64,000 nucleotides of DNA from Cyanodermella asteris (Eukaryota > Ascomycota > Lecanoromycetes > Ostropales > Stictidaceae). The position numbers and the translations under genes are program-made. The stretch lies in contig UYJD01000017.1 in assembly GCA_900618795.1 (NCBI GenBank), positions 374,314 to 438,313 of the forward strand. The letters are read 5' to 3'. Numbering within the stretch: position 1 is the first letter of the stretch; each line of letters opens with the position of its first letter. Below the pieces are notes generated by a model that saw only the letters and a list, made by a program, of their open reading frames with translations, was not told where the DNA came from and ran no database searches. Below are positions 1 through 64,000 of the stretch, piece by piece.

Positions 1-1274
1 CAAAGCGGAAGTCGAACAGCGAACAGTATCCTGCCGGCGATTCAAAGAAGCAACGTCTCTATAAGCCGCAGCCAGAGACTATCGACTTGAGCCAAGAATT
101 ACTGGAGCATGCTGGTGCAGACTACGGCATTGAGAAGCTACGGGCCTCCCATTTTGGCTGGGATGGTAAAGGGCCACAGACTATACCTCAGCAGCAGCAT
201 AGTCAATGCAAAGGATCGGTGCGTGACGGACAGGGCCAGGATGCTACGACACAGATCAATACAGCACAACGGTCTGCTTCGCTCACAGCCGAAAATAGCC
301 TCTCGGCACGACCAACAACAGAACCCACAGCCAAAGATCTGGATCTCCAAGTTACATGTCTATCAAGGCATTCCAGTCGCAAAAGCACCACAGCATTGAA
401 TTTAACTCAAGTACCAGCACCGAGCGACCAAGCGGACGACGCTCAGGAGGTTTTCAAGCGTTTCAAGAGCGCATATCCATCCTGGTCAGGGGACTTCGTT
501 CACTTCATCAACTTGTGCCAAAAGTTGCCCACGGCCCCAGCAATGGCAGCATTCTACGACGACTTCATTGTCAGATATCAAGACGAGTACCGTTTTCAGG
601 CTCTCGACTGCATCGACGATGGACGTGACGTGCTGCCGTATGAAGAGTGGTTTCGAGACAACGTCGAGTCCCGCAGGTATGGTGCTGGGATCCTTGGTCG
701 TGAAAGCCTTGGGCTAGTGCTCTATAGCGCCGTGTCCCAGGCTAAGATGCCTAGCGCACTCGGAACCTCGAGCAAGACGAGTGTCCGCCCGCCTCCCAAG
801 TTGGTACCTAAACGCGCCAGCCTTCCAGCTATGCCCACTCCTGCAAGTCGCGCAGCCGTCCAAGCAACCCCTATCTCAGCCTCGCGTCCAGCCGAGACGT
901 CCCCAGTAGGGAAGCAATATGATCGTGGTTCCACGCGCCGCAGTTTGCCATGGGCAGAGAGGTCAACATCAACAATGATTGAGTTAAACGACGACGGCGA
1001 CAGGGTTAGTAACGACGCTACGCCCGCTACACCTGATTTGCCAAAGATAATCTCTAGCAGCGGGCTAGCCGCAAAGGACCAAGCCCGAACCGTATCGACC
1101 GCTTCACCAGGCAGCGTTACTACCACAATTAGGGGACACGATGGGAAGCGGAAGCGTCTGGTGATAATACCACCAGAAATCTCCAAGGTCGATAAAGCAC
1201 TGCTTGAGAATCGAACAGCTCTTGGCACGAAACCGAACGCGTTCCAAAAGTTTAGAAAGAGTGGGCCTTTTTGA
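1..1274 (+). CDS. 5'-truncated conserved fungal protein, function unknown
   Basis: The reading frame is open from base 3, so the gene starts before the window; 423 residues are visible and the stop is at 1272-1274. The middle holds a compact, conserved-looking module (about 425-720) beginning FKRFKSAYPSWSGD and including YDDFIVRYQDEY and LPYEEWFRDNVE. It is flanked by Ser/Pro/Thr-rich, probably disordered stretches. The C-terminus is basic (GKRKRLVIIPP, FQKFRKSGPF) and suggests a nuclear protein. I have a weak memory of a similar module (tyrosine-proline-x-tyrosine start, then DDFIIRH and PYERFY) in fungal TPP1/Est3-like telomere proteins, but I cannot confirm it, and the N-terminal OB fold would lie outside the window. 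No intron is needed in the visible part. Confidence 0.7.
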   Translation, partial: KRKSNSEQYPAGDSKKQRLYKPQPETIDLSQELLEHAGADYGIEKLRASHFGWDGKGPQTIPQQQHSQCKGSVRDGQGQDATTQINTAQRSASLTAENSLSARPTTEPTAKDLDLQVTCLSRHSSRKSTTALNLTQVPAPSDQADDAQEVFKRFKSAYPSWSGDFVHFINLCQKLPTAPAMAAFYDDFIVRYQDEYRFQALDCIDDGRDVLPYEEWFRDNVESRRYGAGILGRESLGLVLYSAVSQAKMPSALGTSSKTSVRPPPKLVPKRASLPAMPTPASRAAVQATPISASRPAETSPVGKQYDRGSTRRSLPWAERSTSTMIELNDDGDRVSNDATPATPDLPKIISSSGLAAKDQARTVSTASPGSVTTTIRGHDGKRKRLVIIPPEISKVDKALLENRTALGTKPNAFQKFRKSGPF

Positions 1275-1678
1275 GCGCTAACGATAAGACAGGCTAGAAA
1301 GCGAAGAACAAGCGATTATGGCAGGGTGTGGTGGCAAGTTCGTACGCGTCTAATGTCGCTTGAAAATGAGCCCCACGAGTGATTGAAAATGTACCTGATG
1401 AGATCTACACGCAGAAACCACATTCCACTAAAGAACCTACGGTTGTATTATAGACATTCTAATATATATTTTGCGCGACCAGTTTCGGGATCTGCCATCG
1501 AGCTCCCACGAGCACGACATCGAAAGTGAGGAGAGCCTGCTTGCTTGGAACTCGTGAATGTTCATATTGCGTGCCAACGATGTCGCTGCCTAGGATCTAT
1601 AATCTCGGTTCTGCAACATCAAAACATAGCAAGTGAGCTTCTGTACTTATACATGTTTCCTTTGAGGTTGTGAAAGGT
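1275..1678. other. Convergent intergenic gap
   Basis: About 400 bp between two gene 3' ends. It is AT-richer than its surroundings around 1440-1470 (tattatagac, atatatattt), as expected for 3' processing signals. I see no gene or repeat here. Confidence 0.5.
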
Positions 1679-3448
1679 CTAGAGGAACGTGCCCATATTT
1701 ACATGCACCGCTTTCTCGACGGTGTATGCTGCCAATCCGGCTTGACCAAGTTCCTTGCCGATACCGCTCTCCTTGAGACCACCGAACGGAATGTGGACAT
1801 CAGGGTCCTGTAACAAGAAAAGTCAGCAAATGCAAAATCAAGAATCGTGGTCAGATTATCGGCGTTGGGGATGGCTACGCTGGTAGCAACGGACAAGGTA
1901 CTTACGTTGCTGCTATTGATCCAGACCATGCCGGCCTCGATCTGCCTGGCCACTCGGTGAGCCTTCCTCAGATCCTCGGTGAAGACTGCGCTACCCAAGC
2001 CGAAAGTGGTGTCATTCGCCTTGGTGATTGCCTCTTCTTCCGTGTCGAAGCTGGCAATGCAGACGAACGGACCAAAGACCTCCTCACGGTAGATCTTCAT
2101 GTTCTCCTTGACGTTTGTAAAGACCGTAGGCTCAACAAAGAAGCCCTTGCCATTCAAGTTCTTCCAGGCCTTGCCACCGTGGCTCAAGACGGCACCCTCG
2201 CTCTTTCCGGAGTCGATGTATCCCAAAACGCGCTCGAACTGCTGCTTGGTAACCTGCGGTCCTTGGAAGGTGTCGTTGGAGAAGGGGTCGCCAAGCGTGT
2301 TGAGCTTATTGATGCGCTCCGTGAACAGCTTGACGAATTCGTCGTAAATCTTGTTTTGGACGAAGATCCGCGACGTTGCCGTGCACGCCTGTCCCATGTT
2401 CGAGAAAATGCCGAGATGCGCCCACTTGACGGCCTGGTCCAGGTTGGCATCTTCAAAGACTAGCAGGGGAGACTTGCCGCCCGTCTCGAGAGTCATATTC
2501 TTCATGTTTGCGGCGGCCATCTTCATGATCGCCTTTCCGGTAATGGTGCTGCCCGTGAACGCGATCTTGTCCACATCCATGTGGCTCGCCAAGGCAGCGC
2601 CAGCTTCCTTACCTTGACCGTTGATGATGTTTACAACTCCGGGTGGGAATCCGGCTTCCTTGACGAGCTTGGCGAGGACCAAAATGGACAGAGGAGTCTG
2701 TTCGGCGGCCTTGAGAACGAGGGTGTTGCCGCAGGCGAGCGCTGGGCCGAGCTTCCAGGAAGCCATGACGAGGGGGAAGTTCCAGGGAATGATCTGTCCA
2801 CAGACGCCGACGGGTTCACGGAGCGTGTACGCGAATTTCTTGGTGTCGTCGGTTGAGATGGTCTGGCCGTATTGCTTGTCGGCCCAGCCAGCGTAGTATC
2901 GGATGACCGTAGCTGCGAACGGGATTTCGGCGTTCAAAGACTGTGAATAAGGCTTGCCACTGCACCAAGTTGTTAGCTGACATCTTCCCAAAGGTATTAC
3001 AGGTCTCAGGAAGCCTTTATCTTGCCAAAGATAGTAAAGACTCGTGTAGGCCGAATTGCCAGTCTTGCTCAACGCGCCCGATGCCCGTATGCACATTTCC
3101 AAAGATTGACGAGAAAGGTGCGACTCACTTATCCCATGTTTCAATTGTCGCCAACGTCTCCCTGTTCTGCTCAATCAGATCCGCCAGCTTGAGCATGTAG
3201 GCCTGGCGCTGAATGCCGGGTACGTCACGCCAGGTCTTGAAGGCCTTGCGGGCAGCCGCTACGGCCACGTCGACATCCTCCGCAGTAGCTGCCCAGACGC
3301 TGGCGATGGGAGACTCGTCGGTAGGATTAATCGTCTCAATCTTCTCGCCCTTCTGAGGCTTGACGAACTCATTATTGATGAAAAGACCGAGCGGCTGCGT
3401 GTATTTGACGCCGTTGGGCGCCGTGAGCTGGATCTCGAGGTCTGACAT
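1679..3448 (-). CDS. aldA: NAD(P)+-dependent aldehyde dehydrogenase, cytosolic ALDH1/2-type
   Basis: Three exons, read on the minus strand: 3448-3129, 2959-1906 and 1807-1679. The introns are 2960-3128 (GTGAGT..CAG) and 1808-1905 (GTAAGT..CAG). The spliced product is 500 residues, normal for the family. It oxidises aldehydes to acids and in fungi serves ethanol/acetaldehyde use. Recognisable parts are the IIPWNFPL cofactor-binding segment, the FTGST turn, the general base in LETGGKSP (Glu265), the nucleophile in MGQACTA (Cys299; 34 residues later, the canonical spacing), EEVFGP, and the C-terminal [13 protein letters not shown]. There is no mitochondrial presequence: the start MSDLEIQL runs straight into the family's N-terminal strand. 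The long ORF continues upstream of this ATG but contains no family sequence there. Confidence 0.95.
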
Positions 3449-5133
3449 GGTGGGTGAATGGAAGATTGAGCAGTAGGATGGGGTTGTGGAATGAGAAATT
3501 GCTCTGAGGGGGTGAGTGATTGTGGCCGGGAAGGTGTCGGTGAGGAAACATGTTCCGAGAGGCAGCAACGAAGCTGGGTATCAGATTTATAGTAGTATAA
3601 CTCAGACAATGACCCTCGTGTGCGACAGTGCATGAGGGGTAGCTGGCTCTACAGGACTCCGCAAGAACAAGCATTACCAATCCTTAAGCAAGCCCAGGCA
3701 GCTTATACAAGCTTAGTTTACTGGAGCTCGAAGCTTTGCTAACCTGCTCCAGCTTGCGAGTGGGGCCGTCGATGAAGCTGGCCAGCCACAGCTTACCTGC
3801 ACTATTTGCATTAATCGTCACTTCACCGCAGCTGACATGATACTGATAGCCTTGGCCTGAAAACAGCTGCACAAATTTTACGCAACCTGTATTTTTGCCT
3901 TGATGAACTCATCGCAGTCTTTGTTGATGTTGAATCGAGTTGATTCATGCGCGCGGTGACATACATGACCGGCAGCGAACCAGTCTTCTAGCGAAGCTTA
4001 GTTCTGAACACAAAAGACATCAGCTACTTCGAGCTCATGCAGCGCCAGCAAGGTAGCTTATCCAATGCGTCAATTTGATGCATAGACCAAGGCCGAGGCA
4101 GACTGTCACGAATACTGATAGCACTCGATGCAGTGGTTGAATGCCGTGGTTCATCAATTTGCGGAGGCTGACAAACTGGCAGGGATTCAAAGTCCGAGAC
4201 AAGTCCAGTGTGTTCGCTGTAAAAGCAGTGCCAAGAGGAAGGATTCGGCTGCCAAGTCATCATAGTTGGTTAAATTATTTCCCAAGTTGGGCGCTTCTGA
4301 GAGATGTGCAGATTACGTAACCAGTCCCCAGGGCGTGCATGAACATCGCCGACTTCTCAAAAGACCCCATCACTTCGCCCCCGTCTCTCTCGCTGACCTC
4401 ACCGTTCTCGAAACCTGAGTTTCTTACGCGTCACGTGTGCACTGGCGCATTGTAGCGACGCCATGTCTATGGCTACGGAACCACGTCGCTCGCATTGAGC
4501 CCTGCCAGCCACGATGGCTACGAACGGCGCTGAACTCGCTACTCCAGACCTGCCTAACGGCGTCAACAGGCCGCCTCTAGGCATCTAAAATATCATCGAA
4601 AGGACTGCCAGTTTGGTCCATCGTAATGGACGTGCTTTCGAGGATCGCGTTCGTGATGGGGAACGAGGGAATCCTAGCTTCTTCTTCCTCTTCCTTAACA
4701 CGAGCGATACATGTAACCCTTTCTACCTATGGCGGCTAGGCGAATTTAAAGAAGGTCGAGGGACAGATTTGCCCGCGGAGAGATCTGGAGGAGCATCAGG
4801 CACGACACCAGCTGCACCAGAGTTAAGCCAAAAAGGCCCGAGCCGGCAATGGAACGCTGATAGGACTACCATTCTACCGCCTCGAAGGAGATACCTCTGA
4901 GCGTAGGTGTTGCCATTCACTGAACATCAAATTGACTGGTTGACAAGTAATCCTCAATCATTTGTCATTAAGGTGTGTCTATCTTCTCTCTCATAGAGTC
5001 CATCAGAGCAGGGGTCATCCCGAACTCCAAGTCTATGTTCATCAACCCAACCATGCACCGTCTCCAAGACAAATGAAACTTCCAATGAGCGGTAATATCG
5101 TCAAGACTTCGATGTTTTGATGTGGCGACATGT
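3449..5133. other. Upstream region of the aldehyde dehydrogenase gene
   Basis: 1.7 kb between the dehydrogenase start and the 3' end of the coiled-coil gene, both on the minus strand. The first ~150 bp next to the dehydrogenase ATG read as an AC/CT-rich leader. At 3690-3760 the word AGCTT recurs several times. No ORF here resembles a protein family; the longest (4613-4900) has biased, non-protein-like composition. Confidence 0.4.
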
Positions 5134-7188
5134 TCAGATCTCGCTTGAGGGGAATGCGCTGTCGGGAAGCTCGCTTGAAGGGAACTCGCTTTCGTCCTCC
5201 TCTTCCAGGATTCCTATTCCCGAATCAGGGTGACGACGACGCCTGTTGCGCGTCTTTGCAGCTTTTCCCCGCAGTGTCTCCACCTCGCCTTCAATGTGCG
5301 CACTGACAGCGTCGAAAGAGCGTCCACTCTCCATTCTAGGGGTGAGCAGACCTAATCCGACTGGTTGATCATCGGTGGACCTGATGATTTCGCGTACAGC
5401 TTCCTCGCCGGCGTTCTTCGCGCTGAGCACGACATGCTGGACGGCGCTTAGACCACGCTGCTTCTCAGCCCTGACCTGGCCCTCGAGCTCGTTAAGGCGA
5501 CTCTGCGTTTCCGACAGACGAACGTTGAGGCGGCCCACTTCCTGTTCATTAGACAGTCGCTTGGCCCCAAGACGTTCCTCGATGTCACGAATGATACGTT
5601 GTTTGGCGTGAACTGCCTCTTGCAGTTCCTTGCAACGGTGCTCAGCCTCTTTGCACTTATATTCGAGCTCCAAGTTCTGGTTTCTGAGCTCTTCGCTAAA
5701 GCTCTTCTCCAGCTCGGAACGCTCGTTCATGCCCGCTTCGACCTGAGCCTCCAGCGCTGCTACAGCTGTCAGGTGCTCGGACTTCAGCTTTTCGACCTCT
5801 GCCGCTTGGTTCTCCTCCAGAATTAAGATGATCTTCTTATAATCCTCGATTTCGTTGTAGCACTTGGTGAGAGCTTGTGCCAACCGGTCAGTGCTGACCT
5901 CATGTTGGTTGACAGTGGTCTGCAAGTCCGCGACTTGGGCCGAGGCCTGATTGAGGTTGGCCACCGCGACGTCTCTCTCACCCTCGAGATCAACGATCTT
6001 CTGACGCTTGACTTTGACTACTTCGGTGGTCTTCTTAAGAGCATCCAGAAGCTCCCTGGTTTGCGAACGGGCGGTTTCGACATTTTTCAGGGATTGTTTG
6101 AAGTGAGAGCGCAGGTTCGCTTCTTGTCTTTTGATTGCGCCGATGTTGCTCTGGGCGCGCGTGAGGTCATTCCTGGCGTTGCGCAAGTGGTCGATGAGTG
6201 CACTGAGGAGGGGCAATGCATCGGCATCCGGAGTCGGTGTCAGCGGCAAAGTCGTCTCGCCGGGCAATATGTTCTCGAGCTCACGTCGTGCAGTGATGAG
6301 GACGTTCCTTTGTTCCGCCAAGTGCAGCTCGTAACGATTCAGTACTGATGCTATGGGGTCAGTCTGTATGCCGGCATGTGCAATGCGGAGGTCAAGAGGG
6401 GGAGGACTGAGGAGTGCTTCATCATCGGAATAAGGCTCAGTCGGAACTGGCGATGGAGGTTGAAAAGCAGCAACATTGTCGAAATCGTTGTTGGTGTTCA
6501 TGGAATCCGGCGTCGATGGCTCGGCTGCGAGTTGATCTTGAGCATCTTGGAGCTCGGCTTCTAGCTGTTGGCATCGCATGAAACTCGCCGACGGTTGGCG
6601 TGCCTCGGCGGCCTTACGTGCCTCTTCCTGCGCATCTGCCAGCTGTGCTTCGAGTTCCTTGATTCTCTCTTCCTGCTTGGCAAACAGCCGACGCTCCGCG
6701 TGTATGGTGTTCTGCTCTTCGCTCAATCCGTGGCGCGCAATGCGACGACGAGTGCGACTGTCAAGCATCTGGCGGATTGGGGTGAATTGGACCGTGATTG
6801 GGCTGAGAATCTCATCAAAGACTGCCGCGCTGGGATTCACTATGGCGGGCATCGACACCCGACGACGGGGCGCTGCATTGGGCGGCCGAGGCGAGAACCT
6901 TGGTGGAGGTGGCGAGCTCCGCTTGTTTGGGCTTTCCAGTCTAGTCCGCTTGAACGACGGCGTGAGGCCGGTCTTCTCTGCTGGCACACCATCGCTGTCG
7001 GTCTCCGGAAGAGGGTATGAAAATCGAACACGCTTCTTACCCTTTCTCGGGGTCGTTGCGGGCTGTTGAGTTGGCGCATTTGAATTGTTTCTGGCGATCG
7101 TCAAATCAAGGCCCGACCTGCGCTTCTTCCGCAGTGCAATTGGTAAATCCGAATCATCCTGGGCGTCGTTTGGATTGTGATCGACCAT
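5134..7188 (-). CDS. Long coiled-coil protein with RVxF-type motif
   Basis: Single exon, 684 residues. The N-terminal 160 residues are basic, Ser/Pro-rich and probably disordered. They include KKRVRFS at residues 51-57, which fits the RVxF docking motif for protein phosphatase 1. The segment ITVQFTPIRQMLD..RTRRRIARHGLSEE (about 131-158) looks conserved. From about 165 to 620 the protein is heptad-like and rich in Glu, Gln, Lys, Leu and Ala: an extended coiled coil with a Pro-containing break near 225-260. The C-terminus has a basic patch (KTRNRRRRHPD) followed by an acidic tail (EEEDESEFPSSELPDS). This layout is typical of structural proteins of spindle poles, kinetochores or the nuclear periphery, but I cannot assign it to a family. 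Confidence 0.85.
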   Translation of the reverse strand: MVDHNPNDAQDDSDLPIALRKKRRSGLDLTIARNNSNAPTQQPATTPRKGKKRVRFSYPLPETDSDGVPAEKTGLTPSFKRTRLESPNKRSSPPPPRFSPRPPNAAPRRRVSMPAIVNPSAAVFDEILSPITVQFTPIRQMLDSRTRRRIARHGLSEEQNTIHAERRLFAKQEERIKELEAQLADAQEEARKAAEARQPSASFMRCQQLEAELQDAQDQLAAEPSTPDSMNTNNDFDNVAAFQPPSPVPTEPYSDDEALLSPPPLDLRIAHAGIQTDPIASVLNRYELHLAEQRNVLITARRELENILPGETTLPLTPTPDADALPLLSALIDHLRNARNDLTRAQSNIGAIKRQEANLRSHFKQSLKNVETARSQTRELLDALKKTTEVVKVKRQKIVDLEGERDVAVANLNQASAQVADLQTTVNQHEVSTDRLAQALTKCYNEIEDYKKIILILEENQAAEVEKLKSEHLTAVAALEAQVEAGMNERSELEKSFSEELRNQNLELEYKCKEAEHRCKELQEAVHAKQRIIRDIEERLGAKRLSNEQEVGRLNVRLSETQSRLNELEGQVRAEKQRGLSAVQHVVLSAKNAGEEAVREIIRSTDDQPVGLGLLTPRMESGRSFDAVSAHIEGEVETLRGKAAKTRNRRRRHPDSGIGILEEEDESEFPSSELPDSAFPSSEI

Positions 7189-8148
7189 GTTGACGATTCA
7201 ATATCTCAATTACCGAAAGGTGGTCTGCTCGCCGAGGGTATCAAACGCTTAACAACTCTCGAAACCAATTGGAGCGAGCAAGGTGATCTCGCAATCAATT
7301 GATCGACCCGTCTACTGTTGTAGGACTGCAAGAAGCAAGGAGGAAGCAAAGAGAGCGTGCAGATAAAAGTTCTGATTAAGTCTAGGCAGGGATGCGATAG
7401 CTTTATGATGCAGAGCCTCGTGCCTGTTTGTTTACTCTGGCGCATGCATGCGCCCATTGCGGAGACGATTTCCGTCGCTCGACATGAATGATTGGATCTC
7501 GCTTCACCATTCTTCACAACGCGCTAGATGCCTTGAGGAACTATGAAACACGTGTAGAGAACATGCTTCTGGGGAGCTAACGATAATGTTGGTGACTCAG
7601 GTACTGATTTCGTGTGCCTGCTGCTCTGTTTTGAGGGTGCGCGCGCGTCGATTTTGAGTTTGGCGGCTCCTTCTACACCTGCTACTTCACACTGAAAGTC
7701 TAGAGTTTTCCTGATTTTGCTCAAGCATGATGCTCCAAGGTCACTCCGAGGACGACTCAGAGATGCGAGTATCTGATCGCATGCTTTGCGCAAATCCTGT
7801 CTCGGGATCAATCTTGCGCGTCGCCTGAGAACCTCACGGCGACACGGTCAGGCAACTGACTGATTTGTGTAAAGACTCGTTTCCACGGCGATGCTGATGC
7901 ACCAATTCATTTCGCTAATGCGAACGCGTCTCTGTTGCAAAGCACAGCTTTTTCCCTCGGGTCTCTTTCTGAGTCTGACTGGAGTCACGGTTCCGAAACC
8001 GCATGTTGCCCTGAGCGATTACCTCTCTGACTACCTTCTTCATCCACGAGCTCAACGTCCTACTCATTTCCCGCCAGCAAATGCAGAGCACGAGCGCTGA
8101 GAGAATTTTTAGATGATTTGAATTCGATTGTGCAACAACCCGGACGCA
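7189..8148. other. Upstream region of the coiled-coil gene
   Basis: About 960 bp between the coiled-coil gene start and the 3' end of kynurenine 3-monooxygenase. A single TGACTCA (AP-1/Gcn4-like heptamer) lies near 7593. No gene or repeat seen. Confidence 0.4.
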
Positions 8149-9750
8149 TCATCTCCTCTGCCGCAACCAAACGCCCACTCCAACTGCTGTCACAACCCCC
8201 AAAAGTCCGACCACACCCACAACCTCCGTCCTCTTCTGCCTCTGCACATCCTCCTCCACCTCGCTATACCTCTGATTCGTGAAGCTGACCCGCGCATACT
8301 GCGTTGCCCAGCCCGTCCAAGGCATCCAATCGCTGACAAACTCCTCCAACCGCTTCCGCGCCTTGTACAGCGGATTCACCACCCCCGCCCTCATCTCATA
8401 AAAGTTGCCCAACGCAAGATCATTAATCGCCGCCGCGTCCGGCGTCCTCACCTTGGTATAATTCTGCAGTGCCGCCGCGCGGGCAGCCTCGCGGCTGGTA
8501 GGAGGCTGCATCGGCGACGCATGCTCCAAATACACGCCCGCAGCATCCAGGCATTCGAAGAGGACGCGAATGTCTTCGAGACCGGTGTTCATGCCTTGCC
8601 CGTAGAAAGGGACCATGGCGTGTGCGGCGTCGCCGACTATGACGCCCGCGCTACCGTAGTGGTAGGGCGTGCATTTGATGCTTATTAGCGGGAGGGCGGG
8701 GTTGGTCTTGAACTGCTGGACGAGTTCAGAGGCCGGGATGAGCTCTGGCGTCACGCCGGGGAAGTGCTGTTGGAAGTACTCGGTTATGCTCGCGGCTGGG
8801 TCGGCTGCGGAGCGTAGGCTGGAAAAGACGGATTCGGGCGCGAAGAGGGTGCAGGTAAAGGAGCGGTCGAGGGAGGGGATCGCGATGAACATGTGTGTCG
8901 TCCCTGGCCAGATGTGTAGTCGGTTCTCGTTCATTGCGAAGGTGGGCTGTCCCGTGGAGGCGTCGTGTCGCGGTGTGATGTGGAACTCACACCAGAGAGT
9001 ATCGATGTATGTTTGCTCGTAAGAGATGCGGGCGAACTTCATGAGATGGAATCGGGCTGCGGAATGGGCGCCGTCGGCACCGATGAGGAGGTCAAATTCG
9101 ACTTCCAATTCTGGGTAACGGTCGCGGTTGAGAGCTGCTGTCTGCTTCTCTGGCGGCTTCTCGTGGACTTCGAACCAGGCGCGTTTGTTCTTGAAGTCGG
9201 CTCCGGTGAGTTTGTGCTTGAAGAAGAATTTCACGTTGGGCATGTCGTCTAATGCGTCGAGCATTCTTCGGTTCATTTGCGCTCTGTCAACGGCGTTGAT
9301 ATGGCGACCGTGAACGTCGTAGAGTTGGGATACCTGGGTAAGTTCTCCTGACTTGTCTTTGCCATGAATCATTCGGCCGTGCATCGGAATGGTCTCCTTC
9401 ATGATGGTATCAATCAGGTACGCCTGCGCGTGCCGCATGGCGTTGATCCCTCGTTCGGAAAGAGCCAAGTTGATCGACTTGGTGAAATTGAGAGGCACCA
9501 CGGTTTCATCTCGAGGGTCTGATTCTCGTTAGTTTATGTCATGACTTGATGGCGAACTCATTTCTGCTCAACAACAATTGTTGTCAAATACAACCAAGAA
9601 CATATCCACATGAAGAGCATGCAGCCTACCTCCACGAAGCTCGTAAATCTCTACCTCATCTCCTCTTTCTGCTGCGTACAGTGCTGCCAGAGCACCGACA
9701 GGGCCAGCTCCGACGACGACCACTCGTTGCCGAGGTCTCGGACCTGGCAT
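8149..9750 (-). CDS. BNA4: Kynurenine 3-monooxygenase
   Basis: Two exons: 9750-9630 and 9518-8149, with an intron at 9519-9629 (GTAGGC..CAG). The product is 496 residues. The enzyme hydroxylates L-kynurenine to 3-hydroxykynurenine with FAD and NADPH at the mitochondrial outer membrane, in de novo NAD synthesis from tryptophan. Sequence support: the N-terminal Rossmann motif [15 protein letters not shown] with the acidic strand end [21 protein letters not shown]; the [12 protein letters not shown] motif; and the second FAD motif [23 protein letters not shown]-terminal hydrophobic helix ([20 protein letters not shown]) ends in RQRR, fitting the known tail anchor. The exon junction falls in the conserved GDPRDE region. 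It is divergent from the methionine aminopeptidase gene. Confidence 0.95.
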
Positions 9751-10752
9751 GGTGGCAATCCCGGAAGCTCAGAGCCTCACCACAGACACGCTATATCTCT
9801 CAAACCTATCGCCGCAGTATGGGAAAGTCAGGAGACGGTGATGAGACGTGATGAGAGGAGGCAAATTTAGGAATGTTCTTCGTTTTGGTGCGGTCTTGCT
9901 CGGTAAAATGGTCCTCCGCCGGGGAGGTGCGCTGGAGATGATAATATACAATGCGCGGCTGATGCTAACATGCAGGACAATGATACCTACGAAGTGACAA
10001 GAGAGGCTAACTGAAACACCGTTCTGCAGGTAATGACGAAAAGAATCAGTAGCAAAGCTAAAAGGACGAGCGAGACCGGGGATGAAGAAGGCGGTTCTGG
10101 ACCAATGGATGAGTCGTCAATTGCGGCTTTACCCGACTGATTTACAAGCAGTCACGGTGTAAGGCTCACTAATCCTCTCTGCTATCCTGCTTTTGCTCTA
10201 GCGGCCACTGTGAACTGAAAATGAGCTGCATCGTGGGAAAAGCATGTCGTGGAATGTTTTTTGTTCAAGAGCAAGTCGACGCGTATGCGGGAGGCTCGCG
10301 AAGAAGCTTGATAGTGCGCCCTTGCAGGGTGCCGCAGCCGGCTCGTACAGAGCTTTGGATTTCATTCTGTTGAAAATACCATTCGTACAATTGCCGCAAG
10401 ATGGCCCTGAATCCAGACTATACTACTAGTGTGGTTAGCACATATGCGGTCATTCATTGGGAAGCGCAGGCGCGGAACGGAATCATCGGCAAACTCGGTC
10501 GCGCGCGGCCACAAAGTCCATCTCACGATGCGCCCGGAGCTGTTTCACACCACTTATCCGTCTGAATAGCTACCCCGAAGTCGAGCCTGGTATTTCCATC
10601 TCTCTCGTTTTAGCAACAGCCGAATCCCCCCCGATCAGACGAGCATCGTGTGCCCGTTCCGCCCTCCGCATACACCGGTCACTAGTTGCGGGGCTTTGCG
10701 CAAGTATTCGGCTCCAAAGCAAGACAGCAGACCAAAATCCCAAGCCCGCGCC
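9751..10752. promoter_or_regulatory. Divergent promoter region, BNA4 / MAP1
   Basis: 1.0 kb between two start codons pointing away from each other. It must carry both promoters. I see no TATA box at a convincing distance and no clear operator repeat. The stretch before MAP1 (10570-10750) is C-rich and probably untranslated leader. Confidence 0.5.
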
Positions 10753-12069
10753 ATGGACGCCAACCTCGACAACGAAACGCTCCAAAAGCGCAAATGCGCC
10801 GGCATCGACTGCCCCAACGATGCCAGCGACCTCCAATGCCCCAGCTGCCTCAATCTAGGCAAGACCAGCTTCTTCTGCGGTCAGGACTGTTTCAAGAGAA
10901 ACTGGGTGAGTGGGGATCGAATACGCGACAGCAGAGCCTCCGTGAGCTGACCTTCTTCCGCAGGCTGAACACAAGAAGGCACACAAGACGAACGGTAATC
11001 CCCTCCGCAATCTGTTCCCTCCGAAAGTCGTTTCTGAACCTGATCCAGCTTCCGGCCACTTCAATCCTTTCCCCGCGTATCCCTACACAGGCCCGCTTCG
11101 TCCGGTATACCCACTTTCCCCTCGACGAGAGATCCCTGCCCATATCGTACGCCCGGACTACTCGGAGGATGGTAACCCGAAATCGGAGAGAAAGTTCACA
11201 TCGCCGAGGAATATTACGATATTGGATGAGAAGGGAATAGCGGCGATGCGTAAGGTTTGTCGCATGGGAAGAGAGGTTTTGGATATCGTTGCGGCGGAAG
11301 TCAAGCCGGGAGTAACGACGGACTACTTGGACGAAGTTTGTCATAAGGCCACTATCGAAAGAGATGTACGTGCATGGAAAGTTTGCAGCTGGGGCGCATT
11401 CGATACTGACATACACAATAGTCCTACCCCTCGCCCCTCAACTATGTCAACTTTCCCAAATCGATATGCACCTCTGTCAACGAGGTCATCTGCCACGGTA
11501 TTCCTGATCAGCGCAAACTCGAAGACGGCGACATAGTAAACCTAGACGTCTCAATCTACCACGGAGGCTTCCACGCAGATCTCAACGAGACATACTATGT
11601 TGGTGAAAAGGCCAAGCAAGATCCAGATACAGTCCGAGTGGTGGAGGCAGCGCGACAATCCCTGGACGAATCCATCAAAATCGTCAAGCCCGGTATGGCT
11701 TTCAAGGAACCCGGCAACGTAATAGAAAAGCATTCCAAGTCCATGGGCTGCTCCGTCATCAAGACATATTGCGGTCACGGCGTCAACCAACTCTTCCACT
11801 GTCCTCCCAACGTGCCGCACTACGCCAAGAACAAGGCGGTGGGCATGGCGAAACCGGGCATGACCTTCACCATTGAACCGATGGTGGCGCTCGGGACGTA
11901 CAGAGACAAGACCTGGCCGGATAACTGGACGAGTGTGACCCAGGATGGAAAGAGGACAGCGCAGTTCGAACACACGCTTTTGGTGACGGAGGATGGTGTT
12001 GAGGTTTTGACGGCCAGGAACGCAAACAGTCCTGGAGGAGCCATACCATTGTTAACGGCAGAGACTTGA
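10753..12069 (+). CDS. MAP1: Methionine aminopeptidase type 1
   Basis: Three exons: 10753-10905, 10964-11365 and 11422-12069. The introns are 10906-10963 (GTGAGT..CAG) and 11366-11421 (GTACGT..TAG). The product is 400 residues. It removes the initiator methionine from nascent proteins at the ribosome. The N-terminal zinc-finger domain typical of eukaryotic type 1 enzymes is present: cysteines in [13 protein letters not shown] and FFCGQDC, then HKKAH. The pita-bread catalytic domain has all five metal ligands: Asp227 (NLDVSIY), Asp238 (HADLNE), His304 (CGHGVN), Glu337 (TIEP) and Glu368 (QFEHT). The upstream reading frame contains other ATGs, but family similarity begins at MDANLDN. Confidence 0.96.
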
Positions 12070-12111
12070 GAGCAGCAAGCTGTTGCAAATTTCAGTTGAT
12101 GCTGGGGACAC

Positions 12112-12456
12112 TCATTTGCTGCACACGTGCGCCCAGAATGATGTCGACGTCCTCGTTTCACGGCCGCCCACACGGCCCGCAACGTACTCGTGGTACCATT
12201 GCTCCAAACGCTCGGTGAGAAGGCCCAACTTCTGGCAGGAGTTTATGCGCATGTCGGAACCTTCAGGCGCGGCGAGAGCCAACTGCCAGAATTGAAGCAT
12301 GGCCTTTTGGTTCGCAGTTCGTTCCAGTGGAGTTAAAAATGGTGCTGTGAGGATATGTTCCGGTCGGATGAATTTCTCAAAGCCCGCCGGTAGCGCCATG
12401 CCCTCTGCATAAGAAGTCATGGCTTGCGGGGACTGAGTTGCTTGTTGTTCGGTCAT
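12112..12456 (-). CDS. Small tandem-family protein, copy 1 (GM..P.GF/RPEH family)
   Basis: Single exon, 114 residues, ATG at 12456, stop 42 bp from the MAP1 stop (tail to tail). The protein carries the array's shared core: SYAEGMALPAGFEK, FIRPEHILTAPF, then LERxxxQ, a helical WQLALAAPEGS, LTERLEQWY and a terminal WAH. It has no signal peptide, membrane helix or cysteine framework, so it is probably cytosolic and alpha-helical. I do not recognise the family. Presence of the same motifs in the same order in the neighbouring ORFs is the main argument that it is a real gene. Confidence 0.7.
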   Translation of the reverse strand: MTEQQATQSPQAMTSYAEGMALPAGFEKFIRPEHILTAPFLTPLERTANQKAMLQFWQLALAAPEGSDMRINSCQKLGLLTERLEQWYHEYVAGRVGGRETRTSTSFWAHVCSK

Positions 12457-12957
12457 TTCACTTTACAGTGATGGGAGTCTAAAGACCGACCGTCCAGATT
12501 TGCCCTGAAATATAGCTGAAAGCTATTGACGTGTTCGCCAAACAGAGCGTCAATGAACCTCATACAGCTGGCACTCACGTTTCGCCTCAATGCTTGCTAC
12601 CTGAATCTCAATGTCTGAACGCGCGCTGCGTTTCCTCAATGCGCCCAACATGCTTGCTCGCTCCCCTACCCGATTCCCGTCCATTTGTCACGTATCTTCC
12701 TTTCGTTATCAAGATCTGTCCCGCTCGCAGCCATTTGTCACGTGTGTTCTCCAGCTCGTCATATCCCACACTCTACGATATGCTGGCATCTAGGAAGCAA
12801 CACAACCTGGCTTGACTAATACCGAGACTCCAGCGCTGATGTGATGGACCACGATTGCGCACGAGCTACGAACTTGCGTCTGGGGCCATTGTTTACCTCG
12901 GGAGCAACGTTCCAGTTACTCCGGACGCTCGAAGTAATCGCTCTTCGCTCCTGCTCA
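12457..12957. other. Upstream region of array copy 1
   Basis: 500 bp between copy 1 and the decayed copy. It holds the presumed promoter of copy 1. The last ~90 bases (from about 12870) may be the worn 3' part of the relic. Confidence 0.35.
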
Positions 12958-13062
12958 TTAGCTGGGCCCTTGCAGAAAAGGAGCTGTATCGACGTATTCT
13001 GGCCGAATTATGCCTGCCAAGAGAAATGGCCGTGGCATGCCGTAGAGATAAAATGGTGGCAT
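12958..13062 (-). pseudogene. Decayed copy of the small tandem family
   Basis: On the minus strand a 34-codon frame reads MPPFYLYGMPRPFLLAG and then IIRPEYVDTAPFLQGPS before a stop. It lines up with the family core (YxxGMPRPxGFxK, then IRPEHVxTAPFLQ), closest to copy 2. Everything C-terminal to TAPFLQ is lost to stops, and the spacing inside GF..K is altered. It sits between copies 1 and 2 on the same strand, so it is best read as a fifth array member that has died. Confidence 0.65.
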
Positions 13063-13285
13063 GGTGTATCGAGACCGTCATAATTATCCCTGACTGGCTG
13101 GGGGAGGGGATTCGATATGCTGAAATGATTCTGCAACCTGGGTCTATCATAGAGGAAGAAGCAGTAAAAGAAGAAAGATCAAAAGAACAGCATGAATTCA
13201 GCATCAAAGTACAAGTACATTCAGATAACCCGACAGTCACGTGTCCCGCCCCATGTTTGCTACGCTTCTTACTCAGTGCTCATCG

Positions 13286-13589
13286 CTACCAACACTCATT
13301 GACATGGTCCCACCACCGTGCCTCGTGCACCTGATGCTTGGACACCATGTACCCAAACTCCAGCCGTTTCGTGATCTCCGTCAACTGCTCCAGCGCTCGA
13401 GCACGCGTATAGGAGTCCTCGTCCGCGGCGAGGGCCATATTCCAGAGCCCCGTGATGCGTTCGCAATTTTCTTTTCTGGCTCGATCATTTTCTACGCATT
13501 GCAGGAAAGGGGCTGTTTCGACGTGCTCGGGTCGGATCATTCTTTTCAAAGCCGTCGGGCCGCGGCATGCCGTTTGTGTATGATGCCAT
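13286..13589 (-). pseudogene. Small tandem-family protein, copy 2, frame interrupted by one base
   Basis: The N-terminal frame starts at ATG 13589 (MASYTNGMPRPDGFEK). The rest of the family (MIRPEHVETAPFLQ through LTEITKRLEFGY to WWDHVNECW, stop 13286-13288) continues in the next frame. The two frames meet at GAAAAGAATGATC near 13548, where one extra base separates GFEK from MIRPEH. With that base ignored the product would be about 100 residues, like copies 1 and 4. The downstream part has no other stop and keeps all family motifs, so the break is recent, an assembly error, or (least likely) tolerated. Confidence 0.6.
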
Positions 13590-13770
13590 GGTGTTTTCGA
13601 GGTTGAGAGGTGCCCGAAATTGGGCTTGAGTGTTTGTAAACTGGTTTAGGAAATGTGTTTTCAATCCTGTTCCTAGGGACTGAGCTATTGATTTGAAGAG
13701 ATAAGGAAAGAACGAGGAGTAGGAGAACAATAAGGTGTCATTAAGAAAGCATTCATGCGATTTCACAGCC

Positions 13771-14175
13771 CTACCGTGACGTGTCCTCCAATGTTTGCTG
13801 CTCCCACGATGCTCGTTCGTCCATGTGCTCCCACGATGTCGTCTCGCCCATGCCTTCCTTGTAGGCCTTGTAGGCTTCGTAGTCGCGTTCCATCATTGCG
13901 GATATGATTCCGATCCCGACGATAATCGCAGCGATTTTGGGGTCCTGGCTCCTTCCAGCAATTCCTCTCAGAGCTCTATTCCAGCAGCTCGACATGATCC
14001 CAGAAAACTCTGCCTGTTGCTCTGCAGTGTAAAAGGGTGCCGTCGCGACGTGTTCCGGCCGGACGTACTTTGGGAAGCCGTCAGGAAGTGGCATGCCGAG
14101 GGTGTATGAAGGATAGGCGGGTCCGTGGACTGGGCTATGTTGGGATAGCTGTTCGTCCGGAATGTCGTTGTCCAT
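13771..14175 (-). CDS. Small tandem-family protein, copy 3
   Basis: Single exon, 134 residues from ATG 14175 (MDNDIPDEQ). The open frame runs on to 14280, but that extension would overlap copy 4 and has no family match, so I chose the inner ATG. The core is SYTLGMPLPDGFPK, YVRPEHVATAPF, SSCWNRALRG and a C-terminal TSWEHMDE. It differs from the others by a longer middle with a hydrophobic run (KIAAIIVGIGIISAMM), which may be a buried or membrane-associated helix. Same strand and spacing as its neighbours. Confidence 0.7.
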   Translation of the reverse strand: MDNDIPDEQLSQHSPVHGPAYPSYTLGMPLPDGFPKYVRPEHVATAPFYTAEQQAEFSGIMSSCWNRALRGIAGRSQDPKIAAIIVGIGIISAMMERDYEAYKAYKEGMGETTSWEHMDERASWEQQTLEDTSR

Positions 14176-14263
14176 CTTGCCTGCGGGCTGAATAAGTTGT
14201 CGGCGAAGGTGAAAGCCTCTATAGACTCTAACAGACCTACATATCCTTAGGTTGAGGTGACCT

Positions 14264-14575
14264 TCAACGTTTGCTGTCATTCAACGCCTTCTGCTCGTCA
14301 ATGTGCGCCCAGGTGGTTTTTGGATCCACGTCCTCTTTGCGTTTTCGGTACCTGTCCTCCAGCTCTTCAGTCATGTCGGCCAAATGTTTAAAGGCGTCAA
14401 TCTGCCACCGAGAACCCTGTGGCCCGGCGAGACCCCTTTTCCAGCACCGGCGGACCGAATTGTAATAATAGTCTTGGTCATCTTTGGACAAGAAAGGCGC
14501 TGTGTTGGCGTGTTCGGGGCGGATGTATTCTTCGAAGCCAGCCGGCCGCGCCATGCCCTCCACGTATTGAGACAT
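14264..14575 (-). CDS. Small tandem-family protein, copy 4
   Basis: Single exon, 103 residues, ATG at 14575. The core is QYVEGMARPAGFEE, YIRPEHANTAPF, RRCWKRGLAGPQGS, LADMTEELEDRYRKRKED, then TTWAHIDEQ. It is the first gene of the array in the direction of transcription, 88 bp upstream of copy 3's start. Highly charged, no signal peptide. Function unknown. Confidence 0.7.
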   Translation of the reverse strand: MSQYVEGMARPAGFEEYIRPEHANTAPFLSKDDQDYYYNSVRRCWKRGLAGPQGSRWQIDAFKHLADMTEELEDRYRKRKEDVDPKTTWAHIDEQKALNDSKR

Positions 14576-15822
14576 GGTCTGATGATTGTCGGACGGGTGA
14601 CGGCGTTGGGGCTCTTTGATGCGTTAAGAGTGTCTTGTTCGGATTTATCTGACTGGAATGCAAAAGCGTCTCTCTCCAGCTTTAATAGGTCGTACTACCT
14701 GGCAGTAAGCTGCTACGTTGCCCATGACAAACGGTTTGTCGTCAAAGCTACGTTAGTGGCCGATGTTGTTCCAACGTCGCAGTTTACGGGCGTCTGGGTC
14801 TGCGTTGTCAAATATTGTTTCAACATATGATCCAGTTCATGACCAGCGATTCTGCCCTAAAAGCTTGGGCGATGCTTTGGACGAAAGCAGTTAGAATGTA
14901 AGCAAAATCATCAACGGTCAAGCTTCGGAGCTTTCATCCTCGATGCAATCGCCTGTCGCTACTGCGTAGTGGGAGCTTGCCTCCTCCTGGCCTGGCTAAT
15001 ACACAGGCTCTCGCCTACACTCGTCAGGAAATGCTCAGTATCTGCCGCGACGTGTGCGGCCAGGCTGAGGAGGTTCCACACTGTTAAAGACCGGATGGTA
15101 CAAATATGAGCTTCATGGCTTGAGCTCAAGCGTGTTCTCGCTGAGGCATCGTCGCCATGTGCCGACAGAACCGTTACAGATGTTGTTTGCCTATGTCCAG
15201 GACCTATAGATCGAGCTGGATCTGACGTTTGTCGCTTCTTCGCTGCATGTCTCCAGTTTCCGGGTTTCATGTAATTTTGGATACTTACTAGCTGCGACAA
15301 GGGAGAGTCTGACGATGGCGAGTGACGCAGGGCCTGATCCTTGAAATTGAGGGTAGCCAGCCGTCCAAAATATTGGGCAACTCACGAGTCAGTGGGCGAG
15401 CAGCCGAGTGAAGTCGAAGACCTGAAACATTGTCTGATTTGCTGTTACTGGGGCGGTGTGTCATCCGTTGTCCGTGACAAATCCATGTCGGTCGGCTCAA
15501 TGAATGAAGACGACAGGCTGATTTGACTCCTCGCCAGTAAAAATGAGATTGACACCGTATTCACTGTTCGGCTGATCAACATGCCAGACGTTGAATGAAT
15601 GGATACTTCACCTTTGGGTTGAAAATCTCAAGACCTCGCTATCTTGCCAAGTAGCAATCTTCGTCTTCGCTCCAAACACAGTCCTGTCAACAAACCTGGA
15701 TCGATCTGCTTTGAACTCCCACATCGATATTCGCCTGTGGCAGTTTCGGTATTCAGAATACCAGCATCTCAAAAGCTGCCAACTACCAACACCGCGCTTA
15801 AGGAAACGTGAGCTTCAACAAA
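14576..15822. other. Gene-poor gap upstream of the small-protein array
   Basis: 1.25 kb. I see no convincing gene, no further copy of the small family on either strand, and no long terminal repeat. Short ORFs here have no family features. Confidence 0.4.
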
Positions 15823-16596
15823 ATGAACAGAAGCAACGCCAACATGTCTCGCCTCCAAACAATCTACCTGCCCCATCGCCTGACGGCGCGCAACTTCCTA
15901 CAGTTCGAGGAGACGTACGCACGTCAGAGCATGTACGAACAAGTTTGGGAATTCGTGGATCCTGCGAGCTCCAGGGTACCCGCGATGCCCAACCGTCCCG
16001 AGGTACTGGATGAAAGGGGCGTACCAAAAGCGACATCGAGGATGACGGAACAGGACCTGCGCAACCTGGACCGATGGAACGCCAATTATCGACACAAGGT
16101 GGTGATTTGGAACGCTCAGCGAAGCAGATTAACAACCATCAAGGAGAGGATGCTGAAGGACCTTTCGATCGAGCAGCGACGTTGGGTCTATCAGCTCCCC
16201 ACTCCACGCCAGATTCTTGTTGAGCTCGGCCGCAGGCTTCGGCCAACGTACCAGAAGCAACGCGAGTACCTGGTCGATGATTACTTTGCGATTTGTGCCG
16301 GCTCGGGCACGCAAAATCCAAATGCGTGGCTCCAAGATTGGAAATCGATGCAACGCCTGTTCCTTACCTATGGTATGCACGATACAATCGAGCACCACAT
16401 GCCAACCGATTTCTTATTTGCTGCCATGCCTCTCCTTCCTGCCTGGACGCTCGCATACCATTCCGCCAAGCTGAGCCAGAGGCACAAACTGGATTTCGGA
16501 GAATGCATGAGGGACTTCGAAACGAATTGGCTGGCCAGCAGGAGGATGTCACAAGTGTCCTCGCCAGGCAGCTACCTGGCGACACAATTTCGGTGA
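15823..16596 (+). mobile_element. Ty1/copia-type Gag-like fragment (retrotransposon fossil)
   Basis: About 258 residues from the first ATG. The layout resembles fungal copia Gag: an N-terminal LTARNFLQFEETYARQ segment, WEFVDP followed by a proline-rich PNRPEVLDERG, a helical middle (LRNLDRWNANYRHK), LPTPRQILVELGRRLRPT, and WLQDWKSMQRLF. No protease, integrase or reverse transcriptase follows, and I see no LTR pair, so the element's true ends and age cannot be given. Base composition is like the surroundings, with no AT-rich decay of the sort left by RIP. It could be a lone remnant or a kept host gene derived from Gag. Confidence 0.6.
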
Positions 16597-17260
16597 TTTC
16601 GTCCTATTCGGACGAGAAATACGGAGACACTGACTATTCCGACAAGGTAAAAGTTCATCAGAGCAACGGAGCTTGATACGATGTCTGCTTGAGTGAGCCT
16701 TTGTGGTATCGCGAGTTAATTGGAACACGCATGTGGTCAGCGAACATCGCAATGTCTCCCGAAGGACCTGTTGAAAGAGCTGTGAGGCGGGGTGGGCGCA
16801 AAAGGCGAAGATTTGTAATGGAAGACGCCCGGGCGAATATGGTCGTCCTGAGAAATCCGGATAACAAATTAAGGCACACGAAGTCATGCCATTGGCACCG
16901 ACCAAAGCAGCAGTACGATGATGTTTCCAAGAACAACATCCAACCAATGCTTGGTGCTGTGTTCCGATGTCCTCTGGCAGGCGTGATAGATTATCGACAA
17001 TTGTTTAGTGCCTGTCCATATCCCAGTCCTTATCCCATTTTCCGCTCGCGTGATCACAGTCGGTTCAAGCGATGCTCATGTTAAACATGACGAGTCGGAC
17101 ATTGATGTAAAGAAGGTCGTGAAAAGGTTGACCACCTTCGAGATCGCCCATTCCTTCTGTCAGCATTGCCCACTATCGCTGCGATACGTACTTTCTTGGG
17201 AGCATTTTTCTTGACCACTGTATCTCTCTAGTGCCGTAGCGTCACACGATTGCGCCAACA
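16597..17260. other. Spacer between Gag-like fragment and broken methyltransferase
   Basis: About 660 bp. No pol-like protein sequence on either strand and no terminal repeat matching the region before the Gag fragment was seen. Confidence 0.35.
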
Positions 17261-18077
17261 ATGGCTGCCTCAAACAAGACGGTCCGCAATGTCATGTACG
17301 AGCAACTGAAGCAGAACACGCCAGACGAGTACGCCCACCCGGAACTGCAACACGAGCTTTTGAGTCGCGCAATTGGCGGCAAACTCATCAGAACCCCCCT
17401 GCCATCGGCGCCGTCGATACTGGACTCTGCGTGCAGCGACGGGCTGTGGATGTTTGGAAGTGTCGAAAACGCTTCCGGATGCCACCTTTCGCGGCACTGA
17501 CGTGGAGCCCCCACCACTTTGAGCAGATCAAGAGCCTACCACCTACCATCACTTTTGGTAAGATTCCAGAGCGGATCTTGTCTGCTTCGCATTATTGTAA
17601 TATTTTGTTGACGATGATTTCAAGAAAATCAGTCAAACTCCGATACGTGACCGAGTACGAGTGCGGCGAAGGACACGTTGGATTCGAGATGCTGACGGAC
17701 TTTGTCGACAAAGTCTATGCGATGGGCAAGCTGAATCCGAACCCGGGCAACTACCTCCGGTCATGGCACGAGGAGGCTGGCGCGGTGGACGTGCATTGGG
17801 AAGTATTCACGTAAGGTATCGGTGCGACCGAGAGTGATCAGATTCTCGCTGTCAAGGGCGAGCTAACAATCATGTCCATGCTTGACAAGTATTGGATGAT
17901 CGCAGCAAGTGAGTCTTGTGCATGTTTTGAGCTCTTGGGGCTTTGCGGTACGCGTTCTAATGGTGCGCTGAGATGCCTAATTATTTCTACACTGAGGACG
18001 ACTTTGCCAAGCTGAAGGAGGCGCCTGAACAGGAATTGCATACCACAGGCAACGTGTGGAAAGTCCATGCTGCATGA
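17261..18077 (+). pseudogene. Broken SAM-dependent methyltransferase
   Basis: The first frame (ATG 17261) reads like a fungal secondary-metabolism type methyltransferase: the lead YAHPELQHELLSRAIGGKLI and then SAM motif I in SILDSACSDGLWM. After this the family sequence moves to other frames: SKTLPDATFRGTDVEP, then PHHFEQIKSLPPTITF, so at least two frameshifts lie within 17450-17525. The middle of the enzyme is missing. The 3' part resumes in YVTEYECGEGHVGFEMLTDFV and RSWHEEAGAVDVHWEVFT, and a plausible last exon is 17973-18077. A well-preserved GTGAGT donor near 17909 suggests the decay is not very old. It cannot make a full enzyme. Confidence 0.55.
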
Positions 18078-20582
18078 AGTCGAGGTGCGGTTCGAAGTGA
18101 TAGTTTATTGTAGATCAGCTAGATTCGAGTGTGGGGAAATGAGATACGAGCGAGCATCGATACGTCTATATCTAGCTCTCGCAAGCGAGAGATCGCAGCC
18201 ATCCGAGTCGAAAACGAATTCGCAATCGGTTTCAGGGCAGTCAGCCTTCATCCTCCTGGATTTTAAGAGTCGAAATGGGCACGGTTGAAGCCTAGCGTCG
18301 TAGCTGTCATCTTGAAACACGATCCTTGGCTCGTGTCCAGCAGAGCCGCACGCCGGAAGCGTGCTCGGAATCAGCAGGGCAGGGTTGGTTGCCTATGGCG
18401 GCTAGGTAAGCGCTCATTAAAGTATGCATATTCCACAGGCAGGATGCCAGATGATGACCGTACGAATGTGGGCAGGTGTTGCGTGTTGCAGGAGTTGAAA
18501 TGACAGCATGACACGAAGGGTCTTTGGCCGCCAAGCCGGTCAGGCCTGATACCGACAGTCACCTCGGAGCCGATAAGGCTGCGAAGTACGTTGACTCGAA
18601 ACACAAACATGGAATCGAGATTTGTTTTGCGCTATTGAAATATCGAAATTGTACTCTTTCGACGTTGAGATTTATGGCTCAGCGCACGACAAGATGGAAG
18701 CGTTTGACGTGATTTGTTGTCTTGACATTATTTCCCGAGGAGGAAAATCATATCTTATGACAACCACGTTTCTCTCGACAAACCGGCTACGGATCGTGAC
18801 AAATACCCCAGATATCAGTTGGCTACGAGTCTTTGACACGAGAGTGATTGAAAACCCGCGAAAGGGCCATGTATGCTAGTAGGCGGCAAATGGCACTGTA
18901 CTTGGCTGCTTCGGAGCAGTCACGAGACTAGATCATCTGACCTGCATACCTACTTGTCGCATGAGAAACATGTTTCGAGCATGAATAGTCGGCATTCGAT
19001 GATCAGCAGCATTGCCTTTCAGACAAAGAGAATAAATAGCGTATCCCGCAATGAGCATAATAAATGCTAGCCAATGCCGCTTTCGTTGCATGTATGTAAA
19101 GGAAGTCAGCACCCAAGAAACGCCGGCTTCCTTCAGGCCGCTCACGGACTGAGAATAGTAGCCTCCGCCGTGCCTTGAGGATCGACTGACAGCATAAAGA
19201 TAGGACTTGGCACTGGCCTCGTGAGCAGCGAAATGACATGGGATTTTGTATTGATGGCAGGCTGATGCAGGGATTGCAACAATCGACAGCTGGTCGCTGT
19301 GCGCGACGCACAGCCAAGTTTGGAGCCGCAGAAAGTGTAGCAGCCGGCGGATCGGGGCCGGATGCTTTCAAATTGCGCTTAGCCAGGTCGACCGATCCTG
19401 TCGTATTGGCATAATGGCATGTCCCGGTTGAGTTTTCGACCACGTAATCAAGCCACTTCCAGCCTTGCCGTGGTGAGACGGCCCATCGGTTCGCCCGCGC
19501 GCGTGTAGACTGCAGACAGACGATGATCAGGAAATACTGTGAAGACACGATCGAAGCAATCAAGCAACTATTTAATAATCCAGCAACGACAGCAATCGAC
19601 AACAGGCAACATGTCGCAAGCAGGCGAGGCTGAGCTATAGTGTACACGTCGCAAAGCTTTGTGGATGTGGTTGTGTTTGAGGTGGTGTTGCGTGGTGTGT
19701 TCGCTGCAGAAAAGCGGAGCGAGGCTTTGTCGCAGATCGCGGCCGGAGTTGCGACTCCGCGTTTCAGGGCGCTCAGAATGTGACGTCCGCTCATTTCCTC
19801 CAAATCTCTCTCACTGCTACACACACAGCCGACCTGCCTACACGCGGCGAGAATGCGGCGACATCCTCGAGGATGCTCACGGTCATCGTCTGCTATACTT
19901 ACAACGTGAATAGGCAATACGATTCGAGGCAGAATTGCTAGTGGATAGCTGGTTGGGGGCCGAAGTTCTAAATTCTGCATACCCTGGGCAGATCGGCAAC
20001 CATCGATCAGAGTGAAGATGGCGTTCCAGGGAACCGACCAAGCAGCTTCTCCAACTCTGCCGAGCCGAGCTGGGGGCCGTGAGATGCCTTTACGACCTGA
20101 AGCAACGTTGGCCCTTGCCTGAAACCTCCCATGACGTCCACCACGGCCTCGTCTCCAATCTCGCTGCGTGCTGATGTTGCCGCATCTCCCTCGCTGTCAG
20201 TCAATTTACCGGCCGAGCCCTGGCCACTGGCCAAAGCTTCGAAGCTTCTTCTCGTCAGTCCGTCCGACCATGACAGCCCTGGTCATGGCTCAGCGCATGT
20301 CCGAATGAGCTTCGACGCAACATGCTTCGGCGACGCTGTAGCGTGCTACAACACAGCCTGCCCATCCAGCATGCGAGGGCTCGAGCTCCTCCTATATACC
20401 CTGCTGTCCTGCATTTTCTTCTTGTTTTGCCCATTTGCAACTCCAGTTTTCATTTGAGCCCTTGCCGTTCCTTTCACTTCACTGTTTCAGTGCGCCTTTT
20501 CTTCTAACAATTAGCCCTTGAGGCTCTTTTTACCATTTAACCTTCTCATTGTTCGAGACATCGACTCCAGCTCAGGTTCAGC
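18078..20582. other. Gene-poor gap and leader of the proline-rich protein gene
   Basis: 2.5 kb. A 325-codon open frame on the minus strand (19003-19980) has no recognisable domain and a Cys/Arg/Ser composition typical of chance frames. The last ~180 bp (20400-20582) are CT-rich (cttcttgttttgccc, cctttcacttcactgtttc), as usual just upstream of fungal starts. Confidence 0.4.
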
Positions 20583-22403
20583 ATGGACGATATCGACTCT
20601 TACTACACAGAAAGACCTGCATACCCGCGGCCGCCGCCTCCGGGCAACCGCAGCTATCCACCACCTCACATGATGCAGAACAGACCGCCGCCATATGGTC
20701 GCCCTCCTATGGGAAGACCGCCAATGGGTCCGCCGTTCGGACCACCTAGAATGGGTCCACCACGATCAGCTTCGCCAGGCCCGCGTGCGGGACCGGGCCC
20801 AATGGGAGGACTGACGGGAGTGCGAATGGGCCCACCGCGAATGGGAGGACCAGGACCCATGGGCAGACCGATGGGACAGCAGAGGATGAATGGAAGACCA
20901 TTGCCGCCACCACAAGGGCCGCCGCCGATGGGAGCTTTGCCACGTAGACCCGAGTCTCCGTTTGGAGAAGCCGCCCCTCCACCAATTGGTGCATTGCCTC
21001 GAAGACCTGAATCACCGTTCAGAGAGCCTGCTGGTGCTTTCATGGGGGATATGGCCCCAAGGTCCCAGTCACCTTTCAACGAGCCTGTTCGCGATATGGT
21101 GCCAGCGCCTCTTAACCTCCGAAGATCGCCACCACCGCAGGAGACTACCGAGCCACCTCCACGACGACCTTCTCCTCCAATGAACTCGCCTGGCCTTGGT
21201 CAGATGAAGCCGCTCAACAGCATTGGTGCACCAAGGATGCGATCGCCTTCACCGAATCCGTCAATGACTAGACCTCTCGATAGCATTGGTGCACCGAGAC
21301 CACCACGCAGCTCCTCAGCGCGCCCTGCAGAGCCCCGTGCTGGCTCGCCGAATCTGCTGGCTCCTTCCTGGGAGAACCAGAACAGACAGCGATCAGCGTC
21401 CGCCAATGACTACCGCAGACCAAACGATTTGGTGCCGCAGCCATTGGCTCCGTTGCGAACTGCGTCTCCGGAGACGATTGGAGCATCGTCATACCAGCCC
21501 GTTTCCCCGAAGACACTTCAGCCTATTTTGCCTCCCACGACCTTCGGCCCTGCCGGTCCTCACAGCCCACCGTCTGGCGTTTTAACACCGCACCAGCCAA
21601 AGTCGGACGACATTGTGTTGAGTGCTGATTTCTTCGAGGAGATCACAGTTGGCCCGTACCAAGATTTAGACCATCCACCACCGTTGCCGAGGAAGAACTC
21701 GGTGAAGCCTTCAATGGTCAGCCAGATTCTTGCTCCGAGTCTCCCACCGCAAAGGCTTCCTTCCCCTGCTCCGCCAACAAAGCAGGCACTGCCTCCTACG
21801 CCTGAGGACGAGTCTCCGCTTCCATCAGACCGTGGTCTGCGTAGCATGTGGCTTGGTGAATTTCAGGCTGGACCCTACGCACAGGAGGAAGAGGATGCAC
21901 CCGCCATGCCTGCTTTCCCCAACCGTTCGTACAGCCGCAGTCCGCCCATTGATACGCCTGACATGAGCGAGCCGCCGAGCGACTCTGAAGACAACTTCAA
22001 GGACCGCCCTCTACCACCGTTGTTCGCTGGCCTCAGAATTCAGACTGGCTCAGAAGAGGCCCAGACCCTTGCGCCAACAACATACAACCCGCACGAGTCT
22101 GCGTCGACGGACCAGTCCTACTTCCCGCGCACACCGGAAGAGAACTCGCGTGATTCATACGCTACCGACATCTGTGAGACTGACATCCACATCGATGAGA
22201 GCTCGCCGATCGAGCAGACTGATGTCGATGCGCCTGCCAGGGCACCGCGCAAGCACGTCCCCAGCATGTGTGAATACATGAGCATGGATCAGCTCGAGGC
22301 TCTCTGGGGTAAGGAGGACCAATTCGGCACGAACTACTTCTCGTTCGATCCTGCACTGGTCGCAATGGGCGAGGAGACCGGCCATAACGGCACGCCATTC
22401 TAA
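20583..22403 (+). CDS. Proline-rich low-complexity protein
   Basis: Single exon, 606 residues. The first ~110 residues are a Pro/Gly/Met/Arg repeat zone built on PPMGRPPMG and GPPRMGPP units. A near-repeat follows: GALPRRPESPF occurs twice and MxxRSQSPF once more, and LNSIGAPRMRSPSP is echoed by LDSIGAPRPPRSS. The rest is Ser/Pro-rich and acidic toward the end. The only ordered-looking parts are DIVLSADFFEEITVGPYQDL (about 345) and the C-terminal MCEYMSMDQLEALWGKEDQF, which probably hold the conserved interactions. Poly-proline stretches suggest SH3 or WW binding (for example RPPPPGNR, PPPLPRK). I cannot name the family. No membrane segment or signal peptide. Confidence 0.85.
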   Translation: MDDIDSYYTERPAYPRPPPPGNRSYPPPHMMQNRPPPYGRPPMGRPPMGPPFGPPRMGPPRSASPGPRAGPGPMGGLTGVRMGPPRMGGPGPMGRPMGQQRMNGRPLPPPQGPPPMGALPRRPESPFGEAAPPPIGALPRRPESPFREPAGAFMGDMAPRSQSPFNEPVRDMVPAPLNLRRSPPPQETTEPPPRRPSPPMNSPGLGQMKPLNSIGAPRMRSPSPNPSMTRPLDSIGAPRPPRSSSARPAEPRAGSPNLLAPSWENQNRQRSASANDYRRPNDLVPQPLAPLRTASPETIGASSYQPVSPKTLQPILPPTTFGPAGPHSPPSGVLTPHQPKSDDIVLSADFFEEITVGPYQDLDHPPPLPRKNSVKPSMVSQILAPSLPPQRLPSPAPPTKQALPPTPEDESPLPSDRGLRSMWLGEFQAGPYAQEEEDAPAMPAFPNRSYSRSPPIDTPDMSEPPSDSEDNFKDRPLPPLFAGLRIQTGSEEAQTLAPTTYNPHESASTDQSYFPRTPEENSRDSYATDICETDIHIDESSPIEQTDVDAPARAPRKHVPSMCEYMSMDQLEALWGKEDQFGTNYFSFDPALVAMGEETGHNGTPF

Positions 22404-25338
22404 GATATCGACACAGTCATTAACGCATGATCACGACAACGACGAAGACGCGGAAGGAGACAGGTTGGGAGCACTACGGTGGAAAAGATCAGTGCGCCAG
22501 TCACTGCTACGACTTTCTTATGTGTCGATTCTCGATCCAAATTGAACTTTGGAGGCCCTTTTGCACCTCTCAAGCTTTTTATTTGAGCTGGGGTTGGTGA
22601 ATCTTCTGCTTCTTATACCCATGTGACTGCTTTTGAAAAAGTACTGTCGCTGCGTTGTTATAGCCCATTTGGGCTTTCGATTATCAGTCGCGCCTTCTTG
22701 AAGGGTCGCAATTTCTTTTAGCCGGTTTGAGATCACTCGAATGTGAGAAATTACTACGGAGCGGGCGCAAAGCACATGGCCTCATTGGGACCAGAATCAG
22801 AAAAATTAAATATACTGAATCCCTCATACACACATAGACACATCATCGTTCAATGCTTCTTTGTCGCATGCGTGCAAAAATACAATGACATGGGGCTAAT
22901 TTCGTCCTCGTCGTCCATCATCCTACCTGAACCTTGCCTGGAAACTCTCGCATCGACTTCCAAAATTGTTATCGCAACGGTGGTACGGGCTTTTTCGAGT
23001 GTACCGCCCCGCGGCGTACCTGAGTCGTGTCGCGAGGGAGAACATAGTGGGTGCTCACGACACCTCATGACTTTCTGCTTTTCTCTACAAATAATGACCT
23101 GTTCAAACCGCATCTGATCATCAACCCGGCTTTGCGTCGTCAATCTTGTCTGACAGCCGTTAGACAAGCTTACACACTCGTCTCGCCCTACCGCCCGCAT
23201 CGGACACCAACAGTAGTACAGGACGTAAACCCAACCGAGTCAATCAGCCGCTCGCCAGTGTTTTCCCACTCGCAATGCGTCTTTCCGGCCCCCCCGCTTA
23301 TCGATTTCGGTGGAGGGGCTGGCTGGGGGTTCTGGCCCCGATTGAATCGATTCAGCCACCACTCGATCACCGACCGTGACGGTACGTACTTACGTACTCG
23401 ACTACCTATGCAGTAGTAGGTAAGCTACGAGGCAGTGTTACCGGCTCGCAGCAAGCGAGGAGGCTTCGTGGAGAAGGCCCCAAAAAGTTCATGTAGTAAC
23501 AACATTCCACGGGTCAGCATCAAGGGGGGCCGCTAACCGGTTGTGGCGGCTTACGGGCTGTGGGAGAGAACTGGCACGGTAGAGTTTTGGTGGTGAGGAA
23601 GTGGGTAGCTAGGGTAGCTAGGCTGTGCCTCCGGACTCGACTCTCCGCGGGCGGGGAAGCAGTTGTTGCACTCACGAGAAGAGGTGTACGCACACAATGC
23701 GGATAAATGGGAATAATCGTCGGAGAGTATTAGGGCACTTTATCCGCTGTCACGGTGAATAATTCTGTGCCTTGCTGCCATGTCTTCTGCAGCAGCGACC
23801 TCCTGCATGTCGCATGCCCACCACACGCAGGTAGCCGGGGGCCAAAGGGTCACGCTAGGGCCCTCTCAAGGCGGCCTCTGAAGAAACTAGCCTCCAGCCT
23901 TGGAATGGGGCCTGTCAGATTCATCAGATGTCAACAAAAAAAACTAGCGTCGCTACTAGCATTCGCTTGCCGGAGAAGTCAGAAGTGGAGAAGCGAAGCG
24001 AGGCCGAACCTGATAGAAGGGAGAACGAAGCTGTGCAGAACGCCGTTACGTTGGCGTCGAGATCCGTCGGGCATGGGGCAAAGGGCATGTGCTAGCTCGA
24101 TAGCCGCACGACGACGGGATATAGCTTTTACGTGATGTGGTGCGCGATCCGTTCATGGGCTTGACTGATGCATGCACTTCGCCTTGTCCAGCGATGCAGG
24201 TCGATTGGAGGATGCCTTGTGGCTTCAATGCCGCTAGATACTCCTGAACGAAGACCGGGCTAGACCTGGAGGTCGACGAGCATCTTGACCGACGATTCCA
24301 AAGCCAGAGACCTGGTGGTAACGTTCACGAAGTTCGTGCTTCCAATGCATGTCACTCCGTATTCGCAGCCAAGCACGCCCTTCTCTCTTCGCTTTGCACT
24401 CTATGGACAAAAACATCCGCCTTTGTCGCGTGCGATCCATCCCAACTCTCGGACCGGACCCGCTGACCTCAAGAAGTTGCCCGTCTCAAGTCACGACCGT
24501 CCGCCGTTCACGCGTCCGGAAAAATTCCTATTCATAGAATATCGATAGCCTGATGGAACCACCGCTCTCGCGTGGACACACAGTCCCACAGACGGTCCCG
24601 TCTCCGCCGCGGCGAGCCGCGTCGCCCTGGCGTACGCGCGCCCGACCGCAATCTCTCCAGCGTGGCGATGCAAATATCACGTCGTTGTCGTAGTAGCGAG
24701 GCCGGAGGGAGTAGAAGGTACCGTTACAGATGGACGCGGAAGGGGAGCCAAGGATTGAGTTGCACTTTGGCCGTCAGGGGTGGATGTTTCGGATCCCATG
24801 GGGGCGGCTTGTTTCAGGATGAAGAGCCAATCAAGTGGGCGGTGATGATGAGTAAGCGGGTCTGCGATTGGGTGCCGTTTGGAGCATGTTTGGCTCAGCT
24901 CAGCTCACTGAATACGATATGATGTGCTATTTTGATGTTCGTGATTATGACTGCGGCTGCGAACCAAATTGTGAAGGGAGCTGACGTTGAGATATTCGTA
25001 TGTCTGAGAATATCCAAGTATCGAGACAGGCGGTATCGGCTCCGTTGGCCAGACTAGACCGCAGCACGAAGGCATGGCGGCTTCGCAGCATCGTGCAACC
25101 GATCAGCTGCACCTCTGAAGTGAAGAAATCAATATGGAGCAGTAATTATCACAATAGACGCCTTGAGTCAAGGATTGGAATCAGTTAGGTCGAACAGCAA
25201 GATGCATCCAAGCCTGTTTGAATTTGCGTTGTCAAGCATCAATCCTGATGTGATGATTGAAAATTTGCCTCAGCATTGATGCAGAAAGTTATCGGAATGT
25301 ACAATGGCTTTTGAAGCATCGTCTAAAGGCAGGCATGT
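22404..25338. other. Long convergent intergenic gap, no gene recognised
   Basis: 2.9 kb between two gene 3' ends, unusually long for a convergent pair in this window. It contains short palindromic words (tacgtacttacgtact near 23383, gtagctagggtagctagg near 23605) but no extended repeat, no tRNA-like box pair and no ORF that resembles a protein. A small unrecognised gene or non-coding RNA is possible. Confidence 0.4.
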
Positions 25339-27248
25339 TTAATGGTGGAACAAGCGGATCCTCTGCTCGACGAACGTGATACCCAGCTTCTCAGCTGTAT
25401 CAACAACCGGTCCATCATTCTGACTGCCTGTCGGCGCAGCAATGTACTTCACGCCGCTTCTGCTGGCACGGAAGACGTTATCAATGAACGGGAAGAAAGC
25501 ATCACTCGATACTACCACATCCTTCTCCTTCATCGTGTTCAACCACGCCTTGCGCTCCTCTGCAGTGAAAGCGGCCGGCACCTCGTCAAACTTGCTTTCG
25601 AAGTCTTCCTTCTCGGGACCAGCCTCTGATGGAACAAGACCGCTGCACAGAAGATCGATGGCATTGCTCTTGTCTGCGCGCTTGGCACCCTTCTTGAACT
25701 TGAGGTTGAGGGTCCGTTCGTGGAATCGCATCCACCAGTTGTCGGCTTTGTCGCCTGCAAGGCGAGTGCAGTGGATTCTGCTCTGCTGGCCAGCTCCTAG
25801 ACCGACCACTTGACCGCGAGCAGCGTAGCAGACAGAGTTGCTCTGTGTGTACTTGAGGGCGATGGTCGCAACAGTCAAGTCACGAAGGGCGGACTCGGGA
25901 AGAGGTGGTGAGTTCTTGGGTGAGAGGATTGTGTTGAAAGTGTCGTCGGGAGAGATGAGAACGTCATTTCTGTGCTGTTGAAGCTGAATTCCATACACGG
26001 TACGAGTCTCGGTCGCGGCTAGCTCGAAAGCAGGGTCGATTTGCAAGACAAGGTAGTTGCCGCCCTTCTTCTTTGACAAGATCTCCAGAGCTTCGGGCGA
26101 ATAACCCGGTGCAATGACACCGTCACTGACTTCACGATTGATGATCTTGGCGGTCGGCACGTCCACCTCATCACTGAGCGCGATTATGTCACCAAAGCTA
26201 GACATGCGATCTGCACCACGAGCGCGGGCATAGGCTTGAGCAAGGCCAGAGTTCTCGAGGCCAGCAATGTCGTCTACCATGTATGCTTTCCGTTCCTCCG
26301 CACTCAAAGGTAGACCAATGGCTGCGCCAGCTGGTGATACATGCTTGAAGCTGGCGGCAGCCGGCAGGTTAAGAGCCTTCTTGAGCTCCTTTACCAATGG
26401 CCAGGCGTTCAACGAATCGAGGAGGTTGATGTAGCCGGGGCTTCCGTTCAAAGCCTTGAATGGTAGATTCTGAGAAGCAATGTAGGCAGCAGCGGGCTTT
26501 TGATGAGGGTTTGCACCATATCGCAACGCCATCTGCTGGACCCCGTTACCGGAGTATTGCTTGCGGAAGTAGTCTGAGATGGCGGCATCGTAGTCCGCAG
26601 TGTGTTCGAAGGCCTTCAGCGCGAATGCGTTTCGGCTCTTCTCACTGATATCTCCCTTGTCCAACTCGTTCAAGAATTCCGGATAATCATTGGGGTCGCT
26701 GAGGATGGTGACCCTGCTGTGGTTCTTGGCTGCTGCACGAAGCAACGTGACTCCACCAATGTCAATCTCCTCAACAGCGTCGGCAATTGAGACGGACGGT
26801 TTCGCGACAGTGTCCTTGAAAGGATAGAGGTTGCACACAACGTAGTCGACCTTGTTAATGTTCTGGTCGGCTAGATCCTTCTCATCAGACTCGAGATTGC
26901 GGGCAAGTATGCCGGCGTGGACGGCAGGGTGAAGGGTCTTGACACGTCCAGAGAGCATTTCCGGGGCGTGAGTGATGGCAGAGACATCCCTGTTAGAGTT
27001 AATGGTTGCTCGAAACGGCTACGCAACATGTAGGCTCACTCGACTTGGAATCCTCCTTCACGAATGAGCTTGGCCGTGCCACCCGATGCAAGCAGACGCA
27101 CATTGTTCTTGGCCAGGCCTTTGGCCAGGTCAAGAAGGCCAGTCTTGTTGTAGACGGAGACAATTGCTGAATACACGCTCGATGTTAGCAATCAATCAGA
27201 CGAAAGAAGGCTGAGAGATGGCATACCGGTCTTCTGTGGGGACGTCAT
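25339..27248 (-). CDS. ADE17: Bifunctional AICAR transformylase / IMP cyclohydrolase
   Basis: Three exons: 27248-27227 (22 bp), 27166-27040 and 26989-25339. The introns are 27167-27226 (GTATGC..CAG) and 26990-27039 (GTGAGC..CAG). The product is 599 residues. It performs the last two steps of de novo purine synthesis: formylation of AICAR with 10-formyl-THF, then closure to IMP. The N-terminal MGS-like cyclohydrolase domain includes [42 protein letters not shown] and CNLYPF. The transformylase domain has [11 protein letters not shown], the catalytic Lys265-His266 in [10 protein letters not shown], and [25 protein letters not shown]. The 22-bp first exon is easy to miss; without it the ORF would seem to start at MLSGRV and lack the cyclohydrolase N-terminus. 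Confidence 0.96.
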
Positions 27249-27989
27249 GGTTGCGGATATGTCTTCGCGTCGCAACTGCACTCTGACAGTGGGTGAGGTG
27301 GAGAAAAGAAAATGTGAGGCCCAAGACCGCTTATCGACCACAAGCCCACCTCTGGCTCGACAATAAGACGCAATTGCTGACGGCGGCTCATGATAATCGC
27401 TCCCCCACTAAAACTTTTTCTATGCTGATCAGGAACGGCCTTCCGGTTGGCGGACAATTCTCCCGACCCCTCCTCGTGTGGCTGAGTTCACTGCACACCA
27501 GCCACTCACACATGTGGCAGACAGCCAAACACACTGCCCAAATACCTGGCCAAACACCTGGCCAAGTACATACGTGGTGATCGAGCTAAGTACCTAGCTA
27601 AGTACTCGATTCAGTACCCAGCTAAGTACCTACTTAAGGAGGACGCCGGCAGAGACCTTTTTCCACCCGCCTTGGTGTGGAGTTGCCACAGCCAGGAGCC
27701 AGGTTGGGCTTCGACGTACGCTATCTTCGAGGTGGACACTCAGGCTCGAGACCGAGGTCACTCACAGCTGCTGAGACGGGGTTGATCTTGCGGGCTGACA
27801 GCCAGAACAGCCTTGTTCTTCCTTGACGGCTGACGGATCTTCTCCTATTATGCTTTTTAAGCCTCCATGTGCTTGGTGCATAAGAAGCTGTGCCGGAACC
27901 TCTTGGCTCATGCATAGCTTTGTTCTCAATTGCAGTCGGCTCCGGAAGTACTAAAGAAGGGTTCACAGTGTGATCTATCATCTGCTAAC
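27249..27989. promoter_or_regulatory. Divergent promoter region, ADE17 / 3-beta-HSD-like gene
   Basis: 740 bp between two diverging start codons. It contains the tandem-repeat cluster described separately at 27535-27629. I see no TGACTC (Bas1-type) site. Confidence 0.5.
27535..27629. repeat. Two short tandem-repeat blocks in a divergent promoter
   Basis: Block 1 is three consecutive 12-bp units at 27535-27570: TGCCCAAATACC, TGGCCAAACACC, TGGCCAAGTACA. Block 2 is the decamer AGCTAAGTAC three times, at 27584-27593, 27596-27605 and 27620-27629. They may be clustered binding sites or slippage products. Confidence 0.75.
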
Positions 27990-29105
27990 ATGGCCGATTC
28001 GAAGCATACTATATTCGTGACCGGCGGCACTGGCTTCCTGGGTCGTGCAATAATACGTGCACTTCGGATCATCCATCCAACGTGGAGAATCATCTCGTAC
28101 GACTTGAACGATCCGCTTGGTGGCGACAAACAGCCCGAGGTCGTCTACATCAAGGGCGATATCCTGAACCGATCTCAGCTCCAATCTGCCCTCGAGTCTA
28201 CCAAACCAACAGGTGTTGTTCATACCGCTGGCCTGATCCCTCCCTTGACTAAGCGTTATAGCAAAGAGCTCAGACCGCTTGCTCAAAAGATCAATGTCGA
28301 AGGTACCAAGATCGTACTTGCGGCCTCTCAAGCGATTCCTTCCGTGACTGCCCTCGTCTGGACTGGTAGTTGTTGTGCTGTCATCGACGACTTTCGCCAG
28401 CAGTATCCTAATATCGATGAGACATGGGCCACGAGTCCGACCCAGCACAACACAATTTACGGCGAGAGCAAAGCGATAGCTGAAGCACTTGTTCTTGCTG
28501 CCAATGAGCCTGGAAATGGCAAGTTCGCGCGGCCCTTCCTCACCTGCTCGTTGCGCCCGAGTACCCTTTTCGGCGATAGTGACAGCCAACTTCTGGAGGG
28601 CATCCATACCATGATTCTCCGAGGCGAGACCTCGTTCATCATCGGTGATGCCCTGAACCTGTGGGATGTATGCCATGCAGACAACATTGCGGATGCCCAC
28701 GTGCTCGCCCTTGAGAACCTGCTTACCGGAGACAAACGTGCGGCCGGTGAGGCATTCTTCATTGGCAACGAAGAGCCAATCACGTTCCGAACCTTTTGCC
28801 TGGCAGTGTGGCGCGAATTTGGCCACGTACCAAATTTCACCGTGACCGTACCGATGGGTCTGGCATCTGTCGTAGGCTACGTGAATGAGTGGTTCAGCTG
28901 GATGGTGGGAAGAGAACCTTCACTTCGGAGAGAGAGCGTGTTCGATGCCACAGCTGTCAGGTATGCTGATGGAAAGAAAGCAAGAGATATTCTTGGTTAC
29001 AGAGCCAAGCTGTCGCTGCATGATGGAATCGCAAGGAGTTGTCGACTTTACAAGGAGCGACTGGAGCGACAGAGAAAAGAGGGACATCTCAAGAAAGTCC
29101 TATAG
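27990..29105 (+). CDS. NAD(P)-dependent 3-beta-hydroxysteroid dehydrogenase / sterol dehydrogenase-like protein
   Basis: Single exon, 371 residues from MADSKHT; the open frame continues upstream but the Rossmann fold starts here. Extended short-chain dehydrogenase: nucleotide motif TGGTGFLG (residues 10-17), DL at the end of strand 2, HTAGLIPP, the WTGSCCAV strand, and the catalytic YGESK (Tyr157, Lys161). The family (3-beta-HSD/isomerase, ERG26-like) oxidises sterol 3-hydroxyls or related substrates. Erg26 itself is a C-3 sterol decarboxylating enzyme. This protein is close in layout (PSTLFGDSDSQLLEG, DNIADAHVLALENLL, GEAFFIGNEEPITFR), but the true substrate cannot be read from sequence. It is followed 233 bp later by a secreted-protein gene on the same strand. 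Confidence 0.85.
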   Translation: MADSKHTIFVTGGTGFLGRAIIRALRIIHPTWRIISYDLNDPLGGDKQPEVVYIKGDILNRSQLQSALESTKPTGVVHTAGLIPPLTKRYSKELRPLAQKINVEGTKIVLAASQAIPSVTALVWTGSCCAVIDDFRQQYPNIDETWATSPTQHNTIYGESKAIAEALVLAANEPGNGKFARPFLTCSLRPSTLFGDSDSQLLEGIHTMILRGETSFIIGDALNLWDVCHADNIADAHVLALENLLTGDKRAAGEAFFIGNEEPITFRTFCLAVWREFGHVPNFTVTVPMGLASVVGYVNEWFSWMVGREPSLRRESVFDATAVRYADGKKARDILGYRAKLSLHDGIARSCRLYKERLERQRKEGHLKKVL

Positions 29106-29338
29106 AGATATATGGATCGCATCAACGCTTTTTCCCAATTTGGCATGTCTTCGCCATGGATCTTTTTTTCTTGGTGTCTGGGAATGCAAGCCCTGCTTCC
29201 GCCCCAACGGTCCTGCTCGCATATTTATTGCAAGCGTCCTTTTCGCGTCTCTTTCTTCCTACATCATTCCTGCTTCTCCCACTCCACCTTTGTACTCACT
29301 TCGAAAACGCGGAATTTGACACACATTGCATTCTAAAG

Positions 29339-30075
29339 ATGAAGGCATCCATTGCTGCTGCCATTCTGGCATACGCTGCCATATCTCATACGGCCCCGGC
29401 TGCAATTGCAACCAATGGTACAGAGACATGCCCTCCCGAAGTCGCCTGCTTACGGGCTCCGAATCGTAAGTCATCCCCTACACGTGGACAGCTTAGCTGG
29501 TCATGTATTTGATCGTTTCAAGCCAGCTAACAACCCCTTAGTCGATGCATCTGCAGTTGATGATGCTCCGTCGAGCGAGATCACGTCCCTTGCTCCGCGA
29601 ATTTTCGTGCCCTCAACCCTGACGCTGTCTCTCCCCCCCCGGCGTGGTATTTCTGAACCAGCAAGGAGCACCCAAACCGACACCTACCGAGAATGACCTC
29701 CAGCAAACCTGGACAGTCTCGCCGGTCGGCTCGCCGGTCTGCAGGTACCCACATTGTAAGTCCACCTCCAGGGCGAAAGCAGTCAAAAGCATGAAAATTG
29801 CTCACCACACGATAGGCAAGACTGGCCGTGACGGCTCCGACAAGGTCGATGAAGCGGCCGACAACGCCATCGAGCCTCGTGTGGAGGCCCAACTCATCGA
29901 TCCGGGCAGGATGAGCAAGTACTTTGCGACGCAAACGCCCAGCACCGACGTCTTTGCGGCTCTGATGACCGAGTTCCCGATCCTGACGGAGATGCCGCCT
30001 CTCGAGACTGCGACGACTTCGGTCCATTACAACACGTTTGTCACTCGAATCACGGAACATGCTGTCCAGCAGTGA
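29339..30075 (+). CDS. Predicted secreted protein; frame break at a C8 run
   Basis: Proposed exons are 29339-29465, 29542-29755 and 29816-30075, with introns 29466-29541 (GTAAGT..TAG) and 29756-29815 (GTAAGT..TAG, 60 bp). The N-terminus MKASIAAAILAYAAISHTAPA is a good signal peptide. The spliced length is 601 bases, one more than a multiple of three: exon 2 enters a run of eight C at 29633-29640 in one frame, and the protein-like sequence (FLNQQGAPKPTPTEND..) continues in the next. With seven C the product would be 199 residues. As it stands translation ends at 29696. Four cysteines (CPPEVAC, VCRYPHC) may form two disulfides. I do not recognise the family. The extra C may be a base-calling error in a homopolymer. 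Confidence 0.5.
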
Positions 30076-30503
30076 GCTCAGGGAGGAGATATACGGGACT
30101 ACATGGTCGGAACAAGCAACTTGTCTGACCGGCGTGAGTGGTCAATGAAGTGGTGATTCTTTATATTTGTGGAAGAAGGGAAGCCAAAGCATGCGCCTAG
30201 CCAATCGGCATGGCTTGTTCAGCGACGGCCACAACATCGACACCAGTGTATAAAGTGAATATAGCCATTCATTATAGCCTTAGGATTAGTCTGCTTCTAA
30301 GAATATAATCCTAACAGACTATACGCAGCATTCAGTCGAACTGTTCCTTGGATGCCATGACCCATCTGTCCAAGATCAGCATCGATCAGCTGCTCTCCAA
30401 CTTGAGTAAAAGATATACCAGACATTGCTCCAAAAGCCCTCCATTTGAGAGTTCAGCAAACCTCGGCGTCAAATGATTCCCAGTCTGGTGTGTTGCAGCG
30501 CCT
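30076..30503. other. Convergent intergenic gap
   Basis: 430 bp between two 3' ends; AT-rich around 30240-30320. No gene seen. Confidence 0.45.
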
Positions 30504-32072
30504 CTAGATGACCTCGCCACCAGGGTTGTAGTCTGGGTCACCGGGGTCATCCCTAGCTTCGTCCTCGGTGTCTTCCCTCTTCAGGTCCTCTTGCCTCACT
30601 TCGGTGCCTTTACCTACCCTTCTTTTCTTCGCCGCCTTCTTGCCGGCTGCCGTCTCCCCCGCCGCCCGTTTCTTGTCATTGGTCTGCTTCGCCTGCCCGG
30701 TCACTTTACTTGTTCCATTATTTCCTCGTTTCGGATGTGGGTTTGGCAATGGCGCGCCGGCTCGTTTCGAGTTTGGTCGTGCTGCAGCCCTTTCACCTGA
30801 CTTCTTGTTGCTTGAGGTCAATTTTTCTGGGTCTGACCTGGCTGACTCCTTTGGAGCACCCTTTGCTTGCTGTGCTGAAGCCTTGTCCTCAGGAACATCT
30901 GCCTTCGGTACCTGTCGCGTCGGCCATGCCCGCAATCGAAGTTCACCATCGAGAGCCTTGCAGATCGCACAGATGTTGTCAGTTGTATCGGTGATGTGTG
31001 ATGTACCCTTGGCACGCCTCCCTGTCTCCTCACATCGTCTGCATCTGGAATTCTTGCGTTGTGCAGAACGAGCCAGAGCATTTTTGACATCTGACGCGAG
31101 TTTGTGGAACTTGAGTTCCAGAGATCGCATGTATGAGTGTTCTGCGAAGATTCCGCTGCTCTCTTCCAGGTATACTCGATGCTTGAGCACGAATTCAACA
31201 CATATGTCATGAGCAACCTTTTGTCCTGGACTGGGAAACTCATTGCTGTCGCCATCTTGGAGTCCCTGAAAGGCGGCCAAAAGGATCGAGATGCCTTTGC
31301 AAAGACTCTCTGCACCGCTCGGGGTCGTGAAGTCGAGGCTCATCCAATAGTCGCACAGATCATTGAGAATGACCTCCATGGCAAAATGTGCTTTCCAGTG
31401 ACCGGCCAGTAGGAAAGCATATACAAAGAACTCAGCCTTTCTAGGGTTGACTTTGGATAGATCGTTCAGGTACAGGCTCTGGAGAGCGGAGTCTGATCTG
31501 CTCATGTACATGGCATGTATAACACCAGTGGATACGAGAACGCGCCATTGTAGCGGAACATATGTTGGATAGTCCTTAATCTCTAGAGTGAAAAGTTTGT
31601 TGCTCTGGACCAGATTAGCTGCGGTCGGGCTGACACGATCCAAACTTACTGCGTCGTTGTTCCCGAAGCACAAGGCCTTCAAATAATCGCTTTGCGTCAG
31701 AACTATGGCACGGTGAACGAGGATGTTCTTCTCGTTGAGCTTGTAGTCTTTCAGTTTGATGACACAATCAGCGTACTTCGGATCATACAAAGCAGTTGAA
31801 TGCCACTTGGAAAGGAATTTGATCTGGTCTAATGATGATGTATCCAAGTTGTCAAGGAGGCGTGCCGGAGAGGCCCTTCGCTGCGGTGGGTGGATGCTAT
31901 TTGTTGACGGCGTGGTAGGGGAGGTGTTCGATGAGAGCATGGATCCAGATGAAGGGGTGGCCAGAGATGACAAGGTTGTACCCGAAGACGTCTGGGCTGA
32001 GATCCAACCACGATTGATCTGGCTGAGTGGAGGCGGTTCCATCTTGACCTTGGAAGGGCTTGAGCCCGACAT
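30504..32072 (-). CDS. BTB/POZ-like domain protein with basic C-terminus
   Basis: Single exon, 522 residues from the ATG at 32072, which has A at -3. An upstream in-frame ATG at 32159 has a poorer context and would add 29 residues. After a Ser/Thr/Pro-rich lead, a BTB-like fold begins with ALYDPKYADCVIKLKDYKLNEKN, then ILVHRAIVLTQSDYLKAL and TLEIKDYPTYVPL, followed by a helical extension (AEFFVYAFLLAGHWKAHFAME). In the middle, CRRCEETGRR and NICAICKALDGE give two CxxC pairs that could bind zinc. The last ~130 residues are Lys/Arg/Ala/Pro-rich with nuclear-signal-like KKAAKKRRVGKG and an acidic end. It is probably a nuclear adaptor or chromatin-associated protein. Substrate-adaptor function for Cul3 is possible for BTB proteins but unproven here. 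Confidence 0.8.
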   Translation of the reverse strand: MSGSSPSKVKMEPPPLSQINRGWISAQTSSGTTLSSLATPSSGSMLSSNTSPTTPSTNSIHPPQRRASPARLLDNLDTSSLDQIKFLSKWHSTALYDPKYADCVIKLKDYKLNEKNILVHRAIVLTQSDYLKALCFGNNDAVSLDRVSPTAANLVQSNKLFTLEIKDYPTYVPLQWRVLVSTGVIHAMYMSRSDSALQSLYLNDLSKVNPRKAEFFVYAFLLAGHWKAHFAMEVILNDLCDYWMSLDFTTPSGAESLCKGISILLAAFQGLQDGDSNEFPSPGQKVAHDICVEFVLKHRVYLEESSGIFAEHSYMRSLELKFHKLASDVKNALARSAQRKNSRCRRCEETGRRAKGTSHITDTTDNICAICKALDGELRLRAWPTRQVPKADVPEDKASAQQAKGAPKESARSDPEKLTSSNKKSGERAAARPNSKRAGAPLPNPHPKRGNNGTSKVTGQAKQTNDKKRAAGETAAGKKAAKKRRVGKGTEVRQEDLKREDTEDEARDDPGDPDYNPGGEVI

Positions 32073-33751
32073 TCTGGTATTGCTTTGCGATCGAAAGGGA
32101 TGATCGACACAATTGGGTCGGTCAGATGGTAGGGTGCTGATGATTGAGAGGTGTGGCATGGGATAGAATAGAGAGAATTGAGGATGGATGGGATGACTAC
32201 GGACTTATGGCTGCATGCCCGGAAGTATAGAAGCCAACAAATGAAGTTCAGGTGAGAGAGTTTCCTCCAGCCGTAAAATGCCATTCCCACCGCCAAACCG
32301 AACCAAATGCCAATCTCCAGCCTTGTTCCTCGACAACGAGGTCAATCAAGCGACATCATGTCTCGGATGGCTCTACGTAGACATGAAGAGATGTTGTAGA
32401 ATGGGAAACAGGAGACAAAACGCATATAAGTTGCCAGTAGGGCTCGAAAATGCCTAGAGCTTGTTGGAGCGACGCAAGACATTCTCCATCAACGCGTGGA
32501 AATCAGGAAGAGAGGGCAATGTCAACTCACTGTCTCCTTCACTTCTGTATTCTGAATCCATGCAGGCAGGCGCGGGCCACACCAGCGGGCCCATTGGGCG
32601 GGCATGCAATTCGAAACTCATCGCAGGAAGGCACGGTTCAGTAAGAGGTTTCGTCCACAGGATCAATCGTCTTGGATTCTGGAACTTCAGCTGGTCTGTT
32701 CGTGATCCGACCGTCCCAGTAATAGAGCTTGAGCTGAGTCGTGTCATTGTGCAGATCCAGGATCATGGTCAAAACAACCTTACAAACAATGATTCAATCT
32801 TGCATAGGTCCAGAAGTGAGCAAGCAACTATCTTCGCAAGAAAAGGTCGCAGCAGCATATCCGTTGAGGACTGATATGAAATAAGTGACCTTCCCGGTGC
32901 CTGTCTTCGACACTACCATCAAAGCTGCTCTGTCGCGTCTTCACGTGACCTGGCTGTTGACGTATCAGACGTCTCACGTCATCGGATCGAAAATACTGCC
33001 CTCCTGAATTTTATAGCGGGTCCATCACATCAACGACATCTGTCGCATGCGTACAAGGATTGGCTACAGATTCAGCATTTGACTCTCAAAAAGGGGAGAC
33101 TTTCAAAGGGATGCGGCCCGCTCGAGACAGAAACCGCACTTGATAGAAGCAAAAAGCAGGGAAGAAAGCGCGCATCGAGCTTCGTTCGGCTCCCATGCCC
33201 ACAGGATCCACCCCATCCACCGTTTTCTGGACCCAGATGACCCATCTGTGATATCGAAATCGCATCCATGATTTGCTTTGCGCACGCAACTGATAGCGAA
33301 GGTAGGTTTGTGATAGCAAGTATAACGAGGGATTAAAAACTGTGAGCTCATCTGTACGCGCAGCCCCTTCTCTTGCTGTTTCTTGAGTCGTCATCACCCC
33401 GTTTCATCGCCCGTTGCATAATCCGTACGAGCTATGATTGAAACTCTATCGATCGCCATCCGCGCATGATGCATCGCACATTCCACCGATGCTTTGCGAG
33501 GTAGGCTATGCCTGCGAAGGATTGGCATCTCTTCAGTCCTGAGGACAACTCGGACCGGGTACACCCGATCATCAAAGGCCTCTGACTCAAGCGCATCTCA
33601 GTGCAGGACTGGCTGATCCACGTCCCATTTACGCTGCTTGACGCGACAGGCAGCGAAGACGACACTGTGCAAGTGTGGCCATCACTTTTCCTTACATATA
33701 CCTGTCAGCGGTTTCTCCTTCTCACGCACAATCTGTTTTTAAAACCATTTA
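32073..33751. promoter_or_regulatory. Divergent intergenic region, BTB gene / alpha-beta hydrolase
   Basis: 1.7 kb between diverging starts. No gene recognised on either strand. The stretch 33690-33750 before the hydrolase is pyrimidine-rich. Confidence 0.4.
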
Positions 33752-34916
33752 ATGGCGGAATCGCAAGCACAGCGCCTTTTCCAGGCTTTCAAGCATCCCT
33801 ACTTCCTGCCAGCGTCTATCATATTGCCCGTGACCAGCTACTGGTTGTACTCGAAGTTTATGTCGAAGCCTACATACCCTCCTACCAAACCTCATGAATG
33901 TCGCTTTCGCCTGGACACAGACAGTTCCGCAACTGTTACGCTGCCTGATGGACGCAAGCTAGGATATGCTGAGTACGGTTCGCCGACTGGCCGACCGATC
34001 ATTGGCATGCATGGCTCTCCGGGCTCCAGACTTGAATGGGCGTTCTGGGACGAGCTTGCCAAAAAGCATGACGCGAGAATCATTGGCATTGATCGGCCTG
34101 GACTAGGCTGGTCCACCTTTCATCGATACGAGAAGGCCGTTGACTTCACGAAAGATGTTCAATTTCTGACTGAGCATCTCAAATTGGACGAATACGCAGT
34201 GTTGGTAAGTGCAGTGGTCGGCCATTGAGTGTGAATTAATCTATCAGTACGTCCTTTGAGGCTAACCCGATCGCTTTTAGGGTTGCTCTGGTGGCGGACC
34301 AAGCACATTACTTTGTGCTCACTCGCTTCCAGCTGAAAAGATGAAGGGCGCTTCTGTAGTCGTTGGTGTCGGAGAGCCCGGCATGAGCTGGCAGGGGGCC
34401 GATTTGGTGCATAGGATCGGCTTCGGCTGGGGAGTGCTGGCCTATGCACCATGGATTACTCGTACGTTCTGGAATTATCAGATCCTACCCAAGGCCACGC
34501 GAATGTGCGAAGATGAATGGCTCGACGACTTTCGAGCTGATTGGTTTGCCGGCAATACTCACCCAAAAGACAAGGCCATGGCGAATGACCCCGAATTCCG
34601 AGATGACCTCATCAGAGTGGTCTATCGAAGCATGAAGCAGGCTTTCGTTGATGGTGTGGCAGGAATCGCCGAAGACGAAAGAGTCATGTCTGCCAATTGG
34701 GGTGCGAAGATTTCGGACATTCGCCGTGAGTTGCCGCTACAGCTTTGGTATGGAAAGCACGATATGTTTGTTCCGCCGATAATTGGCACGCAAATTGCCG
34801 AGAGGTTCCGTGGTAGGGCAGAGCTTCATATTGAGGACGAAACTCACGGGAGTCTCATGTGGAATTTCCAGGAACAGATCTTGACAGACCTGCTGAGATG
34901 CTTCGAGTCGCGATGA
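33752..34916 (+). CDS. Membrane-anchored alpha/beta hydrolase
   Basis: Two exons: 33752-34204 and 34281-34916, with an intron at 34205-34280 (GTAAGT..TAG). The product is 362 residues. A hydrophobic segment (FLPASIILPVTSYWLYSKFM, about 18-37) should anchor the N-terminus. The fold then follows: LPDGRKLGYAEYGSPTG, oxyanion strand IGMHGSPGSR, IGIDRPGLGWS, nucleophile elbow GCSGGGPS (Ser154, just after the exon junction), acid in YGKHDMFVPP, and base in ETHGSLM. All three catalytic residues are present. Such proteins are hydrolases of esters, lipids or epoxides; the lid region does not tell which. Confidence 0.9.
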
Positions 34917-37414
34917 CAGCGGTGGAAGCCATGGATGAATTTGGAATGATAGTGACTCGATATCCTCGTGTGTATGTATGAGAAGTGTAATTCACTCCAC
35001 TATAATGGGCTGATAATGTCGACATGGGTATCTTCGCATCTCCAATCGCGCGAACGCAGCAGATGTTGAAATTGTAAGTTCCTTTCGGCAGATAACTTGC
35101 GAGGCTGGGGTTCACCCAGCTTTCGCCGAACAGGCTATACAAAGAGCCACCATGGCCACACGCATACCCGAAAGGTAGATGAAAAGAAGTGCGGGCTGTA
35201 AGGCTGGAGTCTGAAGAGATTGAAAGAGGAGACAAAGGAAGTGTCAAGGACAGGGTTCCGGAGAGCTTAGCGGGAAAGATCGCCTGGAACGTACCTCTGG
35301 TCTGGACCCAAGAACGATGGGTTCGAATACTTGGACGAACCGCAGTCCCATTTACAAGAGAACATTGGTTCAAAGGTAGAGGATGAAACAGCCTCTCGGC
35401 TTGTCTCGTTGCGGGAGGATTTAGGCCCTGTAAACGTGAATATTTCTACATTGCCAAGTATCAAGCAGTGATTGAGAACCCGATTAAGAGCATTAACGCG
35501 TGGGCTGATTGTGTATATGCCACTGTAGCTTGGGATAGGTGGTTCGTTCGACCAAAATCGGCATCAATATATATGTGGGCGCACCTCATCCACTAGCCAT
35601 GTGGCATTTAGATAGCTTAACTTGAGGCAACGTCAGGTCGACTCCGCGCAAAGGCGCATGGCAGCGACCGCTCGGGGACAAACTTGCCAGGGGCGATGTA
35701 TACAGTCGGGCTAGTAGGATTGAGTAGCAGGCGTCAGGCGTGCCGCATTGTGAGTGCAATCTTTTAGGCAACTCAAGATTAACGACTTCTCTGTGCCCCT
35801 CACGAGCTCGTTCTCGCTGTTATAGACTGGAGCTGCCCAAGGCAGGTCTGGATACAACCTCGGTTACGAGGGCCACGAGTAGCGCCGAGCCGCCGGGTAT
35901 GGGACAGCATGCAAGCTCTAATTCGACCTCTTCGGTTCACGAACCTCGAGCTTCCTTCGATCTGGGCCCGCACCAGTCGTTCTTATGAGAACAAGTATAC
36001 CAACAACAGCTTGTTCTCAAAGAAGAACACGTGTCCGTGAGAGAATTCCGCGCGTCGTCCAGATCGAGACATCGCCCTTGCTTCACGCAATGTTGTGAAA
36101 GCCTTAACCAGAGCGGCGCCGACGTGTGCCTGGTCTGATCTACAGCATATTCGCACAGCAGTAGGTCGGATATTGTCAACAACCCGTCTGAACTGGGATC
36201 GGCCTCGTGCTTCGGCAAGCCTCAGGGATGCACGTCGGAGCTGGCACGACTGGTGCTCGCGAGGGTACCGGCAGCTGTACGCAAACATGCTTATGGAAAT
36301 GACATTGTACAACTTGGTGCTGCGCGAGGATCCTTCCCTGTACCACGCCCTGGTAGCACGGTGTATGTGCACCTCTACCTAGCGTTTATGCAAGTTGGCA
36401 AACCTGCTCTTACATGTGTTTTCTTACCTCCTTGATTGAGATTGTGGATCAGAACATGCGTTGGTGGCGCGAAGTCGGGTTTCCTCGTGTCATCGTGGTA
36501 GCGGATGTATGTTTCCTTTGGCCGTGAGTGTGTTGAATGCTCGTGGTTGGCTTTCCCCGTGTGCATATCGAGATAATGTCTTCAGCCTGTACGGTCAGTT
36601 CTGAGCCAGTGACGTTTGATTAACCATCTGTGAATATTTGATGCGGAAGCCTCTGGGACGACAGTGCACATCGGCATACACGATACTCATAGAGAGAGGG
36701 ATGCAGATAGAACTCTGGACGAACAAATGGTCGATGAACCGCAGCTGCAGATTCAACAGGCGTTGTTGCTGCCGTGCTCGAACGAGCTCAAGCTCGGATG
36801 ATAGATGAGCTGCGGGTGGCAGGCATTATCAGGAAGCACAGGTGGACTGGACTCTGGCTGGGGCACTTCACTAAGGCAGGAACGAGGCGCGTCAGAGGGG
36901 CATGCCTAACCGGCCAGCTTTGACATTCCAGAGGAAGGCGCGGGACAAGTCCCCCTGCCCCCGTTGCCCGCGACTTCCTCAGCTTCCCTCCCGCGTCCCC
37001 AGCACAAACAGAGCCTCCCCAGTCTCTCCCTCACTTCACCTGCTCGACATTCAACTTAAGTATCCACACTCATTTGACCTTGATCCGACCAACGCCACTC
37101 ATTCGAGCACTCTTACCAAGACGAACTCTCTCCTTCCGATTTGGACCGACTCTGCAAGTGCGGAAGCCTAGGTACGTGTTTGTTAGCTGCTGTTGACATT
37201 GCGGCAAGCCTTTGCAAGTCGGCCTGAAGTGGCATGACCAGCACCTTTGCTTGATGATGCCTCGGTAACCTATGTGAACAGAGCTAATCATGGCTTGCAT
37301 AGGCGTCAAAAGACTTCAAAGTCATTGCCTGAATTGCAACGTGTTTGTGACAACACCGTAATCACACCCCAGCATCTTCTCAATCATTACCAAAGTCAAA
37401 AATCGACAGCGACA
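34917..37414. other. Long intergenic region with the SUN-gene promoter and leader
   Basis: 2.5 kb with no recognised gene up to about 36.9 kb. From 36950 to 37130 the sequence is C/T-rich and is probably the transcription start and leader of the SUN-family gene. A GTACGT at 37172 could be the donor of a leader intron, and a short upstream ORF ends at 37171. Both are inference. Confidence 0.4.
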
Positions 37415-38961
37415 ATGGTGCGCCTCAAGAGCATCAACCCCGCCGTTGGATTGATGAGCCTCGCCATCGTTGGCCAAGCTGCTGCGCTCCACAACCGTGG
37501 CGATTCGCATGCTGCCCATCGCCGAATCCACGAGCATCGCGTTCGTGAGCCTTCGATCGTCACCAACGTTATCGGTGGACCGACCGTGGTCGTTTATCAG
37601 TTTGCGGGCCAAGACCTTGAACTTAGCGAAGTTTGCAACGGCATTCGTAACGGCACATTTGTGTGGGCCGAGGATACCTCTGACGTCCCAGATTGCAAGG
37701 CTTACGGCTTGACCTCTACCCCAACTCCAACTGCTCATAGCATCGCTCCAGCCGTCAGTGCCGCGCCAGCTCCAGTCAATCCGTCTGCAAACACCCCTGT
37801 TGCTGCCCACGTCGATTTCCAAGCTCAATCGTCACCAGAGAGCTTTACTGCCACGGCTTCAACATCGAAGACCAACAGTGCAAACAATGATATTGATACA
37901 CACGGATTGACTGGATTCGATGCCAAAATCGCTGTCAACACCAACGTGAACAAGGAATTCCCCGACGGCCAGATCGATTGCGACACTTTTCCATCCGCTT
38001 ACGGCGCTGTACCAATTGACTGGGTTCAGCTTGGAGGATGGTCCGGAATCCAGTACACCACAGTGCAAAACGGCGCAGTCACCAACATCAACACCGCTGT
38101 TGCAGGCAACAAGTGCCAGAACGTTGGCGATGGCTCCACTGCCTTCTGCTCGTATTCTTGCCCAGCTGGCTATCAGAAGTCGCAGTGGCCTTCAACTCAG
38201 GGCAATTCTGATAACGCAGTGTCTGTCGGCGGGCTGCAGTGTGGCACTGACGGAAAGCTTCATCTGACCAATCCCGACCTGTCCAAATATCTGTGTATTC
38301 CTGGCACCGGCCAAGTGACCGTACACAACAAATTGTCGGCTAGCAACGCCATCTGCCGCACTGATTATCCTGGTAAGTCTTTTTCACACAAGCTCTGATA
38401 TATCTGACCGCAATGGCCAGGTACCGAGGACGAGACGATTGCGCTAGTGACGCAGAAGAGCGCAATTTCACCCTTGACTTGCCCCGACGCGTCCTCATAT
38501 TACAAGCATCTGGGCAAAGCCACCACCGCCGAGTATTACGTGAACATGAAGGGCGTTTCAGTCGATCAAGCCTGCATCTGGGGCCAAGACGGGTCTAACA
38601 AAGGCAACTGGGCGCCGACTGTCTTCGGCGTCGGTATGGACGAGAACGGCAAAACCTGGCTCTCCATCCAAGCTACGATCCAGAACAATCCCGTCTCGTA
38701 CCAGGACCTTGACTTCAGCGTCGAGCTCCAAGGTGACTTTGGCGGAGCGGCTTGCTTCTACACAAAGGGCCACTACTGCACATCAGGAAGCCCCGGAGGC
38801 TTCGACCCCAAGGACTGCCAGACTGTTAAACAGTATCCAGGAGTAGTGCCTGGTTGCACCGTAAGCCATTGAGTGCGCACTGAGATCGAACGAGAATTAG
38901 CACTGACCCTTCCCAGATTGAACTCCTATCAGGCAACGCTACTTACGTGCTTACCGATTGA
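37415..38961 (+). CDS. SUN-family cell-wall protein (Sim1/Uth1/Nca3/Sun4 type)
   Basis: Three exons: 37415-38372, 38421-38860 and 38917-38961. The introns are 38373-38420 (GTAAGT..CAG) and 38861-38916 (GTAAGC..CAG). The product is 480 residues. The N-terminal VGLMSLAIVGQAAALH is a signal peptide. A His/Arg-rich propeptide-like part and a Ser/Thr/Ala/Pro-rich linker (likely O-glycosylated) follow. The C-terminal SUN domain (about 215-480) has the family cysteine pattern: GQIDCDTFPSAYGAVPIDW, SYSCPAGYQKSQWP, GGLQC, ACIWG, CFYTKGHYC and PGCT. These proteins act on beta-1,3-glucan in wall remodelling and septation. Without the last intron the frame stops after GCTVSH; splicing gives the typical ending GCTIELLSGNATYVLTD, so I favour the spliced form. 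Confidence 0.93.
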
Positions 38962-39519
38962 GGCCAGCAACGGACCATGGTTACCCAAGTCTTGACAAAA
39001 TTTGTGTGACGAGATAAAAGAAACTGAGGGACCTTGTTTGGCCACCCGTATGCGCTTTGTGTGGCCGGCCGCAAGCTAAGCGATTTTTCCACTTCGTTGT
39101 ACACAGAAATGTAGGGTGGACAAGCTTTGTCGGTGTTGTCGGTGGCTTCGGAAGTATCTTCAAAGGCTCACAGCTCAGCAGGCGCTGTTGCTACGAGATC
39201 TCTGTGGAGGTTGGATAAGGGGGGTTTGTGACAGGCTTGTCGCTCTCTGGGGTCAAGCCTGTCCTACGGATGCTCCTACGGTCTGTCTTTCCTTGGGCGC
39301 ACCAACACCCTCGTGGGGAACACAGTAGCTTAGTTATGAATGATCTTTCAAATCACTTGTAGCACTGCCGCGAGCTCTCTTATAAGCCAGAGTGCAGCCT
39401 GACATCTAACTTGAACGCTTGATTGTAAGACTGCAGGGGTATACGAACAATTTGAAAACCACGAAAGCAATCATCATTAGCCCATCTGAACTCCGACCAG
39501 ACTTCTTCTCGACACGAGT
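38962..39519. other. Convergent intergenic gap
   Basis: 560 bp between two 3' ends. No gene or repeat seen. Confidence 0.4.
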
Positions 39520-40518
39520 CTAGACGTCCAGAAGCTTGCCCGTGGTGCCCTCACCTTTATCTGGACCGTTGTCCGCTCCATCATGATCGGAGCCATTTGC
39601 CGATGGATCGCCAGCCTGTTTGCCATCGCCGGGGGCGCTGTCATTGGCATCATTGTTGTGCTCGTTCGCCTTGGATGGCTCCGCTTTGGAGGCATCCGCA
39701 TCAGCGTCTTTCTGAGCATCATCCGCAGGAGCCACAACCTTGACGGCAGTCGGAGCCGTAGGTTTTGCCGTGGCCGGGCTTTCGTCAGGGTCGGCCGCCA
39801 AAGGGGCGGGCTCGTCCGGTTCCGTGGCAGCAGCAGGAGCAGCAGCGGTCGCCGGTGTAGCACTGGGTGCAGGTGCCGGAGTCGCAGCAGGCACGTTGCG
39901 ATTCCTCAAGGCTGCCGAGCTCATGCCGCCCTCGCCACTCCCGTACATATCCGGGTTGTTCAGCGTATGGTTCCGCACGGCCTTGTCGTACAGTCTCGTC
40001 AACCTCGCGACCTCACTCCTCACCGTGACCGAGTCTTCCGTGTCGATGTCGTCGTAACCATTGACGCCCTTTGATATGCCCAGCCACATGATCTCGCTGT
40101 TCTCAATCTCGTCCACGACGCGCTCGAGATCGTCCCGGAACATGCGCGCCCTCATTGGCTGGCCTCGAGACTTGAGGTACGCGACCAGGCCTGCGATGAT
40201 GGTGTTGGCGGCTCCGAGGAGCGTGATGTAGATGTGTTGGGCACCACCTGCGCCCATGCCCGTAACGGCGGCGCCGATGATGACCTGTGAGAGCAGTAGC
40301 AGATTTGCCACGCTAGCGGTCATTTGGTAGGAAAGGGACTGGCGAGATCGCTGGCGTATGGCGCGCTCGTAGAGGCTGCGTTCGGCGGGCCGCCATTTGC
40401 GGCCGGAGGGCAAGTCGGATGGAGGAACGCCAACGAGCTGACAGAATTGATCATGGATGTCGTCGGTACTGTAGTCGGCGCGGGGGAGTAGTGGCTGGCG
40501 TTCGAGGTCGGAAGACAT
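39520..40518 (-). CDS. Fungal SLATT-type two-transmembrane protein
   Basis: Single exon, 332 residues. The N-terminus has FCQLVGVPPSD, then KWRPAERSLYERAIRQRSRQS, the basic lead-in typical of the fungal SLATT domain. Two membrane helices follow at about 66-90 (VANLLLLSQVIIGAAVTGMG) and 95-115 (IYITLLGAANTIIAGLVAYL), joined by a short Gly-rich turn. A charged helix (RARMFRDDLERVVDEIENSEI) then faces the cytosol. The last ~130 residues are Ala/Pro/Asp-rich and disordered. In bacteria SLATT domains are predicted pore-forming effectors next to nucleotide-sensing domains. The fungal versions are uncharacterised to my knowledge, and no sensor domain or partner is evident beside this gene. Confidence 0.8.
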   Translation of the reverse strand: MSSDLERQPLLPRADYSTDDIHDQFCQLVGVPPSDLPSGRKWRPAERSLYERAIRQRSRQSLSYQMTASVANLLLLSQVIIGAAVTGMGAGGAQHIYITLLGAANTIIAGLVAYLKSRGQPMRARMFRDDLERVVDEIENSEIMWLGISKGVNGYDDIDTEDSVTVRSEVARLTRLYDKAVRNHTLNNPDMYGSGEGGMSSAALRNRNVPAATPAPAPSATPATAAAPAAATEPDEPAPLAADPDESPATAKPTAPTAVKVVAPADDAQKDADADASKAEPSKANEHNNDANDSAPGDGKQAGDPSANGSDHDGADNGPDKGEGTTGKLLDV

Positions 40519-41377
40519 GATTCACGTTTCAACGTATCATAAGAAGCGAATGATAGATGGGTAGTGTTCAAGGGATTTAGGCTGGATCCTGTGTCAGCCT
40601 CGTGGACGCACTTAAACACATTGCTCTTGTTCCTCATGGTGAACGGTAGTGATTTGACTCGATCTGCCTCGAAGGCACAGAACATAAATTTGAGCTCAAT
40701 CTCGAGTTTACACGAAGTCTGGTGCACATCATAACGGCAGGCACGTGAGCGTTGAGACAGGGAAGACGTCCAGGGCGGTTCCTGGGCCGGCTCGCTTGGA
40801 AAGTCAACAGTGCCAGCCGGGCAGATTCGCCGATCGAGCACAGAACAGCGGACGGACCGAAAGTAGGGGAAATTTGGTCTCACTTACGACAGCGATGGGA
40901 TAATGTGCACCACAACGGCACGACGCAACGCAGCACGGAGCAAAGAAGAGAAAGAAAGGTCGTCCTGCGATATCTGAGGCAGACAAGCACAGCCATCATC
41001 AGCAAGGTCACAAGCTGCCATTCGGCCAAATCTCCGGCCACGTGTGATCGCCCGCACACCGTCTCGAGGCGATCGAGCCACTCACTACCTACTGATGCAT
41101 GAAGTGGAAAAAGCTACAGAATTGCAGTACAGTAATCACGGGGATACACTATCAATCATAGCTCGGGCGGAAACGTGTTGGAGGTTGACCGTTTTGAGCC
41201 GTCGTGGCCAGCGCGTCGCTTAAGCAGAGACCGTTGGGAGCTTGTAGAATAAGCACGGCGCACCAACTCTACCGCAGCACCACCCAGCCAAGTGCGTTGG
41301 CTTGCTGGAAAGCCTCTCCTCTCCCTCTCCTTCTCCCTCTCCGCAGATCCGCCTTGATCGCCGCATCTGCCTGCCTC
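40519..41377. promoter_or_regulatory. Divergent promoter region, SLATT-like gene / SRP40-like gene
   Basis: 860 bp between diverging starts. A CT-rich run (cctctccctctccttctccctctcc, 41315-41340 region) lies 40-60 bp before the downstream ATG. No other feature. Confidence 0.45.
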
Positions 41378-42997
41378 ATGTCGGTGCCTGAAAAGGTTCG
41401 GCTGCATATTTCTCCCCTGACCCCCGAGTCGTACTCGATCGTCGTCCCCGCTTCGCTGCACAACGCCGTAAGCGCCGTCTCTTACCACGCCATTCCCACC
41501 TTTCCAGAGAAGAACTACGGATACATCGAGCTCCCGATAGCAGAGGCGGAGAGATTGAAGCAAAGGCTCAACGGTGCGCTGGTCAAGGGCGCGAAAATCA
41601 AAGTCGAAGCTGCGAGGCCTAAGCGGGTTATCGAGTATACCGACGAATCAGTGGAGCCCAAATCAATTGGCCGGGTTGGACTGCGCGCAAATAGCGAGCA
41701 TACTGCCGACAACCCGCTTCGAGGAGTGCGACTGCCGGACAGCCGGCGTGTGCGACGAGGCTGGACGGAGCCTGCAATGGCGAAAAAGGTTGCGAGGAAG
41801 GAGAAGGGCGGTGCAGTCGACGCAGCAAAGAAATCCAGAACGGAAAGATCCAAATATACCGACAAGGAAGAATTGCTGTTCAAGGCCAAGGTCAAGACCG
41901 AATCTGGAAAAGACAAGGGCAAAAAGAGGAAGCGGGATGACGACACGACAATTGTGCACGAATTCAAGCAGACGACCAAATTTCCTAGCTTCTTAAGAGC
42001 GCAGGACGGGGACAAGTCGAAGTCTACGACCGAGTACGATCCTGAAAAAGGTTGGGTGGATGAACTGGGCAATGTGGTCGAGGGACCAAGAAGAAGCCGG
42101 CGAAAGCATTCGGACGCTGCGAGTAAGCCGGAGCCGTCTGCTCTGAAACCGAAGAGTGCTACGTTGGAGGTGACAAAGGCTACAAAGAAACTTTCCATTC
42201 AGACCAAAAATAACAAGCGAGCTACAGCCGCAGTCCAGGAGGACGAGGAGACATCGAGCTCGGGTTCATCAGGGTCCGAAGACGAAGAGGAAGCGTCGAA
42301 GCCTGAAGCCCAGCTGACAGCGGACGTACCTAGACCGGATGCAGAAGCCACAAGTTCAGATGACGAAGACAGCGAAACACAACATCAGCTCACAGTGGAA
42401 ACGACACCGAAGCCCGAGCGGAGCATACCTTCATTGGAAATTCAACCAGTCTCTGCTTCCAGCGAAAAAGCGGGAGAGGTGCATCCGCTCGAAGCTTTGT
42501 TCAAGAAGTCGAAGGGGAGTTCCAAGAAGCCGCCTGGATTGGAACTCAAAATCCCGCAACCCGAGACTTTCAGCTTCTTTGGGAACGACGACGACGATGA
42601 GTCAGAGGACGGCGATGTGCCAACAGCACTTCCAATGCTCCCGCAAACGCCCTTCACACAAGCAGACATGAGGTTCCGTCGTGAAAGAAGTGCAGCGCCT
42701 ACGCCGGATACTGCTGCGCCAACAAAACTGCTCTTCGGACCGGTGATGGACAAGCCATTGACATCGAGTCGAGGCGCACATGAGGAGGACGATGATTCCC
42801 ACGGAGGTGAGGACGCCGAAGCACCAGGCGAAGCTGCTGGTACAGATGCAGGGAACAGCCGGAGCGAGTTTGCGGATAAATTCTTCTGGGAAACCCGGGG
42901 AGACAGCAATCGGGCGTGGAAGAAGAGGAGACGAGAAGTAACGAAACAGAAGAGGTATGAGGGCAACAAGAGACGAACAAGAAGTTCTGCCGCATGA
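41378..42997 (+). CDS. SRP40-like basic/acidic nuclear protein with RRM-like N-terminus
   Basis: Single exon, 539 residues from MSVPEKVRLH. The open frame extends upstream to 41204, but those residues translate the CT-rich leader. The first ~90 residues look like a small alpha/beta fold of RRM type: VRLHISPLTPESYSIVVPASL, NYGYIELP, LKQRLNGALVKGAKIKVEAARPK. The rest is Lys- and Ser/Glu-rich, with acidic serine clusters (SSSGSSGSEDEEE, TSSDDEDSE) like those of nucleolar SRP40/Nopp140 proteins. The C-terminus ADKFFWETRGDSNRAWKKRRRE followed by a basic tail looks conserved. A nucleolar role in ribosome assembly is inferred, not shown. Confidence 0.8.
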   Translation: MSVPEKVRLHISPLTPESYSIVVPASLHNAVSAVSYHAIPTFPEKNYGYIELPIAEAERLKQRLNGALVKGAKIKVEAARPKRVIEYTDESVEPKSIGRVGLRANSEHTADNPLRGVRLPDSRRVRRGWTEPAMAKKVARKEKGGAVDAAKKSRTERSKYTDKEELLFKAKVKTESGKDKGKKRKRDDDTTIVHEFKQTTKFPSFLRAQDGDKSKSTTEYDPEKGWVDELGNVVEGPRRSRRKHSDAASKPEPSALKPKSATLEVTKATKKLSIQTKNNKRATAAVQEDEETSSSGSSGSEDEEEASKPEAQLTADVPRPDAEATSSDDEDSETQHQLTVETTPKPERSIPSLEIQPVSASSEKAGEVHPLEALFKKSKGSSKKPPGLELKIPQPETFSFFGNDDDDESEDGDVPTALPMLPQTPFTQADMRFRRERSAAPTPDTAAPTKLLFGPVMDKPLTSSRGAHEEDDDSHGGEDAEAPGEAAGTDAGNSRSEFADKFFWETRGDSNRAWKKRRREVTKQKRYEGNKRRTRSSAA

Positions 42998-44227
42998 AGC
43001 GGAAGGTAGGTGCTGGCGTGGGCGGATTGTTTCATGCTGCCTGCCTGTGCGGAGGGTGCCGCCATCTTCCAGTCTTCACGAATCGAGGTTTTAATCACAA
43101 GGTGGCACATGGCGCCTGTCGATGGTCAAGTGCGGGATTCAGAATCCTTTCCAAATCCTACGTGAAACAGATAATGGCCCAGGACGCAAGTTTGGCAGTC
43201 TTGCAGATTCCATACCCTATCTGATTCGATGCACGTGAAGATGCCGATGAGGTTATGTGCTAGGTGCCAAGCAAAGCATCTACGTATGCATTCTAAGAGC
43301 CCCCCATCACAAGTGGTATGCAATAACGCTATGCTTCGCATTCTGATAGCGACATCAGGAGACATGATGTTACTCATGCAGGTGGTCATCGCAAGGTCGG
43401 CGGTCATGAGAATGATTTCCTTATCGGGGCCAGCGTAGATTTAGAGCAGAACGGCGTCGTGTGACCGATGGCGCGTTTGTCTGCAACTTTTGGCACGTCG
43501 CAGGCACTGCAGGACAACGTGTAGAAGTGGGCATGGCTTATCAGACAGCATGCTCGGGCAGGTGACGAAGGATAGATAGGTACCAAAGCCGGATGGGCCG
43601 CCGTAAGTAGCTGGGCTGTCGAACGAAGCAAGGCATGGCGGAGGTTGCCCAAGCTTGAGGCCGCGGCAGTTCCTGGTTCACGGTGCCTCCGGAACGGCCG
43701 CTGTGCAGAGCATGGCGACAGCCATTCTGAGCATTCATTAACTGACGCGACTTGCCTTCCAAGCTTCCCTGCACCGATTTGCCGGTCGCTGCAAGCCCAA
43801 GCCCAAGCCCGCGTCCGCAGCCACCCCGCCTGCCTTCCACTACGTTAATCTACGGCGAGTCCAGTCAGCTCCTTCGTACATCACTCACTCAATCGCTCAG
43901 TCAACCAACTAACCTCTCGAATCAGTTTCACCCACCACCTACCAGCGACCACCTGGCATAGGCATTTTGTTTCTTCTTACATCAAACGCTCATACATCAT
44001 CGAGTACAGCCGAACATCTTCCTACCACCATCTACTCTTCCCTGCGCCATCGCTGTTCGGTGCCCGCTCCGCTGTCGAAGTCATCATCATGAATCCCTGC
44101 ACCTTCTACCACAGTCAAGACTACTAGTGCACCGCGCAGTCCCCGTTCCTGCAGCTGCCCGAGCATCACCTTGACCTCGCCATCCTCTGTCCGCAGGACC
44201 GCGACGCTCACCCTTCTCACCACCGCC
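42998..44227. other. Promoter and leader of SIP5
   Basis: 1.2 kb. Contains a triple AAGCCC repeat (43793-43810) and C/T- and A/C-rich sequence from 43850 to 44220, probably the untranslated leader. No other gene seen. Confidence 0.4.
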
Positions 44228-47180
44228 ATGGGCAATGCTCCAAGCCGAGAGGCTCGCCCGGGCCAGTATCCCTTCAATGCCAGAGCCGCAGCTGCAGCCG
44301 CCGCCACCGATGAGACTGGCGCCAATCTGAGCAGTATCAGAAACGCTGCCCACCGGGAAAGAGAAGGTCCGCAAGATGAGGCTGCATTGGCACAGAGGCG
44401 TGAGACAAAGGCCGAGCGTGAGGCTCGCAAAGTCGAAAAGGAACGCATTGCCAGAGAACGCGAACGAGAGCGAAGTATGCGAGAAGAGAGTGTTGATGGA
44501 GGCTTCCTCGTCACACAAGGCGTCTACACTGGTACGGAGGACTACAACAAGAGCATCGTCCGCACCTTGATGGTATGTCGCTACTCAAGTGATTCGCTCG
44601 CTTCACATGCTGATAAAATAGATTGATCGACGGCTGGCTCCATTCTGGCCTGGGATCAATGATCATTCAGACTCCTGGGCCGAGCATCAACTCGTTGCTG
44701 CCGTTCACAACCACCCCATCCCCAGCGCAGACGAACCACCGACACAGGCTATCCACTGGCCGCCAGCGGACGGTCCTCAATATCTCGATGCAGGCTCTGG
44801 TTCCAGCACGCCTCAAAACATCAGCACTTTATCAAACCCATCTCAAACGCTTTCGTCTTCTCCCCCCCCTTCCGGCGGATCGTTGCTGAAAGGTCGAGCT
44901 AAAGGCTTGGCCTCTTTGACCGTACCTTCCGCATCACGAGGAGCCTCATCAACGGACCTGACACAGCGTGAAACTGTGCTTCCTGCGGAACCCACCATCA
45001 ATGGTCAGAGGCTCGAAGTATACCTGTACAAAGACGCCACTGAATGTCCCATCTGCTTCTTGTTCTATCCTCCATACTTGAATCGGACCCGCTGTTGCGA
45101 CCAACCCATCTGCTCAGAATGCTTCGTACAGATCAAGCGGCCCGACCCGCACCCTCCAGAGCATCACGATGATCCAAACAATCCGACTGCACAGGCACAA
45201 ATGACCCAAGAGCGGGAACAAGATCTTGGTGAAGTGACGCTCGTCAGCGAACCCGCTCAGTGCCCGTATTGTGCCCAGCCCGAGTTTGGCATCACCTTCG
45301 AGCCTCCGCCGTTCCGCCGCGGCTTAGTATACGCCAATCAAGCGAGCAGCTCCCCGTCCCCTCTTCCGTCGCCTAGTTCACCTGCACCGATTGGTGGCCG
45401 TAAGAGGGCTGCGTCTCTACCAGCGACTGCGTCATCTGTCATCACGACGGATGAAGTCCGTCCGGAATGGTCAAACAAGCTTGCCGTTGCGCGCGCAAAT
45501 GCCGCTCGGAGATCGGCAGCTGCGACAGCTTTACATACCGCTGCGTACATGATGGGACCGCAACGCGAGCGCCGACTGCCTCTTTTTGGCCGGAGAGGCC
45601 TCTCCAACAGGGGAATCGGTAACGAAGACGGCGAAGGCTCTGCAGCTGGTAACGATACTGGAGCCGGTGGACGCGGGGGAGAGCCCTTGGACATAGCGGC
45701 GCTGATGCAGGCCGCCGCTCGCGGGGCTCCAAGCCAAAACGCATCTCCTGCAGGTCAAAGAACCAGCTCAAGACGGACCCGTGCTGAGCAACTTGAGGAT
45801 CTGATGATCACGGAAGCTATCAGGCTGTCGCTGGCAACAGAAGACGAACGTCGCAGCAGGGAAGAGAAGGATAGGGCCAAAGACGAAAAGAAGAAGGCCA
45901 AAGAAGAGAAGAAGGCCCAGAAAGACGCCCAAAAAGCAGCGCGCAAAGCGAGCGGCAGTAGTTCAAATCTATATGGCTTGATCAGTGGCAGTCGTAGCAA
46001 TTTGACTGTCAACAGCGCCCAGGCAAGCGCGGTCAGCCAGGACGGCATATCGGGAGCCCAGCTAGGTAAAGGAAAGGGCCTGGCGCGCGAGCGCAGCAAT
46101 TCGAATCCGTATCTAGGACCCTCGCAAGCGGCAGACTCTCACAACGCTGGCGCGCAAGCACATCTGGAGCGCAGTCGCGCAAACCTCCAGCCCCCAGCGG
46201 CTGAGGCTTGGCCTGGACTCGGTCGACCCAGCCATCTTCGAAACCTCAGTAACGCTTCGTCGAGTGCTTCATCCCTTGTCGAACCCAGCCCCAACATGTA
46301 TGGTATCAACATTACTCGTGCAGCTGCTAGCACGGAGAGCGTCGAACAGTCGGGTGGGAGCGGAACTCCACCAGCAGCAAGTGACGGCCTGGAGCAATAT
46401 TCCGCTTATAGAAGTATTATGGCCATGATGGAGGACGAAGAAAGGGAACAACAGGCAGGCCAAGACATGAGGAACATTACGAAGTCAAACCCTCAGCAGG
46501 AGATGGAGAAGGTCCCTAGCTCTACGCAACACGAGAATAGGGTCGCTACAAGCTCAACCAACACCGGCGCTAAGCACGGCATGGGAGTTACAAGTGAGCC
46601 TATGAGCAACCAAGATGTGAGATAGAGCCTTTCCGGAAGCTCATCCCAGGCCGAAACGGAACCAATTTGGGAGCCTCGACATAAACCATTTGTGTTCGGG
46701 CAGCGAGATGGATTGATCCAACCACAGGTCACGAACGGGTCACCCGAGGTGCCTCAAAGTGGTGTTCCTTCCCTTCACCAGCAACATGCGGCTGAACACC
46801 AAAATACGATGCGTCAAGCTGCAAGTGAGATGCCGGAGCAGCCTCGGGGTGACCCAAACGCAGAACAACGGCAAAACGTGTCGGCCCAGAGCCAGCCTTT
46901 GAACCTGTCACCTGCTCATGAGTCTGCTTCAAATGCGTTGAATCGCATTCCGCGTAGGCAACGTCTGAGGCGTTGGCTCAGCCGGACCAACTCAGAACGC
47001 CGAGCTGTCTCCTCATCTCGTTCTAGGATGCGCACAAGTCACAACGAGGACTTTCCGGCCACCTCCAGGGCGCCGTCGATAGATGATGAGGAGGAGCAGT
47101 CCCTGTCGCCGAACACACATCGAAATCGCAGGACTCGATGGCCTAGCAGAGGCCAAAGTCGCACGGGGGGAGGCGGTTAG
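44228..47180 (+). CDS. SIP5: SIP5-like protein, RING-like zinc domain, predicted N-myristoylated
   Basis: Exon 1 is 44228-44572 and exon 2 starts at 44622 (intron 44573-44621, GTATGT..TAG). Exon 2 either stops at 46623-46625 (782 residues) or, more likely, splices at 46617-46703 (GTGAGA..CAG, 87 bp) into 46704-47180 (938 residues). The protein begins MGNAPSRE, a classic myristoylation signal. A charged coiled coil ([20 protein letters not shown]) follows. The zinc domain (about 255-345) has [22 protein letters not shown] and [11 protein letters not shown]. The remainder is low complexity with a short UIM-like helix ([21 protein letters not shown]). Yeast Sip5 binds Snf1 kinase and Reg1 phosphatase subunit; a similar glucose-signalling role here is inferred from family. 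Confidence 0.85.
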
Positions 47181-47690
47181 TCTTTTACTCTTGGGATATG
47201 AGCGGTCACGCCATTAGGTCCAGGTACAGGCGAAACAGGAGTTGGAGTCACGAGGCGGCTGCCCTCCACATGGGCGCCGATAGATACCACTGGCAGGAGA
47301 GCACATGACAACGTCCATTTCAGAGTCGTAACGCTTTGACAGCTCGGCTCGATCTGCTTTTATCGTGCAGAATCCAACAAATGCTCCGCACGAGTATTAC
47401 AGAACGCGAGTAGTACAGAACGGCGAGCATTACGTCCATACCAATGTGAACTGCGAACCGTAGCGCGTCGAAGCTTCGCGTCTCCCGATGAATTCTATCA
47501 TTGCAGCTGGAAATCCACGTACTGACCACAAGGGTATCCCAGTCATTAAATACAAATAGTCAAAGCCAAACGCCCCCCAAATTGCACTATTGTGTGCTAT
47601 CAATACCGACAGCAAAGGGAGCAACCTTGAAAATGCCATGCAACCGCCCTCCTCATCATAAGTTCTCTCGTCACAAGGGTGTTTATTCCC
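47181..47690. other. Convergent gap between SIP5 and TOR
   Basis: 510 bp between two 3' ends. No gene seen; several AT-rich stretches near 47540-47570 suit 3' processing. Confidence 0.4.
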
Positions 47691-50600
47691 TTACCAGAAG
47701 CTGCACCAACCAATGTAATGCTGGCAGATATTCTCCACGCTCGTCGCCTGTGCAATCAGCTTCTCAACCTGCTCCTCCACGTTCAATTCCTTGAACTCGC
47801 CCGGCCCGTCACGCCTCTCTAGATCGCGCTCCCTGTCTGTCATGAAGTCTCGTCCGTTCAACTTGTCTTTGACGCGTGCAAGCACCTGCACAGCTCTCGC
47901 GTTTTGCTGCTCGCGATTCTCGTTCGTCGTCTCCGTCGGCCGTTGCGGTTGGCCTCCGGTCGCGGTGCCGGCCCGCGGTCTGCGATACGAACTCTGTACG
48001 GCCGCCATGTTGGCCGATATTGAATTGATCTGCGCCGTTTCGAGGTCGCGCAGCGAAGCACCGGCCGTGGTGCCTTGGGCGCCCATGACGCTGACGTTGG
48101 GATCGGTGCCTTGGTCGGCGCCGATGAGGGATTGGCGGCGCTCCGATACGAAGTTGGTGCGATCGGGACTCTCGCGGGCCGTGAGACGCCAGTTCAGGAG
48201 CGGGTCGTGGATGAAGGCTTCGAGGACGGCCATCAGGGATTCCTTGTTTTCGCGAATGACTCGCATCACGTTGTAGCAGGATAGCTTGAAGCTGCCGTCA
48301 ATGTTGGACACCTCCATTGCGTAGGTGAGCATGCGCGTGAGTCGGAACGGTACGCGTTCGGGATACTTTTCACGCTGCGTGGCGATCTCGAAGCAGTCGC
48401 CAAAGTCGATGTGGATGATCTTACCGGTACCACGGTCGAGCATGAGATTGGACGGATGACGGTCACCAAGTCCGAGGATGTAGCCCACCATCGACATGAC
48501 AGCAAGCGATCGTGTGTAATTCGTGCGACGCTCAAGCCACGCCTCTGAGCTGCGAGACTTCAACCAGAGCACGCGATACAGATCCTTGCCTGTGGTGTTG
48601 TCCATGGCGTACTGGAAGACTTCGACTTTCTGCATCAAAGTCAGGGCATCGTAATCGGGAGCCATCTGAAGCATGATACGGTGTTCAATGTTCAGTAGGA
48701 TGCGCCTGTTATCTCGGTACTCCTTGATCAGGTTGTGAAGAGTATCACTGTTGTCAACAAAGCCGATAAGTCCCGAATTTTGCGAAAGTGGAATGATCGG
48801 GAAGGTCTGGATATGGAGATGGCGTTTGAAGCTCTCTGTGTCGTCATTCAGAAGTGTGTTGCAAAGACCGAACAATTGCATGACACGTTCATCCTGTCTG
48901 ATATCTTCGTGTCCCTTGAGAATATAAGAGTAAGGATTTCCGTCGCTACCACGAAGGGTCATCTTACGTGGACGCTGCTTGGATGGAATGACCGTGAACA
49001 CCTTGTCAAAGCTCTGAATCCGAATGATGGGCTTGCCAGATGCATAGGTACCGGGAACAGCCAGTACAAGGTTCTTCGCTTCACCGAGAGCAGGGGATAT
49101 GTACTTCAAGTCCAGTGTCATGAGTTGCTGAAGCTGCTTGGCAATGCGTCGGAAGACCCCATAGTAGAGATCCCAAGCCTGGTTGATGTCACCAGCGTCA
49201 CGAGTCTGCCTGAATCGCTCACACCATTGGCGAGCTTCGGTCAGCTCCCGACCGAAGGCATGAACAAAGGAAATCTCTCGTAAAGTTTCGGGGCCATCGT
49301 CAAGCAGCCTGTGAAGGGGAGCAAGGGTGTTGAACATGGCCTCTGGATTCCTATCCGGACCAAAGTATAGCCTGCTAGCTTCTTCGAGGCCCTCGTGCCA
49401 AAGCTCGTGCCACAAAACGGCCGAGCGGATAAGCTCCTTGCTCACCAGCTGTGCTTGATCGACCAGTTCACTGCTGTGAATGCGCAGCTGATCCATGACA
49501 GCCCTAGCCGAGTCTGAGCGACCTTTGACATCGGATTTCATGGCCACGGCGAGAGGATAGACCAGAACCTGGGGATGCACCTTTCCAACATCGCATAGTA
49601 GATCCTGCACGGCCTTCTTTGATCTTGGATTGGGTTGATTGATTCTCGCAATGAGTTGTGGCATGACCTCGAGCCATGTATCCATGTTCAGCAAGTGGAA
49701 GCCGTCCTTTAGAGCACTCAGGACATCGGCATCGCCTCCGTGGGCGAACCAGAGAGTCAGTAACCGCAGGGTATCCTGCAACGTGCTCTTAGAGTTCGAT
49801 AGAGAGATCGACTTGAAGAAACCTGCGATGGCTGGGATAACATGATTCGCAATGGCGTGTTGGTCATATGGTCTCGAATCTTGCGCCGGCTGTCCAGCAG
49901 CTGCACTGATGACCTCGAAATTGGCTAGTGCCCATGCATGCCACGCTTTGTAGCCGTCGGGATTGTATTGCGCAGCGGCCTTGTATGAGTCCAAAATCTC
50001 CTGTACCTGATGATCGTGATGCTTCCAATCGCCCTTGAGCTCTGATGTAACCCAGCGGCCATAGCGAAGATAAGCCTTGGAAAGCAAAAGACGCATTCGT
50101 GAGATACTTTCTCTTCGCTCTGCGATTTCCGCAGGCCAGCTCTGCGCGAACACATTCATAGGGTTGGGTGGATGCTGTTCGCTTTGCTGCAAAGAAAGCT
50201 GCAGGCTCTCACAGTGGTCGGAGAGTTTGGCTGTGAAGTCCCTCAGACCTGACAAAGTGTCCATACGATCATCGTCGCTGCTGCTGACCGTCCAGTCATA
50301 CTTCAGCTGCGAATACTGCACCTCTGGGATGACACCGGCTTGGTTGGAACTGTCGCTTCCTTGTCCTTCGGTGCCAACTGAAAGTCGCGATGGACTGTCA
50401 TAGATTGACTGCAATGACTTCGCAGCCAAACTTGTCCTATTCGACTTTCGACAGAGGTTCGCAAATTTGATCCACAAGTCCATATTTTCACGGGGAGTAA
50501 GGACAAGGGCACGGACCTTGAGCATTCTTTGCCAAGTCTCGACATTTTCTTCGCAGCCCATCAGACGGATCTTCCACGTTTCTCGCATGGTCGCCTGGCG

Positions 50601-53600
50601 GGCTGGGTCAAGTTCAGCCTTCTTGTACGCAATGATCTCCTCGAGCTCTGCGAGCATCTGAACACGTACAACCACACTATAGGCTCGCGTGTAAGATTCA
50701 CCGAGGAGGGCGCTGAGTTCGGTGTCAAGACCTTTCCTGGCTTTCTCGATATGGTCTTGAGCATCGGCAAACTGATTCTGCTGCAAAGCTCTGATGGCTC
50801 CATAGAACGGACGATCAGGAGAGTGCACTTTCATGGCCTCAATGTAGTTGTCCATGTGCTCCCATTGAGCCAGGCCCCAACTTGCAGCAGCAGCGAGAGG
50901 TGCCATTTGTCGCTTCTCGTCAATCGATGCTAGGCTCCACTTCTCCTGGGCAAGGTTGGCAAGTTCCTCCCACTCACCAACTGCGTGGTAGCACTTCATT
51001 TTGCCATAGTGAATGTCGAAGCTAATAGGATTGCCTGACTCAACCTCTCTCTGCTCTCGCTCCTGGTATCTTGTAAGCGCTTCGTCCCACTGACCCAGCT
51101 TCTCAAACCAAGACTCTTGGGTGTTGAACTCTGGGAAGCGCTTCGCGATACGTAGGATACCTACGGCCGCGTCAGCCTGCTGCAGATGGTTGTTTATGCT
51201 GATCAATGCTTCGATAACGTCAGGTGACTTGTCCTCCTCGAATTCAAGCTCCTTGTAGTGGAGCGCTTTGGCGTAGGCGTGACACCTAGTTGCGTACTTG
51301 CCAAGCGTGCCAATATCGATAGGTAGAGGTTTGTCATCGTGTTCCATGAACTCCGCTAGGTTGAGTAGAGTCTGGAGAATCTCGGGAGGGATCTGTTGCG
51401 ACGTGAGAGCTCGCTCAAGAGACATAACCAACTCATTCTGGTACTGCTCATATAGTTGCACGAAACAAGAAACGAATGCTGCGTTGAACAAGTCTTTAGC
51501 CAGGGGCGGATAGATGCTGGCAAGACTGGCGCAAGCTCGGAGTGCATTTGATGGCGACTCTTTCAATAATTCGATGCTGAAGCGTCGCATCCATTCGAGC
51601 CAATCCTCGCGTGTCACCTTCTGTGATGAATCCCAAGCCGTTTTGAGATGCTCCTGGTTGACTTGCAGCTGCCTTTGGCCAACGTCAGTGAAGCTCAAGT
51701 CGTCCCCAATGGTCTTCAGTTGTGGTGCTGGGCGGAGATCTTGCTGCAGTGACTGGCCACTTCGGATCTTGTTATGTAACTGATCGAACAATGCCGTGCT
51801 GATAGTAAGCTTGCTCGCCTTCAGGGCCATGCTTACACCGTCCAGAAACGGTTCGACATCTAGCGGGAACTGGAACATCAGAGTGACAATGGATTCGTAT
51901 GCAGCGTTTTGGATTTGAGGATCTTTTGAGGAAAGCATATCGCCGAGGTTGTGCATCAAGAGAGCCGAGTAATCAGAGATGTTAGTCTGGCGGGCAATGC
52001 TTCCTGCCGTCTCGATGCAGTTTCGACGCACGTGGGCAGGCCTCTGCAGACTGGTAAATGTTCGCACGAGCTTGGGAAGGATGAACCACATGGCCTGTTC
52101 TGCATCCTGACCGAAGACCAATATTGTGTGCAAAACTTTGTTGCAGTTGTCGTTGATACCGGGCGAGTCTTTGGAGCTATCAAAGAGACCAAGCATCAGT
52201 GGAAGCAAGTCCACAATCGACGGGTAGAATTCGCGATGGAGGGCTCGAGACAGAGCCTCAGTCAGCAGCAGAGTTGCAGCCTGGACCGCGGGTGTTATGT
52301 TCCAACAATCTTTGATCAGCTTGACGAGGTCGTTTCTGAAAGGTCGAATATGTTCTCGTACGATCGAAACAAGGATGGCCAACTGATTGAAATAAGCATC
52401 CTGGCGATTCGGAGGTGCACTATGGATGACCGTGATGAAGATCGGGATGATCTGAGGCAAGAAGGATACACATTTTAGGCCTAGTGTCTTGAAGATAGCC
52501 ACGATGGCATCAATGACCGCATTGTGGTACTGTGACAGCGAACTGTCCTTCAACACATTGTACAGTAGCGTATGCATGACTACTGTGGGAAAGTACTCCT
52601 CGTTCGAAGGTGTGAGGCCCTGCATCATCAAGTCCACGTCACTGACCGGAGTGGTGTCGTTCGACTTCGAGCTGGTGATCTGTTCCATGGCCTGCTGGTG
52701 TCTGTACGGATCCAGAGCACCCAGGACACCTAGAAGGCGGATTGTATGAGTCCGCACATTGCCCTGTGATTCAGTCTTGATGATGTTTGTAAGCAGAGGC
52801 AGAAGCTCCGGGTAGTCAAGGTATGGCTCGATCACATATCCAGAGTTACTCGCCAACTGTCCGAGTGTGATCAAGGCAGAGTCTCTCTTGTTTGGGGCGC
52901 TGAGATCTTGTAACGCCTCAATGATGATGGGCATCAGTTGCGGCACGAACTTCTTCATGTCACTTCCGCCCAGAGTCGCAAGATCTCCAACGGCAGAAAT
53001 AACTGCTGAAGCTACAGCCGGATTGGTATCAGTCGCTTTTGGTAAAAATGTCTTGACAAGAGTCTCGACAAACGGCTTGACCAGTTCGGAGGTATGCTTA
53101 ACGAAAAGACTAATAAGCTGAGCACCCTCTTCTTCGTATATCGGGTCTTTGGATGCATGTATACTCATGGTGAAGTTTTGTAGGAGCTTGCGTAGGGGAG
53201 GGAAGACGTAGGCAGGGTTGACACCGACAAGTCGGCCAAGGATGATCATTGCCGCTTTTCGAACCTCGTACTCGGATTCATTGACTGCCATGATGATCTT
53301 GCGGATGTTGTCTTGCTCGGCCAAATATCGATCGAATTTGTCGTCCAGGGCCAGCAATATCGTTCGTCGAATGTCGGGGATCGGATCGCCGATAGCAGCA
53401 CTCAATAACTCCGAGATGACGAGTCGTACTACCGCGATTGCATGCAAGCTAGTTTGTTTGATGATGGGATCATGTTCGTAGATGTTGCAGCATGTCAAAG
53501 CAGCAGCCTTCCTGATCTCGGGCCGTGGATTCTTGACGAATCTCAAAGCAACATCGCGGACGAACTCATTGAGAACATGTCCTTTGAAGTCAAAGCTGCC

Positions 53601-55040
53601 AAGTGTATTCAAGGCATGAGCAACTTCTGCGTCTCCATGGACGATGCCCTGCTGCGGCCAATCGCGAGCAAATACTGGGATCGGAGGAAGCCTGTTATCG
53701 GGGCATCCGAGCGGCTTGAATGGTCGCCCGCACAAGACAAGACTGATGAGGTTCAGGAGTTTCTCCTGCACTGCTGATTTGACGGGCTGAACGTAGTGGG
53801 CCATGTCTGAGAGCGCCTGCGTTAGAGCTGGACTCAGCCCGCAGGCGAACATTGGGTCGAGAAGTGCATCCATGTACTTGGTCAGTACCTGGCCAACCGC
53901 AACACAAAGCTTGCTGATACATGTAAATACAGCACCATCCTTGTCATCCTTGCTTCTTGTTCTCACTCGATAGCCAAGTCCCTCACGAATTGCTAGCAGA
54001 ATCGCATCGAGGTATGGCTGAATACCACCTTTGATGGCTAGTGCAACCTCGCCAATCGCGATAAAGGCCGGATTGCGCTCCTTGTCCTTTTTGAGCTGCT
54101 CGCGAAGGAAGTGCATGAACTTCGGACTCCAATTCGAGCTGAATACTGCTGGTGCGTATGACGCTAATAAAGGAATCATTCCAACAATTTCAGACCGAAT
54201 CCTGATCTCCTTGTGCTTCATGTGCATGATGGCAATCTCGCATGCTCTCTGGAAGTGGTCGTTCATAAACATGCCTCCAGCTCTTACTAATTCTCGAATG
54301 ACGAGGAGACCTCCATGCACATTCTCAGTCGAGCTCTGGTGAATCTTGTCGCATGCCTTGTTCCAGACGGTCTGGAACCACTGCGTTCGAGTCTTCGCAT
54401 CACGAGCTGCAAGTATGGATAAGCACTCGCGGACGGCTTCAGCCGCAGTCTCACGAATCAAGACTTTGACATCGCAGAGAGCGGGCCAGATGAATTCAAG
54501 AATGTTGGGCACATATTGAAAGAGAAGGGTGGGGCTGTTCTTTGCCAACTCCTTAAGGAGGAGCACAGCTGCGAATCGTCTGGTTTCGTATCGCTCTGAC
54601 GACTCGAGCCACTCCAACGCCATCTTGACTTCACTGTCCACCAACTCCGCCGTGAAAGCCCCGCCAGGCTGGGCGAGCTTGCCCATAGCATGCGCCGCGT
54701 AGACCAGTACATCGGTATCATTGCTGCGCAAAGCCGACTGGAGATTGTTCAGGTATCTTGTCGTCTTCTGTGCGTCGTCTACTCCGTGGAAATCGATCAG
54801 CTGGTCAATTGCTATTATACCCCCCATCTTCTCCTGTGGATCCGCAGCAGCGACGGCAAGTGACGTGATCCGGTTGTTCACTCCTGAGAAGTATTCCGAA
54901 AATTTGTCCGGCTGCAGCTCACGATACGCGTACGAAACCTGGTTGAAGAGCTCCTGACCGGCACGTTGTCGAACTTCCTTGTCGGGCGTCCTAAGCTGTT
55001 GGAAGACATTGTTCAGAGCGGCTTGGCTGAGGATCGACAT
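47691..55040 (-). CDS. TOR1: TOR serine/threonine kinase (PIKK)
   Basis: Single uninterrupted exon of 7,350 bases, 2,449 residues, full family length. It is the catalytic core of TORC1/TORC2, controlling growth in response to nutrients. N-terminal HEAT repeats occupy about 1-1240, the FAT domain about 1250-1800. The FRB domain (about 1875-1975) has LWHELWHEGLEEASRLYFG, keeping the serine whose mutation gives rapamycin resistance in yeast and human, so the protein should be sensitive to FKBP12-rapamycin. The kinase domain (about 2020-2330) has YILKGHEDIRQDERVMQLF, GLGDRHPSNLML (catalytic Asp) and IHIDFGDCFE. The FATC end is VENICQHYIGWCSFW. Numerous antisense ORFs inside it are shadows. Confidence 0.98.
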   Translation of the reverse strand: MSILSQAALNNVFQQLRTPDKEVRQRAGQELFNQVSYAYRELQPDKFSEYFSGVNNRITSLAVAAADPQEKMGGIIAIDQLIDFHGVDDAQKTTRYLNNLQSALRSNDTDVLVYAAHAMGKLAQPGGAFTAELVDSEVKMALEWLESSERYETRRFAAVLLLKELAKNSPTLLFQYVPNILEFIWPALCDVKVLIRETAAEAVRECLSILAARDAKTRTQWFQTVWNKACDKIHQSSTENVHGGLLVIRELVRAGGMFMNDHFQRACEIAIMHMKHKEIRIRSEIVGMIPLLASYAPAVFSSNWSPKFMHFLREQLKKDKERNPAFIAIGEVALAIKGGIQPYLDAILLAIREGLGYRVRTRSKDDKDGAVFTCISKLCVAVGQVLTKYMDALLDPMFACGLSPALTQALSDMAHYVQPVKSAVQEKLLNLISLVLCGRPFKPLGCPDNRLPPIPVFARDWPQQGIVHGDAEVAHALNTLGSFDFKGHVLNEFVRDVALRFVKNPRPEIRKAAALTCCNIYEHDPIIKQTSLHAIAVVRLVISELLSAAIGDPIPDIRRTILLALDDKFDRYLAEQDNIRKIIMAVNESEYEVRKAAMIILGRLVGVNPAYVFPPLRKLLQNFTMSIHASKDPIYEEEGAQLISLFVKHTSELVKPFVETLVKTFLPKATDTNPAVASAVISAVGDLATLGGSDMKKFVPQLMPIIIEALQDLSAPNKRDSALITLGQLASNSGYVIEPYLDYPELLPLLTNIIKTESQGNVRTHTIRLLGVLGALDPYRHQQAMEQITSSKSNDTTPVSDVDLMMQGLTPSNEEYFPTVVMHTLLYNVLKDSSLSQYHNAVIDAIVAIFKTLGLKCVSFLPQIIPIFITVIHSAPPNRQDAYFNQLAILVSIVREHIRPFRNDLVKLIKDCWNITPAVQAATLLLTEALSRALHREFYPSIVDLLPLMLGLFDSSKDSPGINDNCNKVLHTILVFGQDAEQAMWFILPKLVRTFTSLQRPAHVRRNCIETAGSIARQTNISDYSALLMHNLGDMLSSKDPQIQNAAYESIVTLMFQFPLDVEPFLDGVSMALKASKLTISTALFDQLHNKIRSGQSLQQDLRPAPQLKTIGDDLSFTDVGQRQLQVNQEHLKTAWDSSQKVTREDWLEWMRRFSIELLKESPSNALRACASLASIYPPLAKDLFNAAFVSCFVQLYEQYQNELVMSLERALTSQQIPPEILQTLLNLAEFMEHDDKPLPIDIGTLGKYATRCHAYAKALHYKELEFEEDKSPDVIEALISINNHLQQADAAVGILRIAKRFPEFNTQESWFEKLGQWDEALTRYQEREQREVESGNPISFDIHYGKMKCYHAVGEWEELANLAQEKWSLASIDEKRQMAPLAAAASWGLAQWEHMDNYIEAMKVHSPDRPFYGAIRALQQNQFADAQDHIEKARKGLDTELSALLGESYTRAYSVVVRVQMLAELEEIIAYKKAELDPARQATMRETWKIRLMGCEENVETWQRMLKVRALVLTPRENMDLWIKFANLCRKSNRTSLAAKSLQSIYDSPSRLSVGTEGQGSDSSNQAGVIPEVQYSQLKYDWTVSSSDDDRMDTLSGLRDFTAKLSDHCESLQLSLQQSEQHPPNPMNVFAQSWPAEIAERRESISRMRLLLSKAYLRYGRWVTSELKGDWKHHDHQVQEILDSYKAAAQYNPDGYKAWHAWALANFEVISAAAGQPAQDSRPYDQHAIANHVIPAIAGFFKSISLSNSKSTLQDTLRLLTLWFAHGGDADVLSALKDGFHLLNMDTWLEVMPQLIARINQPNPRSKKAVQDLLCDVGKVHPQVLVYPLAVAMKSDVKGRSDSARAVMDQLRIHSSELVDQAQLVSKELIRSAVLWHELWHEGLEEASRLYFGPDRNPEAMFNTLAPLHRLLDDGPETLREISFVHAFGRELTEARQWCERFRQTRDAGDINQAWDLYYGVFRRIAKQLQQLMTLDLKYISPALGEAKNLVLAVPGTYASGKPIIRIQSFDKVFTVIPSKQRPRKMTLRGSDGNPYSYILKGHEDIRQDERVMQLFGLCNTLLNDDTESFKRHLHIQTFPIIPLSQNSGLIGFVDNSDTLHNLIKEYRDNRRILLNIEHRIMLQMAPDYDALTLMQKVEVFQYAMDNTTGKDLYRVLWLKSRSSEAWLERRTNYTRSLAVMSMVGYILGLGDRHPSNLMLDRGTGKIIHIDFGDCFEIATQREKYPERVPFRLTRMLTYAMEVSNIDGSFKLSCYNVMRVIRENKESLMAVLEAFIHDPLLNWRLTARESPDRTNFVSERRQSLIGADQGTDPNVSVMGAQGTTAGASLRDLETAQINSISANMAAVQSSYRRPRAGTATGGQPQRPTETTNENREQQNARAVQVLARVKDKLNGRDFMTDRERDLERRDGPGEFKELNVEEQVEKLIAQATSVENICQHYIGWCSFW

Positions 55041-55844
55041 GTTGTCGGATCTTGTTGGCCCAGCCTTTAGGCAGTCATTGTTTCTCTACGTGTATGTTGC
55101 TCCGTCTCTTTCTTGGGCCCGTCGGCCGAGCGAGCGGCGCAGATTGGAATCAGTAGGGCGGGAAAATAGTGCAGAGGAGGGTTTGAGGCGGGCTGTTGAC
55201 AGAAGGCAGAAGCGCGGCGCCGAACAAAAGGTGCACGCGCTCTGCTCGTGAATACTTCCGGGCTACCTTGTCATCTGTGGTTGTGTTGGGTGAGGGTCCT
55301 GTAAGGCGATGAGTGACGCGCCCGAAGCTTCGGCGGAGGAAGTTGAAGTTGAGGCGCATGGAGCTTCGATGGAGAAGCCAGTGGGGGCGACCCGGCTAAG
55401 AGCTTCAGCTGGGACACACTAAGCCGGTACGGGTGGTCACAAGATGTGCATGCCGTGATTAGCCACAACCTTCGACATCTATCCATGACTGGTGATTTCT
55501 ACCTCTATAAATCACTGCACCAGATCCATGTTGAATGTCTCGACGAAAACTGCTGCGCTCATGTGCTCGGTAAGCTGAACGAACAGCACTATGTTTCTAG
55601 CCATCGCTACATCGGTAAGCAATTTCAGACGAAGACCGAGCAGTAGCTGAGAGCAATATTTGACAGGCACCAAGTTACCCATGACCACAGTGATCCTGTC
55701 CGTCTGCCTTTGCGGGTCAACATCCCGCTTACTGGATATCATCTGAACATTAGCCGTGCTTGATCACTACTCACCTTCCAGCAAGGTTATTAACGACGAC
55801 TTATACTAACGCCGCCTGAGCGGCGAAACGACTCACGACTCACG
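55041..55844. promoter_or_regulatory. Divergent promoter region, TOR / OMA1
   Basis: 800 bp between diverging start codons. A direct repeat ACGACTCACGACTCACG ends at the OMA1 ATG (55829-55844). No gene recognised. Confidence 0.45.
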
Positions 55845-56903
55845 ATGCTGGGTCAAGGTCCCCTTTCATCCTCATGGATGAGAGGCACAGTTCGTGGAGG
55901 CTTGAAATTAAATTCTCTTGTCCAAACAATTTCACATCGACCATTACGAGCCCCGAGCCGAGCATCAATCCCCCGGCCATCACAAACCCAGCATCGCTTC
56001 TACCGTCGCCAGTTCAACGCGAACCGTTTCCGAGCGTCGCAAAACATATTTTATCGCTGGGCAGCCCGTCCAACTTTCTACTATGAAGCCACAGGCCTCG
56101 GAATCACCTGTGCAGGTTTCTACCTCTATAACGTCGAAGAAGTACCAGTTACCGGCCGACGGCGCTTCAACATCATCTCCGAGCCCTTTATGAACCGACA
56201 ATCCCAGCAGATGTACCAGCGGACGCTGCAAGAGTACAGAGGCCGACTCCTTCCTACACACCATCCCATGCACCGCACATGCCAGCGCGTCCTCGAGCGC
56301 CTGATCCCTCACTCTGGTCTCTCCCCCGAACACAACACCTGGGAACTCCACGTAATCGGCGATGATTCCCTGATGAACGCCTTTGTGCTTCCCGGCGGCA
56401 AAGTCTTCATCGGCACCGGCATGTTTCGTGTCTGCCGGGACGAAGACTCCATCGCCGCAGTCTTGAGCCACGAAATCGCCCACAACGTCGCGCAGCACTC
56501 GGCCGAACGTCTCAGCCAGTACGGGCTCTTTCTGCCCGTTGCGCTGATCGGCTCGGTCCTGCTTGGTCTTGGTGACTTTACGCAAATTACGCAGCTTGTG
56601 CTCGATCTTGTGGTCATGCGGCCGGGGAGCAGGCGGCAAGAGAGCGAGGCGGATCACATCGGGGTTCTGATGATGGCGGAGGCGTGCTATGACCCGAGTG
56701 CGGCTGTTGGGCTTTGGGAGAGGATGGATAAGATGGCGCAGGGTGCGCCGCCGCAGTTTTTGTCGACGCATCCAAGTAACTCGAGCCGGAGGGAGGCGAT
56801 TGTGGGCTGGTTGGATGCCGCAGAGGCCAAGAGGGAAGCGAGTGGTTGCGGACCGACTGCGGGTTGGGGTGAGTCAATGCGTGCCATGCGTCTTCGCTAC
56901 TGA
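55845..56903 (+). CDS. OMA1: Mitochondrial inner-membrane metalloprotease OMA1
   Basis: Single exon, 352 residues. The first ~70 residues are rich in Arg and Ser with almost no acidic residues: a mitochondrial presequence (RPSQTQHRFYRRQFNANRFR). A short hydrophobic segment (GLGITCAGFYLYNV) precedes the protease domain. M48-family motifs are VLPGGKVFIGTGMF, the zinc-binding SHEIAHNVAQH (His209 region), and the third ligand in ESEADHIGVLMM. A hydrophobic stretch LFLPVALIGSVLLGL lies between them. OMA1 is a stress-activated protease that acts in quality control and, in animals, cleaves OPA1. No intron is needed. Confidence 0.95.
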   Translation: MLGQGPLSSSWMRGTVRGGLKLNSLVQTISHRPLRAPSRASIPRPSQTQHRFYRRQFNANRFRASQNIFYRWAARPTFYYEATGLGITCAGFYLYNVEEVPVTGRRRFNIISEPFMNRQSQQMYQRTLQEYRGRLLPTHHPMHRTCQRVLERLIPHSGLSPEHNTWELHVIGDDSLMNAFVLPGGKVFIGTGMFRVCRDEDSIAAVLSHEIAHNVAQHSAERLSQYGLFLPVALIGSVLLGLGDFTQITQLVLDLVVMRPGSRRQESEADHIGVLMMAEACYDPSAAVGLWERMDKMAQGAPPQFLSTHPSNSSRREAIVGWLDAAEAKREASGCGPTAGWGESMRAMRLRY

Positions 56904-57514
56904 CAATTTGTAGCTGGAGACTTTCATCGGAACTCAAACCGATGGACGTGATATGTTGGCTTGACAGGACTTCAAGTCGTAGAATTGCTTGTATCACTAG
57001 ATTATACTATTTTCGCCACTCGGACTCGACGTCGATGACCTGTTTAAATTCTTCGATGCGACCTGGTAACAGATGCAACTTCACTAACTGCCTATCTGCG
57101 AAACACTTGAAGCAATGCCTTTTCTTCGGAAAAAATACGCGGTACACGATTCGTTGCTGCTGTGTTCCAGTCTCCGGTGGACCGATGAGTCCTGCCGGGG
57201 TACTTGATAGTAGACCAGCTCCTATCCACGGCCGACAGCACTATCTGAAGTTTACAAGTGGACACTTATTAGAGTGGCTTCGGGTTTAGTGGAGCTCAGC
57301 GACAGTGATATTCCGTGGACATATTTGCAGAGATAGCATTGCAATCGACCAAATTCGTACGTGCGCGTCGGAATCTTCTGACCCACCAGGGCCTCAATCC
57401 CATTTCCCATAATTTCAAGTCATACCATAGCATCGGATAATCACGCTGTTACAAAATCCAAAATCCATAATCGCACCTTCTTACTGAATTCGCAGTATCA
57501 AGATCCTCATAACG
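56904..57514. other. Convergent intergenic gap
   Basis: 610 bp between two 3' ends; AT-rich with no ORF of interest. Confidence 0.4.
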
Positions 57515-58978
57515 CTACCACTCAGCATCACGTGTTGGCCACATGCCAATACCCAATCCGACTTCCTTCTGCGACTGCGCGGCGGTTTTCTGCTTCTTCG
57601 GACTCTCCATCTTCTTGCCCGAAGCTGACCGCTTGTTGCTCTTAACAACCTTGCCCGTCAACTTCGTCTGGACGAACGATTGCCCACTCAAAGGCCGCTC
57701 CTGGCTGCTGGGCCCAGGATAGCGGCGAAGCAGATCGCTCGCAGCCTGGCTCGCCTGGCTTGCAGGCACGTCGTCCTCGGTGAACGTATCGTCGTTTTGG
57801 ACGCTGTTCCGGACTTTGCTGGTACGTTCGCTCGAAGATGAATCGGAGATTGTGCTGACGCTGTGCCGGCGTTCGTCGGGTCTGCGGGCACGAGAGCTCG
57901 ACGGGCTCCGCTGGGGCTCCTGCTGGACTTGAGAAGAACGAGGGGTCACTGGCAGGGACGACAGGCTGTGGGTTCCGCGAGTATGGCTCGGCGGCTGGCG
58001 CATCGTGCGAGTCGGAGAGGGAGTGCTGGGCACGCTGGCACGCTGATGATGAGCATTGAGAACCTCGCCGGCGAAGAGAAGAGCGCCGAACGGGTCGTCC
58101 TGTGGGTGGGCCGTGCTGGGCGTAATGGTAGAGGCAATTCGCGAGACTGGCGTAGCTGGAATGTGTTGAACCGTTGGACGACGAGGCCGCGCAGTAGTGG
58201 CATAGTGGTTGATGCTATGCGAGGCGGCCGGCGCATGTTGGCTTCCGCTGTGCTTCGGAGACGACGGCGCGGAACGAAGCAAGCCCGAAGCGCGCATCGC
58301 ATTGAGATGTTCCCTGTTGTCGCGGATCCGTTCGCGTAATCTCTGATTGTGTTCGCTCAGCTCCATGTTCCGGCCGTCCAACACTTTAATCAAGCGCTTC
58401 GCGTCCGACAGGCGGGTATCCAATCCGAGGTTTCTGGACTCGAGCTCTTGGTTTCGCAACAAAGCAACTTCGAGCTGATGTTGTATCTGCGCAAGTGTTG
58501 AGCGAGGGTCGGGTGTGATGAGCGCTCGGCCCTGCATGACCGGGCTTCCAGCCTGAAGTACCTCCACCTCCTTTCTCGTCATCTCATGTTCGACCTCCGC
58601 GCGCTCTGCCGCCTCGCGTGTTTCAATTGAAAGAAGCTGGTATTGCAACTTTGTATGCGCCAACTCCATGCGCGCCTCTCCGAGCGACGGGATGAGGTCG
58701 TTGGCGAGGCTGCGCAGCTGTTCCTCCGTCATATCCTGAACCTGCTCCGGCGATGGCATCGTACTTCCGAAACAACCATTATAGAGCTTTGGAGCGAGCG
58801 CGTGGAAAGAGTCTCTGGTCGGCGACATCGGTTCTCTCGCCTCCTTGGTCGCATAGCTGTTCTGGCTCTTCTTGCCGGACGCTGGAGGGGTCAATGTAGC
58901 GGTGGATAGAGGCGCATCATCGTTGTTGGGCTTGCGCAGCGTCCTCGAAGCTGGAGTGGGTGTGCGTGGGAGCTCCAT
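57515..58978 (-). CDS. Coiled-coil, Ser/Pro-rich nuclear-type protein of unknown function
   Basis: Single exon, 487 residues from ATG 58978 (MELPRTPTPASRTLRK); the open frame continues upstream but has no ATG. Near residue 75 lies FHALAPKLYNGCFGS. A coiled coil follows (about 85-245): LTEEQLRSLANDLIPSL-like start, RMELAHTKLQYQLLSIETREAAERAEVEHEM, then LRNQELESRNLGLDTRLSDAKRLIKVLDGRN. The second half is Ser/Pro/Arg-rich with many SP/TP sites (SAPSSPKHSG, VPSTPSPTR), suggesting proline-directed phosphorylation. The end is basic (NKRSASGKKMESPKKQKT), then a conserved-looking GIGMWPTRDAEW. I do not recognise a characterised family. Confidence 0.8.
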   Translation of the reverse strand: MELPRTPTPASRTLRKPNNDDAPLSTATLTPPASGKKSQNSYATKEAREPMSPTRDSFHALAPKLYNGCFGSTMPSPEQVQDMTEEQLRSLANDLIPSLGEARMELAHTKLQYQLLSIETREAAERAEVEHEMTRKEVEVLQAGSPVMQGRALITPDPRSTLAQIQHQLEVALLRNQELESRNLGLDTRLSDAKRLIKVLDGRNMELSEHNQRLRERIRDNREHLNAMRASGLLRSAPSSPKHSGSQHAPAASHSINHYATTARPRRPTVQHIPATPVSRIASTITPSTAHPQDDPFGALLFAGEVLNAHHQRASVPSTPSPTRTMRQPPSHTRGTHSLSSLPVTPRSSQVQQEPQRSPSSSRARRPDERRHSVSTISDSSSSERTSKVRNSVQNDDTFTEDDVPASQASQAASDLLRRYPGPSSQERPLSGQSFVQTKLTGKVVKSNKRSASGKKMESPKKQKTAAQSQKEVGLGIGMWPTRDAEW

Positions 58979-60540
58979 GTCGGGTACAGCGCTCGCAGAA
59001 AATGATGCGACGAGTGTTTTCTGGTATATATCTGTGGACAACTTGGGTGGTTATGCGTGATGTCGATGAGAAGCCCGCTCGGGCGCTGCTTTCGCTGACG
59101 TAGTACCAAAGCACAAATGCCAGCGCTGCGCAGTGCGACGAACGAAACTGGCGACTTGTCCGTCAATGTCAACAGACGTCGAACGAGTGATGCAATAATC
59201 GCAAGGTTGTCTCATGGAATGAGAGGAAAGTGCACCAAGATCCCGAAGGCGGAGAAGCAGGGTCCGATGTTGAGGTTGGTGCTGGCTTGCGGCTGGGGTC
59301 GTCAAGGTGGCTGGTTGCTGAGGAGATGGACCTCGACTCGGTTTCACAATTGGTGGCCGTTTGCCGAGCTGAGCATCGTCCCTAGCCATAGCACTGTAAT
59401 ACCTGAGTTGGCGAGAGAACAGTGCTCGTACGATTATTCTTTCATTGAATCACCAGAAGACATTCATGCTCTCTGAACTTGCGCTGCTTCTCGGAAACGG
59501 TAACAGCGTTCACTCGATAGGCATCTGCACAGACGTGGTCCGCGCTAGGATACAGTATGAACCAGCTGCGCCGACAGAGAACCTGCAAACTGGGAGGAAG
59601 ATGGCCGAATGTCCCTGCGATGCTTGAGCTATTGTGTTAGTAAGATTCCAGTTCTCATTCACGATAATGCAGATTTGGCCGCGCGAGACTGGCACTCGAG
59701 TTGGAATCGGGAATCCTGTCCCTGATGTCGAGTCCGGGATATAGCTACCTACGTACTGCGGCTGATTTCCAGAAGCCGTTTACTGGCATGGTTCAGTCAT
59801 GATCCGATCGTCATCGTCCGGCTCAACCAGATGCTCGCCCTCTGCTTCGCTGGTGTTTTGCTTAGAGAGATGCCATGGAAGGACAGAAGTCCGCATAGCC
59901 CTGAACGGCAGGTGGCCATCTTGTCAGGAGGTTCTGCATGTATGCGTGCGAAGAGCCGGCGCCCCCTTAACCAAAATCGTGAAGGTTCGGCAGGTGTTGC
60001 TGCTGGAGCGGAAACACATGTTTCGTCGCGCATCTTGGCAGATTCTCACTGGCTACGGGCCATTGAGTTTGCGTGCGGGCCAAACTTTTCTCCTTATCAC
60101 AAGCAGCTAAACCGAAAGAGACTCAGGGGGTTGAGGTCCTTGCGCAGCTGCAGCTTCAGCCAAACGCAACAGCGGGGCTGCGATCGGCCGTTTGTCTGCC
60201 GGCGGCGCCGCTATTCACAGCTACGAGCCTGCAAGACCGTCGAGACACCAGCCATACCGGCCGTGGGCACTGACAGTCTTACCACCATTCCTCAATCAAG
60301 CCACAGCCCTGCAGGGTCGCGGAGGTCTATGTCTAAGCGTTGTTCTCAGGGGATGCACGCCGTTTAGCTACCTTAGCCAGGAACCGCAGCAGGGGGTCCG
60401 CCTATACTTATGAGAGGAGCCTCCCTTGTCTGCATCTTGTTGTTCCACCCCAACGTGCCCCGACGGGCAGCAGACATCAATAAGGCTCGACATCCTCCCC
60501 ACTTCGCCCTGCGACGGCCACGCTGAGCTTCGCAGACAAA
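58979..60540. promoter_or_regulatory. Divergent intergenic region, coiled-coil gene / LRR gene
   Basis: 1.56 kb between diverging starts. No gene recognised; ORFs around 59831-60367 are Arg/Ser-rich chance frames. Confidence 0.4.
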
Positions 60541-63500
60541 ATGTCTGCTACAAACAGGCACTCGGCGCTGCCCGCCCCCAGGTCCCTTCGCAACGACAGT
60601 GTCGACGATGGGAAGCACGGTTCGGGCCTGCCCATGCCTGGTCGGGCAAGCGCTGCCTCTAATCGAATCGAAGGCGGTATCCCATCAGGAGTGGGCAATC
60701 GCAGAAGCATGCTCATGCAGCCATCACACATCAAGACCACCAGCACCTCCAGTCTTGGACGTTCGGCCAGACCCCAGAGTATGATTGGAGGCATGGGCGG
60801 TGTGAGTGGCTTGCAGAGGTCACCGCCTCGCCCCATGCACAAGCTTTCTGAGGACGAGCAAGATACCGAATTCCCTGCGGACTACGCTCGACCTGCAGCA
60901 ACACCTGCTTCCAGGAAACCAAGACCGTCACTGTCCGATCGCACGATTGAGTCGCTGTCACAAGTTCCGCCGTCTCCTTCCCCCGCGAAGCGCCGTGCCT
61001 CGGGGTTCTACAACCCGGAGAGCCCGCACGTTTCCAGGCCACAGTCTCGCACCGGCTCAGCCATGGGCAACAACAGACCAGCTTCACGCATCGGCGGGCC
61101 CTCCGGTCTCCCGAGTGCTCGCCCTGCATCTCCCTCGAAACGCCCGATGACATCCGGCGGACTCAAGCAGCCGTCCAGCTTGACGACCCCCGGCCGCCGG
61201 AGCATCAGCGATAGATCCGGCCCGCCTGTACCCTCTACCAACGGCTCTACGGTGGGCTTGAAGCGGCCAGGCACCGGGCTCCAACGACCAGGCTCAGTTG
61301 CCGGTCTTTCAAGACCTGGAGCTGCCCCGGCCAGGAGTCTAGCGTCAACGTCTAGGACTATCGGTCCCAAACCACCAACGTCAAGATCCCCTGTCAAAGA
61401 CATATTCGGTGGGGAGCTGCCCAAGCAAAAGGCACCGATCTCGGGAATCAAGAGTCTCCGTCAACCAACATTGAAGCCAGCACGACCTACTTCGATGATG
61501 GGTAGTCCAGGCAAACCTGGACTGCGAGCACCGCCTTCTCGAGTCTTGCCAAAGACCCGAAAGCCTGCAACACCTCCGTCAGAGCCGTCTGAAGACTTGT
61601 CGCCTGTTGACACTGATGATGGAACAGGCGAATTGGAGGCTCGTTCACAAAGCTACGGCATCCGGCAAGAGGAGGATCAGGTCGAGGAACACCCACAAGA
61701 TGACTCCTTCTCCCAGGACGAAACGCTTCAGGGAGAGGAGGCGCCTAAGGAGGAGTGCATTGCGCCGGATGAGCAGGCGGTCGTGCCAGAGCTTGAGACC
61801 ATTCCGGAGCCAGAGTCGGCCGAGGTCCTCACTCCCTCGTCGCGAAAGGTATCGCAGGCATCGAGGGGCCTGAGAGATATGATTGCTGCAGGCAGGGCTT
61901 CTAAGAAGGTTTCTGGAACGTTCACTCCCCGCGGTGCTGCAGACTTGGACGGGCTTGGAATCACCATTGACCCTGACACGGATCCAACGAACATGCTTGA
62001 CTTTGAGGACAACCGATTCGTCAATCTTTTGAAGAAGCGTGTCAACGCAGCCAAAAGAGAGGGCAAGCTCAATGTTTCTGCTCTGGGACTGAACGACATT
62101 CCCACCGAGATCCGGAAGCTGTACGAATATGACCCAGATGCTAAAGACGGAGTGGCTTTCTACGAGATGGTAGACGTGACACGATTCCAGGCCGCCGACA
62201 ACGAAATCGCGGAGATCCCTCTGTCGGTGTTCATGCCGCTGCCGGACGAGGACGCAGGCGACATTGACGGGCAGCCAGCCTTCTCAAGCTTTGAAAGCAT
62301 TGACATGCATGGAAACCTGCTCAAGGCGCTTCCCCCACGAATCGTTACTCTCGAGAGACTCACTTCGCTCAATCTTTCCAGAAACAAGCTTGATCTGACC
62401 GTCTTTGATCTGATTAGCAAGCTGCCGCAGTTGGCGGAGCTCAGGCTTGCCGAGAACGGGTTCGAGGGTGCGCTGCCGGCCTCGGTGGGCGAGCTTGTCG
62501 AGCTTGAGGTTCTGGACATTCACAGCAACGCCTTCACAGAGCTCCCAGCTGAACTTGGCAAGCTAAGCAAGCTCAAACGATTGGATATTCACGACAACCG
62601 GCTGGAAGCCATTCCATTTGAGCACATATTCGACCTTCCTCTGATCGAGGTTCTGGCAAGCCGCAACAAGCTGAAGGACGCCCTGTTTCAGGCCAATGTG
62701 ACTCAAATCCCGCATCTCCAGAATCTCGACATTTCAGTCAATGCGTTGTTCGAGCTCAGCGAGGGCAAGGTGGATCTGCCTCGCTTGCAGACTTTGAACA
62801 TCGCGAACAACCGTGTGGCAGCACTCTCGGATATATCTGGCTGGGTCGAACTGACCTCTTTCAACGCAGAGGAAAACAAGATTAGTGCTTTTCCAGAGGG
62901 CTTCACGTCACTCAAAAAGCTAAAGAATGCTAATTTCAGCAACAACAGTCTTTTGGCGCTGGACGACAAGATTGGCGAGATGGAGAATCTGACAGTCTTG
63001 CAAATCGTGAATAACCCCATGAGAGAACGAAGATTGGTCAAGCTTGGAATTGAGGAGCTGAAAGCTGAGTTGCGCACGCGCCTCCAGCCGCAGCAGTCAC
63101 AGCAGCAGGACTATATGCCTGGCTCACCGAATAAGGATCGCGTCAGTCTTTTCTTGAACGGTATGAACGGCCAGTCCGTAATAGGCTCAGGCCCTGCGTG
63201 GACGGCTTCGGCTGGGACCATTGAGAAACCAAACAGCAAGTTGAGGGATATCGAGGACGCCCATCTCGAACCGCTTGTAGGCCAAGGCGTGCACTCCATG
63301 ATTCTGCACCACAACTGGTTACCAAAGATTCCCCAAGCCATTGGACTGTTAGGTGCGAGCTTGACGACATTGGATCTCAGCAACAATCGTCTCAATAAGA
63401 CGGACCCGTTTGTCGGCATGGATGGCCAGGCTCTTCATCTGCCAAATTTGAACACGCTTAACCTCACTTCAAACGGACTGACGACGTTAGAGCCCCTCAT

Positions 63501-63882
63501 CCGAGGCAATCTGATGGCTCCAATGCTGGCTACCCTGATCGTACCTTTCAACAGAATCGCGGCGTTGCCCTCGGAGCCATCGCTGAAGATGGCCTTCCCG
63601 CAACTGACCAAATTGATCGCAGCAAACAATGTGATTTCTCAACTCGACGTCGAAGCGGTGCGCGGCCTCGAGGTTCTCGATGTTAGCAGCAACGAGATCG
63701 AAAGCTTGCCACCTAAGCTGGGTGCCCTACAGGGTACGCTCCGCATGCTCATGGTCAACGGCAACCGCTTCAAGGTGCCAGGCTGGGGAGTCTTGGAGAA
63801 GGGCACCGAGGAGATTCTCAAGTGGTGCAGAATGAAGATCCCGGCCGGCGAGGAAGGCAGCATGGTGGGAGGGGAAGATTAG
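60541..63882 (+). CDS. Leucine-rich-repeat protein, LRRC40-like, with disordered N-terminal half
   Basis: Single exon, 1,113 residues. Residues 1 to about 440 are Ser/Pro/Arg/Gly-rich and disordered (GSGLPMPGRASAAS, SPVKDIFGGELPKQ). A short helical region with KKRVNAAKREGKLNVSALGL leads into LRRs from about 540. Repeats follow the LxxLxLxxNxL pattern: LTSLNLSRNKLDLTVFDLI, LEVLDIHSNAFTELP, LKRLDIHDNRLEAIP, LQNLDISVNALFEL, LQTLNIANNRVAAL, LTTLDLSNNRLNKT, LEVLDVSSNEIESLPPKLG. A less regular insert (about 855-915) splits the array. The final cap reads FKVPGWGVLEKGTEEILKW. Repeat style and the opening DLT-like strand recall LRRC40. The molecular role is unknown; LRRs are interaction scaffolds. Confidence 0.88.
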   Translation: MSATNRHSALPAPRSLRNDSVDDGKHGSGLPMPGRASAASNRIEGGIPSGVGNRRSMLMQPSHIKTTSTSSLGRSARPQSMIGGMGGVSGLQRSPPRPMHKLSEDEQDTEFPADYARPAATPASRKPRPSLSDRTIESLSQVPPSPSPAKRRASGFYNPESPHVSRPQSRTGSAMGNNRPASRIGGPSGLPSARPASPSKRPMTSGGLKQPSSLTTPGRRSISDRSGPPVPSTNGSTVGLKRPGTGLQRPGSVAGLSRPGAAPARSLASTSRTIGPKPPTSRSPVKDIFGGELPKQKAPISGIKSLRQPTLKPARPTSMMGSPGKPGLRAPPSRVLPKTRKPATPPSEPSEDLSPVDTDDGTGELEARSQSYGIRQEEDQVEEHPQDDSFSQDETLQGEEAPKEECIAPDEQAVVPELETIPEPESAEVLTPSSRKVSQASRGLRDMIAAGRASKKVSGTFTPRGAADLDGLGITIDPDTDPTNMLDFEDNRFVNLLKKRVNAAKREGKLNVSALGLNDIPTEIRKLYEYDPDAKDGVAFYEMVDVTRFQAADNEIAEIPLSVFMPLPDEDAGDIDGQPAFSSFESIDMHGNLLKALPPRIVTLERLTSLNLSRNKLDLTVFDLISKLPQLAELRLAENGFEGALPASVGELVELEVLDIHSNAFTELPAELGKLSKLKRLDIHDNRLEAIPFEHIFDLPLIEVLASRNKLKDALFQANVTQIPHLQNLDISVNALFELSEGKVDLPRLQTLNIANNRVAALSDISGWVELTSFNAEENKISAFPEGFTSLKKLKNANFSNNSLLALDDKIGEMENLTVLQIVNNPMRERRLVKLGIEELKAELRTRLQPQQSQQQDYMPGSPNKDRVSLFLNGMNGQSVIGSGPAWTASAGTIEKPNSKLRDIEDAHLEPLVGQGVHSMILHHNWLPKIPQAIGLLGASLTTLDLSNNRLNKTDPFVGMDGQALHLPNLNTLNLTSNGLTTLEPLIRGNLMAPMLATLIVPFNRIAALPSEPSLKMAFPQLTKLIAANNVISQLDVEAVRGLEVLDVSSNEIESLPPKLGALQGTLRMLMVNGNRFKVPGWGVLEKGTEEILKWCRMKIPAGEEGSMVGGED

Positions 63883-64000
63883 TACTTGGAATAATGTGAC
63901 GACGAACTATGACTTGACGCATGGCGAAGCTTGCAACGAGCAACGCTCTTGGACACGTTCATTATGAAACATTTCATTGTATAGTACATAGAGCCAGAGA
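63883..64000. other. 3' flank of the LRR gene
   Basis: 118 bases to the window end; contains AT-rich sequence (catttcattgtatag) suited to 3' processing. No further gene start visible. Confidence 0.4.

What the first reader, a model, noticed from the sequence alone, without database searches (positions are those of the whole stretch)
12112..14575. Tandem array of an unrecognised small-protein family
Five same-strand units in 2.5 kb share the order Y-x2-GM-x2-P-x-GF-x-K, then (F/Y/I)(I/V)RPE(H/Y)-x2-TAPF, then a Trp/Leu-rich helix and a terminal W(A/D/E)H. Three are open (copies 1, 3, 4), one has a single-base frame break and one is a relic. The core is nearly invariant while the tails diverge strongly, the pattern of a protein family under selection on a short motif. 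It has no signal peptide and no known domain that I recognise. Birth and death within one cluster suggests rapid, lineage-specific evolution.
Basis: seen in the sequence. Interest (0 to 1): 0.75.

Follow-up and report, generated by a model that had tools for sequence, protein, structure and literature searches.

The report
Tandem small helical-protein genes, fungal
A fungal chromosome carries a row of five related small-protein genes, three intact and two broken, whose predicted helical protein weakly resembles a stretch of a core transcription-factor subunit; it is a real but modest find whose job in the cell is untested.

Summary
Five head-to-tail units lie on the minus strand at 14575-12112: three open genes (103, 134 and 114 aa), one unit with a frame break (13589-13286) and one relic (about 13073-12717). 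The copies are homologous (tblastn E down to 2e-19). RPE(H/Y)xxTAPF occurs 5 times in the window and 0 times in 30 shuffled windows. Core dN/dS is 0.09-0.27 among the three open copies, with third-position excess, so these are, or long were, coding genes. The relic is sister to the frame-broken unit.

(2) A four-copy profile finds TFIID subunit 12 (TAF12, PDB 9ynu) residues 35-114 at E=0.0032, beating shuffled controls. This is a suggestive distant relationship carried mainly by the helices; the core profile alone is not significant. No Pfam or NCBIfam family reached its cut-off. No fungal genome collection could be searched, so spread and age are unknown. Most likely: small intracellular helical adaptor proteins evolving by duplication and loss.

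The parts
14264..14575 (-). c5, intact small-protein gene, 103 aa
   Evidence: ORF; homologous to other copies; AF2 mean pLDDT 88.5, helices 20-24, 31-50, 56-82, 90-102
13771..14175 (-). c4, intact small-protein gene, 134 aa from the ATG at 14175; the frame is also open upstream to an ATG at 14280, which overlaps the 3' end of c5
   Evidence: AF2 best-model pLDDT 83.0 (other four models 55.4-68.1), same helix order as c5
13286..13589 (-). c3, unit with a frame break between 13542 and 13540; the downstream 84-aa ORF (13286-13540) starts with an ATG right after the break and keeps RPEHxxTAPF, the helical part and WxH
12717..13073 (-). c2, relic unit, sister of c3; a 34-codon stub at 13062-12958 still reads RPEYxxTAPF, then stops
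   Evidence: 225 of 346 ungapped positions identical to c3 over the unit, 25 gap columns; tblastn; stub
12112..12456 (-). c1, intact small-protein gene, 114 aa
   Evidence: ORF; tblastn to c5 E=2e-19

Best explanation
A tandem array of small intracellular protein genes in a fungus. Each intact gene makes a 103-134 aa protein: an extended proline/glycine-rich lead-in (YxxGMxxPxGF), a short helix at RPEH followed by TAPF, two long helices and a last helix starting at WxH. The most likely action is that of a helical adaptor or competitor: the invariant RPEHxxTAPF segment and the helices form a docking surface for a partner protein, while the variable tails tune partner or stability. The array grows and shrinks by unequal duplication, as the decayed pair c2/c3 suggests. 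The helical part is probably a distant relative of an N-terminal helical segment of a long TAF12 (a subunit shared by TFIID and SAGA), so the partner may be part of the transcription machinery. Shown: genes, homology, core constraint, relic. Predicted: fold. Suggestive only: relationship to TAF12. Inferred: adaptor or competitor action and any partner.
For: Homology among copies; motif 5 versus 0 in 30 shuffles; core dN/dS 0.09-0.27 among c1, c4 and c5, with third codon positions changing most; two AF2 models with the same helix order; low N-terminal hydropathy in the four proteins tested; TAF12 35-114 is the top of 3 hits at E<=10 among 177,635 PDB sequences, E=0.0032, the next being 0.3, with a single one-residue gap in the printed alignment; 26.8 bits against at most 12.8 for 20,000 shuffled segments and at most 7.5 for the 148 of 150 column-shuffled profiles that gave a score, and 18.7-27.1 bits in 4 leave-one-out profiles; helix half alone: 0 of 10,000 shuffles of the aligned part and 1 of 10,000 of the whole segment reach it.
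Against: E=0.0032 is marginal and rests on one target whose organism the tools did not show. The core half of the profile alone is matched by 326 of 10,000 shuffles of the aligned part and 1,353 of 10,000 of the whole segment; single core pieces by Smith-Waterman are mixed (16, 113, 10 and 1 of 2,000 shuffles as good for c5, c1, c4, c3). c3 as a whole does not align to TAF12 in register (18 of 2,000), and c5 alone did not find TAF12 at E<=10. Foldseek gave no credible PDB match for either model (best E 1.7 and 6.3), so a fold shared with TAF12 is not shown. No transcripts and no relatives in other genomes were seen.
Confidence: 0.5

Rival explanations
1. An ordinary, perhaps lineage-restricted fungal small-protein family with a helical fold of its own; the TAF12 similarity is chance between helical segments that share an RPE turn and a tryptophan.
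For: Marginal E-value, no significant support from the core half of the profile, no fold match, no Pfam or NCBIfam family above cut-off.
Against: TAF12 leads the next PDB sequence about 90-fold in E-value and beats composition and column-order controls.
Confidence: 0.38
2. Effector-like proteins of a host-associated fungus, exported without a classical signal peptide.
For: Tandem, diverging small genes with relics are typical of effector clusters (recalled, general knowledge; no call).
Against: No hydrophobic N-terminal stretch and few cysteines (1-3 per protein); a strongly conserved core is not the usual effector pattern (recalled); the organism is unknown.
Confidence: 0.08
3. The array is decaying as a whole, the three open frames included (no function left).
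For: Two of five units are broken; c1 lacks the longer C-terminus of c4 and c5; tail dN/dS is 0.59-0.93 in three of the four pairs other than c5/c4 (0.23) where it could be computed or was not saturated.
Against: Three full-length open frames, core dN/dS 0.09-0.27 among them, confident models.
Confidence: 0.04

Closest known systems
TFIID/SAGA subunit TAF12, N-terminal part (PDB 9ynu chain I, residues 35-114 of 770)
   Same: Order and near-identical spacing: RPE, P and a tryptophan are invariant in the five-row alignment, with GS..I.A shared by c5; predicted helices of c5 (31-50, 56-82) fall in the aligned stretch
   Different: 24% identity to c5; these are free-standing 103-134 aa proteins; TAPF is IPLL in TAF12, and the final WxH lies beyond the aligned segment; a fold match is not shown
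Tandem, turnover-prone small-gene families of filamentous fungi (general kind, recalled)
   Same: Head-to-tail paralogues with relics
   Different: No sign of secretion; core under strong constraint

Membership tests
TAF12 (TFIID/SAGA subunit 12) | C-terminal histone-fold domain (defining feature recalled) | tested here: not met
   No TFIID or histone-fold Pfam family among the matches at E<=10 for c1, c3, c4 or c5 (HMMER's filters drop most weak matches); the profile aligns only to TAF12 residues 35-114. So they are not TAF12.
TAF12 N-terminal helical segment | Sequence similarity over the segment | tested here: inconclusive
   Profile E=0.0032, whole-profile controls passed; core half alone not significant. 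No Pfam model matched the segment above cut-off
TAF12 N-terminal helical segment | Same three-dimensional fold | tested here: inconclusive
   No TAF12 chain among the 50 listed of 54 Foldseek matches for c5 nor among 5 for c4; whether residues 35-114 are resolved in 9ynu, or whether 9ynu is in that library, is unknown here
Secreted protein with signal peptide | Hydrophobic N-terminal signal | tested here: not met
   Maximum 11-residue Kyte-Doolittle mean near the N-terminus is 0.07 to 1.26 in four proteins; a rough proxy, no signal-peptide predictor was run

The most novel reading that the evidence does not exclude
A fungus has set free a helical docking segment of TAF12 as a tandem family of mini-proteins that compete with or modulate assembly of TFIID or SAGA: a natural 'microprotein' control of the general transcription machinery, with a dose that changes by gene duplication and loss.
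Probability: 0.12. Interest if true: 0.8.

Novelty: new member of a known kind. Interest (0 to 1): 0.4.

Why it matters
If only a small-protein family, it adds a fungal tandem cluster, absent from Pfam and NCBIfam, with a confident predicted fold and a clear core motif to search with. If the TAF12 link is right, it would point to free-standing mini-copies of a coactivator segment, testable directly by pull-down, and an unusual way to tune TFIID or SAGA.

Tried and rejected
No relatives found: plasmid and phage collections gave no match by tblastn with c5; three scans of IMG/VR (34, 1 and 31 pattern matches) and one of GTDB genomes (14 pattern matches) confirmed none by tblastn. These are not fungal collections, so the absence says little about fungi.

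Pfam matches of the copies (TetR_C_6, IATP, DUF6607) were below their cut-offs and differ from copy to copy: rejected; the TAF12 segment's own best match (CTD7) likewise. NCBIfam: two weak matches, E 0.068 and 0.14, one member each: rejected. PADLOC and PHROGs were not searched. Structural neighbours: 54 PDB matches at E<=10 for the c5 model (best 1.7), 88 in BFVD (best 1.8; 50 listed in each case), 5 in PDB for the c4 model (best 6.3): rejected. Endonuclease VIII shares a short RPE..TxPFL stretch with the five-row profile (domain E=25): taken as chance. Repeat-induced mutation: TA/AT 0.54 and 0.66 in the two bins of the array, within the window's 0.37-0.81: no sign. Shared promoters: 10 pairs of 5' flanks gave no alignment beyond shuffles except a weak hint for c1/c2 (16 of 300; the rest 56 or more of 300).

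The U5/U4 row (score 176) was an artefact of overlapping segments; redone without overlap it scored 47 against a null maximum of 34.5. U2 against U1 scored below its null maximum (24 against 34).

My early reading of ORF 47694-55085 as TRA1 was wrong: it is TOR kinase (the correction is in the notebook). The half-profile test gave no value for the core half; after a script error it was redone, which is less favourable to my reading.

Literature: eight searches, seen as listings with starts of abstracts; one of them aimed at the small-protein family, the rest at TAF12. I saw nothing there on this family or on such a TAF12 segment. Passages on TAF12 were read in PMC8660637 and PMC8080568; no whole paper was read.

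Full report
What is there. The window is from a fungus, probably a filamentous ascomycete (inference from gene content: TOR kinase 47694-55085; AICARFT/IMPCHase, SUN-family and SLATT_fungal genes). Next to a Peptidase_M24 gene (methionine-aminopeptidase-like, recalled) lie five head-to-tail units, all on the minus strand. Three are open: c5 14264-14575 (103 aa), c4 13771-14175 (134 aa), c1 12112-12456 (114 aa). One (c3) is split by a frame break between 13542 and 13540, and an 84-aa frame continues to 13286. One (c2) is a relic with a 34-codon stub.

Is it more than chance? Yes. The copies find each other by tblastn at E down to 2e-19. RPE[HY]..TAPF occurs 5 times in six frames and never in 30 shuffled windows. 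The relic aligns to c3 over the unit, 225 of 346 ungapped positions identical with 25 gap columns; its score, 114.5, is the highest of the ten unit pairs (with the c5/c4 pair redone without overlap). Of 10 pairs of C-terminal DNA stretches, c5/c4 and c4/c3 align better than all 500 shuffles; the other 8 do not stand out (28 or more of 500).

Is it coding? Over the 26-codon core, differences at codon positions 1, 2, 3 are 3, 5, 13 (c5/c1), 7, 8, 15 (c5/c4) and 7, 6, 16 (c1/c4); core dN/dS 0.09, 0.27, 0.17. For c3 only 12 core codons can be compared: 0.19 with c5, saturated with c1 and c4. Tails: 0.59 (c5/c1), 0.23 (c5/c4), 0.93 (c1/c4), 0.82 (c5/c3), saturated for c1/c3 and c4/c3. dS runs from 0.64 to 3.3 and is beyond correction in 4 of 12 comparisons, so the ratios are rough and the duplications not young. 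The Nei-Gojobori counts were written out in the script.

What does it look like? AlphaFold2 on a four-row alignment gives c5 a mean pLDDT of 88.5 and pTM 0.77 (five models 78.4-88.5), helices 20-24, 31-50, 56-82, 90-102. c4, with the same four sequences, reaches 83.0 in its best model (the other four 55.4-68.1) with the same order, helices 40-44, 51-73, 79-108, 116-133, and a low-confidence first 17 residues. The short first helix starts at the PEH of RPEH; the last starts right after the W of WxH. No hydrophobic N-terminus by a simple hydropathy check. Foldseek gave nothing credible.

What is it related to? No Pfam or NCBIfam family above cut-off. The four-copy profile against 177,635 PDB sequences returned 3 hits at E<=10, the best being TFIID subunit 12 of entry 9ynu, residues 35-114, E=0.0032; next were SAC3 (0.3) and bL9m (0.66). 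Controls: 26.8 bits for the TAF12 segment against a best of 12.8 in 20,000 shuffled segments and 7.5 in the 148 of 150 column-shuffled profiles that gave a score; reversed segment 0.4 bits; leave-one-out 18.7 (without c5), 23.8, 27.1 and 26.3 bits. Single copies by Smith-Waterman: c1, c4 and c5 0 of 2,000 shuffles each, c3 18 of 2,000 and out of register; c5 alone did not list TAF12 at E<=10 in the database search. Split in halves, the helix part holds (0 of 10,000 for the aligned part, 1 of 10,000 for the whole segment), the core profile does not (326 and 1,353 of 10,000), and single core pieces are mixed (16, 113, 10, 1 of 2,000 for c5, c1, c4, c3). The TAF12 segment itself matched only 9ynu's sequence and one unrelated weak hit at E<=1, so it is not detectably shared by other TAF12 sequences that the PDB may hold. 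The tools did not show the organism of 9ynu, and no paper in the library names the entry; that it is fungal is my assumption.

How might it work? In yeast SAGA the long N-terminus of Taf12 wraps around the FAT domain of Tra1 (passages of PMC8660637). If the helical part of these small proteins is a free-standing relative of a TAF12 N-terminal segment, they could dock on or compete for a coactivator surface. That is inference on a marginal homology, and the yeast and 9ynu N-termini are not shown to be related. The safer statement is a small intracellular helical adaptor with a constrained RPEHxxTAPF docking segment.

Verdict. Real, protein-coding, not in the two family libraries searched, with an informative predicted fold and one intriguing distant lead. 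Spread across fungi could not be tested.

Noticed in passing
15823-16596 +: 257-aa ORF next to the array that looks like the gag part of a fungal Copia-type retroelement (recalled resemblance); no Pfam match at E<=0.01 and no PDB match at E<=1. Of the further ORFs up to 20.3 kb only two were scanned with Pfam, without a match.
   Followed up: partly
13286-13540 -: In c3 the ATG of the surviving 84-aa frame lies directly at the frame break, so the helical part could still be translated without the lead-in motif.
   Followed up: no
47694-55085 -: TOR kinase gene in one long open frame of 2464 codons.
   Followed up: yes
39523-40521 -: SLATT_fungal protein (E=2.1e-33), a fungal relative of a two-transmembrane domain named after SMODS and SLOG association.
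   Followed up: no
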